DNA of 37,104 bases from Ignavibacteria bacterium (GTDB lineage Bacteria; Bacteroidota; Ignavibacteria; Tepidaquicellales; OLB5), in the NCBI GenBank assembly GCA_030835085.1, contig JAUQWQ010000162.1, positions 1 through 37,104 on the forward strand, written 5' to 3'. Shown piece by piece: positions 1-37,104 of the stretch. The position numbers and the translations under genes were made by a program. The notes beneath the pieces are model-generated. The model was not told where the DNA came from. It searched no databases and saw only the letters and a program-made list of their open reading frames with translations. The first letter of the stretch is position 1; each line of letters opens with the position of its first letter.

Positions 1-188
1 CATTTGTACAATTAACGGTATATGATATTACAGGTAGAGAAATTGTAGTACTTGTAAATCAAAAACAAAATTCAGGAACATATGAAGTTGATTTTGCAGG
101 TATTGGATATTCAAGCGGTGTCTATTTTTATAGGCTTTCTGTTAAAGGACAAATAATTGATACTAAGAAAATGATGCTTGTCAAATAG
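1..188 (+). CDS. C-terminal end of a T9SS type A sorting-domain protein (5' truncated)
   Basis: The open frame enters from the left edge (first full codon at base 3) and stops with TAG at 186-188. The visible residues include VYDITGREIVVLVN, then SSGVYFYRLS, then KKMMLVK at the end. This is the last two thirds of the type IX secretion C-terminal sorting domain, matching the tails of six other proteins in this window (VFDxxGREIETLVN, SGVYxYRL, KKMxLIK). The domain directs export across the outer membrane and is normally cleaved off. The functional part lies outside the window, so nothing can be said of the protein's role. A perfect hairpin follows 23 bases after the stop. Confidence 0.9.
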   Translation, partial: FVQLTVYDITGREIVVLVNQKQNSGTYEVDFAGIGYSSGVYFYRLSVKGQIIDTKKMMLVK

Positions 189-211
189 AAAATGCTCTTT
201 AACGATACTAC

Positions 212-237
212 AAAAGCCTCTAATATTAGAGGCTTTT
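212..237. terminator. Bidirectional intrinsic terminator
   Basis: A perfect 12-bp inverted repeat (212-223 with 226-237, core AAAGCCTC and GAGGCTTT) with a 2-base loop. A or T runs at the outer ends give a U-tract whichever strand is transcribed. It lies between the convergent ends of the T9SS fragment and pyrB and probably serves both. Confidence 0.85.
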
Positions 238-260
238 ATGTTTATTTATAATACACTTAG

Positions 261-1316
261 CTATTTATAGTTCAGGATATATCCATCTTCTTTGAAGATG
301 TGCGCAATGAGCGCTGTGCGCATCCATAAGCCATTGACTTCCTGCTTCCAGTACCATGCGCGCTGGTCCTTATCAATCTCAGGCGGAATCTCATTCCGGC
401 GGGGGAGCGGATGCAGAATGACAGCATTTGGCTTCATTTGGCGCAATAATGCAGATTTGAGGTAAAATTTGGTGTAATCTATGGTTTTTGACTCATGCTG
501 CTTATCATATTCATCCTGTATCCGGGTATAATAAAATACATCAGCTTTTTTAATGTATTTATCCAGATTATCGGATTCTTCAAAACTTATCTTTTCCTTA
601 AGCAAATATTCCCTGATATCATCGGGAATTTTAAGCTCTTCAGGTGATAAAAATACATACTTTATACCATCAAAATTGTTGAGCATATAAATTAATGACC
701 GCACGGCTCTGCCGCGCTTAAGATCTCCAATAATTGCGATTGTTTTATTCTTTACCTTACCCTTAAATGCTCTGCATAATGTATATGCATCAAGTAAAGC
801 CTGTGTCGGGTGCTCATGCGGACCCGAACCGGCATTAACTATCGGTATAGGTTTATCTGAATTATTGAACATCAGCGCAGCTTTTTCGGCTAGATTCTCT
901 TCAACATGGCGCATAATAATCATATCTGTATACGAGTGCATCGTCTCGAGGGTATCTTCAATGGATTCGCCCTTAACTTCGCTCGAATATCCCGCCGAGC
1001 GCATATCGCTTGTTTTAATTCCAAGTATTTGACATGCATTGTTGAATGATAAGTAAGTACGGGTTGATGGCTGAGCAAAATACAGCACTGCGCGCTTATG
1101 TGAAAGTATTGACTGCAGGAAATCAAGCCCGTCTTTGGTCTTGGCAATCTTCCTTATGCGGTCAGCAAGCTCAAACAGCCCATACAGCTCACTGCGGCTG
1201 AACTGCTGAGCTGAAAGTACATGGTAAATCCGCCCCGGGCTGAGAAGCTTCAGGCGTTTTTTACCGCTTAATGCCGTTACATCAGCCCAGGAATTAATTT
1301 TATTTTTTTTGTTTAT
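261..1316 (-). CDS. pyrB: Aspartate carbamoyltransferase catalytic chain, probable AUA start
   Basis: Joins carbamoyl phosphate to aspartate, the committed step of pyrimidine synthesis. The carbamoyl-phosphate loop PSTRT is at residues 84-88, followed by the VKGES lysine loop, IIMRH, HPTQALLDAYTL, GDLKRGRAVRSL, the HPLPRRNEI loop and a C-terminal NGLWMRTALIAH. The alignment to E. coli PyrB that I can make by eye is continuous. The oddity is the start. Between the in-frame stop at 1337-1335 and a GTG at 1088, which lies inside the core fold just before STRT, there is no ATG, GTG or TTG. Yet this stretch encodes the expected N-terminal domain (SPGRIYHVLSAQQFSRSEL and on). ATA at 1316-1314, seven bases after an AAGGA Shine-Dalgarno site (1328-1324), is the best start and gives 351 residues, the usual family size. 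A base error or allele changing ATG to ATA is the alternative. The gene follows the GTPase gene by 24 bases. Confidence 0.9.
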   Translation of the reverse strand: MNKKNKINSWADVTALSGKKRLKLLSPGRIYHVLSAQQFSRSELYGLFELADRIRKIAKTKDGLDFLQSILSHKRAVLYFAQPSTRTYLSFNNACQILGIKTSDMRSAGYSSEVKGESIEDTLETMHSYTDMIIMRHVEENLAEKAALMFNNSDKPIPIVNAGSGPHEHPTQALLDAYTLCRAFKGKVKNKTIAIIGDLKRGRAVRSLIYMLNNFDGIKYVFLSPEELKIPDDIREYLLKEKISFEESDNLDKYIKKADVFYYTRIQDEYDKQHESKTIDYTKFYLKSALLRQMKPNAVILHPLPRRNEIPPEIDKDQRAWYWKQEVNGLWMRTALIAHIFKEDGYILNYK

Positions 1317-1340
1317 AGCCGTATCCTTAAAAAACTATAA

Positions 1341-2675
1341 TTATTTGTATTTTTTAACGAAATCTGTCAATATCTGTGTGAGATCAGGTCTGCCAACTTC
1401 CTGCAGGTCGTAATCGATCCTTACAGCAGGTTTATTGATCTTTATAACGCGTCTCAGGTCAATTGGTGTGCCTATTATCACTGCATCACACGGTACTTTG
1501 TTAATTGTTGTTTCAAGGTCCTTCATCTGTTTTTCGCCGTATCCCATTGCCGGTAAAAGTATGCCGATTCCCGGGTATTTATCATAGGTATCTTTGATGC
1601 TCTTTACAGCGTATGGCCTCGGGTCTATAACTTCGGCAGCTTCAAACTTTTGGGCTGCTATTGTACCTGCACCGTATTTCATTTCGCCGTGCGTTAAGGT
1701 CGGGCCGTCTTCAACAACAAGAACTTTCTTACCGCGAATTAACTTAATATCATTTGGATTTTCAAGTGAAATAGGGGAGGCTGCTTCAACAATTTTAACT
1801 GTTGGATTCAGCTTTAATACGTTATCTCTAACTGTGCTTATTTGCTCCAAGTTAGCGGAATCTATTTTATTGATTACTACTACATCAGCTAAATGAACAT
1901 TTGTTCTGCCGGGATAGTAACTCATTTCATGTCCGGCCCTGTGCGGGTCAACAACTGTAATAGTCAGGTCCGATTTATAAAACGACATATCGTTATTTCC
2001 GCCATCCCATATAACAATATCAGCCTCTTTTTCAGCTTCGCGAAGTATTGCTTCGTAATCTACTCCTGCGTAAATAACATTTCCGCGTGAAATATGCGGT
2101 TCGTATTCTTCCATTTCTTCGATGGTACAATCGTGCTTTTTAAGGTCGCTGATTGCTGCAAAACGCTGCACTTTCTGCTTAGCAAGATCGCCATACGGCA
2201 TTGGATGCCTTACAGATACGGTTCTTTTGCCGAGTCTTTGCAGTATATCAACAACTTTCCTCGATGTCTGGCTTTTACCTGCGCCAGTTCGGCTTGCAAC
2301 CACTGCCACAACGGGTTTAATTGATTTCACCATGGTATTAGCTGCTCCCAGGGTAATAAAATCAGCTCCTGCGGCATTAACCATAGCGCCATTTGCCATT
2401 ACGTACGGAAAGGGGACATCTGAATAAGAAAATACCACCTGGTTAACGCTGAATTTTTTGATCAGTTCAAGCAATTCAGATTCGGGGTGAATGGGTATTC
2501 CTTTTGGATAAAGCTTGCCTGCAAGGCTTGCTGGGTATTTACGGTCATCTATATTTGGAATTTGGGTTGCAGTGAAAGCCACAACATTGTATAACGGGTT
2601 GTTGCGGTACACAACATTGAAGTTGTGAAAATCTCTGCCGGCTGCACCCATGATGATTACATTAATTTTAGTCAT
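1341..2675 (-). CDS. COG2403-type P-loop GTPase (cyclic 2,3-diphosphoglycerate synthetase-like)
   Basis: A 444-residue cytoplasmic protein. The N-terminal part is Rossmann-like (INVIIMGAAGRDFHNFN). A Walker A motif, RTGAGKSQTSRK, lies near residues 129-140, followed by IVIWDGGNND, the VDPHRAGHEMSYYPGR block and an NKID guanine-specificity motif near residue 269. I recognise this arrangement as the COG2403 family, often named after the archaeal cyclic 2,3-diphosphoglycerate synthetase. Whether bacterial members make that compound is not established by the sequence. It lies directly upstream of pyrB on the same strand with a 24-base gap, so both are probably co-transcribed, which suggests a link to carbamoyl phosphate or pyrimidine metabolism (inference). 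Family assignment is good, function uncertain. Confidence 0.75.
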   Translation of the reverse strand: MTKINVIIMGAAGRDFHNFNVVYRNNPLYNVVAFTATQIPNIDDRKYPASLAGKLYPKGIPIHPESELLELIKKFSVNQVVFSYSDVPFPYVMANGAMVNAAGADFITLGAANTMVKSIKPVVAVVASRTGAGKSQTSRKVVDILQRLGKRTVSVRHPMPYGDLAKQKVQRFAAISDLKKHDCTIEEMEEYEPHISRGNVIYAGVDYEAILREAEKEADIVIWDGGNNDMSFYKSDLTITVVDPHRAGHEMSYYPGRTNVHLADVVVINKIDSANLEQISTVRDNVLKLNPTVKIVEAASPISLENPNDIKLIRGKKVLVVEDGPTLTHGEMKYGAGTIAAQKFEAAEVIDPRPYAVKSIKDTYDKYPGIGILLPAMGYGEKQMKDLETTINKVPCDAVIIGTPIDLRRVIKINKPAVRIDYDLQEVGRPDLTQILTDFVKKYK

Positions 2676-2704
2676 ATCTGTAGATATTTAGTGATTAACA
2701 TATA

Positions 2705-2732
2705 CAAATATAGCACTTAAAGTCACCGGCAA
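2705..2732 (-). promoter_or_regulatory. Possible Bacteroidota-type promoter of the GTPase-pyrB pair
   Basis: On the minus strand TATATTTG (2712-2705) matches the -7 consensus TAnnTTTG. A TTG at 2732-2730 is a candidate -33, but the 17-base gap is shorter than the 20 seen at the better promoters here. The start codon is about 30 bases further on. Confidence 0.45.
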
Positions 2733-2862
2733 CTATGATTTAAGTCATTAAATAAATAGGGTTTAAGTGATTTAAACCAGAAATTATATAAAAATGTCAA
2801 ATGTCAAATGTCAAAATCCAATTGTCAAAACTATCAAAGCAATATTAGTGTTTCCTATGAGG

Positions 2863-3333
2863 CTATTTTAGCACAGGCGCATAATTACCAAGTTTCAGGC
2901 TTTCAATTTGCTTGACTTTAAAATCCAGCGACTCGTTTTTAAGCTTACGCTGAAGAATATTATTGTTTACATGGAGTTGTAATCTGCACTGTTCAGCATA
3001 CTCTTTTAAACCTTCAATTTTGAGCCTGATTGTCTCTGATGCGTTGATCACGTCCGCATCCGGGCTGAATTTGAAGTTATTGCAGTAATCTATGTGTGCA
3101 TTTACATCGGTTACGAATACACTGAGCGTATCCATATCCTTAAGTATTAGTTCTTCGGTAGCGTCATTCTGATAGCTTTGCATAAGCCTGAACTGAGCCT
3201 GCTCGCGGTAAAACATGGAATCAAGCTTGGCCAGAACATTGTTCCAGTCGGTTTTCCAGTCATCCTGGGAATATACATCAGCAGTACTCAGAGATATTAT
3301 AGAAACAAAAAGTAGTATTAAATATTTCAGCAT
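2863..3333 (-). CDS. Small exported helical protein of unknown function
   Basis: 156 residues. The first 22 form a Sec signal peptide (a hydrophobic run LKYLILLFVSIISLSTA ending in ADVYSQ, a likely cleavage site). The mature part is polar and apparently all helical, with repeated charged stretches such as SETIRLKIEGLKEYAEQCRL and QRKLKNESLDFKVKQIESLK, two cysteines, and no enzyme motif I recognise. It has no lipobox and no T9SS tail, so it is probably periplasmic. It stands alone: the next gene on this strand ends about 190 bases downstream, and a good promoter lies directly upstream. Confidence 0.7.
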   Translation of the reverse strand: MLKYLILLFVSIISLSTADVYSQDDWKTDWNNVLAKLDSMFYREQAQFRLMQSYQNDATEELILKDMDTLSVFVTDVNAHIDYCNNFKFSPDADVINASETIRLKIEGLKEYAEQCRLQLHVNNNILQRKLKNESLDFKVKQIESLKLGNYAPVLK

Positions 3334-3356
3334 GAATAGTATTAATTAATTTAACT

Positions 3357-3387
3357 CAAAAGTAATTAACAGAAATCATATATGCAA
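3357..3387 (-). promoter_or_regulatory. Bacteroidota-type promoter of the small exported protein
   Basis: On the minus strand TTG (3387-3385), 20 bases, then TACTTTTG (3364-3357), an exact match to TTG-N20-TAnnTTTG. The start codon at 3333 lies 23 bases after the -7 element. Confidence 0.65.
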
Positions 3388-3793
3388 TCATCCAAAACCC
3401 CAATTTAACGGTATATGGAAATACTCAAAAACAGCCCCTTTTAACATAATGTTCGTAAAATGAGTAATAATATATATTATGTAAAGTTGAGTGTTACTAA
3501 AGTTACGCGAAACTTTGCGGCTTTGCAAGAGACGAAAGGTTGAATGTTATGTTAATCCCGTGGGATTGCTCATAACTTTCACAGATTACATTTTGCTTCT
3601 GCCCTGTTTTTAATTGTGTGTTCATATTCAGGTACCCGATGAATATGGCATCTATGAAATTGTTCGCTGAGCTCTATAAAATATTTTTCTTCTAGGGATT
3701 GATAGTAATATTATTGAGCTTTGCTGACCGATACTACAATGATTTGCTGCTGAAAATATATTTCAATTAATTGTAATTATTTCACTAAATAAA

Positions 3794-3824
3794 TTGATAA
3801 AATGCTCAAATTCTGTTATTTTTG
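3794..3824 (+). promoter_or_regulatory. Bacteroidota-type promoter of nuoKL, probably giving a leaderless mRNA
   Basis: TTG (3794-3796), 20 bases, TATTTTTG (3817-3824). The -7 element ends only three bases before the nuoK ATG at 3828, and no Shine-Dalgarno site precedes it. If used, transcription would begin at or next to the start codon. Confidence 0.6.
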
Positions 3825-3827
3825 TAA

Positions 3828-4127
3828 ATGGAACTAAATTTCTACTTAATACTGGCGCTCCTGTTATTTACAATAGGAGTAATTGGAGTTCTAACACGCA
3901 GGAATGCAATTGTTGTATTTATGTGTATCGAACTCATGCTTAATTCTGTTAATCTTGTCTTTGTATCATTCTCATCATTTCTGGGGAATCTGAACGGACA
4001 GATATTTGTATTCTTTATTATGACAGTGGCCGCAGCCGAGGCTGCAATTGGACTGGCTATCATAATAGCCCTTTACCGCAATAAATCAACAATTAACCTG
4101 GATGAAATTAATATTTTAAAATGGTAG
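3828..4127 (+). CDS. nuoK: NADH-quinone oxidoreductase subunit K
   Basis: A 99-residue inner-membrane subunit of respiratory complex I, in the antiporter-like proton path. Three membrane helices are clear, and the two conserved buried glutamates are present, in [13 protein letters not shown] (helix 2) and [13 protein letters not shown] (helix 3). Length matches the family (about 100). It overlaps nuoL by seven bases, so the two are translationally coupled. The usual partners nuoJ before it and nuoM, nuoN after it are absent here. An MnhC/MrpC antiporter subunit is related, but the direct pairing with an NuoL-type subunit favours complex I. Confidence 0.93.
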
Positions 4128-6019
4128 AATATTTCTATTTAATTACGGTTTTACCTTTAGTTGGATTTTTAATAAACGGGCTCTTTGGCACTAAGATCAG
4201 GAATGAAAAAGTATCCGGTATCATCGGGTCCTTAATGGTGCTGGGCTCTTTTATTATTACTGTATTAGCTTACCTGCATATTACATCTCTGCCGCAGGAA
4301 TCAAGAAGTATCACCATTCCCCTTTTCAACTGGATATCTTCAGGTTCACTTAATATCAGCGCAGCGTATCTTGTAGATCCGCTTTCGGTAACAATGTGTC
4401 TGATCATTACCGGTGTTGGTTTTCTTATCCACGTATACGCTATCGGTTATATGCATGGAGACAGAGGCTTCGCGAGATTCTTCGCCTTTCTGAACCTCTT
4501 CATATTTGCGATGCTGAACCTGGTGCTTGGTGATAATATGCTTCTGATGTTCTTAGGCTGGGAAGGCGTTGGTTTATGTTCATACCTCCTTATCGGTTTC
4601 TTCTATGAAAAGAAATTTGCAGGTGATGCTGCCAATAAAGCTTTTTGGGTGAACCGTATTGGTGATTTTGGTTTCATGCTTGCAATGTTTTTTATATTTA
4701 TGAGTTTTGGTTCGCTGAACTTTGCAGCTATTAATGCTGCAATACCGGGTTCATTGGTTCCGGTCTCGATGTTCACAATAATAACATTACTGCTCTTCGT
4801 AGGCGCAACTGGTAAATCAGCACAGATACCGCTTTATGTTTGGCTCCCGGATGCTATGGCGGGTCCGACACCGGTATCAGCGCTCATACATGCCGCTACG
4901 ATGGTCACCGCAGGTGTGTATATGATAGGCAGGACTTCCCTGCTCTTTGCAATGGCGCCAATTACGATGGAAGTTGTAATGATAATTGGCTGCTTAACAG
5001 CCTTTATGGCGGCAACAATTGCAGTTGCACAAAACGATATTAAAAAAATACTTGCATACTCAACGGTAAGCCAGTTAGGATTTATGTTCATGGCAATGGG
5101 TGCCGGCGCGTTTTCTACCGGTATATTCCATGTAACAACACATGCATTCTTCAAAGCGCTTATGTTCCTTGGTGCCGGCGCTGTTATACACGGCATGCAC
5201 GATGAACAGGATGTAACCAAAATGGGCGGACTGAAAAGTAAAATGAAAATTACATTTCTTACTTTCCTTATTGGCGGTATCGCAATTTCCGGTATCCCGC
5301 CGTTCAGCGGTTTTTTCAGTAAGGATGAAATTCTTTCGAAATTATTTTTTGCGGGACACTATCCTGTGTTTGCTATAGCAGTTCTCACAGCGTTCATGAC
5401 AGCTTTTTATGTATGGCGACTTATCAGCTTGACGTTCTACGGCAAGCCTAGATATGATGAAGCTCACGTTCACCCGCATGAATCACCCGCGTTAATGACA
5501 GTACCGCTGATAATACTGGCAATTCTTTCAGTAGTAGGCGGATTCATAGGTATGCCGCACATCATAGCTCCGAATTTTATTGAACACTGGCTTGAGCCTG
5601 TGTTCGCGCCTGCGCTTGCAATTCTGCCTGAGCATCACGTAGTCGCTTCAACTGAATACGGACTTATTGCATTCTCAGTTCTTGTAGCAGTCATAGCGAT
5701 AATTGTATCACTTAAGATGTTCAAATCCGGCGAAAGGCTTTATGCATTCTCCGGCGGCTTCTATAACCTGCTTAAGGAAAAATACAGAGTTGATGAGCTT
5801 TATGATAAGGTCATTGTGTTACCATTGTTATGGCTATCAGGAGTGTTTTACAGGATACTTGATGTGAAGGTAATTGATGGCGCCGTGAACGGTACTGCTA
5901 AGTTCTTCAACAGCCTTTCACTTGACTGGAGAAAGATACAGACCGGTATAGTTCAGGATTACGCTTTATTTTCTGTTGCGGGAATTATAGCTATACTGCT
6001 TTATATATTATTAAGGTAA
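4121..6019 (+). CDS. nuoL: NADH-quinone oxidoreductase subunit L
   Basis: A 632-residue antiporter-like subunit of complex I with about 16 membrane helices. The pumping residues are in place: the glutamate in [18 protein letters not shown], the lysine in [19 protein letters not shown], and the following [20 protein letters not shown] block. [17 protein letters not shown] and [16 protein letters not shown] are also standard. The C-terminal part carries a soluble, charged stretch ([14 protein letters not shown]) before the last helix, consistent with the long lateral helix that NuoL sends along the complex. Its start lies inside nuoK. It ends ahead of a strong terminator, so nuoM and nuoN are not in this transcript. 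Confidence 0.95.
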
Positions 6020-6077
6020 ATAAATCTTTTGAGTATACTTTAGATATCAGTTTTCAGGAGGATATTTATTAGAGGAG

Positions 6078-6114
6078 AAAAAAGGATAAGTTTAACAGCT
6101 TATCCTTTTTTTTT
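6078..6114. terminator. Intrinsic terminator shared by nuoL and the HAD gene
   Basis: Hairpin 6078-6090 with 6099-6111 (GGATAAG and CTTATCC extended by A-T pairs), an 8-base loop and a 9-T tract on the plus strand. The six A's on the left give a U-tract for minus-strand transcripts too. It lies between two converging genes. Confidence 0.85.
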
Positions 6115-6119
6115 ATACA

Positions 6120-6770
6120 CTATTTGGGAAAAAATATTTTTTCAATTTCTTCCGCCGAAGATGCGATGTAATCAGGGGCAAGTTCACTCAGTTCTTTGAG
6201 GCTTCCAAAACCGTATGTTACGGCGATAGAGGCAATTCCGTTTATTTTAGCCCCGTTAACATCGTGATACCTGTCCCCTATCATAATGCTTTCGTTTTTG
6301 TTGAGTCCGTTCATCAGTATTGCATCGGCTATGAGCCTCTCTTTAGGTTTATTATCCGCTGACATATCTGACCCGTGAATGCTGTTGAAATATTCCTTTA
6401 ATTTAAAATGGTTCAGTACAGTTATTGCAAACTCAAGTGGTTTTGATGTAGCGATATATAATCTGAATCCGTTTTCCTGCATCTTATCTATCAATTCAGC
6501 CATGCCAGGATATACAGCATTTTCAAAAATACCTGTTTGGGCATAATGCTCCCTGAAGTGTTTGACCGCGATATCGGAATCAGCAGTGCTTAAATTATGC
6601 CTCTCGGTATAATAAGCTCTAAGGGGTGAACCAATGTAGCTTTTTAATTTATCAATATCGTCTTCGGCAAGTCCTATTTTGATAAGTGAATGCAGGTATG
6701 AATTTATTATACCCGGGCTTGAATCAGTAATTGTACCGTCAAGATCAAAAAGAATGTTCTTAAATTTCAT
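6120..6770 (-). CDS. HAD-superfamily phosphatase, phosphoglycolate-phosphatase-like
   Basis: A 216-residue cytoplasmic enzyme. Motif I is FDLDGTITDS (nucleophile and acid aspartates), motif II is the serine in IATSKPLEF, with the lysine of NKPKERL, and motif IV is IGDRYHDVNGAK. The alpha-helical cap between motifs I and II (about residues 15-80) is of the C1 type found in Gph and PpaX. The substrate cannot be read from the sequence; a small phosphomonoester or pyrophosphate is typical. The start codon overlaps the stop of the upstream membrane-protein gene (TAATG), so translation is coupled. As the last gene after an organophosphate importer it may dephosphorylate the imported compound (inference). 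Confidence 0.88.
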   Translation of the reverse strand: MKFKNILFDLDGTITDSSPGIINSYLHSLIKIGLAEDDIDKLKSYIGSPLRAYYTERHNLSTADSDIAVKHFREHYAQTGIFENAVYPGMAELIDKMQENGFRLYIATSKPLEFAITVLNHFKLKEYFNSIHGSDMSADNKPKERLIADAILMNGLNKNESIMIGDRYHDVNGAKINGIASIAVTYGFGSLKELSELAPDYIASSAEEIEKIFFPK

Positions 6771-7855
6771 TAATTGTTTGTAAGTTTTAGTTCAGCCGCG
6801 CGTTTCTTTTCAGCCCTGGTGAGGAAGGCCACAGCTATTAAAATAAATCCAAGTGTGATCCAGTCTTCACTCCCGGGGTATTTACCGCCAAACACCAATG
6901 CAAATATCAGCGTGGCAGCAGTTCCGGCTATGAGTGAAGTCAGGCGGTTCACCAATCCCGCAAATGTTGCAGTTCTGCCTTTGAACATGAATATGAAGAC
7001 CGAAAAGAACGCAAGCAGACCGAATGCGAATCCGGATATTGATGCCCAGAACCAAAAATCGTGGGGTGACTTAAATGCCTCGCTGAAATCAATTACCTGC
7101 GGTGCATCCCATCCCACTAATCCCGGTGAATAGTAAATAAATATCCCGATGATTATCATTGTTACAGTTGCCGCTATCTGCTCAACCGCAAAGAAGCCTT
7201 TATTATCCTGCTTAACGCCTTTGGCACGGGTATTTTTGTAATAATTCATGATATAAATACGTATTGAATATGCCGTAAGGTAACTTATCAGGATCGACAT
7301 GGCCGCCGTTGAGCCAACAAAATCAAAACTTCCCGGCTTAAGGTTTGTTAGATTCGCAACTACTGCAAATATTGCGAATAGAACCGCAATGTTTTCTTCC
7401 CAGTAAACTTTTTTCTTCAGTATTCCCTGTTTTATCTGAATTGCATCGATAACCCTGCTGATAACAATAATACTGCCGCGCATTATTACCATTGCCACCA
7501 TTACAGATATAGGAAGCGTATACATTAATGTTGTTGTGGGTATTACAATTGCAGTACAAATGCCCGAAGGAATGATGTAATAAAATTCTGATGGTATTTT
7601 AAAGCCAATTAAGCTTACAATGTTATTTGACTGGATTTTATACCACTTAAAGGCAAGAACTATAACAAGCGCTATCAGGTTTCCGCCAATTGTATTATAT
7701 ACCAGGTATTGAATCTCACTCATGGAAGGGTTTAAAACTGCGGATGAGCCTGTGAAGAATTTTACGGTAATGCCTGTTATTGCATAAAGGATAAAATATC
7801 CCGAGCAGAACTCAATAAGCTGTTTGGTTGAACCTTCTTCTGATCTAAATAACAT
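6770..7855 (-). CDS. Multi-pass inner-membrane protein, possibly DMT/EamA-type transporter
   Basis: 361 residues with about ten hydrophobic helices in two halves, each of roughly five. A polar stretch near residues 205-225 (YYKNTRAKGVKQDNKG) separates them, and the end is a short basic tail. Ten helices with inside-positive loops are the usual DMT plan, but no sequence signature is clear enough to name the family, so the assignment is tentative. It sits ten bases after the antiporter-type gene and overlaps the HAD gene by one base. The three are almost certainly one operon concerned with uptake or export of a phosphorylated or related solute. Confidence 0.6.
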   Translation of the reverse strand: MLFRSEEGSTKQLIEFCSGYFILYAITGITVKFFTGSSAVLNPSMSEIQYLVYNTIGGNLIALVIVLAFKWYKIQSNNIVSLIGFKIPSEFYYIIPSGICTAIVIPTTTLMYTLPISVMVAMVIMRGSIIVISRVIDAIQIKQGILKKKVYWEENIAVLFAIFAVVANLTNLKPGSFDFVGSTAAMSILISYLTAYSIRIYIMNYYKNTRAKGVKQDNKGFFAVEQIAATVTMIIIGIFIYYSPGLVGWDAPQVIDFSEAFKSPHDFWFWASISGFAFGLLAFFSVFIFMFKGRTATFAGLVNRLTSLIAGTAATLIFALVFGGKYPGSEDWITLGFILIAVAFLTRAEKKRAAELKLTNN

Positions 7856-7865
7856 TCATATAAAT

Positions 7866-9173
7866 TTAGTGTCCGCCTCTGCCGGGTCTGGCATTCCATA
7901 ATTTTAACATCAATATAGCACCTATTACCGAAAATCCTATCATACTCGGACCCCATGTACCCCAGCCGTATGATTCAATTAGCCATCCGGCACCAACACC
8001 CATCACAGAACCGCCTACATACTGCATACCGTCAAACATTCCGGCAGCAGTTGCCGCTGCGCGCTTTCCGCCAAAATCCATTGAGGCTGTTCCTGAGAGC
8101 ATTGAATGCACCATGGATATTGCAAGTGAATTTACAGTGAAGGCAATAATAATTGCTTCAAGGCTGGGCGCTAATGTTACTATAGCTAAGGATATTATCT
8201 GCAATACATAACCTAAAAATGCTACAGGCGGTCTGCGTGATTTGAACACCTTATCAGAAAGGAATCCTGCAATAAATGCACCTGCAATACCTGCAATTAC
8301 GACTGCGAACGCGTTTCGTTGAAACACAGGACTTGAAAGCTCTAAATGATGCACTTCCTGCATGTATCGGGGAAACCACTCTTCGAATCCTTTTCTTACC
8401 AATCCCGTGCAGAACTCCGCTATTGCAATTGTTATCGCAATCGGATTTGTGAACACCTTCTTGGCAACATATGCCAGTGTGATCTTTTCAGTATCGCCGC
8501 TTGTAGCATCCTGCGGGTCAAATTCACCAAGTCCTGCATCTTTTGGGGTATCTTTAACAAACATGAAAGTAAGTAAAGTGAATACCCCGACGATCATTGC
8601 CGGCAGAAAGAACTTCCATTGCCATGGCAGACCTGCAACAAGCGCTGTTGTCATTAAAGCATAAACAGCAAACCTACCGCTTTGTATCATTGAGCCGAAA
8701 ATGGCTGAAAATACGCCCCTTTCGCTAACATGGAACCACCCTGCATTTACCTTTATAAGCGCCAGGGCGCTGTAGGACTGAAAATACTGGTTCAGGGTCC
8801 ACATGCTTGCCAGATAAAGCAACATAAACGTTCCTGTACCCAAAAAACCAAGGTAAGCAGCCATGCCGAATGCCACATTGAATACACATGCGCCAATTGC
8901 ACCTGTGATCATTGCCCTTCTGCCTCCCCAGCGGTCGGCAATCGGACCGTTAAATATTGCTGAAAGACCGTAAATAAGCGTGCTGATCGTAATAATTGTA
9001 CCGATTTCAGTTTTTGAAAAACCGAATGTATCTGAGAGCTGCTTATTTGCAAACCCAAAATTGTATCTGGCCATATACATTGCGGCATATGTAAGGCCAA
9101 GAGTCATCCAGTTAATTCCGCGCCTCTTTTTAAACTCAGGAGAGTGAACAGGTTTAGCAAGCATCTTTTCCAT
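7866..9173 (-). CDS. MFS transporter of the organophosphate:phosphate antiporter (OPA) type
   Basis: A 435-residue, 12-helix major facilitator. The N-terminal block MYMARYNFGFANKQLSDTFG, then SKTEIGTIITISTLIYGLS, then NGPIADRWGGRRAMITG closely follows the OPA group (GlpT, UhpT, PgtP), which swap an organic phosphate for inorganic phosphate. A central hydrophilic loop (about residues 205-230, KDTPKDAGLGEFDPQDATSG) joins the two six-helix halves. The substrate (glycerol-3-phosphate, hexose phosphate, phosphoglycerate) cannot be told apart by eye. It is the first gene of a three-gene operon with a membrane protein and a HAD phosphatase. No clear promoter motif was found in the 114 bases shared with rlmB. 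Confidence 0.85.
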   Translation of the reverse strand: MEKMLAKPVHSPEFKKRRGINWMTLGLTYAAMYMARYNFGFANKQLSDTFGFSKTEIGTIITISTLIYGLSAIFNGPIADRWGGRRAMITGAIGACVFNVAFGMAAYLGFLGTGTFMLLYLASMWTLNQYFQSYSALALIKVNAGWFHVSERGVFSAIFGSMIQSGRFAVYALMTTALVAGLPWQWKFFLPAMIVGVFTLLTFMFVKDTPKDAGLGEFDPQDATSGDTEKITLAYVAKKVFTNPIAITIAIAEFCTGLVRKGFEEWFPRYMQEVHHLELSSPVFQRNAFAVVIAGIAGAFIAGFLSDKVFKSRRPPVAFLGYVLQIISLAIVTLAPSLEAIIIAFTVNSLAISMVHSMLSGTASMDFGGKRAAATAAGMFDGMQYVGGSVMGVGAGWLIESYGWGTWGPSMIGFSVIGAILMLKLWNARPGRGGH

Positions 9174-9287
9174 AATTACAGGTGTTTCAGATTAATTTTT
9201 GGATTTAGTTATAGGTTTGCAAATAGTATTATTATGAAAATTATTGAAGTTAATCTTCAAATATAAACAAAAACTTAAACATATTTA

Positions 9288-10040
9288 ATGCTAGTTATAG
9301 GAAGAAATCCGGTCATAGAATCCATTAAGTTTTCGCCTGAATCAATAATAAAGATCGTTTTACTGGACGCTGTAAGCGATAATAAAATAAAAGAAATAGA
9401 GAGAATAGCTAAATCAAAAAATATTGATATAGCTAAAATGCCTAAATCACATTTTGAGACTATTCTTGATAAGAACGATAAGTCTGAAGGCATTTCCCAG
9501 GGCATTTATGCTGAGGTTAAAGATTTTGAATATACTAAAACTACCGAAATATTAAAATCGCTTAATGATAAAGAAAAAACCACTCTTGTAATTCTTGATG
9601 AGATACAGGATCCGCATAATTTTGGCGCTGTGATCAGAACAGCTGTATCGGCAGGGGCTGATGGTATTATCATTTCGGATAAGAATTCCGTAAAAGTTAA
9701 CCATACGGTAATAAAAAGCTCCTCAGGAGCTACAAATTACATTAAGATATCCAAAGAGCCCAATATATACAAAACGATCGAGGTTTTGCAGGAATCAGGT
9801 TACAAAATTATAGGTACAGTGTTAAAAACTGATGAAGATATTTATAATTTCAGATTTCCTGATAAATGTGCATTGGTTTTTGGCAGTGAAGGCGAAGGAT
9901 TGAGGAAAAATATCATCAATCTTTGCGATAGCCTGGTTAAAATTCCTATGATAGGCAAAATTGATTCACTGAACGTATCTGTTTCGGCGGGAGTCTTTCT
10001 GTATGAAATACTTAGGCAAAGGAGTTTTACCGGCAACTGA
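9288..10040 (+). CDS. rlmB: TrmH/SpoU-family RNA 2'-O-methyltransferase, RlmB type
   Basis: 250 residues. An N-terminal substrate-binding domain (about 1-85, beginning MLVIGRNPVIESIK) is followed by the knotted SPOUT methyltransferase domain with its three motifs: LDEIQDPHNFGAVIRTA, LVFGSEGEGLR, and IPMIGKIDSLNVSVSAGVFLYE. The N-terminal domain points to RlmB, which methylates G2251 of 23S rRNA in the peptidyl-transferase centre; another SpoU target is possible. It acts alone, using S-adenosylmethionine in the cytoplasm. Possible -7 element TAGGTTTG at 9212-9219 but no good -33. It converges on the next gene, whose stop is two bases away, with no terminator visible. Confidence 0.9.
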   Translation: MLVIGRNPVIESIKFSPESIIKIVLLDAVSDNKIKEIERIAKSKNIDIAKMPKSHFETILDKNDKSEGISQGIYAEVKDFEYTKTTEILKSLNDKEKTTLVILDEIQDPHNFGAVIRTAVSAGADGIIISDKNSVKVNHTVIKSSSGATNYIKISKEPNIYKTIEVLQESGYKIIGTVLKTDEDIYNFRFPDKCALVFGSEGEGLRKNIINLCDSLVKIPMIGKIDSLNVSVSAGVFLYEILRQRSFTGN

Positions 10041-10042
10041 GT

Positions 10043-10363
10043 TCAGATATCGTTCTGCTTTTTTTCTTCATCAAGCTCTTCTTCTGTCTTTCCGAAATCA
10101 AGATTCTCATCATCAAGCAGATGCGAGCGGTCCTCATTCAGCAGTTCATATGCTTTTTGTTCATCTATTGCCTTTACATAAATGATTATAGGTATTCCCG
10201 TTGAAATTCTCTCCATTATCCTCGTTCCAAGCTCACTTGATGAAGTATCTGCCTTATTCTTAGTATGGAATTCAATACCGCTATCTGTAAGCAGAGCTTC
10301 AATTAATTCTGACTCCATATAGTCATAAGTCTCGCATAACACAATATATTCACTTTCATTCAT
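10043..10363 (-). CDS. DUF2007-like small protein
   Basis: A 106-residue cytoplasmic protein. The pattern resembles DUF2007: an N-terminal IVLCETYDYMESELIEALLTDSGIEF followed by IPIIIYVKAIDEQKAYELLNE, a beta-alpha-beta fold in which the protein senses or binds something unknown. The last 25 residues are strongly acidic then basic (DDENLDFGKTEEELDEEKKQ), probably a disordered tail. It is monocistronic on the minus strand. Function unknown. Confidence 0.7.
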   Translation of the reverse strand: MNESEYIVLCETYDYMESELIEALLTDSGIEFHTKNKADTSSSELGTRIMERISTGIPIIIYVKAIDEQKAYELLNEDRSHLLDDENLDFGKTEEELDEEKKQNDI

Positions 10364-10501
10364 ACTTAAACAGGCTATTTATTGAATTTACCATACTCCC
10401 CTGCCTTATAGGAACTGAAGAACACGCACTCCCATTAAACCGGGTTTGATATATTTAATTTAGTTATAGAGATAACCAAAAACAATATCACTTTATTTCA
10501 A

Positions 10502-10531
10502 TAAAAAAAGCCTGTTCAGTGAACAGGCTTT
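10502..10531 (-). terminator. Intrinsic terminator after the first choice-of-anchor B gene
   Basis: Perfect 11-bp stem (10507-10517 with 10521-10531, core GCCTGTTC and GAACAGGC), a 3-base loop, and a run of seven T's on the minus strand. It lies about 70 bases after the minus-strand stop at 10599. Confidence 0.85.
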
Positions 10532-10598
10532 AAATCAAATTGTATTAAATATATTACTTACTTAATCCGTCAAAGGCCGGATTTTACAGGTAACTCTG

Positions 10599-11981
10599 TT
10601 ACTTATTCAAGATCATCTTCTTCGTTTCGGTAAATCCATTATCTGTTGCCAGTGTGTAATAATAAACACCGCTTGCTAGTCTTCCGGCATCAAATGTTTG
10701 TTTGTAAGTACCGGCTATCTTGAATTCATCAGCAAGCAATGCAACCTGTCTGCCAACAACATCGAATACTTTTAATGTAACATAAGATGACTTTGGTACA
10801 TTGTATTCTATTGTGGTGTTTGGATTAAACGGATTCGGGTAGTTCTGTTTTAAAGAATATTTATCGGGAATGGATTCATTTCCGGCGATACCTGTAACAG
10901 AACTTCCGATCTTAATAACAAATAAACCTTCACCAATATTGCTGCCTATGATCTTTCCTGAAGACGGGAACATAAATACTCCCCAGCATCCTGAAAATTG
11001 TGCATTATTGTTATTGGGATAAGTATCGTACCATGCAATTTCCTGCGGAGCCTGCGGATTGGAAATATCTAGTATTCTTATACCCGCGGTATAATGAGCT
11101 ATTACTGCAAGATTATTATATATTTCAACATTATGAACTATTGCCGTTGTTATATTAGTCGGCTGCCACGTTGTAACAAGTGTTACATTGTTTAGATTTG
11201 ATTTATTCCAAACCTTCAGTTTGCCATTTGGTGAAGAAGTTTCATCAGTTGTATATATGAATCTCCTGTCATTAGGTATAGCACAGTTATGCGGGAACGG
11301 GTTCGGATTATTTACCCATGAAGCAATATTTACCAGGTTATCTTTATTTGCTGCGTTAATTACAGATATTGTTCCGGGTGGATCGTAAATATTACACGCG
11401 TAAATTGTATCATTCAATATTCTTGAATCATGTACATAGAAATTTGACCAGGAACCTCTTTTGACCGGAGCTGTTGGATTAGTTATATCCAGTATAGTCA
11501 GACCGCCGTCATCAGCACCGCCGAGGGTAACATTACCTCCATGTAAATAAAGGTAGGGACCTGATTGTGAAATAGAATGGGTTTTTGTATATCCGGTATA
11601 TGAATATGTTGCAACAAGGCTTACTGAATCAGGCAGGTATTGCAGTGCAATTATCTGCAGTTTGCTGTTCGTACCTTCAGAAACTACATAAGCATAACTT
11701 GAAAATACTTTCATTTCGCGCCAGCCGGAAGATACACCTGTTACAAAATCAACTTCGTGAATATTTGCTGTATCAGTAATATCGTAGAATGCTGTTCCTG
11801 TGTTGCAGCCTAATATTGCGTATTCCCTGCCATTGGGTCCGGCATAACCCCATAATGCGGAGTAACCATTGCCATGCTCATCCTTGTTAGCAAGAAGAAT
11901 GGTATTCTGATTGGGAAGCTGCGAATATATACTGGATATTAACGTTACTGCAGTAAATATTAAAAATATTACTTTTTTCAA
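10599..11981 (-). CDS. Choice-of-anchor B family secreted protein with T9SS sorting domain (copy 2)
   Basis: 460 residues. A signal peptide (about 1-20, ending SIYSQ) is followed by a beta-propeller-like region with LVIVD-type repeats (GGLTILDITNPTAPVKRG, AGIRILDISNPQAPQEIA) and the conserved DPPGTISVINAANKDNL and IVHNVEIYNNLAVIAHY. This is the choice-of-anchor B arrangement. A T9SS type A sorting domain takes the last ~85 residues (SLKQNYPNPFNPNTTIEYNVP to KKMILNK). The protein should be exported through the outer membrane by T9SS and anchored or released. Function of the propeller is unknown. It follows a close paralogue by 11 bases, so the two form an operon and arose by tandem duplication. 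Confidence 0.88.
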   Translation of the reverse strand: MKKVIFLIFTAVTLISSIYSQLPNQNTILLANKDEHGNGYSALWGYAGPNGREYAILGCNTGTAFYDITDTANIHEVDFVTGVSSGWREMKVFSSYAYVVSEGTNSKLQIIALQYLPDSVSLVATYSYTGYTKTHSISQSGPYLYLHGGNVTLGGADDGGLTILDITNPTAPVKRGSWSNFYVHDSRILNDTIYACNIYDPPGTISVINAANKDNLVNIASWVNNPNPFPHNCAIPNDRRFIYTTDETSSPNGKLKVWNKSNLNNVTLVTTWQPTNITTAIVHNVEIYNNLAVIAHYTAGIRILDISNPQAPQEIAWYDTYPNNNNAQFSGCWGVFMFPSSGKIIGSNIGEGLFVIKIGSSVTGIAGNESIPDKYSLKQNYPNPFNPNTTIEYNVPKSSYVTLKVFDVVGRQVALLADEFKIAGTYKQTFDAGRLASGVYYYTLATDNGFTETKKMILNK

Positions 11982-11992
11982 TTTCGTTGTTT

Positions 11993-13393
11993 TTATTTAT
12001 TTAATACCATTTTTTTAGTTTCGCTGAATCCCTTATCAGTTGAAAGTGTATAGTAATATACTCCGCTGGAAAGTCTTCCTGCATCATAACTTACTTTATG
12101 ATTACCTGCCTGCCTGAATTCATCAGCCAGAACAGCTACCTGTCTTCCAAGTACATCATAAACCTTCAGTGTTACAAATGAAGCTGCAGGGATATTGAAT
12201 TCAATTGAAGTTGAAGGATTGAACGGATTAGGATAATTCTGTTTAAGCTCAAATTTTTCAGGTGAATTATTGACCGGGTCATTTATTCCAACCAGAGGAA
12301 TAGTTGGTTTAAGTACATATAGACCTGTCTGCCTGTCTGAAGCTATAATTTTGCCTGAAGGAAACATATATACTCCCCAGCAGCCGTTATATGAATTGTT
12401 ATTATTTGCAGGGTAAGAATCATACCATGCTGCTTCAACAGGAGCTGCCGGATTGGTAATATTGATCAGTCTGATACCTGCTGTATAATGGGCTACCAAT
12501 GCATAGTTACCGTAAATTTCTACATTATGAACAATTGCATTTGTAATGCCTGTTGGCTGCCAGTTAGTGACAAAAGTAACATTTGAAAGATTTGAGATAT
12601 TCCAGACTTTTAATTTGCCCGGGGGTGTTGAAGTTTCATCAGTTGTATAAATATAAGTTCTGCCCGCTGTTAAAGCTGCATTATGCGGGAACGGGTTGGG
12701 GTTATTTACCCATGAAGTTATTGTTGTCAGGTTATCTTTATTAGCTGCGTTAATTACAGTAATTGTTCCCGGTGGATCGTAAATATTACATGCATAAATT
12801 GTGTCGTTCCTTACCCTGCTGTCATGAACGTAATGTGTGTTCCACCCGCCCCTTTTAACCGGGGAAGTTGGATTAGTAAGATCAACAACAGTTACTCCCT
12901 GGCCAAAGGTGCTGTTGCACCCATGTAAGTAAAGATACGGACCATCCTGTGATATAGAGTGTGTGGAGCTGTGTGACGGCATGTTTGAAGTACCTACCAG
13001 TGTAACTGAAGCAGGTAGATTGGATAAATCTACTATCTGTATTTTGCTGTTAGTTGCTTCTGAAACAATATAGGCATAATTTGAAAAAACCTTCATTTCC
13101 CGCCAGTTATTTGTTGTCCCGGGTATAAAACCAACTTCAACAATATTTGCTGAATCTGTTACATCATAAAATGCTGTACCTGTAGCGCATCCCAGTATAG
13201 CATATTCACGCCCGTTTGGTGCCCTGTAACCCCATAAAGCGGAATACAGATTACCTCCGGTACCCGGATGATCGTTCTTATTTGAAAGCAAGGTCATATT
13301 GCTGTTGCCTAACTGCGCAAAAACTTTGTTTTCGGCAATTCCGGCTATTGAGAGCATTAGTAAAAAAGCCAATAAGTAATTCCTGGTTATCAT
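11993..13393 (-). CDS. Choice-of-anchor B family secreted protein with T9SS sorting domain (copy 1)
   Basis: 466 residues, same architecture as the next gene: signal peptide (about 1-26, ending KVFAQ), LVIVD-type propeller repeats (QGVTVVDLTNPTSPVKRGGW, AGIRLINITNPAAPVEAAW), DPPGTITVINAANKDNL, and a T9SS type A sorting domain (ELKQNYPNPFNPSTSIEFNIP to KKMVLNK). Most residues match copy 2 along the whole length. Copy 2 differs mainly in the segment after HSISQ, where its GGADDGGLTILD replaces FGQGVTVVD here, suggesting divergence on the exposed face. It is first in the two-gene transcript. Confidence 0.88.
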   Translation of the reverse strand: MITRNYLLAFLLMLSIAGIAENKVFAQLGNSNMTLLSNKNDHPGTGGNLYSALWGYRAPNGREYAILGCATGTAFYDVTDSANIVEVGFIPGTTNNWREMKVFSNYAYIVSEATNSKIQIVDLSNLPASVTLVGTSNMPSHSSTHSISQDGPYLYLHGCNSTFGQGVTVVDLTNPTSPVKRGGWNTHYVHDSRVRNDTIYACNIYDPPGTITVINAANKDNLTTITSWVNNPNPFPHNAALTAGRTYIYTTDETSTPPGKLKVWNISNLSNVTFVTNWQPTGITNAIVHNVEIYGNYALVAHYTAGIRLINITNPAAPVEAAWYDSYPANNNNSYNGCWGVYMFPSGKIIASDRQTGLYVLKPTIPLVGINDPVNNSPEKFELKQNYPNPFNPSTSIEFNIPAASFVTLKVYDVLGRQVAVLADEFRQAGNHKVSYDAGRLSSGVYYYTLSTDKGFSETKKMVLNK

Positions 13394-13508
13394 TATTTAT
13401 GTTAAAAATTAATAAAAATTTGATTATGAATTGACGTGATTATAGGTAAATATGTTGATATAAGCAATAAGTAATATATTACCTATATTAGTCATATATA
13501 CTACTGAT

Positions 13509-13560
13509 TTTTATCCCCGATGTTAATGACTTTTATCCCCGGTGTTAATGACTTTTATCG
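13509..13560. repeat. 22-bp tandem repeat over the end of the regulator gene
   Basis: Two near-identical 22-base copies (13509-13530 and 13531-13552, one mismatch, core TTTTATCCCCG and TGTTAATGAC) and the start of a third (13553-13560). The regulator's stop codon (13545-13547) lies within copy 2, so its last codons (DDKSH-stop) come from the repeat. Copy 1 beyond carries the same codons again. Confidence 0.75.
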
Positions 13561-14918
13561 TCTTTGTCGGGATTTTCTATATTAAACTGCTTTATTTTTG
13601 TATAAAGGTGGCTGCGCTGAATATCAAGCGCTTCTGCGGTTTTTGAAATATTCCAGTTATTTTCGGCTAATTTCTTTTCAATAAATATTTTTTCAGATAC
13701 ATCCTGGAAATCCCTTAAAGTGCTTTCAGAGTTGATAAGTTTATCCATTTCGGAAGAGTAAGCCCTGTTTTCGGTTTCGATGTTTTTTCTGTCAATAATT
13801 TCTGAATCAGAAAGTATCAGGAGTCTTTCAATGGTATTTTTTAATTCCCTAACATTACCCGGCCACTTAAGCGAACTTAAATATTCCAAAGCTTTAGGGG
13901 TAAATGTTTTCTCAGGCATTTCATTCTTTAAAGATATTTCCTTCGTAAAATGACATACCAGCTCCGGAATATCCTCTTTCCGGGTTCTAAGAGGCGGAAT
14001 ATTAAGAGTAAGAACATTTAATCTGTGGAACAGGTCCTCGCGGAAATTACCTTCACTGATAAGCTGGTTCAGATTCCTGTTTGTTGAAGATAATACCCTT
14101 ACATCGACGGGTATTTCTGTATTGCTTCCCAGAGGTTCGATCTTATTTTCACTTAATACATTTAATAGTTTAGCCTGAGATTCCATGCTTAGGTCCGCAA
14201 TTTCATCAAGAAAAAGAGTTCCGTTATTTGCCATCTCAAACTTTCCTATTCTTTTTCCGGGAGAAAAAGATAAATATCCTTCAACACATCCGAAAAGTTC
14301 AACTTCCAGAAGGTCTTTAGGAATTATGGCGCAGTTCACATGTATAAAAGGTTTATCAGCCCGGTCACTTAATTTATGAATATGTTTGGCAGCAAGCTCT
14401 TTTCCTGTGCCGTTCTCGCCTGTTATCAATACCCTGCTTGATGTTGAGGCTATTTTCTGAACCTGGTCCTTAAGTCTGTTCATTTCATCACTGCTGCCAA
14501 GAAACTCAGTATCAGAATCAAACTTCCTTTTCATGCTTTCATTTTCAGCAAGAAGTTTTTTGTAGTTAAGCCCGTTCTGAATGGTAAGTTTTAATCTTTC
14601 TACATCAAAGGGTTTAGAAATGAAGTCATATGCTCCAAGCTTGGTAGTATGTACAGCAGTTTCTATATTACCGTGTCCGGATATCATAATAATAATTGCG
14701 CTGCGGTCAAATTTGCGTATTTCCTGGAGTACTTCAATACCATCCATTTTAGGCATGCGTATATCAAGCAGAACTATATCAGGAGTTACCTCTTTATATT
14801 TTTCTATTCCTGTTGGACCGTTGAATGCCATTTCGATCCTGAAGCCGTCATGCTCCAGTATCATTTTCAGGATATCAACAATCGCCTTATCGTCTTCTAT
14901 TATCAGGATAGTATTCAT
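13545..14918 (-). CDS. NtrC-type response regulator with AAA+ domain but degenerate GAFTGA loop
   Basis: 457 residues. Receiver domain 1-120 with phospho-acceptor D52 in VLLDIRMPKMDG and lysine in ISKPFD. The AAA+ domain (about 138-370) has Walker A GENGTGKE (167-174), Walker B TLFLDE (234-239) and the arginine-finger block FREDLFHRLNV (292-302). A Fis-type helix-turn-helix lies near the C-terminus (NNWNISKTAEALDIQRSHLYTKIKQ). The sigma-54-contacting GAFTGA loop, normally after ELFGHxKG, reads GYLSFS (214-219) in ELFGCVEGYLSFSPGKRIGKF. So ATP binding and DNA binding look intact while contact with sigma-54 is probably lost. It may act as a sigma-54-independent regulator. It follows the cvpA gene by 18 bases; no histidine kinase is nearby. 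Confidence 0.88.
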   Translation of the reverse strand: MNTILIIEDDKAIVDILKMILEHDGFRIEMAFNGPTGIEKYKEVTPDIVLLDIRMPKMDGIEVLQEIRKFDRSAIIIMISGHGNIETAVHTTKLGAYDFISKPFDVERLKLTIQNGLNYKKLLAENESMKRKFDSDTEFLGSSDEMNRLKDQVQKIASTSSRVLITGENGTGKELAAKHIHKLSDRADKPFIHVNCAIIPKDLLEVELFGCVEGYLSFSPGKRIGKFEMANNGTLFLDEIADLSMESQAKLLNVLSENKIEPLGSNTEIPVDVRVLSSTNRNLNQLISEGNFREDLFHRLNVLTLNIPPLRTRKEDIPELVCHFTKEISLKNEMPEKTFTPKALEYLSSLKWPGNVRELKNTIERLLILSDSEIIDRKNIETENRAYSSEMDKLINSESTLRDFQDVSEKIFIEKKLAENNWNISKTAEALDIQRSHLYTKIKQFNIENPDKDDKSH

Positions 14919-14936
14919 TTCAGAGAGATATTGGAT

Positions 14937-15473
14937 TTAAGCAGATTTTTGTTTTGGATTTTTAATATCAGGTATTATATATTCTTTATACATTTCCTGA
15001 AGTCCCGGGAAGTATTCAAGTATCTTATCAAACACTGCGGGTGCTATTTTTGTTACAGTTCCGTATAACAAAGAGCTTTCCCTGGTTGATGCTGATGGTA
15101 TGTTTGCAAATGATAAGTTATAAAACAGGACACTTGCAACAAGCAGGCCCTGTAAAAAACCAACTGCTGTACCCAGTATCTTATCCACAATACTTGTCCC
15201 TGAGTTCATATTGGCAATGAACCTGGCCAGCCATATTGATGCACCGTAAATGATACCTATTATTATAAGGAAGCTCAGTACATTTACAAATACCGGGTTT
15301 TCTTTTATGACTTTTGCCAGAAGAGGTGTTAAAGAATCATAAAACTTAACAGCAAGAATGAAGCCGAGTAAAATACCCGCAATACCAAGCAGTTTCCTCA
15401 GGAAACCTTTCCGGAAACCGAAGAAAGTTGGAAGTGTAACCAACAGTACAATTACTATATCTAACCAGTTCAA
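14937..15473 (-). CDS. cvpA: CvpA-family inner-membrane protein
   Basis: 178 residues with four or five membrane helices and the CvpA hallmarks: MNWLDIVIVLLV at the start, FGFRKGFLRKLLGIAGILLGF, and a later SIVDKILGTAVGFLQGLLVASVL. CvpA proteins affect envelope integrity and secretion; the mechanism is not established. The start is TTG (15473-15471), since an in-frame stop lies four codons upstream and the N-terminus is otherwise as in the family. The gene begins just after a terminator on the same strand, so it must have its own promoter or depend on read-through, and it shares a transcript with the regulator that follows. Confidence 0.85.
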   Translation of the reverse strand: MNWLDIVIVLLVTLPTFFGFRKGFLRKLLGIAGILLGFILAVKFYDSLTPLLAKVIKENPVFVNVLSFLIIIGIIYGASIWLARFIANMNSGTSIVDKILGTAVGFLQGLLVASVLFYNLSFANIPSASTRESSLLYGTVTKIAPAVFDKILEYFPGLQEMYKEYIIPDIKNPKQKSA

Positions 15474-15491
15474 TTTGAAATATTAAGTATT

Positions 15492-15530
15492 AAAAAAAAC
15501 ACAAAGCTCCTTTAAAGAAACTTTGTGTTT
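15492..15530 (-). terminator. Intrinsic terminator after the TPR gene
   Basis: Stem AAACACAAAG (15497-15506) with CTTTGTGTTT (15521-15530), a 14-base loop, and eight T's following on the minus strand. It lies 22 bases past the TPR gene's stop. Confidence 0.8.
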
Positions 15531-15552
15531 AAAAATCATTTGTTATTTAAAA

Positions 15553-16254
15553 TCAGTTCTTAAATTCTGATTCAAATCTTTTTGATTCATTAATATACTT
15601 TGATTTTGGATATTGCTCTTTCAGGCTGGTAAAAACCCTTTTCGCATTCTCTTTATCACCGGCATTTGTATATGCCCTGATGGCGTAAAAAAGATTTTCC
15701 TGGTTAATTACCACGGATTTATTTACATTGGCAGCTTTTTCAAAATACTCACCCGCTTTTTTAAGATCGCCTTTAGCTTCGTATACTGCTCCAATTCCTG
15801 ATATACATGAAGATTTTACGATATCATTATCTCCGCCGTAATCATCAAATTGTTTCATGGCGTTATCGTAATCTTTCATATTAAAATAACAGTTGCCCAG
15901 GTAAAGTTTAGCGGTTTGGCCGCTTTCTGTACTGCCGTAGTCATTAACTATCTGCGCAAGACCTGTAATGTTAGCAGCCGGATCCCCGTTTATTGATTCG
16001 GGATATTTCCCCTGTTCATATAACGCAATTACCGCTGAGAGTTTTACTTCCGCTTCTTCGTTCTTGGCATTTTTGTTGCTGTAATACAGATAGCCAATAA
16101 CAACCAAAGCTAATAATATACCGGCACCAATATAAAGTTTTTTCTTGTTTTCGTCCTTATCAAGCCAGTTCCTGGCTTCAAAATAACCTGTTACAAGTTT
16201 ATCCTTTTTTATCTCTTTATGAGTGATCTTTTTACGCGCTTTTAACGATGACAT
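15553..16254 (-). CDS. Membrane-anchored tetratricopeptide-repeat protein
   Basis: 233 residues from the ATG at 16254-16252, which I prefer to the adjoining TTG because AAAGG lies seven bases upstream of the ATG. A basic cytoplasmic stretch (about 1-39) leads to one helix, LYIGAGILLALVVIGYLYY, and then a periplasmic part with TPR-like units (AKLYLGNCYFNMKDYDNAMKQF, CISGIGAVYEAKGDLKKAGEYF, LFYAIRAYTNAGDKENAKRVF). The plan resembles YfgM (basic tail, one helix, TPR), which works with the Sec translocon and chaperones in E. coli, but this is a resemblance of layout only. Good promoter upstream, terminator downstream, so monocistronic. Confidence 0.8.
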   Translation of the reverse strand: MSSLKARKKITHKEIKKDKLVTGYFEARNWLDKDENKKKLYIGAGILLALVVIGYLYYSNKNAKNEEAEVKLSAVIALYEQGKYPESINGDPAANITGLAQIVNDYGSTESGQTAKLYLGNCYFNMKDYDNAMKQFDDYGGDNDIVKSSCISGIGAVYEAKGDLKKAGEYFEKAANVNKSVVINQENLFYAIRAYTNAGDKENAKRVFTSLKEQYPKSKYINESKRFESEFKN

Positions 16255-16338
16255 CAAAAAACCTTTCTACATGTTTAACAATATTGCAAATTTCCCCTCA
16301 ATTTTGAGAGAAAAGTGAGTATTTATTCCTGCAAACAA

Positions 16339-16369
16339 CAAATATATGCAAAAATATGCAATTATTCAA
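16339..16369 (-). promoter_or_regulatory. Bacteroidota-type promoter of the TPR gene
   Basis: On the minus strand TTG (16369-16367), 20 bases, TATATTTG (16346-16339). Exact fit to TTG-N20-TAnnTTTG, about 85 bases upstream of the ATG and beyond the end of the phosphofructokinase gene. Confidence 0.65.
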
Positions 16370-16401
16370 AGAAAATATTAATATACAAACCTTTAGTACT
16401 T

Positions 16402-17442
16402 CTATCTGAAAAATGTTCTGGCAACATCATAAAAATCGTCACCTACGGTTTTCAGGCTCTCAACTGCATCCTGTATGGGGATATCAATAATTTCAGTTCC
16501 CTTTAATGCAGCCATTCTGCCGAACTTACCTTCTTTCACCATTTCAACCGCGTGCACGCCGAACCTGCTGCCCAATACCCTGTCATATGCGGTTGGTGAG
16601 CCGCCCCTTTGTATGTGACCCAAAATTGTAGCCCTTGTTTCAACTCCTGTTTTCTTCTCAATTATCTCCGCAAGCAGGTTTGCTATTCCGCCAAGCCTTA
16701 CATGCCCGAATGCATCCAGCTTTTCATCCTGAAGTATCATCTCAGAAGCTTTCTGGTCAGATTCGCTAATCTTTGCGCCTTCGGCAACAACTATAATTGA
16801 AAATGTCCTTCCGCGTTTTTCCCTGTCATTCATAACCTTTATAACATCGTCAATCCTGATCTCTTTTTCAGGAATCAAGATCAGGTCCGCCCCGCCTGCA
16901 ATTCCAGCATGCATAGCGATCCATCCGGCATGCCTGCCCATTACTTCAATGATCATAGCGCGGTGATGTGATTCTGCCGTAGTGTGAATCCTGTCAATTG
17001 CATCCATTGCAATATTTACCGCAGTATCAAAACCAAAAGTATAGTCAGTTCCGTTCAGGTCGTTATCAATTGTTTTAGGTACACCAACTACTTTAAAACC
17101 GGTTTTGGCAAGCTTATTGGCGACTCCAAGTGTATCTTCACCTCCGATGGCTATCAATGCGTCAAGTCCAAGCTTTTTGGCGTTTTCAATGACCTTCTGC
17201 TCACCGCCTTCAATTTTGTAGGGATTTGTTCTCGATGTTCCAAGTATTGTTCCGCCCTTTTGCAGAATGCCCGAAACAGAGTTCATATCCAGCGGCCTGG
17301 TATAGATATCAACAAGTCCTTTCCAGCCATTTTCAATTCCAACACATTCCCATCCGTACGAAAGCGATTTCCTAACAATTGCTCGTATTACTGCGTTCAA
17401 TCCGGGGCAATCACCGCCGCCGGTCAACATTCCAATTTTCAT
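16402..17442 (-). CDS. 6-phosphofructokinase, probably pyrophosphate-dependent
   Basis: 346 residues. Phosphorylates fructose-6-phosphate in glycolysis. Conserved parts: GGGDCPGLNAVIR at the N-terminus, GTSRTNPYK, PKTIDND (122-128, catalytic base D126), and MGRHAGWIA. The phosphoryl-donor residues decide the type. ATP enzymes have GGDGS and a glycine in the PGTIDND loop. This protein has GGEDT (100-104) with aspartate in place of that glycine, and lysine in PKTIDND. Those two substitutions are the marks of pyrophosphate-dependent enzymes, and the whole sequence matches what I recall of the actinobacterial group III PPi-PFK. If so, the step is reversible. The gene begins five bases after the GT9 gene's stop, so they are one operon. 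Confidence 0.9.
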   Translation of the reverse strand: MKIGMLTGGGDCPGLNAVIRAIVRKSLSYGWECVGIENGWKGLVDIYTRPLDMNSVSGILQKGGTILGTSRTNPYKIEGGEQKVIENAKKLGLDALIAIGGEDTLGVANKLAKTGFKVVGVPKTIDNDLNGTDYTFGFDTAVNIAMDAIDRIHTTAESHHRAMIIEVMGRHAGWIAMHAGIAGGADLILIPEKEIRIDDVIKVMNDREKRGRTFSIIVVAEGAKISESDQKASEMILQDEKLDAFGHVRLGGIANLLAEIIEKKTGVETRATILGHIQRGGSPTAYDRVLGSRFGVHAVEMVKEGKFGRMAALKGTEIIDIPIQDAVESLKTVGDDFYDVARTFFR

Positions 17443-17447
17443 TTATT

Positions 17448-18644
17448 TTAGTTCTCCTGTACTTGTAATATGTTCAAAAATAATTCAGGTTTTAATGCCT
17501 TTCGTATTTCCATGTAAACTTCATCTGCGGTTATCTCCTGCATACATGTGGGCTTATTGCAGCCGTAATCATGCCCAAGGTATAAACAGGGCGAACAGAA
17601 TTTACTGCTCTGAATAGTTATAGCCTTTTTATTATAAGCTCCCCATTTAACCGGGTTTGTGGGTCCATGAAGCCCTACAGTTCTGGTGCCCACACAGGTT
17701 GAAACATGTAATATGCCTGTATTACTGCAAAGCATAAGCTTGGCACGCTCAACAAGTGCTGCAGATTGCTCCAGGGTGTAATGCCCCGCTGTGTTGATGG
17801 AAAAATCTTTTAAAGCCTCATGCAGCGGGTCGCATAAATATTTCTCAAAATTAGTACCGGTAATGATAATTACCAGGTTCTTATCAGCATCATGAAGTCT
17901 TTTCCCAACATTAATGTAATTTTCCAGTGCCCATTCCCTTGGTTTACCGTTCTCACCGCAGCCGGGGTGAAAACAAATAACTGTTTTATCTTCAAGATTA
18001 TGTTCTTTCCAGAAGTCGTCACGGAACTTTCTGTGCTCAGGTTTCAGGAAAAATTCAAGCTGAAGCTCATCATAATCATACTCGCCGCTTACGGGAACGA
18101 TACCTAAAGGTATCAGCAGATCCATAAAGTTCTCCACTTCGTGTTTTGTGCGGCTGTGGGCTATTACCGCATCATTAACAACATGTTTCCACTGCCCTTT
18201 TGTTCTGAAGCCTATTGAATAATCTCTGCGTGTAAAAATAGTTATCAGTGAATTAATCCTTTCCCATTGACCCGCATCTATTACAACTTCGTATTTTGTC
18301 TTTCGAAGCTCCTTGATAAACCTGTAAAAATTCACCGGATTTTTAAGGAAATCATACACCCTGCAATTAATAATCCGGTCAACATATGGTATCTTCTGAA
18401 TAACAGAAATATTAATATCGCTGCACATAAATGTTATTTTGGCATTGGGGAATGAATTTTTGAGCTTTCTGAGCGTCGGAATAAGCAAAATTCCATCACC
18501 AATTGCAGCAAGCTTGATAAACAAAATATTCTGTATATCTTCTATTGGTAAGCGTCTTTTCCTGCGTGTAAATAAAGCTATAAATAACACAAGAGGTATC
18601 CCAAAATACCTGTCAAAAAACCTGAAAATCTTTTTTCTTCGCAT
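17448..18644 (-). CDS. Family 9 glycosyltransferase (heptosyltransferase-like)
   Basis: 398 residues. GT9 features: an N-terminal IQNILFIKLAAIGDGILLIPTLRKLKNSFP, the acceptor-side block, then VICFHPGCGENGKPREWALENY and the nucleotide-sugar block LMLCSNTGILHVSTCVGTRTVGLHGPTNPVKWG. GT9 enzymes add heptose or other sugars to the lipopolysaccharide core or to other envelope glycans. A basic, hydrophobic N-terminus (RRKKIFRFF...PLVLFIALFTRRKRR) may tether it to the membrane. A cysteine-rich C-terminal stretch (FCSPCLYLGHDYGCNKPTCMQEI) with four cysteines resembles that in other GT9 proteins of this group. Acceptor unknown. It is first in an operon with phosphofructokinase. Confidence 0.85.
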   Translation of the reverse strand: MRRKKIFRFFDRYFGIPLVLFIALFTRRKRRLPIEDIQNILFIKLAAIGDGILLIPTLRKLKNSFPNAKITFMCSDINISVIQKIPYVDRIINCRVYDFLKNPVNFYRFIKELRKTKYEVVIDAGQWERINSLITIFTRRDYSIGFRTKGQWKHVVNDAVIAHSRTKHEVENFMDLLIPLGIVPVSGEYDYDELQLEFFLKPEHRKFRDDFWKEHNLEDKTVICFHPGCGENGKPREWALENYINVGKRLHDADKNLVIIITGTNFEKYLCDPLHEALKDFSINTAGHYTLEQSAALVERAKLMLCSNTGILHVSTCVGTRTVGLHGPTNPVKWGAYNKKAITIQSSKFCSPCLYLGHDYGCNKPTCMQEITADEVYMEIRKALKPELFLNILQVQEN

Positions 18645-18771
18645 CTGTAATGGAAAGATAATTAAATATATATTTTATATCAATTCAGCTATCTATATTT
18701 ACAACCGCAATCTGCTTTTTACGTTCCATAAAGTGAAAATTTTGCGTATTTTGTAACTTAACAGCAAGTAA

Positions 18772-19173
18772 ATGATATCAAAAGCTCAGCAGAAGAAACT
18801 GGTTAATACAGCTTTAAAAGTACTGAAAAACTCATATTCACCTCATTCAGGCTTTAAGGTCGGTTCTGCCCTATTAGGCAAAAATGGTAAGGTTTATGCC
18901 GGTACCAATGTAGAATTTGACGCTTTTTCGCTGACAGTATGCGCTGAGCGCGCTGCTTTATTCAACGGAATTTCAGGCGGCGAGAAAAAGTTCAACGCAA
19001 TTGCTATTGCAGCCGGTTCAGATAAATTCATTTATCCATGCGGACTTTGCAGGCAGGCTTTAGTTGAGTTCAATCCGGAAATGGAAGTGATATTAATAAC
19101 AAAGAGCAAAAAGGTTAAACATTTTATTTTAAAAGATATTATTCCAAATTATTTCAAGTTAAACAGAGTATAA
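18772..19173 (+). CDS. cdd: Cytidine deaminase
   Basis: 133 residues, the size of the small tetrameric type. Hydrolyses cytidine and deoxycytidine to uridine and deoxyuridine for pyrimidine salvage. Zinc site: [10 protein letters not shown] (C57, catalytic E59) with [11 protein letters not shown] (C90, C93). The substrate loop GTNVEFDAF has N46 and E48 in place. It begins a run of plus-strand genes and is 14 bases from thymidine kinase, so both salvage steps are co-expressed. Confidence 0.93.
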
Positions 19174-19187
19174 AGAAAATACGGGTT

Positions 19188-19754
19188 ATGCACGATATTG
19201 AAAATAAAAAAATGATGGGGCAGATAGAAGTTATCTGCGGAAGTATGTTCAGCGGAAAAACTGAAGAGCTGATTAGAAGGCTCAGACGGGCACAAATAGC
19301 AAAACAAAAAGTAGAGATATTTAAGCCTAAGATAGATAACCGGTACAGTGAAAGCGATATTGTTTCTCACAGCGAACAAAAAATACCCAGTACCGTTGTT
19401 GAAACAGCAGAGCAGATTCTTCTCTTTTCAGCTGAAGCAGATGTTATTGGCGTTGATGAAGCTCAATTTTTCGATTCATACCTTGTTGAAGTATGCCAAA
19501 AGCTTGCCGCGCAGGGTAAACGGGTAATAGTTGCAGGTTTGGATACGGATTACCGGGCTATTCCGTTTGAACCAATGCCCCAATTGCTTGCAATTGCTGA
19601 GTATATAACCAAGACCCTGGCAGTCTGTATGAAATGCGGCGCTCCTGCAAATCGTACTCAGCGTATATCTAATACCGGTGACAGGGTCCTTGTTGGAGCT
19701 ACTGACCTGTACGAAGCACGATGCAGAAGCTGTTATGAAGAACCAACGGATTAA
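19188..19754 (+). CDS. tdk: Thymidine kinase, type II
   Basis: 188 residues. Phosphorylates thymidine (and deoxyuridine) to dTMP. Walker [11 protein letters not shown] (about 18-27), the Walker B-like VDEAQFFD (D90), and the four-cysteine zinc lasso at C147-C150 and C179-C182 are all present, as is the lasso loop residue block [16 protein letters not shown]. It lies between cytidine deaminase and a DUF1801 gene, with a 5-base gap to the latter. The start could also be at one of the methionines at residues 9-10, just before the first strand; the ATG at 19188 is kept as the longest form. Confidence 0.93.
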
Positions 19755-19759
19755 TTAAC

Positions 19760-20191
19760 ATGTCCAGAGTTATTCATCCGGATTTTTTGGCATTATTGGA
19801 GTTGAAAGACCCGGTTTTAGTTGAGATTTTTACTGATCTTAGAGCATTTGTGATGGATATTTATCCCGATTGTTATGAATTGTTATACCATACTCATGCA
19901 CTAACTGCAGTATTTTCCGTAACAGAAAAACTTTCCGATGCTTATTGTATGCTTCCTGTATACACAAATCACGTAAATCTTGGCTTCAACAAAGGCACAT
20001 TGCTTGATGACCCTCATAAACTTCTTAAGGGAACAGGAAAACTAATTCGCCACATTCCGGTCAATAGTTATGGAGATTACAGGAGCAATAAAGTAAAAGC
20101 GCTAATCAATTCTGCAATTGATCTTGCAAAAAAAGACTATGAAAATATAGCTAAAGTAAACGGTAAAACAATTTCAAAAATAAAAAAGTGA
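19760..20191 (+). CDS. DUF1801-like protein
   Basis: 143 residues, cytoplasmic. The centre and end fit the DUF1801 (YdhG-like) fold: VNLGFNKGTLLDDPHKLLKGTGKLIRHIPVNSYGDYRSNKVKALINSAIDLA, where members have an L(x)FxKGA(x)LxDP, GxGKxxRHI pattern. An N-terminal helix pair (DFLALLELKDPVLVEIFTDLR) leads in. No catalytic residues are known for the family. It follows tdk by five bases, so is likely read through from the salvage genes. Confidence 0.7.
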   Translation: MSRVIHPDFLALLELKDPVLVEIFTDLRAFVMDIYPDCYELLYHTHALTAVFSVTEKLSDAYCMLPVYTNHVNLGFNKGTLLDDPHKLLKGTGKLIRHIPVNSYGDYRSNKVKALINSAIDLAKKDYENIAKVNGKTISKIKK

Positions 20192-20224
20192 AGCTGTATT
20201 CATTTAACATTATTTGATAGATTA

Positions 20225-20261
20225 TTGAAAAAAGTAATAACATCTTTCGGTTCAGCGTTTA
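20225..20261 (+). repeat. Left 37-bp direct repeat, copy of the LOG-gene 5' end
   Basis: These 37 bases are identical to 20767-20803, the first 12 codons of the LOG-like gene and one base more. In this copy they run straight into the DUF559 frame, adding MKKVITSFGSAF to its N-terminus. The identity stops at 20262. There is no good Shine-Dalgarno site before this copy. Confidence 0.9.
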
Positions 20262-20719
20262 AAGCGACCTCCCCAACCCCCCCAAAGGAGGGGCTTGAAA
20301 AGCAAAAGCCTGGCTATATTACGGCTAATCCTTTGAGTTATAATATTATCAAGCAGATCAGAGATGAACTTAAAAAGAATCATACTGAAGCAGAAACCAT
20401 AATTTGGGAATATCTAAAAAACAAAAAGACCGGTTATAAGATAAGAAGACAGCATATAGTAGATAATTTTATTGCTGATTTTATTTGCCTCCCCAAAAAA
20501 CTAATTATTGAAATTGACGGGAAGATCCATAAATTTCAAAAAGAGTATGATCAAATGAGAACTGAGAGATTCAAAGAATTGAAATTTACAATAATAAGAT
20601 TTACAAATGAAGAAGTAAAAGAAAATCCCAATGAAGTTTTTTTACAAATAAATCAAATACTCGAAAACAGCGTAGATCCAGACTCCCCTCCTTTGGAGGG
20701 GCTGGGGGAGGTCATTTAA
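20225..20719 (+). CDS. DUF559 endonuclease-like protein in an inserted element
   Basis: 164 residues from the TTG at 20225. Residues 1-12 come from the copied start of the LOG-like gene; 14-24 (TSPTPPKEG) are coded by the left inverted repeat; 34-147 are the DUF559 domain; and the tail DSPPLEGLGEVI is coded by the right inverted repeat. The domain shows the Vsr-like PDDEXK pattern: THAE-type motif HTEAETIIWEYL, YKIRRQHIVDNFIADF (D85), LIIEIDGKIH (E96, D98, H102), YDQMRTERFKEL. DUF559 is related to very-short-patch and other DNA nucleases, so it probably cuts DNA. Without the borrowed TTG, the first in-frame start is a TTG at the domain edge. No transposase is present. Confidence 0.8.
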   Translation: MKKVITSFGSAFKATSPTPPKEGLEKQKPGYITANPLSYNIIKQIRDELKKNHTEAETIIWEYLKNKKTGYKIRRQHIVDNFIADFICLPKKLIIEIDGKIHKFQKEYDQMRTERFKELKFTIIRFTNEEVKENPNEVFLQINQILENSVDPDSPPLEGLGEVI

Positions 20720-20766
20720 GAGTATTGCAATAATTATCACCTTTTTGTAGAATTGATGGAGGTCAT
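20262..20766 (+). mobile_element. DUF559-bearing insertion with GC-rich terminal inverted repeats
   Basis: The material between the two 37-bp direct repeats. Its left arm (20266-20293) reads GACCTCCCC ... CCAAAGGAGGGG, and its right arm (20685-20713), reverse-complemented, reads GACCTCCCCC ... CCAAAGGAGGGG, differing at three positions. Each arm can also fold on itself. The arms bound the DUF559 reading frame, and a further 53 bases follow, carrying a second GGAGGTCATTT (20758-20768, copy of 20707-20717) that supplies the ribosome site of the LOG-like gene. There is no transposase, integrase or RNA-guide feature. I infer an insertion; the exact edges could differ by some tens of bases. Confidence 0.7.
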
Positions 20767-20803
20767 TTGAAAAAAGTAATAACATCTTTCGGTTCAGCGT
20801 TTA
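20767..20803 (+). repeat. Right 37-bp direct repeat, 5' end of the LOG-like gene
   Basis: Exact copy of 20225-20261. Here the sequence continues into the intact LOG-like gene. Paired with the left copy it flanks the DUF559 element. Confidence 0.9.
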
Positions 20804-21297
20804 TAAATGAAAACGAACCTTTATATTCGGAGATTACTGATATTGGTAAATATATAGCTGAAGCTGGTTACACCATTTGCAGCGGCGGATATTATGGCAC
20901 TATGGAGGCAATTTCAAAAGGCGCAAAAGCTGCAGGAGGTAAAACGATCGGAATAACTGTTAAGGGCTGGAAAGCCTCTCCGAACAATTTTATTGATGAA
21001 GTTGTAGAAATGCCAAACCTAATGGAAAGAATTGTTGAACTGATAGGGATTGCTGATGCTTACTTAATTTTCAGAGGAGGCACAGGCACATTGGTTGAAA
21101 TTTCAGTTGCACTTGAACTGATGAACAAAAGATCTATGCCTGAGAAGAAAATGATATTTTATAGTGATTTCTGGAAGAATATGATTGAAATATTAAAACA
21201 GGATTCCCCCAAACTGAAAGATATGATAAACAGAAATGTTATTTTTATCCATGATGCAGGCGAAATAAAAAACACCCTGAATATAATACCCTCTTAA
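20767..21297 (+). CDS. LOG / TIGR00725-like nucleotide-binding protein
   Basis: 176 residues, a Rossmann-like fold of the LOG (former lysine decarboxylase-like) family: ITSFGSAF, ICSGGYYGTMEAISKGAKAAGGKTIGITV, and RGGTGTLVEISVALELM, equivalent to the GGxGTxxE active-site motif. Plant and bacterial LOG enzymes split cytokinin ribotides; the small bacterial TIGR00725 group has no settled substrate. The start is TTG (20767) with GGAGG four bases ahead. The whole family length is kept even though an element sits upstream, because the 37 bases of the 5' end are present twice. Confidence 0.85.
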   Translation: MKKVITSFGSAFINENEPLYSEITDIGKYIAEAGYTICSGGYYGTMEAISKGAKAAGGKTIGITVKGWKASPNNFIDEVVEMPNLMERIVELIGIADAYLIFRGGTGTLVEISVALELMNKRSMPEKKMIFYSDFWKNMIEILKQDSPKLKDMINRNVIFIHDAGEIKNTLNIIPS

Positions 21298-21356
21298 AAT
21301 CTTTTATATATAAATTATTTACCCTAAATTAGTAAAATTCCAGGGAGGTAAAACTC

Positions 21357-22637
21357 ATGAAAAAAAGTCTTACAGTAATTTTATCTATTGCAGTATTTAT
21401 TTTGATGCATTGTGAATCATTTTCACAATGGGTTGAGCTCAATAGCGGTGTAAGTGTTAAATTAAATTCACTTAGCTCAATAAAAGATCTTACTACATGG
21501 GCCTGCGGTAATAATGGCACGGTTATAAAGAGCAGTAATATGGGTGATACTTGGTCAAATGGCAACCAATCCGGGATAACTTCCGGCATAACACTTAATC
21601 ATATCTATTGTATAAATCAAAATATAGTCTTCTCTTCAGGTACCGACGGTTCTTCCGCATTCCTTTACAGAACAGTCAATGCCGGCGATTCCTGGGAAGT
21701 TATGAAACAGCAGCCGGGCGGTAAACTCAATGCCCTGCATTTTATTGATAACAATACAGGTATATTGATTGGCGACCCTGTTGGAGGAAGATGGTCGATC
21801 TGGAAAACTGTAAATGGCGGTACCAATTGGGACTCAACCGGATGCTATTTACCTCAAAATGGAAATGAAAAAGGATTTGCAAATTCTTTGTGGGCTTCCG
21901 GAAATAATATCTGGTTCGGTACGGATAATTTCAGGATATATAATACCAATAATTATGCTTCAAGCTGGCATGTTCAGCCAACAGGAACTGAAAAAAATTC
22001 CGTATCATTATGGTTTGATTTTGATTTCAACATAGGTCTTACAGGGAATGTAAACTTATTGAGGACATTGAACAGCGGAAGCACATGGAACGTTGAATCA
22101 TTACCAGGCAGCGGAAACATAGTCAGTGTTACAGGCAGCGCACATTCCAGGTTCAACTGGGCAATAAGGGCTGATAATAAAATATACCTTGACCCCCATA
22201 ACAGTACTACTTGGGAACTTGATTATTCAGCCCCAAACGGCAATTATACTTTTATAACAATTGAAAGGAATGGTTATTTCAGCGGAGCGGTTTTTGCATT
22301 AAGAGATAACGGCGGAATTTCGCGTACTTATTTTCTTGCCCTTGGAATTAATACTATTTCTTCTAATGTTCCTGAAAGATTCAAACTCGATCAAAATTAC
22401 CCAAACCCCTTTAACCCCGTTACAAAAATCAGATTTGCATTACCTGAAGCGGGAAATGTGAATCTTACGGTTTTTGATATAACAGGAAAAGAAATTGAAA
22501 CGCTTGTAAACGGAAAAATGGAACCGGGAATTTTTGAGGCAGATTTCAATGCATCAAAACTTAACAGTGGTGTTTATTTTTACAGACTAAGTACTGAAAA
22601 AATTTCTGAAACGAAAAAGATGATTTTAATTAAATAG
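21357..22637 (+). CDS. Secreted BNR/Asp-box propeller protein with T9SS sorting domain
   Basis: 426 residues. GGGAGG lies upstream of the ATG. Signal peptide about 1-22 (ending SFSQ). The body holds repeated blades with GNNGTVIKSSNMGDTWS, TVNAGDSWEVM, KTVNGGTNWDST and LNSGSTWNVES, i.e. the S/TxDxGxTW-like Asp-box of sialidase-type or Ycf48-like propellers. A T9SS type A domain ends it (KLDQNYPNPFNPVTKIRFALP to KKMILIK). Role unknown; probably a cell-surface or released protein. The next gene is a paralogue sharing GDPVGGRWSIWK-type blocks, 89 bases downstream. Confidence 0.85.
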   Translation: MKKSLTVILSIAVFILMHCESFSQWVELNSGVSVKLNSLSSIKDLTTWACGNNGTVIKSSNMGDTWSNGNQSGITSGITLNHIYCINQNIVFSSGTDGSSAFLYRTVNAGDSWEVMKQQPGGKLNALHFIDNNTGILIGDPVGGRWSIWKTVNGGTNWDSTGCYLPQNGNEKGFANSLWASGNNIWFGTDNFRIYNTNNYASSWHVQPTGTEKNSVSLWFDFDFNIGLTGNVNLLRTLNSGSTWNVESLPGSGNIVSVTGSAHSRFNWAIRADNKIYLDPHNSTTWELDYSAPNGNYTFITIERNGYFSGAVFALRDNGGISRTYFLALGINTISSNVPERFKLDQNYPNPFNPVTKIRFALPEAGNVNLTVFDITGKEIETLVNGKMEPGIFEADFNASKLNSGVYFYRLSTEKISETKKMILIK

Positions 22638-22689
22638 CTGTTAATTAAATACATATATTTATTTACTTACAATTCGCATGATTTAATAT

Positions 22690-22697
22690 TATTTTTG
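22690..22697 (+). promoter_or_regulatory. Possible -7 promoter element of the second propeller gene
   Basis: TATTTTTG matches TAnnTTTG; a TTA lies 20 bases upstream in place of TTG. Transcription would start about 25 bases before the ATG, leaving room for the AAGGAG ribosome site. Confidence 0.4.
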
Positions 22698-22726
22698 TGT
22701 AATTGCTTTTCCTTAAGGAGAATGAA

Positions 22727-24058
22727 ATGAAACATTTTATTTTGTTTCTTTTAATTATCGCTCACCTTCAATCCCAATCCATCAATTATGAATACAGAAT
22801 TAACTGGTCTGAACAGGTATCCGGCGTAACTGCTGCATTAAATTGTATAACATCAGACCCGCACAATCTTGCAGCAATTTATGCTTGCGGAAAAAATGGG
22901 GTGGTACTCAAGTCATTGGTGCCGGGAAACGAATGGATAAATATTGGTATCAACGGAATACCGGATAATATTGAACTTTATACTATCAGTACAATTACTC
23001 CAAACATAGTTGTGACAGCCGGGAATATTGGCAATGATACGTATGTATACAGGTCAGATAACGGAGGTTTGAACTGGAACCTTGTTTTTACTCAAAACGA
23101 AGGAAAGATAAATATTGTTTATCTGGGGTATAATTATTCATCGATCATGATTGGAAATCCCGTTGGAGGCAGATGGTCCATATGGAAAAGCGTAAATGCA
23201 GGTCAAAGCTGGGATTCAACCGGAATGTATTTACCTCAAAATGAAAATGAAGCAGGTTTTCCAAATTCATTTGCCGGAAGTTTTTTTTATGATAGGTTTT
23301 GTTTTGGGACTGATAACCACAGAATCTACTCTACATCTAATTATGGTACAAATTGGGTTACTCAATACCTGCCCGATGAAAATATATACTCAATATCCAG
23401 TACAGGTCCATATTTAATTTGCGGAGGTGTTAACTTATTCAGCAGTTCTGATTATGGGCAGGTATGGACACCTGAGGAAACTTCCGGATCAGGGAATATT
23501 AACAGTATAGTATACCCCGGTTTAATAATAATAACCCCCACAGATAATTTATTAAACTCCCCCACCCTGATGATAAGGAATAATAACATTTATTATACAG
23601 ATAATGGCGGCGGTTCTGATTGGGAGGTAAAGTATAGTCCTGAAGCGGGTAATTATACAAATATGATAGCTGTTTCAAACAGTATTTATGCGGTCAGGGA
23701 TGATGGCGGAATTACCCGTGGAATAGTAGACTACATAACTTCAGTTGAACCGAATAACTATCCTTATGCATTTGAATTGAAACAAAATTATCCGAATCCG
23801 TTTAACCCTAAAACAACTATTCCGATCTATGTTTACCGGTCAACACATATTAAGCTTAATATCTACAGTTCAACCGGCAGGCTGATGGAAACACTGGTTG
23901 ATGAACAAATGAATATATTAACGCTTGATAATATTATCAGCTACGGTTATCCGCACAGGGTGGAGTGGGATGCAACCGATTATCCCAGTGGTGTTTATTA
24001 TTACGAGGTTATTGGAGATGATTTTAAGGAAGCCAGGAAAATGATGTTGATAAAGTAA
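22727..24058 (+). CDS. Secreted BNR/Asp-box propeller protein with T9SS sorting domain (paralogue)
   Basis: 443 residues. I use the ATG at 22727 because AAGGAG precedes it by the right distance and a signal peptide starts there (KHFILFLLIIAHLQSQS); an upstream in-frame TTG is less likely. The body shares whole blocks with the previous gene (GNPVGGRWSIWKSVNAGQSW, STGMYLPQNENEAGFPNS, YFGTDN-like FGTDNHRIY), so the pair is a tandem duplication. The T9SS domain (ELKQNYPNPFNPKTTI to RKMMLIK) has an unusual insert, DEQMNILTLDNIISYGYPHR, before VEWDATDYPSGVYYYEV. Role unknown. Confidence 0.85.
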   Translation: MKHFILFLLIIAHLQSQSINYEYRINWSEQVSGVTAALNCITSDPHNLAAIYACGKNGVVLKSLVPGNEWINIGINGIPDNIELYTISTITPNIVVTAGNIGNDTYVYRSDNGGLNWNLVFTQNEGKINIVYLGYNYSSIMIGNPVGGRWSIWKSVNAGQSWDSTGMYLPQNENEAGFPNSFAGSFFYDRFCFGTDNHRIYSTSNYGTNWVTQYLPDENIYSISSTGPYLICGGVNLFSSSDYGQVWTPEETSGSGNINSIVYPGLIIITPTDNLLNSPTLMIRNNNIYYTDNGGGSDWEVKYSPEAGNYTNMIAVSNSIYAVRDDGGITRGIVDYITSVEPNNYPYAFELKQNYPNPFNPKTTIPIYVYRSTHIKLNIYSSTGRLMETLVDEQMNILTLDNIISYGYPHRVEWDATDYPSGVYYYEVIGDDFKEARKMMLIK

Positions 24059-24112
24059 TGCAATTACTTTTGAAATCCCGCAGGGCGGGACTAGTAAAAT
24101 AACGAAGTTATT
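24052..24112 (+). repeat. Run of three hairpins, each with a 3-base loop
   Basis: AAAGTAAT-GCA-ATTACTTT (24052-24070, overlapping the stop codon), TCCCGC-AGG-GCGGGA (24076-24090) and AATAAC-GAA-GTTATT (24098-24112). All stems are perfect and all loops are three bases long. The first has a short T-run after it and may help end transcription of the propeller gene. Confidence 0.7.
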
Positions 24113-24187
24113 GTACAACCTTGATTCTAAGGCTGGTTAAATAAACAAGTTACTGTGCAGCCATGTTTTTAACACTGATCAATTGAT
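24101..24187 (+). repeat. Two degenerate copies of a ~43-bp intergenic unit
   Basis: Copy A (24101-24143) and copy B (24144-24187) align as AACGAAGTTATTG and AACAAGTTACTG, then the CCTTG/CCATG and GGCTG/CACTG blocks; about three quarters of positions agree. A third copy lies on the minus strand at 34291-34332, about five sixths identical to copy A. Copies A and C both follow T9SS genes. Confidence 0.6.
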
Positions 24188-24196
24188 ATCTAAAAT

Positions 24197-24231
24197 GCGC
24201 CGGTCCGTAAATAGCCGCTGTGAACCGGCGC
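24197..24231 (-). terminator. Possible terminator after the DUF1579 gene
   Basis: Stem GCGCCGGT (24197-24204) with ACCGGCGC (24224-24231), a 19-base loop, then ATTTTAG on the minus strand. The T-tract is short, so this is only moderately supported. Confidence 0.45.
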
Positions 24232-24242
24232 CGCTAAAAGAA

Positions 24243-24740
24243 TTACTTTCTTTTATAAATTACCTCTGTAGCTTTTGCTTCTTCACCGTTTGGAGTAATA
24301 TTATATGCAGTCAGAACAATATTATTGTTATCAATGATTTCCAGCTCACTTCTCCAACCCCATTTTTCCGTGCCTTCTTCGTTAGTATCGTAATAACCCG
24401 TAACATTGAATTTCTCTGTGCCCGGTTTGCTTTCGGAATGCATTATCGCTGTACCCATATGGAAACTATCCACCCATACCGATTGGTACACACCGCGCAT
24501 ACAGTCAAAACCATAGATCGCTATTCCCTCCAGAGTTTTGCCCTGCATGCTGCCTGTATATTCATGTATTATAAATCTGCCGCCGAGAATGGATCTTATT
24601 CTGCCTGTCATAACAGATTCATCACCTATAACATCAGGTTCAAACCACGTTTTAGAAGTTCCTTCCCACTCTCCTTCGAGTTCTTTTAGCTGTTTATGTA
24701 CCCCATCTGCAATTGATTCGCTGAACTTAAATTTTGCCAT
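24243..24740 (-). CDS. DUF1579 family protein
   Basis: 165 residues, soluble, no signal peptide. The pattern is DUF1579: LKELEGEWEGTSKTWFEPD, GRFIIHEYTGSMQGKTLEGIAIYGFDCMRGVYQSVWVDSFH, YYDTNEEGTEKWGWRSELEI and a final EVIYKRK. The fold is lipocalin-like. The family is small-molecule binding at most; the function is unknown. It is last in the minus-strand cluster that starts with the outer-membrane peptidase gene, 47 bases after the VOC gene. Confidence 0.8.
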   Translation of the reverse strand: MAKFKFSESIADGVHKQLKELEGEWEGTSKTWFEPDVIGDESVMTGRIRSILGGRFIIHEYTGSMQGKTLEGIAIYGFDCMRGVYQSVWVDSFHMGTAIMHSESKPGTEKFNVTGYYDTNEEGTEKWGWRSELEIIDNNNIVLTAYNITPNGEEAKATEVIYKRK

Positions 24741-24787
24741 TATTTTATTTTTTTAATTACTGATTGTACTTTATTAAATATGTATGA

Positions 24788-25306
24788 TTAACGATGCTGG
24801 TCAACTAATATTATATTTCCGTCCGGATCGGAAACCATAAGACTTGCAGGTCCGGATGTATTCTCGTCTGCTTCTGTTATTAATTTTATATTATTACTTT
24901 TCAATTTCTTTTGTATTTCTCTTACATCGTCAAATTTTTCAATATTCTTTGCGTTTTCATCCCAGCCCGGATTAAAGGTAAGGATATTGTTCTCAAACAT
25001 TCCCTGAAATAATCCGATCAGTGAATTCTCATTCTTCATTATCAGATAGTTCTTTTTTATATCTCCCCCAAAAACAGTAAATCCAAGATTTTCGTAGAAT
25101 TCCTTTGAAGCTTTAATATCTTTTACATTTAGGCTTACAGAAAATGCTCCTAATTTCATATTCTCTCCATTTATGATTTTCGAATTATTAAATGTTTGTT
25201 CTTTAATAATACTGTTTCCTGATTCCTTTGTTACTGCAATGTTTAAAAAGAAACCGAAACAAAAAAATGCTGCAAGTAAAAAGACTGATATAATTATTGT
25301 TTTCAT
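24788..25306 (-). CDS. Membrane-anchored VOC-fold protein
   Basis: 172 residues. An N-terminal hydrophobic stretch (3-25) is followed by a linker and a VOC (glyoxalase/bleomycin-resistance) domain from residue 50: MKLGAFSVSLNVKDIKASKEFYENLGF, IGLFQG, PASLMVSDPDGNIILVDQHR. Most VOC proteins are cytoplasmic, so the anchor is unusual. The alternative is that translation starts at M50, which begins the domain exactly; AGGAG-like AGAG sits just upstream of it, so the shorter form cannot be excluded. Metal-ligand positions are only partly visible. Between DUF4199 and DUF1579 genes. Confidence 0.75.
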   Translation of the reverse strand: MKTIIISVFLLAAFFCFGFFLNIAVTKESGNSIIKEQTFNNSKIINGENMKLGAFSVSLNVKDIKASKEFYENLGFTVFGGDIKKNYLIMKNENSLIGLFQGMFENNILTFNPGWDENAKNIEKFDDVREIQKKLKSNNIKLITEADENTSGPASLMVSDPDGNIILVDQHR

Positions 25307-25381
25307 TTTTTAAATATGTTTTTTCTTTAGTTTAATAATTAAGTTAACATTACTTAGTATAAATAATCTTATTTAGTCTGT

Positions 25382-25927
25382 TCAGACAGTATTTTCAATT
25401 AACGGGATCTTTTTCTTTAAAATAACAGCAGTTATAAGGCTTATAATGATACCTATAAAAAATACGGTAATCAGCATTACAAATGACTGCAGGACAGGAT
25501 TGTTCCACATAGGCGCTTCCTTATCAAACTCTTCGAGCTGCCTGTTAATCACTTCCTGTGTTTGCCCGCTTGTTTTGATCTTTTCCCTGTAGATTTCTAT
25601 CATCTTGCCGCTTAAATCCGGTGCAATTGCTGTATACAAAAAGTATACATATATGCCGAATATAACTGATGCAATCGCTGAAATACCGGCTCCAAGTGTA
25701 AATGCTTTGTTAAACGTAATTTTACCACCCAAAACCTTATCTCTATAAGTTTTTACTCCAAAAAAAATGGCAGTCAGAGCAATTATCATGCTGCTGTAAC
25801 CAATTATTTCCCCGGTTTCCCACATTTCTGCTGAAAAGTTCTTCATGAAAAAAATATGTGAAAGAACAAATAGAGCGGTCAAAATGCCTCCGGATACTGA
25901 TCCGTACAAAAGAATCTTTTTACCCAT
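25382..25927 (-). CDS. DUF4199 family membrane protein
   Basis: 181 residues with four membrane helices: about 5-27, 41-60, 78-100 and 148-172. The pattern fits DUF4199, a Bacteroidota family: GGILTALFVLSHIFF, GYSSMIIALTAIFFGVKTYRDKVLGGKITFNKAFTLGAGISAIASVIFGIYVYF. A soluble loop of about 45 residues (IYREKIKTSGQTQEVINRQLEEFDKE) lies between helices 3 and 4. Function unknown. It lies downstream of a membrane-tethered LuxR-type regulator, and a possible -7 element lies in the 88 bases between them. Confidence 0.8.
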   Translation of the reverse strand: MGKKILLYGSVSGGILTALFVLSHIFFMKNFSAEMWETGEIIGYSSMIIALTAIFFGVKTYRDKVLGGKITFNKAFTLGAGISAIASVIFGIYVYFLYTAIAPDLSGKMIEIYREKIKTSGQTQEVINRQLEEFDKEAPMWNNPVLQSFVMLITVFFIGIIISLITAVILKKKIPLIENTV

Positions 25928-25958
25928 AAAATTTCATTTTTAATTTAATCAATGAGTG

Positions 25959-25966
25959 CAAAAATA
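25959..25966 (-). promoter_or_regulatory. Possible -7 promoter element of the DUF4199 gene
   Basis: TATTTTTG on the minus strand (TAnnTTTG), 31 bases before the start codon. No TTG at the -33 position, so weak. Confidence 0.35.
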
Positions 25967-26015
25967 GCCTCAAAATTACCGGGAACCTTCACCCGAAAGT
26001 ATGAAAATTGCTGAA

Positions 26016-26492
26016 CTACGGTACTATTTGCAGTTTTCTGGCTTTTTCGAGAGCCTGAGTCCTGCGGTTAACCCCGAGTTTTATGTATATACTGTTTGTA
26101 TGTGATTTGATTGTGTTGAGCGAAAGGTAAAGCTTATCTGCTATTTCCTGATTAGTAAGACCCTCAGAAATCAGTTTAAGTACCTCAATTTCCCGGGTAC
26201 TTAACTCCAAATTTAATGGCAGCTTTACAGGAAGCGATGGTTTTTCGTCTGGATTTTTCTTTTTTCCAACCTTCAATCCCAGGAATATACCTAAACATAA
26301 AAAAAGAAAAGCTGTCAAACCAATATACACATCTGTTCTGAGCTTATATGAAAAATAATAATATTCAAATGATTTCAAAAGTGCAATAGCACACGCTAAA
26401 AGGAGTCCCATAAATATTATATATTTATAAAACTCCTTTTTACTTTTTGAATTCCGGGTTGTTTTTACTTGTGGTTTCTTAGTTAACAGCAT
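26016..26492 (-). CDS. Membrane-tethered LuxR-type transcriptional regulator
   Basis: 158 residues. Two hydrophobic helices (about 24-43 and 55-75) hold the protein in the inner membrane; the C-terminal part (about 95-158) is a complete LuxR-type helix-turn-helix: LSTREIEVLKLISEGLTNQEIADKLYLSLNTIKSHTNSIYIKLGVNRRTQALEKARKL. There is no receiver domain, so it is not a usual response regulator. It may act from the membrane or be released by proteolysis (inference). It follows the outer-membrane peptidase gene by 21 bases and precedes DUF4199, VOC and DUF1579 genes, which are its most likely targets. Confidence 0.85.
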   Translation of the reverse strand: MLLTKKPQVKTTRNSKSKKEFYKYIIFMGLLLACAIALLKSFEYYYFSYKLRTDVYIGLTAFLFLCLGIFLGLKVGKKKNPDEKPSLPVKLPLNLELSTREIEVLKLISEGLTNQEIADKLYLSLNTIKSHTNSIYIKLGVNRRTQALEKARKLQIVP

Positions 26493-26513
26493 TATTTATA
26501 ACTAAGATAAAAA

Positions 26514-29500
26514 TCAGAATCTCATTTTATTTATACCATCTACAAGGAAATCAAAACCAAACAGCATGGTAAAGTAAAACTGCCATTCTTTACCATAAGT
26601 TACTGTTTGTTGTGTGCCGGTTGTATTTGGGAACACATTTGAGAACTGATCTAAACCGTAGCTTGCATTAAATGTAAAAGCTGTGGGATAAACATAGTAT
26701 GAATAAGTCAGCAATCTCAGTTCAAACCCTACATCCTTCCTGAAATCCTTAAGCTTTGTGGCTTTCCCGTTCCATGCATTGCCAATATCACCGTAAACCG
26801 AGAAATAAAGCTTATCAAAGTAGAATTGCAGGAAATTAAAGTCAAGATCGGTAGCTATGGGGAATCTGTACGTTAAATTGGCCGTTGCATAACGGTTACC
26901 TCCTAAAGCATAGAAAGGATATCCTTTCATATTGGGAAAGCCTGTTGCATAGAAATCGAAGAAATTATCCTGCTGGGGACCGAATATCGTGCCGCCGCGC
27001 AGTCTTAAGCTTATTGAATGCGTATTGTTAAATAAGCCGAATCCCTGCAGCAGGTCCCCTTCAAGCCTGTGGAACTTCGCTTTTTCAAATGCTTCTGTTA
27101 CATTTCCCTGGTCATCAATTACCAGTTCAGGATTCAGGTCGTTTATTTCATAGTCATACTTCAGCCTGAAATACCTGCCAATCGGATTAATATCGTCATT
27201 CTTATTGGGCAGGAAACTGCTGTAAGAATAAGCCAGTGACAGGTCTCTGCCTGTAAAATAATTTGTAGATGATGCAGATACCTGGCGGTTAATTGATGGA
27301 ATTATGAATGTACTTAATTTTGAAGCGTATGATGAATATGCAAAGCCAGCTCTCATGTTATGATTGGCATTAATGATCTTGAAAGCCATACCGAATTCAA
27401 ACTGAAGCAGGTCATATGTAACATCAACAGGTATAGTATCAAGTCCTGCAACAAGGTCAGCTTCGGTTTTTCTGGATACATTATACCCTGCCAGCTGGAA
27501 TGATGGTGAAAATCCGAGTTTCTTTAAAAAGAAATCCTTCAGGAACGGAACACCGTTATTATAATCGAACTGGAGGAAGAGATCACGCTCAAAATTGCGG
27601 TTAATTGATGCTCCGCCGAAGATACCCATTCTGCCGAGTACATCCTGAGAGTAGAAATAAAGCCCGGGTTTTATGATATCAAGGAACTTGCCCTCCTTGG
27701 TGTAATTATCAAATCTTAAAACCGGAATTATGAACAGCGGAGTAGCTACATTATTGTACTTTGTTGATGAATATGACTTAACACTGTCATCTTTAAAGTC
27801 TTTAAGCCTGGGAAAATCAAATTTATTCTTGGAAAAGCTTGTGTTCTCACTGTTTTCCTGTGAATACTTAGGTATAACTTTTTCAGGCCTTTTGTAATTT
27901 GCGTTCTTTTCTGCTATTAAGGAGTCAAGTACAGTGAAATCTTTAAGCTCATTTATCTTATACCCTCCCGTTTGCCATGTTGCAAAGGTCAGGTTGCTGC
28001 CATCGGCAGATGGCATAAATGCACCGCCAATTACATTGGTAAGCTGCTGCATATAGACTGTGCTGCTTTCCTTAGACATTCTTGCGTTATTGATAAGGTC
28101 GTATTTGTAAATATTGTATATACCTGTTCTGTCTGATGCAAAAAATATCGAAGCTCCGTCTTTGGAATAAACCGGGCTGCGGAAATCAATTGTCGGATCA
28201 CTGAATATGAAAGTTACTTCTCTGGTATCAACATTTATTTCACAGATCTTGCGGGAGTCTTCTTTGCTGTAATCATAAACAATAGTATTGTTAACCGGTG
28301 ACCACTTGGGAGCATAAACCTGTTCGCCATTTGTATATGTTGTAAGCTGTTTAATTTGATCTTTGCTTATCATCTTACCGTTTGGTGCCGGTGCTATGAA
28401 GAGATTCTGCGTACCGTCGTTATTCCTAACAAAACATATCCATTTGCCATCGCCGGAATATGCAGGAGCATGTGCGCGCAGACCGTTTGAAAGCTGAGTT
28501 TCTTCTTCTTTTGCCACATCATACTCATACAGGTCAAATACAACGGCATCGTGAATATTGGGTTTATTCCTGCGTGAAAATATTATCTTCTTTCCATCGG
28601 GTGACCAGCTATAGGCACCGCTGACTGATGCGATGAGCATATCATCCTCTTTGCCTGAGCCGACATTGTGTACGAACATAGAAGTAGAACCGTAATCATA
28701 TTCTTTATTTGATAAGTATGTTATCTTTTTGCCGTCAGGCGAAAATTGGGGGTAATAGTTGGCAAAGCCAACATCTGCTATAATTTTACCTTCAACCTGA
28801 AGCTGTTTTATTCCTGCAACTTTATCTTTGTAATCCTGCTTTAAATATGCTTTCCATTCATCATAAAGATCACTGCCGTTTTTACCGATCGCTTTTTTAA
28901 ATGCGCCTTCAGAGTTAATTCTGGTTAAGTCACCAAGATTCTCCGAAACTTCGCGCAGCTTATCTTCACCGTATTTTTCTGCTATGTATCTTGAAAGCGC
29001 AAAACCTGAATTGTAAATTGATTCAGCTTTGTATGTTGTTACAGATGCAAACTGCCCCATATCTTCCCATGAAAGCATCTTATCGCCAAGTACACGCATA
29101 CGGAGTATCATATCCCTGTGCGCATCCCAGTAATCATATCCAAGCTGCTGGCGCTGGTACTGCGCTGTTCCTTCTGCAAACCACGCAGGCACTCCGACAC
29201 CCGAGATCGGGTATGAAATGATCGTATTCGGATAGCCGTACAGTACGTCGGGCCTGCGTTCTTTTTCGTAGTTTAAAAACTGAATATAAAGTGAAGGGAA
29301 TTTAGTTGAGAACTTCATTGAAGCCTGAACCTGTATTACGTGTGTGTATTCGTGTGTAATAACATTCCTAAGCCAGTTATGCGTACCGCGCAGGTCAAAA
29401 TCAAGCGAAGCGGAAGCAATTTCAATCCTGTTACCGTAATAATCGGTCGCGCCGTTTGAAATATCAGATTCATCGTTGATAATCCAGGAGGTTTTATCTT

Positions 29501-29711
29501 CCGGGGCATATTTGTACAATGATGTTATTGGTCCGTATATTTCTTCGGCAATCTTTGCTGTAAGTTTTGCCGTTCTTTCTGTTCCTTTGTGATAATGGAT
29601 ATAGAAATGGTCGGTTTCAATTGTGAACCACTCAAGCTCCGGATTTGGCTCAAACTGTGAAAAAGTAACGGAAGTGACGAGCAGTAATAATAACAGGATT
29701 CTGGATATCAT
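26514..29711 (-). CDS. Outer-membrane protein with metallopeptidase, TolB-like propeller and beta-barrel
   Basis: 1065 residues, apparently three modules. After a signal peptide (1-19, ending TFSQ) comes a peptidase MA-like gluzincin domain with HEYTH (120-124) and a third-ligand glutamate in PAWFAEGTAQYQ (E180). Residues about 305-610 hold TolB-like WD40 blades: YYPQFSPDGKKITYLS, YSWSPDGKKIIFSRR, APAYSGDGKWICFVR, PVYSKDGASIFFASDR. The last ~400 residues look like an Omp85-type beta-barrel (GGNRYATANLTYRFP; RGGTIFGPQQ) and end in aromatic KMRF, as outer-membrane strands do. The protease should face the periplasm or the surface. No T9SS tail, so it is inserted by the Bam machinery. It heads a minus-strand cluster with a LuxR-type regulator. 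Confidence 0.85.
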   Translation of the reverse strand: MISRILLLLLLVTSVTFSQFEPNPELEWFTIETDHFYIHYHKGTERTAKLTAKIAEEIYGPITSLYKYAPEDKTSWIINDESDISNGATDYYGNRIEIASASLDFDLRGTHNWLRNVITHEYTHVIQVQASMKFSTKFPSLYIQFLNYEKERRPDVLYGYPNTIISYPISGVGVPAWFAEGTAQYQRQQLGYDYWDAHRDMILRMRVLGDKMLSWEDMGQFASVTTYKAESIYNSGFALSRYIAEKYGEDKLREVSENLGDLTRINSEGAFKKAIGKNGSDLYDEWKAYLKQDYKDKVAGIKQLQVEGKIIADVGFANYYPQFSPDGKKITYLSNKEYDYGSTSMFVHNVGSGKEDDMLIASVSGAYSWSPDGKKIIFSRRNKPNIHDAVVFDLYEYDVAKEEETQLSNGLRAHAPAYSGDGKWICFVRNNDGTQNLFIAPAPNGKMISKDQIKQLTTYTNGEQVYAPKWSPVNNTIVYDYSKEDSRKICEINVDTREVTFIFSDPTIDFRSPVYSKDGASIFFASDRTGIYNIYKYDLINNARMSKESSTVYMQQLTNVIGGAFMPSADGSNLTFATWQTGGYKINELKDFTVLDSLIAEKNANYKRPEKVIPKYSQENSENTSFSKNKFDFPRLKDFKDDSVKSYSSTKYNNVATPLFIIPVLRFDNYTKEGKFLDIIKPGLYFYSQDVLGRMGIFGGASINRNFERDLFLQFDYNNGVPFLKDFFLKKLGFSPSFQLAGYNVSRKTEADLVAGLDTIPVDVTYDLLQFEFGMAFKIINANHNMRAGFAYSSYASKLSTFIIPSINRQVSASSTNYFTGRDLSLAYSYSSFLPNKNDDINPIGRYFRLKYDYEINDLNPELVIDDQGNVTEAFEKAKFHRLEGDLLQGFGLFNNTHSISLRLRGGTIFGPQQDNFFDFYATGFPNMKGYPFYALGGNRYATANLTYRFPIATDLDFNFLQFYFDKLYFSVYGDIGNAWNGKATKLKDFRKDVGFELRLLTYSYYVYPTAFTFNASYGLDQFSNVFPNTTGTQQTVTYGKEWQFYFTMLFGFDFLVDGINKMRF

Positions 29712-30206
29712 AAAAATATATTAGATTTATCTTATTTTGTAAATAAAATGAGAAAACAATAAATGATCTTTCTTCCCGGTAGATTCAGGATGAAAAAGAC
29801 AAGATTAACTGAAAATCACAGTTATATCAATGATAAAAAATATCGAAAAATTGAGAATTTATTAAAAACGGGTAGATTTGTATGCTATAATGTAGTATTA
29901 AATATTTAACAAATTTAGTTGTAATTGAATAAAAAGTAAAGGGGCAGAATTTATCCGCCCCGGATATGGCGCCACAATAAGGGTGCACTTTAATACTTAG
30001 TAAGGTTTACCCGTTTGTAAGGTTTATTTCCAATGATGTAAGGTTTTTATGCCTTTATAAGGTTTGTTTCTTGCTTTAAGGTTTATTTCTTGCATTAAGG
30101 TTTATTTCCCGTTTTTAAGGTTTTTCTCCCAGAATGAGGTTATCTGCAATATCATTAAGGTTCTGTTTCACTTCATTAAGGTTTTCATAATGGGTTATAT
30201 TTAAGG
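29712..30206. other. 495-bp intergenic region with repeat array and terminator
   Basis: Between two minus-strand genes. From the T9SS stop (30207) towards the peptidase gene it holds a 12-copy TAAGGTTT array (about 30001-30220), a terminator at 29929-29961, and about 215 A/T-rich bases holding the promoter region of the peptidase gene, where no TAnnTTTG element was found. Confidence 0.7.
29929..29961 (-). terminator. Intrinsic terminator after the TAAGGTTT array
   Basis: On the minus strand GGGGC (29961-29957) pairs with GCCCC (29945-29941), with extra inner pairs, followed by TTTACTTTTTATT. It lies 245 bases past the T9SS stop, placing the array within the transcript's 3' end. Confidence 0.65.
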
Positions 30207-30220
30207 TTATTTTATTAAGG
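30001..30220. repeat. Array of about 12 TAAGGTTT units at ~20-bp spacing
   Basis: TAAGG begins at 30001, 30018, 30039, 30058, 30077, 30096, 30116, (TGAGG 30135), 30156, 30177, 30202 and 30216. Successive gaps are 17, 21, 19, 19, 19, 20, 19, 21, 21, 25 and 14. The unit core TAAGGTTT is well kept, and the next bases often read ATTTC (best in copies 2, 5 and 6). The array touches the stop codon of the T9SS gene. It lacks the long, exact repeats of CRISPR. Confidence 0.85.
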
Positions 30221-31502
30221 ACATTTTCTTCACCATACTGAAATCATTTGTTACAAGCCTGTACATGTAAATCCCGCTTGAAAATTTTGATGCATTCCAG
30301 TTCACTTCATAAGTACCCGGCGTTAGCTGCTGATTTACAAGAGATTCCATTTCCCTTCCGAGCATATCATATATTGCAAGTCTGACATTAGAGAGCTTTG
30401 GGATGTTAAATTTAATGTTGGTTGCCGGATTAAATGGATTAGGATAATTCTGTTCAAGGTTAAAATCATTCGGTATTTCTGTTGAAATCTGATTAATACC
30501 TATTACTCCCCCGGTTATTGTTTTGAAAACTTTGCCGTTTGTTCCGCCAACATATCCAACTTCGGGGTTTAGGAAAAATACTGAAAACAGTGTATCACTT
30601 CCCTGCTGCAGGACTTCCTGCCAGGAGTTGCCGCCATCTGTGGTTTTCAGTACGCCGTTTTCTTTAGTGAGATAACCAATCAGTCCGTTTGTAAATTTTA
30701 ATGAGAATAATGAAGCAGAAGTACCGATATTAATAATATTCCAGTTACTTCCCTGGTCAGTTGTTTTTAAAACGATACCATTGAGTCCTATAATAAACCC
30801 TGTACTGGAATTGATGAAATTTATATCTCTGAATGAATAATCAGGGTTTACATATGAAATACTCCAGCTGGCTCCCTGGTCGGTTGTTTTATATATTTTG
30901 CCGCTATCTGAAAGGAAAATCCCGGTGTTGACATCAAAAAAATGTATGCGTCTGTATGATGGATAATTCACATTCTGAACAGTTAAAGTGAGGACCATAT
31001 CCCAGTTAGCTCCTGCATTTGTGGTTTTGTACAACCCGTTAAAGCTTGAAAGATAACCGGTAAGCTGATTTCCGAAGTACAAATTATAAAAATGCTGGTA
31101 AAAAAATGAATTAAGGTTATCCTGCCAGGTTACTCCTCCATCGGTAGTTTTGTAAAGCAGCCCCGTTGAGATATAACTGCCTCCAATTGCATAACCGGTA
31201 GTCTGATCCAGAAAATAAAAACTTTTAAGTCTGAATTCAGAATTGACCAACACTTTTTGCCAGTTCAGGCCGCCATTGGTTGTTCTGATGATCTCTCCAC
31301 CAATAAAATTAGTATCAATTTCATGAATAGATATTGCCGATCCAAGTAACCCTGTATTTTCGTTCAAAAAATGGATCGTTGATAGATCGAAAGTTGAACC
31401 TGATTCCTGCTGAGTCCATTGAGAAGTTACCCGGTTCGGGAAAAAAAGATATGAAATGACCAGCGATAACATAAGGCATCGCTTAAGTGTGAGATGATAC
31501 AT
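30207..31502 (-). CDS. Secreted Ycf48-like propeller protein with T9SS sorting domain
   Basis: 431 residues. GGAGG precedes the ATG. Signal peptide about 1-27 (ending RVTSQ). The body repeats blades of the type IHFLNENTGLLGS ... IIRTTNGGLNWQKV, YKTTDGGVTWQD, LYKTTNAGANWDMV, YKTTDQGASWSIS, LKTTDQGSNWNII, LKTTDGGNSWQEV: six or more KTTDxGxxW motifs, as in Ycf48/BNR propellers. T9SS type A domain at the end (NLEQNYPNPFNPATNIKFNIP to KKMSLIK). Role unknown. The stop codon joins the TAAGGTTT array. Confidence 0.88.
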   Translation of the reverse strand: MYHLTLKRCLMLSLVISYLFFPNRVTSQWTQQESGSTFDLSTIHFLNENTGLLGSAISIHEIDTNFIGGEIIRTTNGGLNWQKVLVNSEFRLKSFYFLDQTTGYAIGGSYISTGLLYKTTDGGVTWQDNLNSFFYQHFYNLYFGNQLTGYLSSFNGLYKTTNAGANWDMVLTLTVQNVNYPSYRRIHFFDVNTGIFLSDSGKIYKTTDQGASWSISYVNPDYSFRDINFINSSTGFIIGLNGIVLKTTDQGSNWNIINIGTSASLFSLKFTNGLIGYLTKENGVLKTTDGGNSWQEVLQQGSDTLFSVFFLNPEVGYVGGTNGKVFKTITGGVIGINQISTEIPNDFNLEQNYPNPFNPATNIKFNIPKLSNVRLAIYDMLGREMESLVNQQLTPGTYEVNWNASKFSSGIYMYRLVTNDFSMVKKMSLIK

Positions 31503-31787
31503 AAATTACCTCCATAATTTTATGTTGCGGCCAAGTAAAAGGCTAAGCCTGTACAAAAAATTGTATGTCTACTCTCCTTATTAAATTATATAAATAATTT
31601 AAACAGTAAAAATAATTGAGATAATTTAGTTGTTAATTTGAGAAATATAAAAAAGGTAGTGTTTTGTGCTTTATCTTTTTAGATTAAGTTATACTCAAAT
31701 ATAATACAACAATTCAGAAAAAGCAAATACCTGCAACAAAAATTATTCCCTAACATATTTACGGCATTATTAGCTATCTTTGTAAAT
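31503..31787. other. 285-bp intergenic region upstream of two divergent genes
   Basis: A/T-rich spacer. It holds the ribosome site of the T9SS gene on the left and a TATCTTTG (31775-31782), a possible -7 element of dinG, on the right, five bases before its ATG. No -33 TTG is placed correctly. No RNA gene is visible. Confidence 0.5.
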
Positions 31788-33797
31788 ATGTCAGAATTTA
31801 CAGACGAGATAAAAAACATCTTCTCCCCTTCAGGATTGTTATCAGGTTTGGAAGGATTTGAATACCGCTCACAGCAGCAGCAAATGGCTGTAAGTATTGC
31901 GGATTCACTGGAATCAGGTGAGCATAATATCATCGAAGCTCCCACAGGTGTGGGTAAATCTTTAGCATACCTTGTGCCTGCAATACTTTTCGCCCTTCAA
32001 AATGACCGCAAGGCGATAATTTCAACCTGTACCATCAACCTGCAGGAACAGCTTATAAATAAAGATATCCCGGCTCTTGCTAAAATACTGCCTGTTGAAT
32101 TCAAATACGAAATTTTAAAAGGCAGGAATAATTATATCTGCACAAAACGGCTTAATAAGGCAATGATCGAAAAGAATTCCTTATTTATGACAAGCGAACA
32201 GCAAACCCTTCAGAAGATATATGATTTTGTTAACCGAGAAGGCAAAGGGACCAGACAGGATATGCCTTTCCCGATAGATGACGCGGTTTGGAGTGAAATA
32301 TTCGCCGAAGAAGGTGTATGCACGCAAAAATCATGCGGCGGTGCTGATACAAACTGCCATTACCAGCAGGCTAAACAGCGCATGAAGGATGCTGACCTGC
32401 TTGTGCTGAATCACCATTTATTTTTTACATTGTTCGGTTTCTATGAGCGTGATTCTGAAGGCTACCTTTACTTCAATGATTTTGTCATATTTGATGAAGC
32501 CCATACTGTCGAGCAAATTGCTGCAGAAAGAGTTTCGCCATCTGTATCAAAAGAACAAATTAGATTCTGGTTGAATAAATTATACAATCCCCGTACACAA
32601 AAAGGCTTTTTTTCAATGAAGCCTGCTGACAGATTAAAGAAAGCAATTGAAAATACTTACCAGGATAACGAGCATTTTTTCAAAATGCTGCATTCGCATA
32701 TTAATAATGTATACTCAGCCCAGGCCCACAAAAGCGCAATCAGGATAAAACAGCCGATAACATTGGGTGTTGAACTTATGGAATCATTGCTAGAGTTAAC
32801 AATTGAACTTAAAAAAGCTACCCCCCTTGCCAAAAATGATATCGAAGCCGATGAGATAAAGAATTATTTCACTAAGTTCACTAGAATAAGAAATAATCTG
32901 GTTTTTTTCCTCGAACAAAAAAGCGATGAATATGTTTACTGGGTGGAGTATAAAGGCAGGGCACGTAATAACATTGATCTCTGTATATCCCCTATTGATA
33001 TGGCGGAATACTTCCGCGAAAATGTTTTCGCTAAGAACAGGCAATCCGTAATGACCTCGGCGACACTTTCCACCAACAATACTTTGGAATTCTTTAAGAA
33101 TTCAATTGGCGCTGAAGAAGTACGCGGTGAAATTATCGAAACGCCGTTTGATTACGGCAGGCAGATGAAAATTCATGTGTTCAGGGATATTCCCGAGCCG
33201 GAAAAAGGCGCAAAGAAGAATATAAGTGATATTCTGAACGAAAGTGATTTTGAAAAGATACTTACAGGCAAGATAAAAGAGTGCGTTGAAAAAACAAGCG
33301 GCGGAGCACTGGTGCTTTTTACAAGCAATAAGCTGCTCAAATCAGCTTACAATAAGCTGCTTGAGGAATTTTTAGGGTCGGGAATCAATCTTTATGCCCA
33401 GCATAACGGAATGCCTAATAACCGCATTTTGCAGGAGTTCCGCGATGATGAAAATTCAGTGTTATTCGGAGTTGATAGCTTCTGGATGGGTGTTGATATA
33501 CCGGGTCATAGTTTGCGGAATGTAATTGTAACAAAACTCCCTTTTGAAGTACCTGACCATCCTGTAATTGAGGCGAAGCTTGAGTTTCTGCTGCAAAAAG
33601 GCGGTAATCCGTTTATGGATTATTCACTACCAACGGCAATACTGAAATTTAAACAGGGTGTGGGCAGATTAATACGAAGCAAGAATGATGAAGGAATTAT
33701 CTGCATTTTAGATAGCCGGATAATCAAAAAACATTACGGCAGGCATTTCCTCAGTTCACTGCCTGAGTGTGAAGTGATAATTGAAAGTGATGATTGA
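31788..33797 (+). CDS. dinG: DinG/XPD-type Fe-S ATP-dependent DNA helicase
   Basis: 669 residues. Superfamily 2 helicase: Walker A APTGVGKS (51-58), DEAH (236-239), MTSATL near residue 425, and late motifs VDSFWMGVDIPGHSL and QGVGRLIRS. Four cysteines at 118, 178, 183 and 190 (YICTK, GVCTQKSCGGADTNCHY) form the Fe-S domain that acts as wedge. It unwinds DNA 5' to 3' and removes structures at forks. There is no exonuclease domain at the N-terminus, unlike DinG of Firmicutes. No clear ribosome site; TAnnTTTG five bases before the ATG suggests a leaderless message. Its stop is close to the convergent lipoprotein gene. Confidence 0.92.
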   Translation: MSEFTDEIKNIFSPSGLLSGLEGFEYRSQQQQMAVSIADSLESGEHNIIEAPTGVGKSLAYLVPAILFALQNDRKAIISTCTINLQEQLINKDIPALAKILPVEFKYEILKGRNNYICTKRLNKAMIEKNSLFMTSEQQTLQKIYDFVNREGKGTRQDMPFPIDDAVWSEIFAEEGVCTQKSCGGADTNCHYQQAKQRMKDADLLVLNHHLFFTLFGFYERDSEGYLYFNDFVIFDEAHTVEQIAAERVSPSVSKEQIRFWLNKLYNPRTQKGFFSMKPADRLKKAIENTYQDNEHFFKMLHSHINNVYSAQAHKSAIRIKQPITLGVELMESLLELTIELKKATPLAKNDIEADEIKNYFTKFTRIRNNLVFFLEQKSDEYVYWVEYKGRARNNIDLCISPIDMAEYFRENVFAKNRQSVMTSATLSTNNTLEFFKNSIGAEEVRGEIIETPFDYGRQMKIHVFRDIPEPEKGAKKNISDILNESDFEKILTGKIKECVEKTSGGALVLFTSNKLLKSAYNKLLEEFLGSGINLYAQHNGMPNNRILQEFRDDENSVLFGVDSFWMGVDIPGHSLRNVIVTKLPFEVPDHPVIEAKLEFLLQKGGNPFMDYSLPTAILKFKQGVGRLIRSKNDEGIICILDSRIIKKHYGRHFLSSLPECEVIIESDD

Positions 33798-33801
33798 GAT
33801 A

Positions 33802-34212
33802 TCAATAGATCCTTACTGAATCAAGCAAAAAAGTATTTTCAGGATTTATTAATTTTATCTTGAAATGTCCCTGTTTTTCCACTAATACATTATAAGTTTC
33901 ACAATAACCCGCGATTGCCTGAAGGCAGGCAGTATTCAAAATGTGTTTCCCGATTATTTTAATTGAAATACCTTCGTTTATCGGGTTAACTTCATAATGT
34001 GAAACACTATAACACAGATCAGGACCAAGAGTACCGAAAAATCCAATTCTCAGTGAATCTAAAACTGATAATGAATCAGGAATATTCAGGGCATCAACTG
34101 CAGCATGGAAGTATTCTACATCTTCAGTTTCTTTGTTTATAAGAACATTATCTGTATCGCATGATGCCAGAGTACAGATCAATGAAATTAAGATAAGATA
34201 TTGGCGTATCAT
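33802..34212 (-). CDS. Small lipoprotein of unknown function
   Basis: 136 residues. The N-terminus MIRQYLILISLICTLASC is a lipoprotein signal with lipobox LASC (C18). The mature part has two further cysteines in TACLQAIAGYC, possibly a disulfide, and one in LCYSVS. It shows beta-strand-like alternation (EGISIKIIGKHIL, HFKIKLINPENTFLLDSVRIY) and no known motif. Acidic residues follow the lipid cysteine (CDTD), a position linked to sorting in Bacteroidota, so surface exposure is possible. Function unknown. Its 3' end is four bases from dinG's, in opposite direction. Confidence 0.75.
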   Translation of the reverse strand: MIRQYLILISLICTLASCDTDNVLINKETEDVEYFHAAVDALNIPDSLSVLDSLRIGFFGTLGPDLCYSVSHYEVNPINEGISIKIIGKHILNTACLQAIAGYCETYNVLVEKQGHFKIKLINPENTFLLDSVRIY

Positions 34213-34290
34213 TATTGAATATGCGATTTTTCTGAAATCTGTTTGATCGGCTTATTTGAGCCTGATTCTGAATTTTTCGTCACAGTTAAT

Positions 34291-34332
34291 ACTTTATCAG
34301 CCATAGTAACAAGGCTGTTCAATAACTTCGTT
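34291..34332 (-). repeat. Third copy of the ~42-bp unit, ending a T9SS gene
   Basis: Reads AACGAAGTTATTG, then AACAGCCTTG, TTACTATGGCTG on the minus strand. It aligns with copy A at 24101. The hairpin AATAAC-TTC-GTTATT at 34321-34335 overlaps the stop codon of the preceding gene. Confidence 0.6.
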
Positions 34333-35581
34333 ATTTCACTAAAACCATTTTTTTAGTATCAGCAAACTCCCCTGCCTGCAATTTATAAAAATATATTCCG
34401 CTTGGATAGTCCGCAGCATTCCATTCATATTTGTAGCTGCCGGGTAAGAGTTGTTCATTCACCAACGTTTCAATTTCCCTGCCAAGCTGATCAAATATAA
34501 CTAGTTTCGTAAATGATGAGTTAGGAATATCAAAATCTATTCTTGTTACCGGGTTGAACGGATTTGGAAAGTTTTGGGATAATGTAAAAGTTTCCGGTAT
34601 TGCTGTACCTGTTTGCTGAACGGCTGTGATTCCGCCGTTGGTTGTTTTCATTATAACTCCCCCGTCACCGCATGTCCACCCTGTTTCGATATTAGTAAAG
34701 TATATTGAATTCAAGTCTGTGGATACCGGGGTTTGTTCAGTCACCCAATTTGTACCCACATCAGTTGATTTCATTATTTTTCCGAAGTTACAGCTTGCCC
34801 ATCCGTATGTTGTGTTTACAAAGAAAATACCGGTCGGGAAATTCGTTAAAGCAACCGGAAACCAGTTAGTGCCGCTGTTAGTGGTTTTCAAAATCTTGTT
34901 ATTGCTGGTTTCGGTTAAAGCACCAAAACCGGTATTTGCATCTATAAAATACAGGTCATAAAACCAACCTGAATTATTAAATAGATTTCCTGTATACTGC
35001 GATGACCAGTTAGATCCTCCGTTGATGGTTTTATTAATGTGTTGAGAAACTAAACTGCCTATTGATGCTTTGCCCGCAACCCATCCGGTCGTTGAATTAA
35101 TAAAAAATAGACACATTTGTAATACATCAGTTGAATTAAAAGACTGCCATACGGCACCGCCATTGGTCGTTTTCTTGTTTACATGAGGTGAACTGGAACA
35201 TACCCACCACTCATTCTGATTCAGAAAATGAATATCAGCGGCGAATGCTGTATCATAAATAATTGACCAGTTTGAACCGCCGTTTGTAGTCTTAATTATT
35301 TTATCGCCGCCTGCAATGCCTGTATTTGCGTCAAAGAACTTTATCTTTACCAGATTAGATGTAGTCCCTGTATTCAGAGTAACCCAGTTCAGGCCGCTGT
35401 TTGTGGTTTTAACTATGACTCCGCCGGATCCGCATGCGAAGCCTGTGTTTGTGTTTAGGAAATGAATGTCAGTTAGATTTGATGTGGTTCCTGATGTCTG
35501 CTGAACCCAGGATTGCGAGTAAGAAATGCTGTATGTTAAGAATAAAACTGTAAGTAAAACGTTAAGTTTGAGGTGTTTCAT
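34331..35581 (-). CDS. Secreted Ycf48-like propeller protein with T9SS sorting domain
   Basis: 416 residues. GGAGG lies eight bases before the ATG. Signal peptide about 1-22 (ending SYSQS). The propeller has many KTTNxGxNW blades (IVKTTNSGLNWVTL, IIKTTNGGSNWSII, INKTINGGSNWSSQ, ILKTTNSGTNWFPV, MKSTDVGTNWVTE, MKTTNGG), interleaved with FxNxxTGWxxG lines. T9SS domain TLSQNFPNPFNPVTRIDFDIP to KKMVLVK; the signature is NFPNPFNP here. Paralogue of the proteins at 21357, 22727 and 30207. Role unknown. The possible -7 element TATATTTG (35632-35625) lies upstream. Confidence 0.88.
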   Translation of the reverse strand: MKHLKLNVLLTVLFLTYSISYSQSWVQQTSGTTSNLTDIHFLNTNTGFACGSGGVIVKTTNSGLNWVTLNTGTTSNLVKIKFFDANTGIAGGDKIIKTTNGGSNWSIIYDTAFAADIHFLNQNEWWVCSSSPHVNKKTTNGGAVWQSFNSTDVLQMCLFFINSTTGWVAGKASIGSLVSQHINKTINGGSNWSSQYTGNLFNNSGWFYDLYFIDANTGFGALTETSNNKILKTTNSGTNWFPVALTNFPTGIFFVNTTYGWASCNFGKIMKSTDVGTNWVTEQTPVSTDLNSIYFTNIETGWTCGDGGVIMKTTNGGITAVQQTGTAIPETFTLSQNFPNPFNPVTRIDFDIPNSSFTKLVIFDQLGREIETLVNEQLLPGSYKYEWNAADYPSGIYFYKLQAGEFADTKKMVLVK

Positions 35582-35690
35582 TAGGATATCCTCCGGGTAA
35601 ACGAACTATACTTAAATTCCTATACAAATATAATATGAAATGTAAAGATTTATTCTACTAAAAAATCGACTGTTTAGTATGCCTGATATA

Positions 35691-36095
35691 CTACTCTCTC
35701 ACCCATTTCAGCTCCATCGGACCCGCTGAAAGTATCATTTCGCCATGTTCAAAGCGGTATTTGCGGATTTCTGTGCCGCCAACCAGACTCTGTACAATCG
35801 CCCCTTCAACATGATGTTTTATGACATGCTTTTCTTCATCAATTTCGTATTTCCCGAAATAACCCATATAACCCAAATTCTTCAATGCCCAGGCAAGGTC
35901 TTTCAGCTTCAATTTCTTTTCGGGCATATGTTCCAGCGGCAGATCATGCGGCATCATTATTTGTGCTGACATATATTCTTCATCATAGAATAATATTGCC
36001 TTTACATGCCTTCCGAAAGGGAAAATTATTGTGTCTTCGTGTCTGACAATAACTGATTTTAACTTCCACCTGCCTATGAATTTCTGCTTTATCAT
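35691..36095 (-). CDS. Lipocalin-like domain protein
   Basis: 134 residues, soluble. Resembles the lipocalin-like family (PF13924-type): FIGRWKLKSVIVRHEDTIIFPFGRHVKAILFYDEEYMSAQIMMP, YFGKYEIDEEKHVIKHHVEGA, RKYRFEHGEMILSAGPMELKW. These are the GxW entry, the Y(x)S strand and the buried W of the fold. The ligand is unknown. The DNA between it and the sugar dehydrogenase gene holds a REP-like hairpin pair. Confidence 0.75.
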   Translation of the reverse strand: MIKQKFIGRWKLKSVIVRHEDTIIFPFGRHVKAILFYDEEYMSAQIMMPHDLPLEHMPEKKLKLKDLAWALKNLGYMGYFGKYEIDEEKHVIKHHVEGAIVQSLVGGTEIRKYRFEHGEMILSAGPMELKWVRE

Positions 36096-36120
36096 GTTTG
36101 AATAAATTTATATTGATATA

Positions 36121-36177
36121 CTCTCCTCTCTTTTGGTGAGGGGCTGGTCCGAAAGACCCCTTCGGAGGGGTGAGGCC
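36121..36177. repeat. REP-like GC-rich double hairpin
   Basis: Hairpin ACCCCT-TCGG-AGGGGT (36156-36171) after a looser stem CCTC/GAGG (36125-36141). The TTTTGGTGAGGGGCTGG part resembles the arms of the DUF559 element at 20262 (CTTTGGAGGGGCTGG), so it is probably the same family in solo form. Confidence 0.6.
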
Positions 36178-36185
36178 TTTTTATT

Positions 36186-37104
36186 TTAACGTATCCTGTA
36201 AATCTTATCATCCCCTGATTTTGGTGAACCCCTGCCATCTTTATTACTGCTTGAAAAGTAAATATAACCATCGGGTCCTTCGGTGATATCCCTTATCCTG
36301 CCATACTCAGTTGCAATTTTATAAAATGACAATGCTTTTGATTTATCATTCGGGTCAATTTTTATTACCATAATTCCGTTACCGCGCAGGCAGCCAAAAA
36401 GGAAAGTATCTTTGAAATCTGCCAGCTTGCCTGATTTGTACACCAGTCCGGATGCAGGGGCTTCAGCAGGGGTAAATACAAGCACGGGCGAAACCATTCC
36501 CTCTTTACTTTCAAGGTGTGATACTTCCGGCCAGCCGTAGTTCTTGCCTTTAACAATTACATTTACTTCATCACCGCCACCTGGTCCGTCAAATCCGCTG
36601 GGACCGTGTTCCGTCTGCCATATAATTTCCGAGCCGGGAACCCAGTCAATTCCCTGCGGATTTCGGTGACCGTAGCTCCACACCGGCGAATTAGCAAACG
36701 GGTTATCAGCCGGTATCGTGCCATCGGCATTGATCCTCAATATCTTTCCATGCAGCTTATCAAGATCCTGCGCGAATTTCCTCTCGCCCGCATCCCCGGT
36801 TGTGATATACAGTTTCTTGTCAGGTCCGAATTTAATTCGGCATCCTGCGTGGAATCTTGCGGCAGGAATATAATCAAAAATTGTTGTTTCTTCGCTTAAT
36901 GAATTGCTATTATCCTTATACCTGACAACTTTTACCCACAAATCACCGTCCTTTTCGTAAGCAAAGCTGACATACACATACTTATTTGTTTCATAGTCAG
37001 GGTCTAATGTGAGCCCCATTAAACCCTCTTCAGAGCCGCTTGAGACTTCCTTGAATATCTTGATTGGTTCATCCTGTAACTTACCGCTCAAAACAATCCG
37101 CATT
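36186..37104 (-). CDS. PQQ-dependent sugar dehydrogenase (Gdh B/sorbosone dehydrogenase type), N-terminus cut off
   Basis: At least 305 residues; the gene runs off the right edge. A six-bladed quinoprotein: GLMGLTLDPDYETNKYVYVSF, FHAGCRIKFGPDKKLYITTGDAG (with the catalytic-region histidine), SYGHRNPQGIDW, IWQTEHGPSG, GGDEVNVIVKGKNYGWPEVS, and VYKSGKLADFKDTFLFGCLRGNGI. These match the soluble glucose/sorbosone dehydrogenase family, which oxidises aldoses with PQQ in the periplasm; the substrate is uncertain. The signal sequence, if any, is outside the window. Confidence 0.88.
   Translation of the reverse strand, partial: MRIVLSGKLQDEPIKIFKEVSSGSEEGLMGLTLDPDYETNKYVYVSFAYEKDGDLWVKVVRYKDNSNSLSEETTIFDYIPAARFHAGCRIKFGPDKKLYITTGDAGERKFAQDLDKLHGKILRINADGTIPADNPFANSPVWSYGHRNPQGIDWVPGSEIIWQTEHGPSGFDGPGGGDEVNVIVKGKNYGWPEVSHLESKEGMVSPVLVFTPAEAPASGLVYKSGKLADFKDTFLFGCLRGNGIMVIKIDPNDKSKALSFYKIATEYGRIRDITEGPDGYIYFSSSNKDGRGSPKSGDDKIYRIR

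Follow-up and report, generated by a model that had tools for sequence, protein, structure and literature searches.

The window, by which we mean the whole 37,104-nucleotide stretch that was analysed, comes from an Ignavibacteria bacterium whose genome we refer to as G000. On its forward strand a thymidine kinase gene (19188-19754; Pfam TK, E 3e-55, supported by synteny) and a DUF1801 gene (19760-20191; Pfam E 2e-6) are followed by a DUF559 nuclease frame (20225-20719) and a LOG-like gene (20767-21297), the latter lying directly next to thymidine kinase in element-free relatives. Both frames open with TTG and encode 164 aa (Pfam DUF559, E 4e-29, with the domain at about 20351-20662) and 176 aa (SLOG cluster 4 / LOG-like, E 2e-16) respectively. 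An exact 37-bp direct repeat, TTGAAAAAAGTAATAACATCTTTCGGTTCAGCGTTTA, identical at 37 of 37 positions and far exceeding chance, occupies 20225-20261 and 20767-20803 of the forward strand with a spacing of 542. The right copy opens the LOG-like gene and keeps it full length, while the left copy gives the nuclease frame its TTG and 12 codons, codons 1-12 being the same in both frames.

Between the two copies are GC-rich inverted repeats at 20266-20293 and 20685/6-20713 on the same strand, with a complementarity of 91 % over 23 nt and 75 % over 28 nt. Both are palindromes with an outward-facing tail, GACCTCCCC-AA-CCCCCCCAAAGGAGGGG on the left and CCCCTCCTTTGGAGGGG-CT-GGGGGAGGTC on the right, and the nuclease frame reads unbroken through both of them as TSPTPPKEG and DSPPLEGLGEV. 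The DUF559 frame is the sole frame inside the 37-bp repeats, where we found no transposase. The sequence-only reading of this locus had described the exact repeats, the translated inverted repeats, the borrowed start with its 12 residues, the intact LOG-like gene and a putatively mobile, nuclease-coded element lacking a transposase, and in all these respects it agrees with our analysis. It had also placed a ribosome site at the edge of the element, and this point has to be revised. The GGAGG motif (20758-20762), which precedes the right copy only, sits in a leader (20714-20766, forward strand) that aligns to the leader of the sister species (1/500 shuffles). The same native leader is found at an empty site as GGGGAGGTCAT-TTG (genome G003), and the distance from the right inverted repeat to GGAGG is 45 bp; the motif is thus not a product of the element's edge. 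No ribosome-site-like motif was found upstream of the left TTG at 20225.

The order cytidine deaminase, thymidine kinase and LOG is conserved genus-wide. In seven genomes (G003, G004, G006, G007, G009, G010 and G011) the interval between thymidine kinase and LOG is element-free and contains a single LOG start, as expected if the second copy belongs with the element, a check that the sequence-only reading had proposed. The sister species (G012) carries an orthologous element with a protein identity of 88 %, in which the left palindrome is conserved and the right one identical. Its left flank lies on a separate contig and runs from DUF1801 through TTGAAAAGAGTCATAACATCATTCGGCACAGCGTTTA to AAGCGACCTCC; it contains a left LOG-start copy that differs at 6/37 positions from the right copy of that genome and at 5/37 from the window's. 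There the left LOG-start frame stops after the first palindrome unit and thus no longer feeds the nuclease. A third genome (G002) has only palindromes before LOG, including one identical to the right palindrome of the window, and keeps a left junction with decayed LOG-start sequence (0/2000 shuffles). Tandem unit duplications precede LOG in both G012 and G002. Within a single genus the locus thus occurs empty, with palindromes alone and with the nuclease, which makes it a natural series on how insertion and target copying work.

Since the left copy is present in the sister species and a decayed trace remains in G002, the LOG-start duplication is a genuine and old feature that goes with the element and predates the species split. 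An assembly artefact as the source of the left copy was rejected because G012 independently has a left copy beside a palindrome. Immediately to the right of the palindrome, a candidate for a third LOG-start copy in decayed form did not reach significance (1255/2000 shuffles). With the insertion predating the split and a synonymous divergence of at least 0.8 between G000 and G012, the 37/37 identity in the window must reflect homogenisation at a later time. The two copies of each species have derived bases in common at positions 11 and 20, the pattern that gene conversion would leave.

The right copy retains both the native leader and the native downstream sequence, while the left copy has no leader; the left copy is thus the extra one and lies at the left edge of the element. 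The leader that separates the right palindrome from the right copy measures 53 bp in the window and 77 bp in G012, which means that the repeats do not sit flush against both element ends. The DUF1801 gene (19760-20191; L238) is present in G000 and G012 and not in G003, and its arrival with or before the element is possible. Because this gene, too, is an addition to the interval from thymidine kinase to LOG, the left flank may have been built by one or several events.

The window nuclease matches DUF559 (PF04480) with 101 bits against a cut-off of 20.6 and contains all of the conserved residues of the family (E, D, ExDGxxH and D). Compared with its ortholog in the sister species it has a dN/dS of 0.08, which indicates strong purifying selection. 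Searched as a sequence profile, the family hits the DUF559 structure 3hrl and, with E 9.5e-6, the EDxHD homing endonuclease I-Bth0305I (3r3p). A Foldseek comparison of the predicted structure (pLDDT 88) gave TM scores of 0.76 to 3hrl, 0.71 to 3r3p and 0.62 to Vsr, with 1cw0 and 1vsr also among the matches. Sequence profile and predicted structure thus both point to an EDxHD/VSR catalytic fold. No self-splicing intron or intein was detected around the nuclease, the interval 19000-22000 having no Rfam match, which also discards a structured RNA there, and no Hint domain being reported in the window nuclease. A defence system or anti-phage gene was likewise discarded, with no PADLOC model matching at E 0.1.

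We looked at the surroundings of other DUF559 genes and found that palindromes accompany them in general. In the genus and order, where 69 DUF559 loci were used, the density of GC-rich hairpins is 3.6/kb up to 300 bp away and 0.34/kb at distances above 600 bp, and 59 of the 69 loci have a hairpin on at least one side. A broader set of 80 DUF559 genes covers, going by record titles, at least nine phyla (Nitrospirae, Bacteroidetes, Nitrospinota, Desulfuromonadales, Marinimicrobia, Verrucomicrobia, Acidobacteria, Planctomycetes and Patescibacteria). Here hairpins with arms of at least 8 occur at 4.4/kb within 250 bp compared to 0.2-0.5/kb from 500 bp out, and hairpins on both sides are found for 52/80 DUF559 genes compared to 2/51 control genes (Fisher p 2e-13). 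The commonest palindrome has the consensus CCCCTCCTT..AAGGAGGGG.

For two pairs of loci of the same subfamily at unrelated sites (L032/L067 and L074/L085), homology begins and ends precisely at the outer edges of the palindromes, with none beyond. These sequence comparisons show that the candidate mobile unit consists of palindrome, nuclease and palindrome, and that it recurs at many unrelated sites. Palindromes of the CCCCTCCT..AGGAGGGG type also occur without a nuclease, 17 times in G000 and 164 times in G028, while the reversed control pattern gave 0. Similarity between nucleases correlates with similarity between their palindromes, weakly so at non-syntenic loci (89/2000 within-genome permutations), and for this reason strict nuclease-palindrome specificity was not retained.

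When 395 genomes of the phylum were searched with the window protein, nearly all of the best matches outside the genus fell in open frames of 850-1400 aa. We take the hosts, read from sequence, to be RecG, LeuRS (at two sites), MetH, methylmalonyl-CoA mutase and AddA/RecB-like helicases. UvrC, HsdR and a type III methylase, read in the same way, are hosts at other loci. The nearest relatives lie in frame in the host ORFs, have no start codon of their own, and share the N-terminal motif KPGYITANPLSY with the window protein. The capture of a start described by the sequence-only reading fits this family, whose closest members are startless and read through from host ORFs. The orientation of the palindrome tails differs between the two types of genes: stand-alone genes have 30 in/in and 4 out/out arrangements, compared to 10 out/out and 4 in/in for embedded genes (Fisher p 1e-4). 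As the window cassette has outward tails and no ATG of its own ahead of the domain, it fits the embedded type that needs a borrowed start.

In the genus, some UvrC genes have no insert, some have just a pair of palindromes and some the complete nuclease; the insert is always in frame and no host sequence is duplicated. G000's own UvrC has an in-frame, nuclease-less palindromic insert (L108 and L119, on contigs C127 and C12) at which the assembly splits into two contigs. Many Bacteroidota carry an in-frame DUF559 insert in MetH at one inter-domain site before the cobalamin-binding module (L138-L140, L142, L143, L146, L149 and L150). The LeuRS inserts use two alternative sites, one in L134/L144/L145 and the other in L135/L141/L147/L148.

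Direct repeats of at least 18 bp (G/C runs masked) surround 14/173 DUF559 loci and 0/158 control windows, and by alignment score the flanking repeats of 23/164 DUF559 loci are above every control. The bulk of these repeats are copies of the palindromic unit or, at one locus, a tandem cassette. The latter is found in Pedobacter alluvionis (L170), where two DUF559 cassettes lie in direct tandem and an identical 65-bp stretch spans the start of each gene. Duplication of host-gene sequence is absent at most DUF559 loci, and a piece of the adjacent gene is duplicated at only 3 of about 170: the window, a locus with a diverged duplicate of a restriction-subunit-like start (L010), and one with a duplicated gene end of about 65 bp, which lies no more than about 20 bp from either end of the element (L236). 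The sequence-only reading had proposed to examine other DUF559 genes for inverted repeats and target duplications; the same kind of inverted repeats is indeed there, but the duplications are rare.

One explanation for the left copy is that palindromes are unstable and that the LOG start was copied by template switching or tandem duplication after insertion, outside any mobility mechanism. The frequency of unit duplications around DUF559 genes and the tandem units at the LOG site of G012 and G002 would suit this. The left copy is found in both species with a full element, and probably in the third, which dates it to about the time of insertion and makes such an origin unlikely in our view. Alternatively, the repeat may be a classical long target-site duplication, in which a staggered cut of about 37 bp in the LOG start was filled in after insertion. 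An exact direct repeat does flank the cassette, empty sites are single-copy and G012 has the copy together with the element, and the duplicated gene end at L236 lies close to both element ends. We nevertheless judge this explanation rather doubtful, given the leader between right palindrome and right copy and its absence on the left, the in-frame UvrC and MetH insertions, which show no duplicated host sequence, and the small number of loci with such repeats. Neither the flush host repeats nor the encoded transposase of an IS or transposon with long target duplication was found. The proposal of the sequence-only reading that the element duplicates a long stretch of its target thus holds in that the copy travels with the element in G012, but the copy is not flush and does not represent a general rule.

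We lean, with modest confidence, towards the reading that 20266-20713 is a widespread transposase-free cassette, a nuclease of VSR/EDxHD fold within palindromes, which would be mobilised by cut and repair. The association of nuclease and palindromes is established by the counts above; from it we infer cleavage and mobility. The nuclease would break DNA at or near its own palindrome, or at a target resembling it, and the cassette would then be copied in during repair, through recombination or template switching, in a homing-like manner. At the LOG site, the cassette would have entered the leader in an ancestor of G000 and G012, and probably of G002 too. The leader of the empty site in G009, ATATAACATTATGATTATTGAAGG, resembles the left flank in a weak match (28/2000 shuffles), and TTGAA is present both in this leader and in the LOG start. 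On the basis of this match we hypothesize that the short TTGAA identity primed break repair, during which 37 bp of the LOG start were copied to the left junction; such priming would explain why the copy begins exactly at the start codon. The copied LOG start would have given the nuclease frame its start while leaving the native LOG intact, and recombination between the copies may later have made the two identical in G000. Points that weigh against this reading are the loose match of palindrome type to nuclease subfamily at non-syntenic loci, the many loci whose host gene is not duplicated, and the interrupted left LOG-start frame of G012.

The nuclease could instead be a resident Vsr-like repair enzyme with the palindromes acting as terminators or regulatory hairpins. 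The strong purifying selection would be consistent with such a function. In Caulobacter the DUF559 protein VsrA elicits the SOS response in cells without a cytosine methylase; the DNA damage that it causes depends on loss of the methylase, and the authors favour a repair role (PMC12907096). By analogy with that proposed mismatch-repair function a host role for DUF559 is possible, and the same result suggests that a member of the family can damage DNA in vivo (PMC12907096). We consider the repair explanation improbable for the locus studied here, since presence and absence at many sites and several copies per genome are features of mobile units, in-frame insertion occurs in unrelated essential genes, and homology stops at the palindromes. 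Vsr, VsrA (PMC12907096) and E. coli YcjD (DUF559) share the domain family or fold with the window nuclease; for these proteins host mismatch repair is described or proposed and mobility was not considered.

The cassette that we favour shares its anatomy with the REP/REPIN and RAYT (TnpA-REP) 'REPtrons', which likewise have short palindromes with an unpaired conserved tail, found in inverted pairs and dispersed (PMC3733652, PMC3116915, PMC8266576). In both systems palindromes flank the gene of a DNA-cutting enzyme, and copies occur within repair genes too. The RAYT enzyme is an HUH tyrosine transposase, whereas here it is a VSR/EDxHD-fold nuclease; the gene between the window repeats is DUF559 and no HUH Y1 transposase (TnpA-REP) was found there, so the element is not a REP/RAYT element. 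The tail is also different, GTAG in REP/RAYT and a G-rich, unpaired GGGGGAGGT here, and unlike in REP/RAYT the palindrome motif is common to several phyla. That a RAYT or other transposase moves the palindromes in trans, with the nuclease as a passenger, would account for the REP-like anatomy, known REPs being tied to TnpA-REP (PMC3733652, PMC8266576), but it is highly improbable given that the gene within the palindromes is the nuclease in nine phyla and that the GTAG tags marking RAYT-linked REPs (PMC3733652) are missing.

Other systems resemble the cassette in part. CGTC-tagged REPs, for which no dedicated transposase is described (PMC3733652), are likewise orphan palindromes found in several of the same phyla with intragenic copies, but differ in tag and stem (CGTC, 8-9 bp stems). 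Rickettsia palindromic elements also insert in frame in unrelated proteins; they measure about 150 bp and have no nuclease gene described (PMC10969869). I-Bth0305I (PDB 3r3p) is alike in catalytic fold and sequence, and both nuclease genes interrupt host genes. A self-splicing group I intron houses I-Bth0305I, which also has additional DNA-binding regions; the nucleases described here show no intron or intein and either measure 100-165 aa or are fusions with the host protein. Homing endonucleases can, however, also be free-standing (PMC3943268). In its workings the cassette would be a homing endonuclease gene with REP-like ends; it is neither REP/RAYT nor IS.

A more far-reaching interpretation, which we put forward only tentatively, is that these cassettes form an undescribed and widespread class of elements in which a VSR/EDxHD nuclease targets its own palindromic ends for homing and propagates them. 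Such elements would sit in frame in the putative essential proteins MetH, LeuRS, RecG and UvrC without splicing, would be the autonomous partner of orphan REP-like repeats, and in the window would have obtained their start from the first codons of the target during break repair. In the open literature that was searched we found no description of a palindrome-bounded DUF559 mobile element, and among the DUF559 papers there no title or abstract deals with palindromic repeats or mobility or pairs DUF559 with inverted repeats.

Proteins of the DUF559 family are abundant and for the most part unassigned, and for some palindromic repeats the absence of a mobilising enzyme is on record (PMC3733652). 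A nuclease bounded by palindromes of a cross-phylum motif would bring these together as a concrete and testable transposase-free mobilisation system, and would account for the recurrent inserts of the SPxPxxEG type in conserved bacterial proteins. With 164 CCCCTCCT..AGGAGGGG palindromes and seven DUF559 genes, G028 would be a good system for studying recent spread. A laboratory member of the family with a similar anatomy is the DUF559 gene ycjD of E. coli K-12 (L242, 1560-2400): a long hairpin lies ahead of the gene, and behind it come GC-rich repeats of the CCCCTC..GAGGGG type together with a degenerate copy of the gene's own 3' end.
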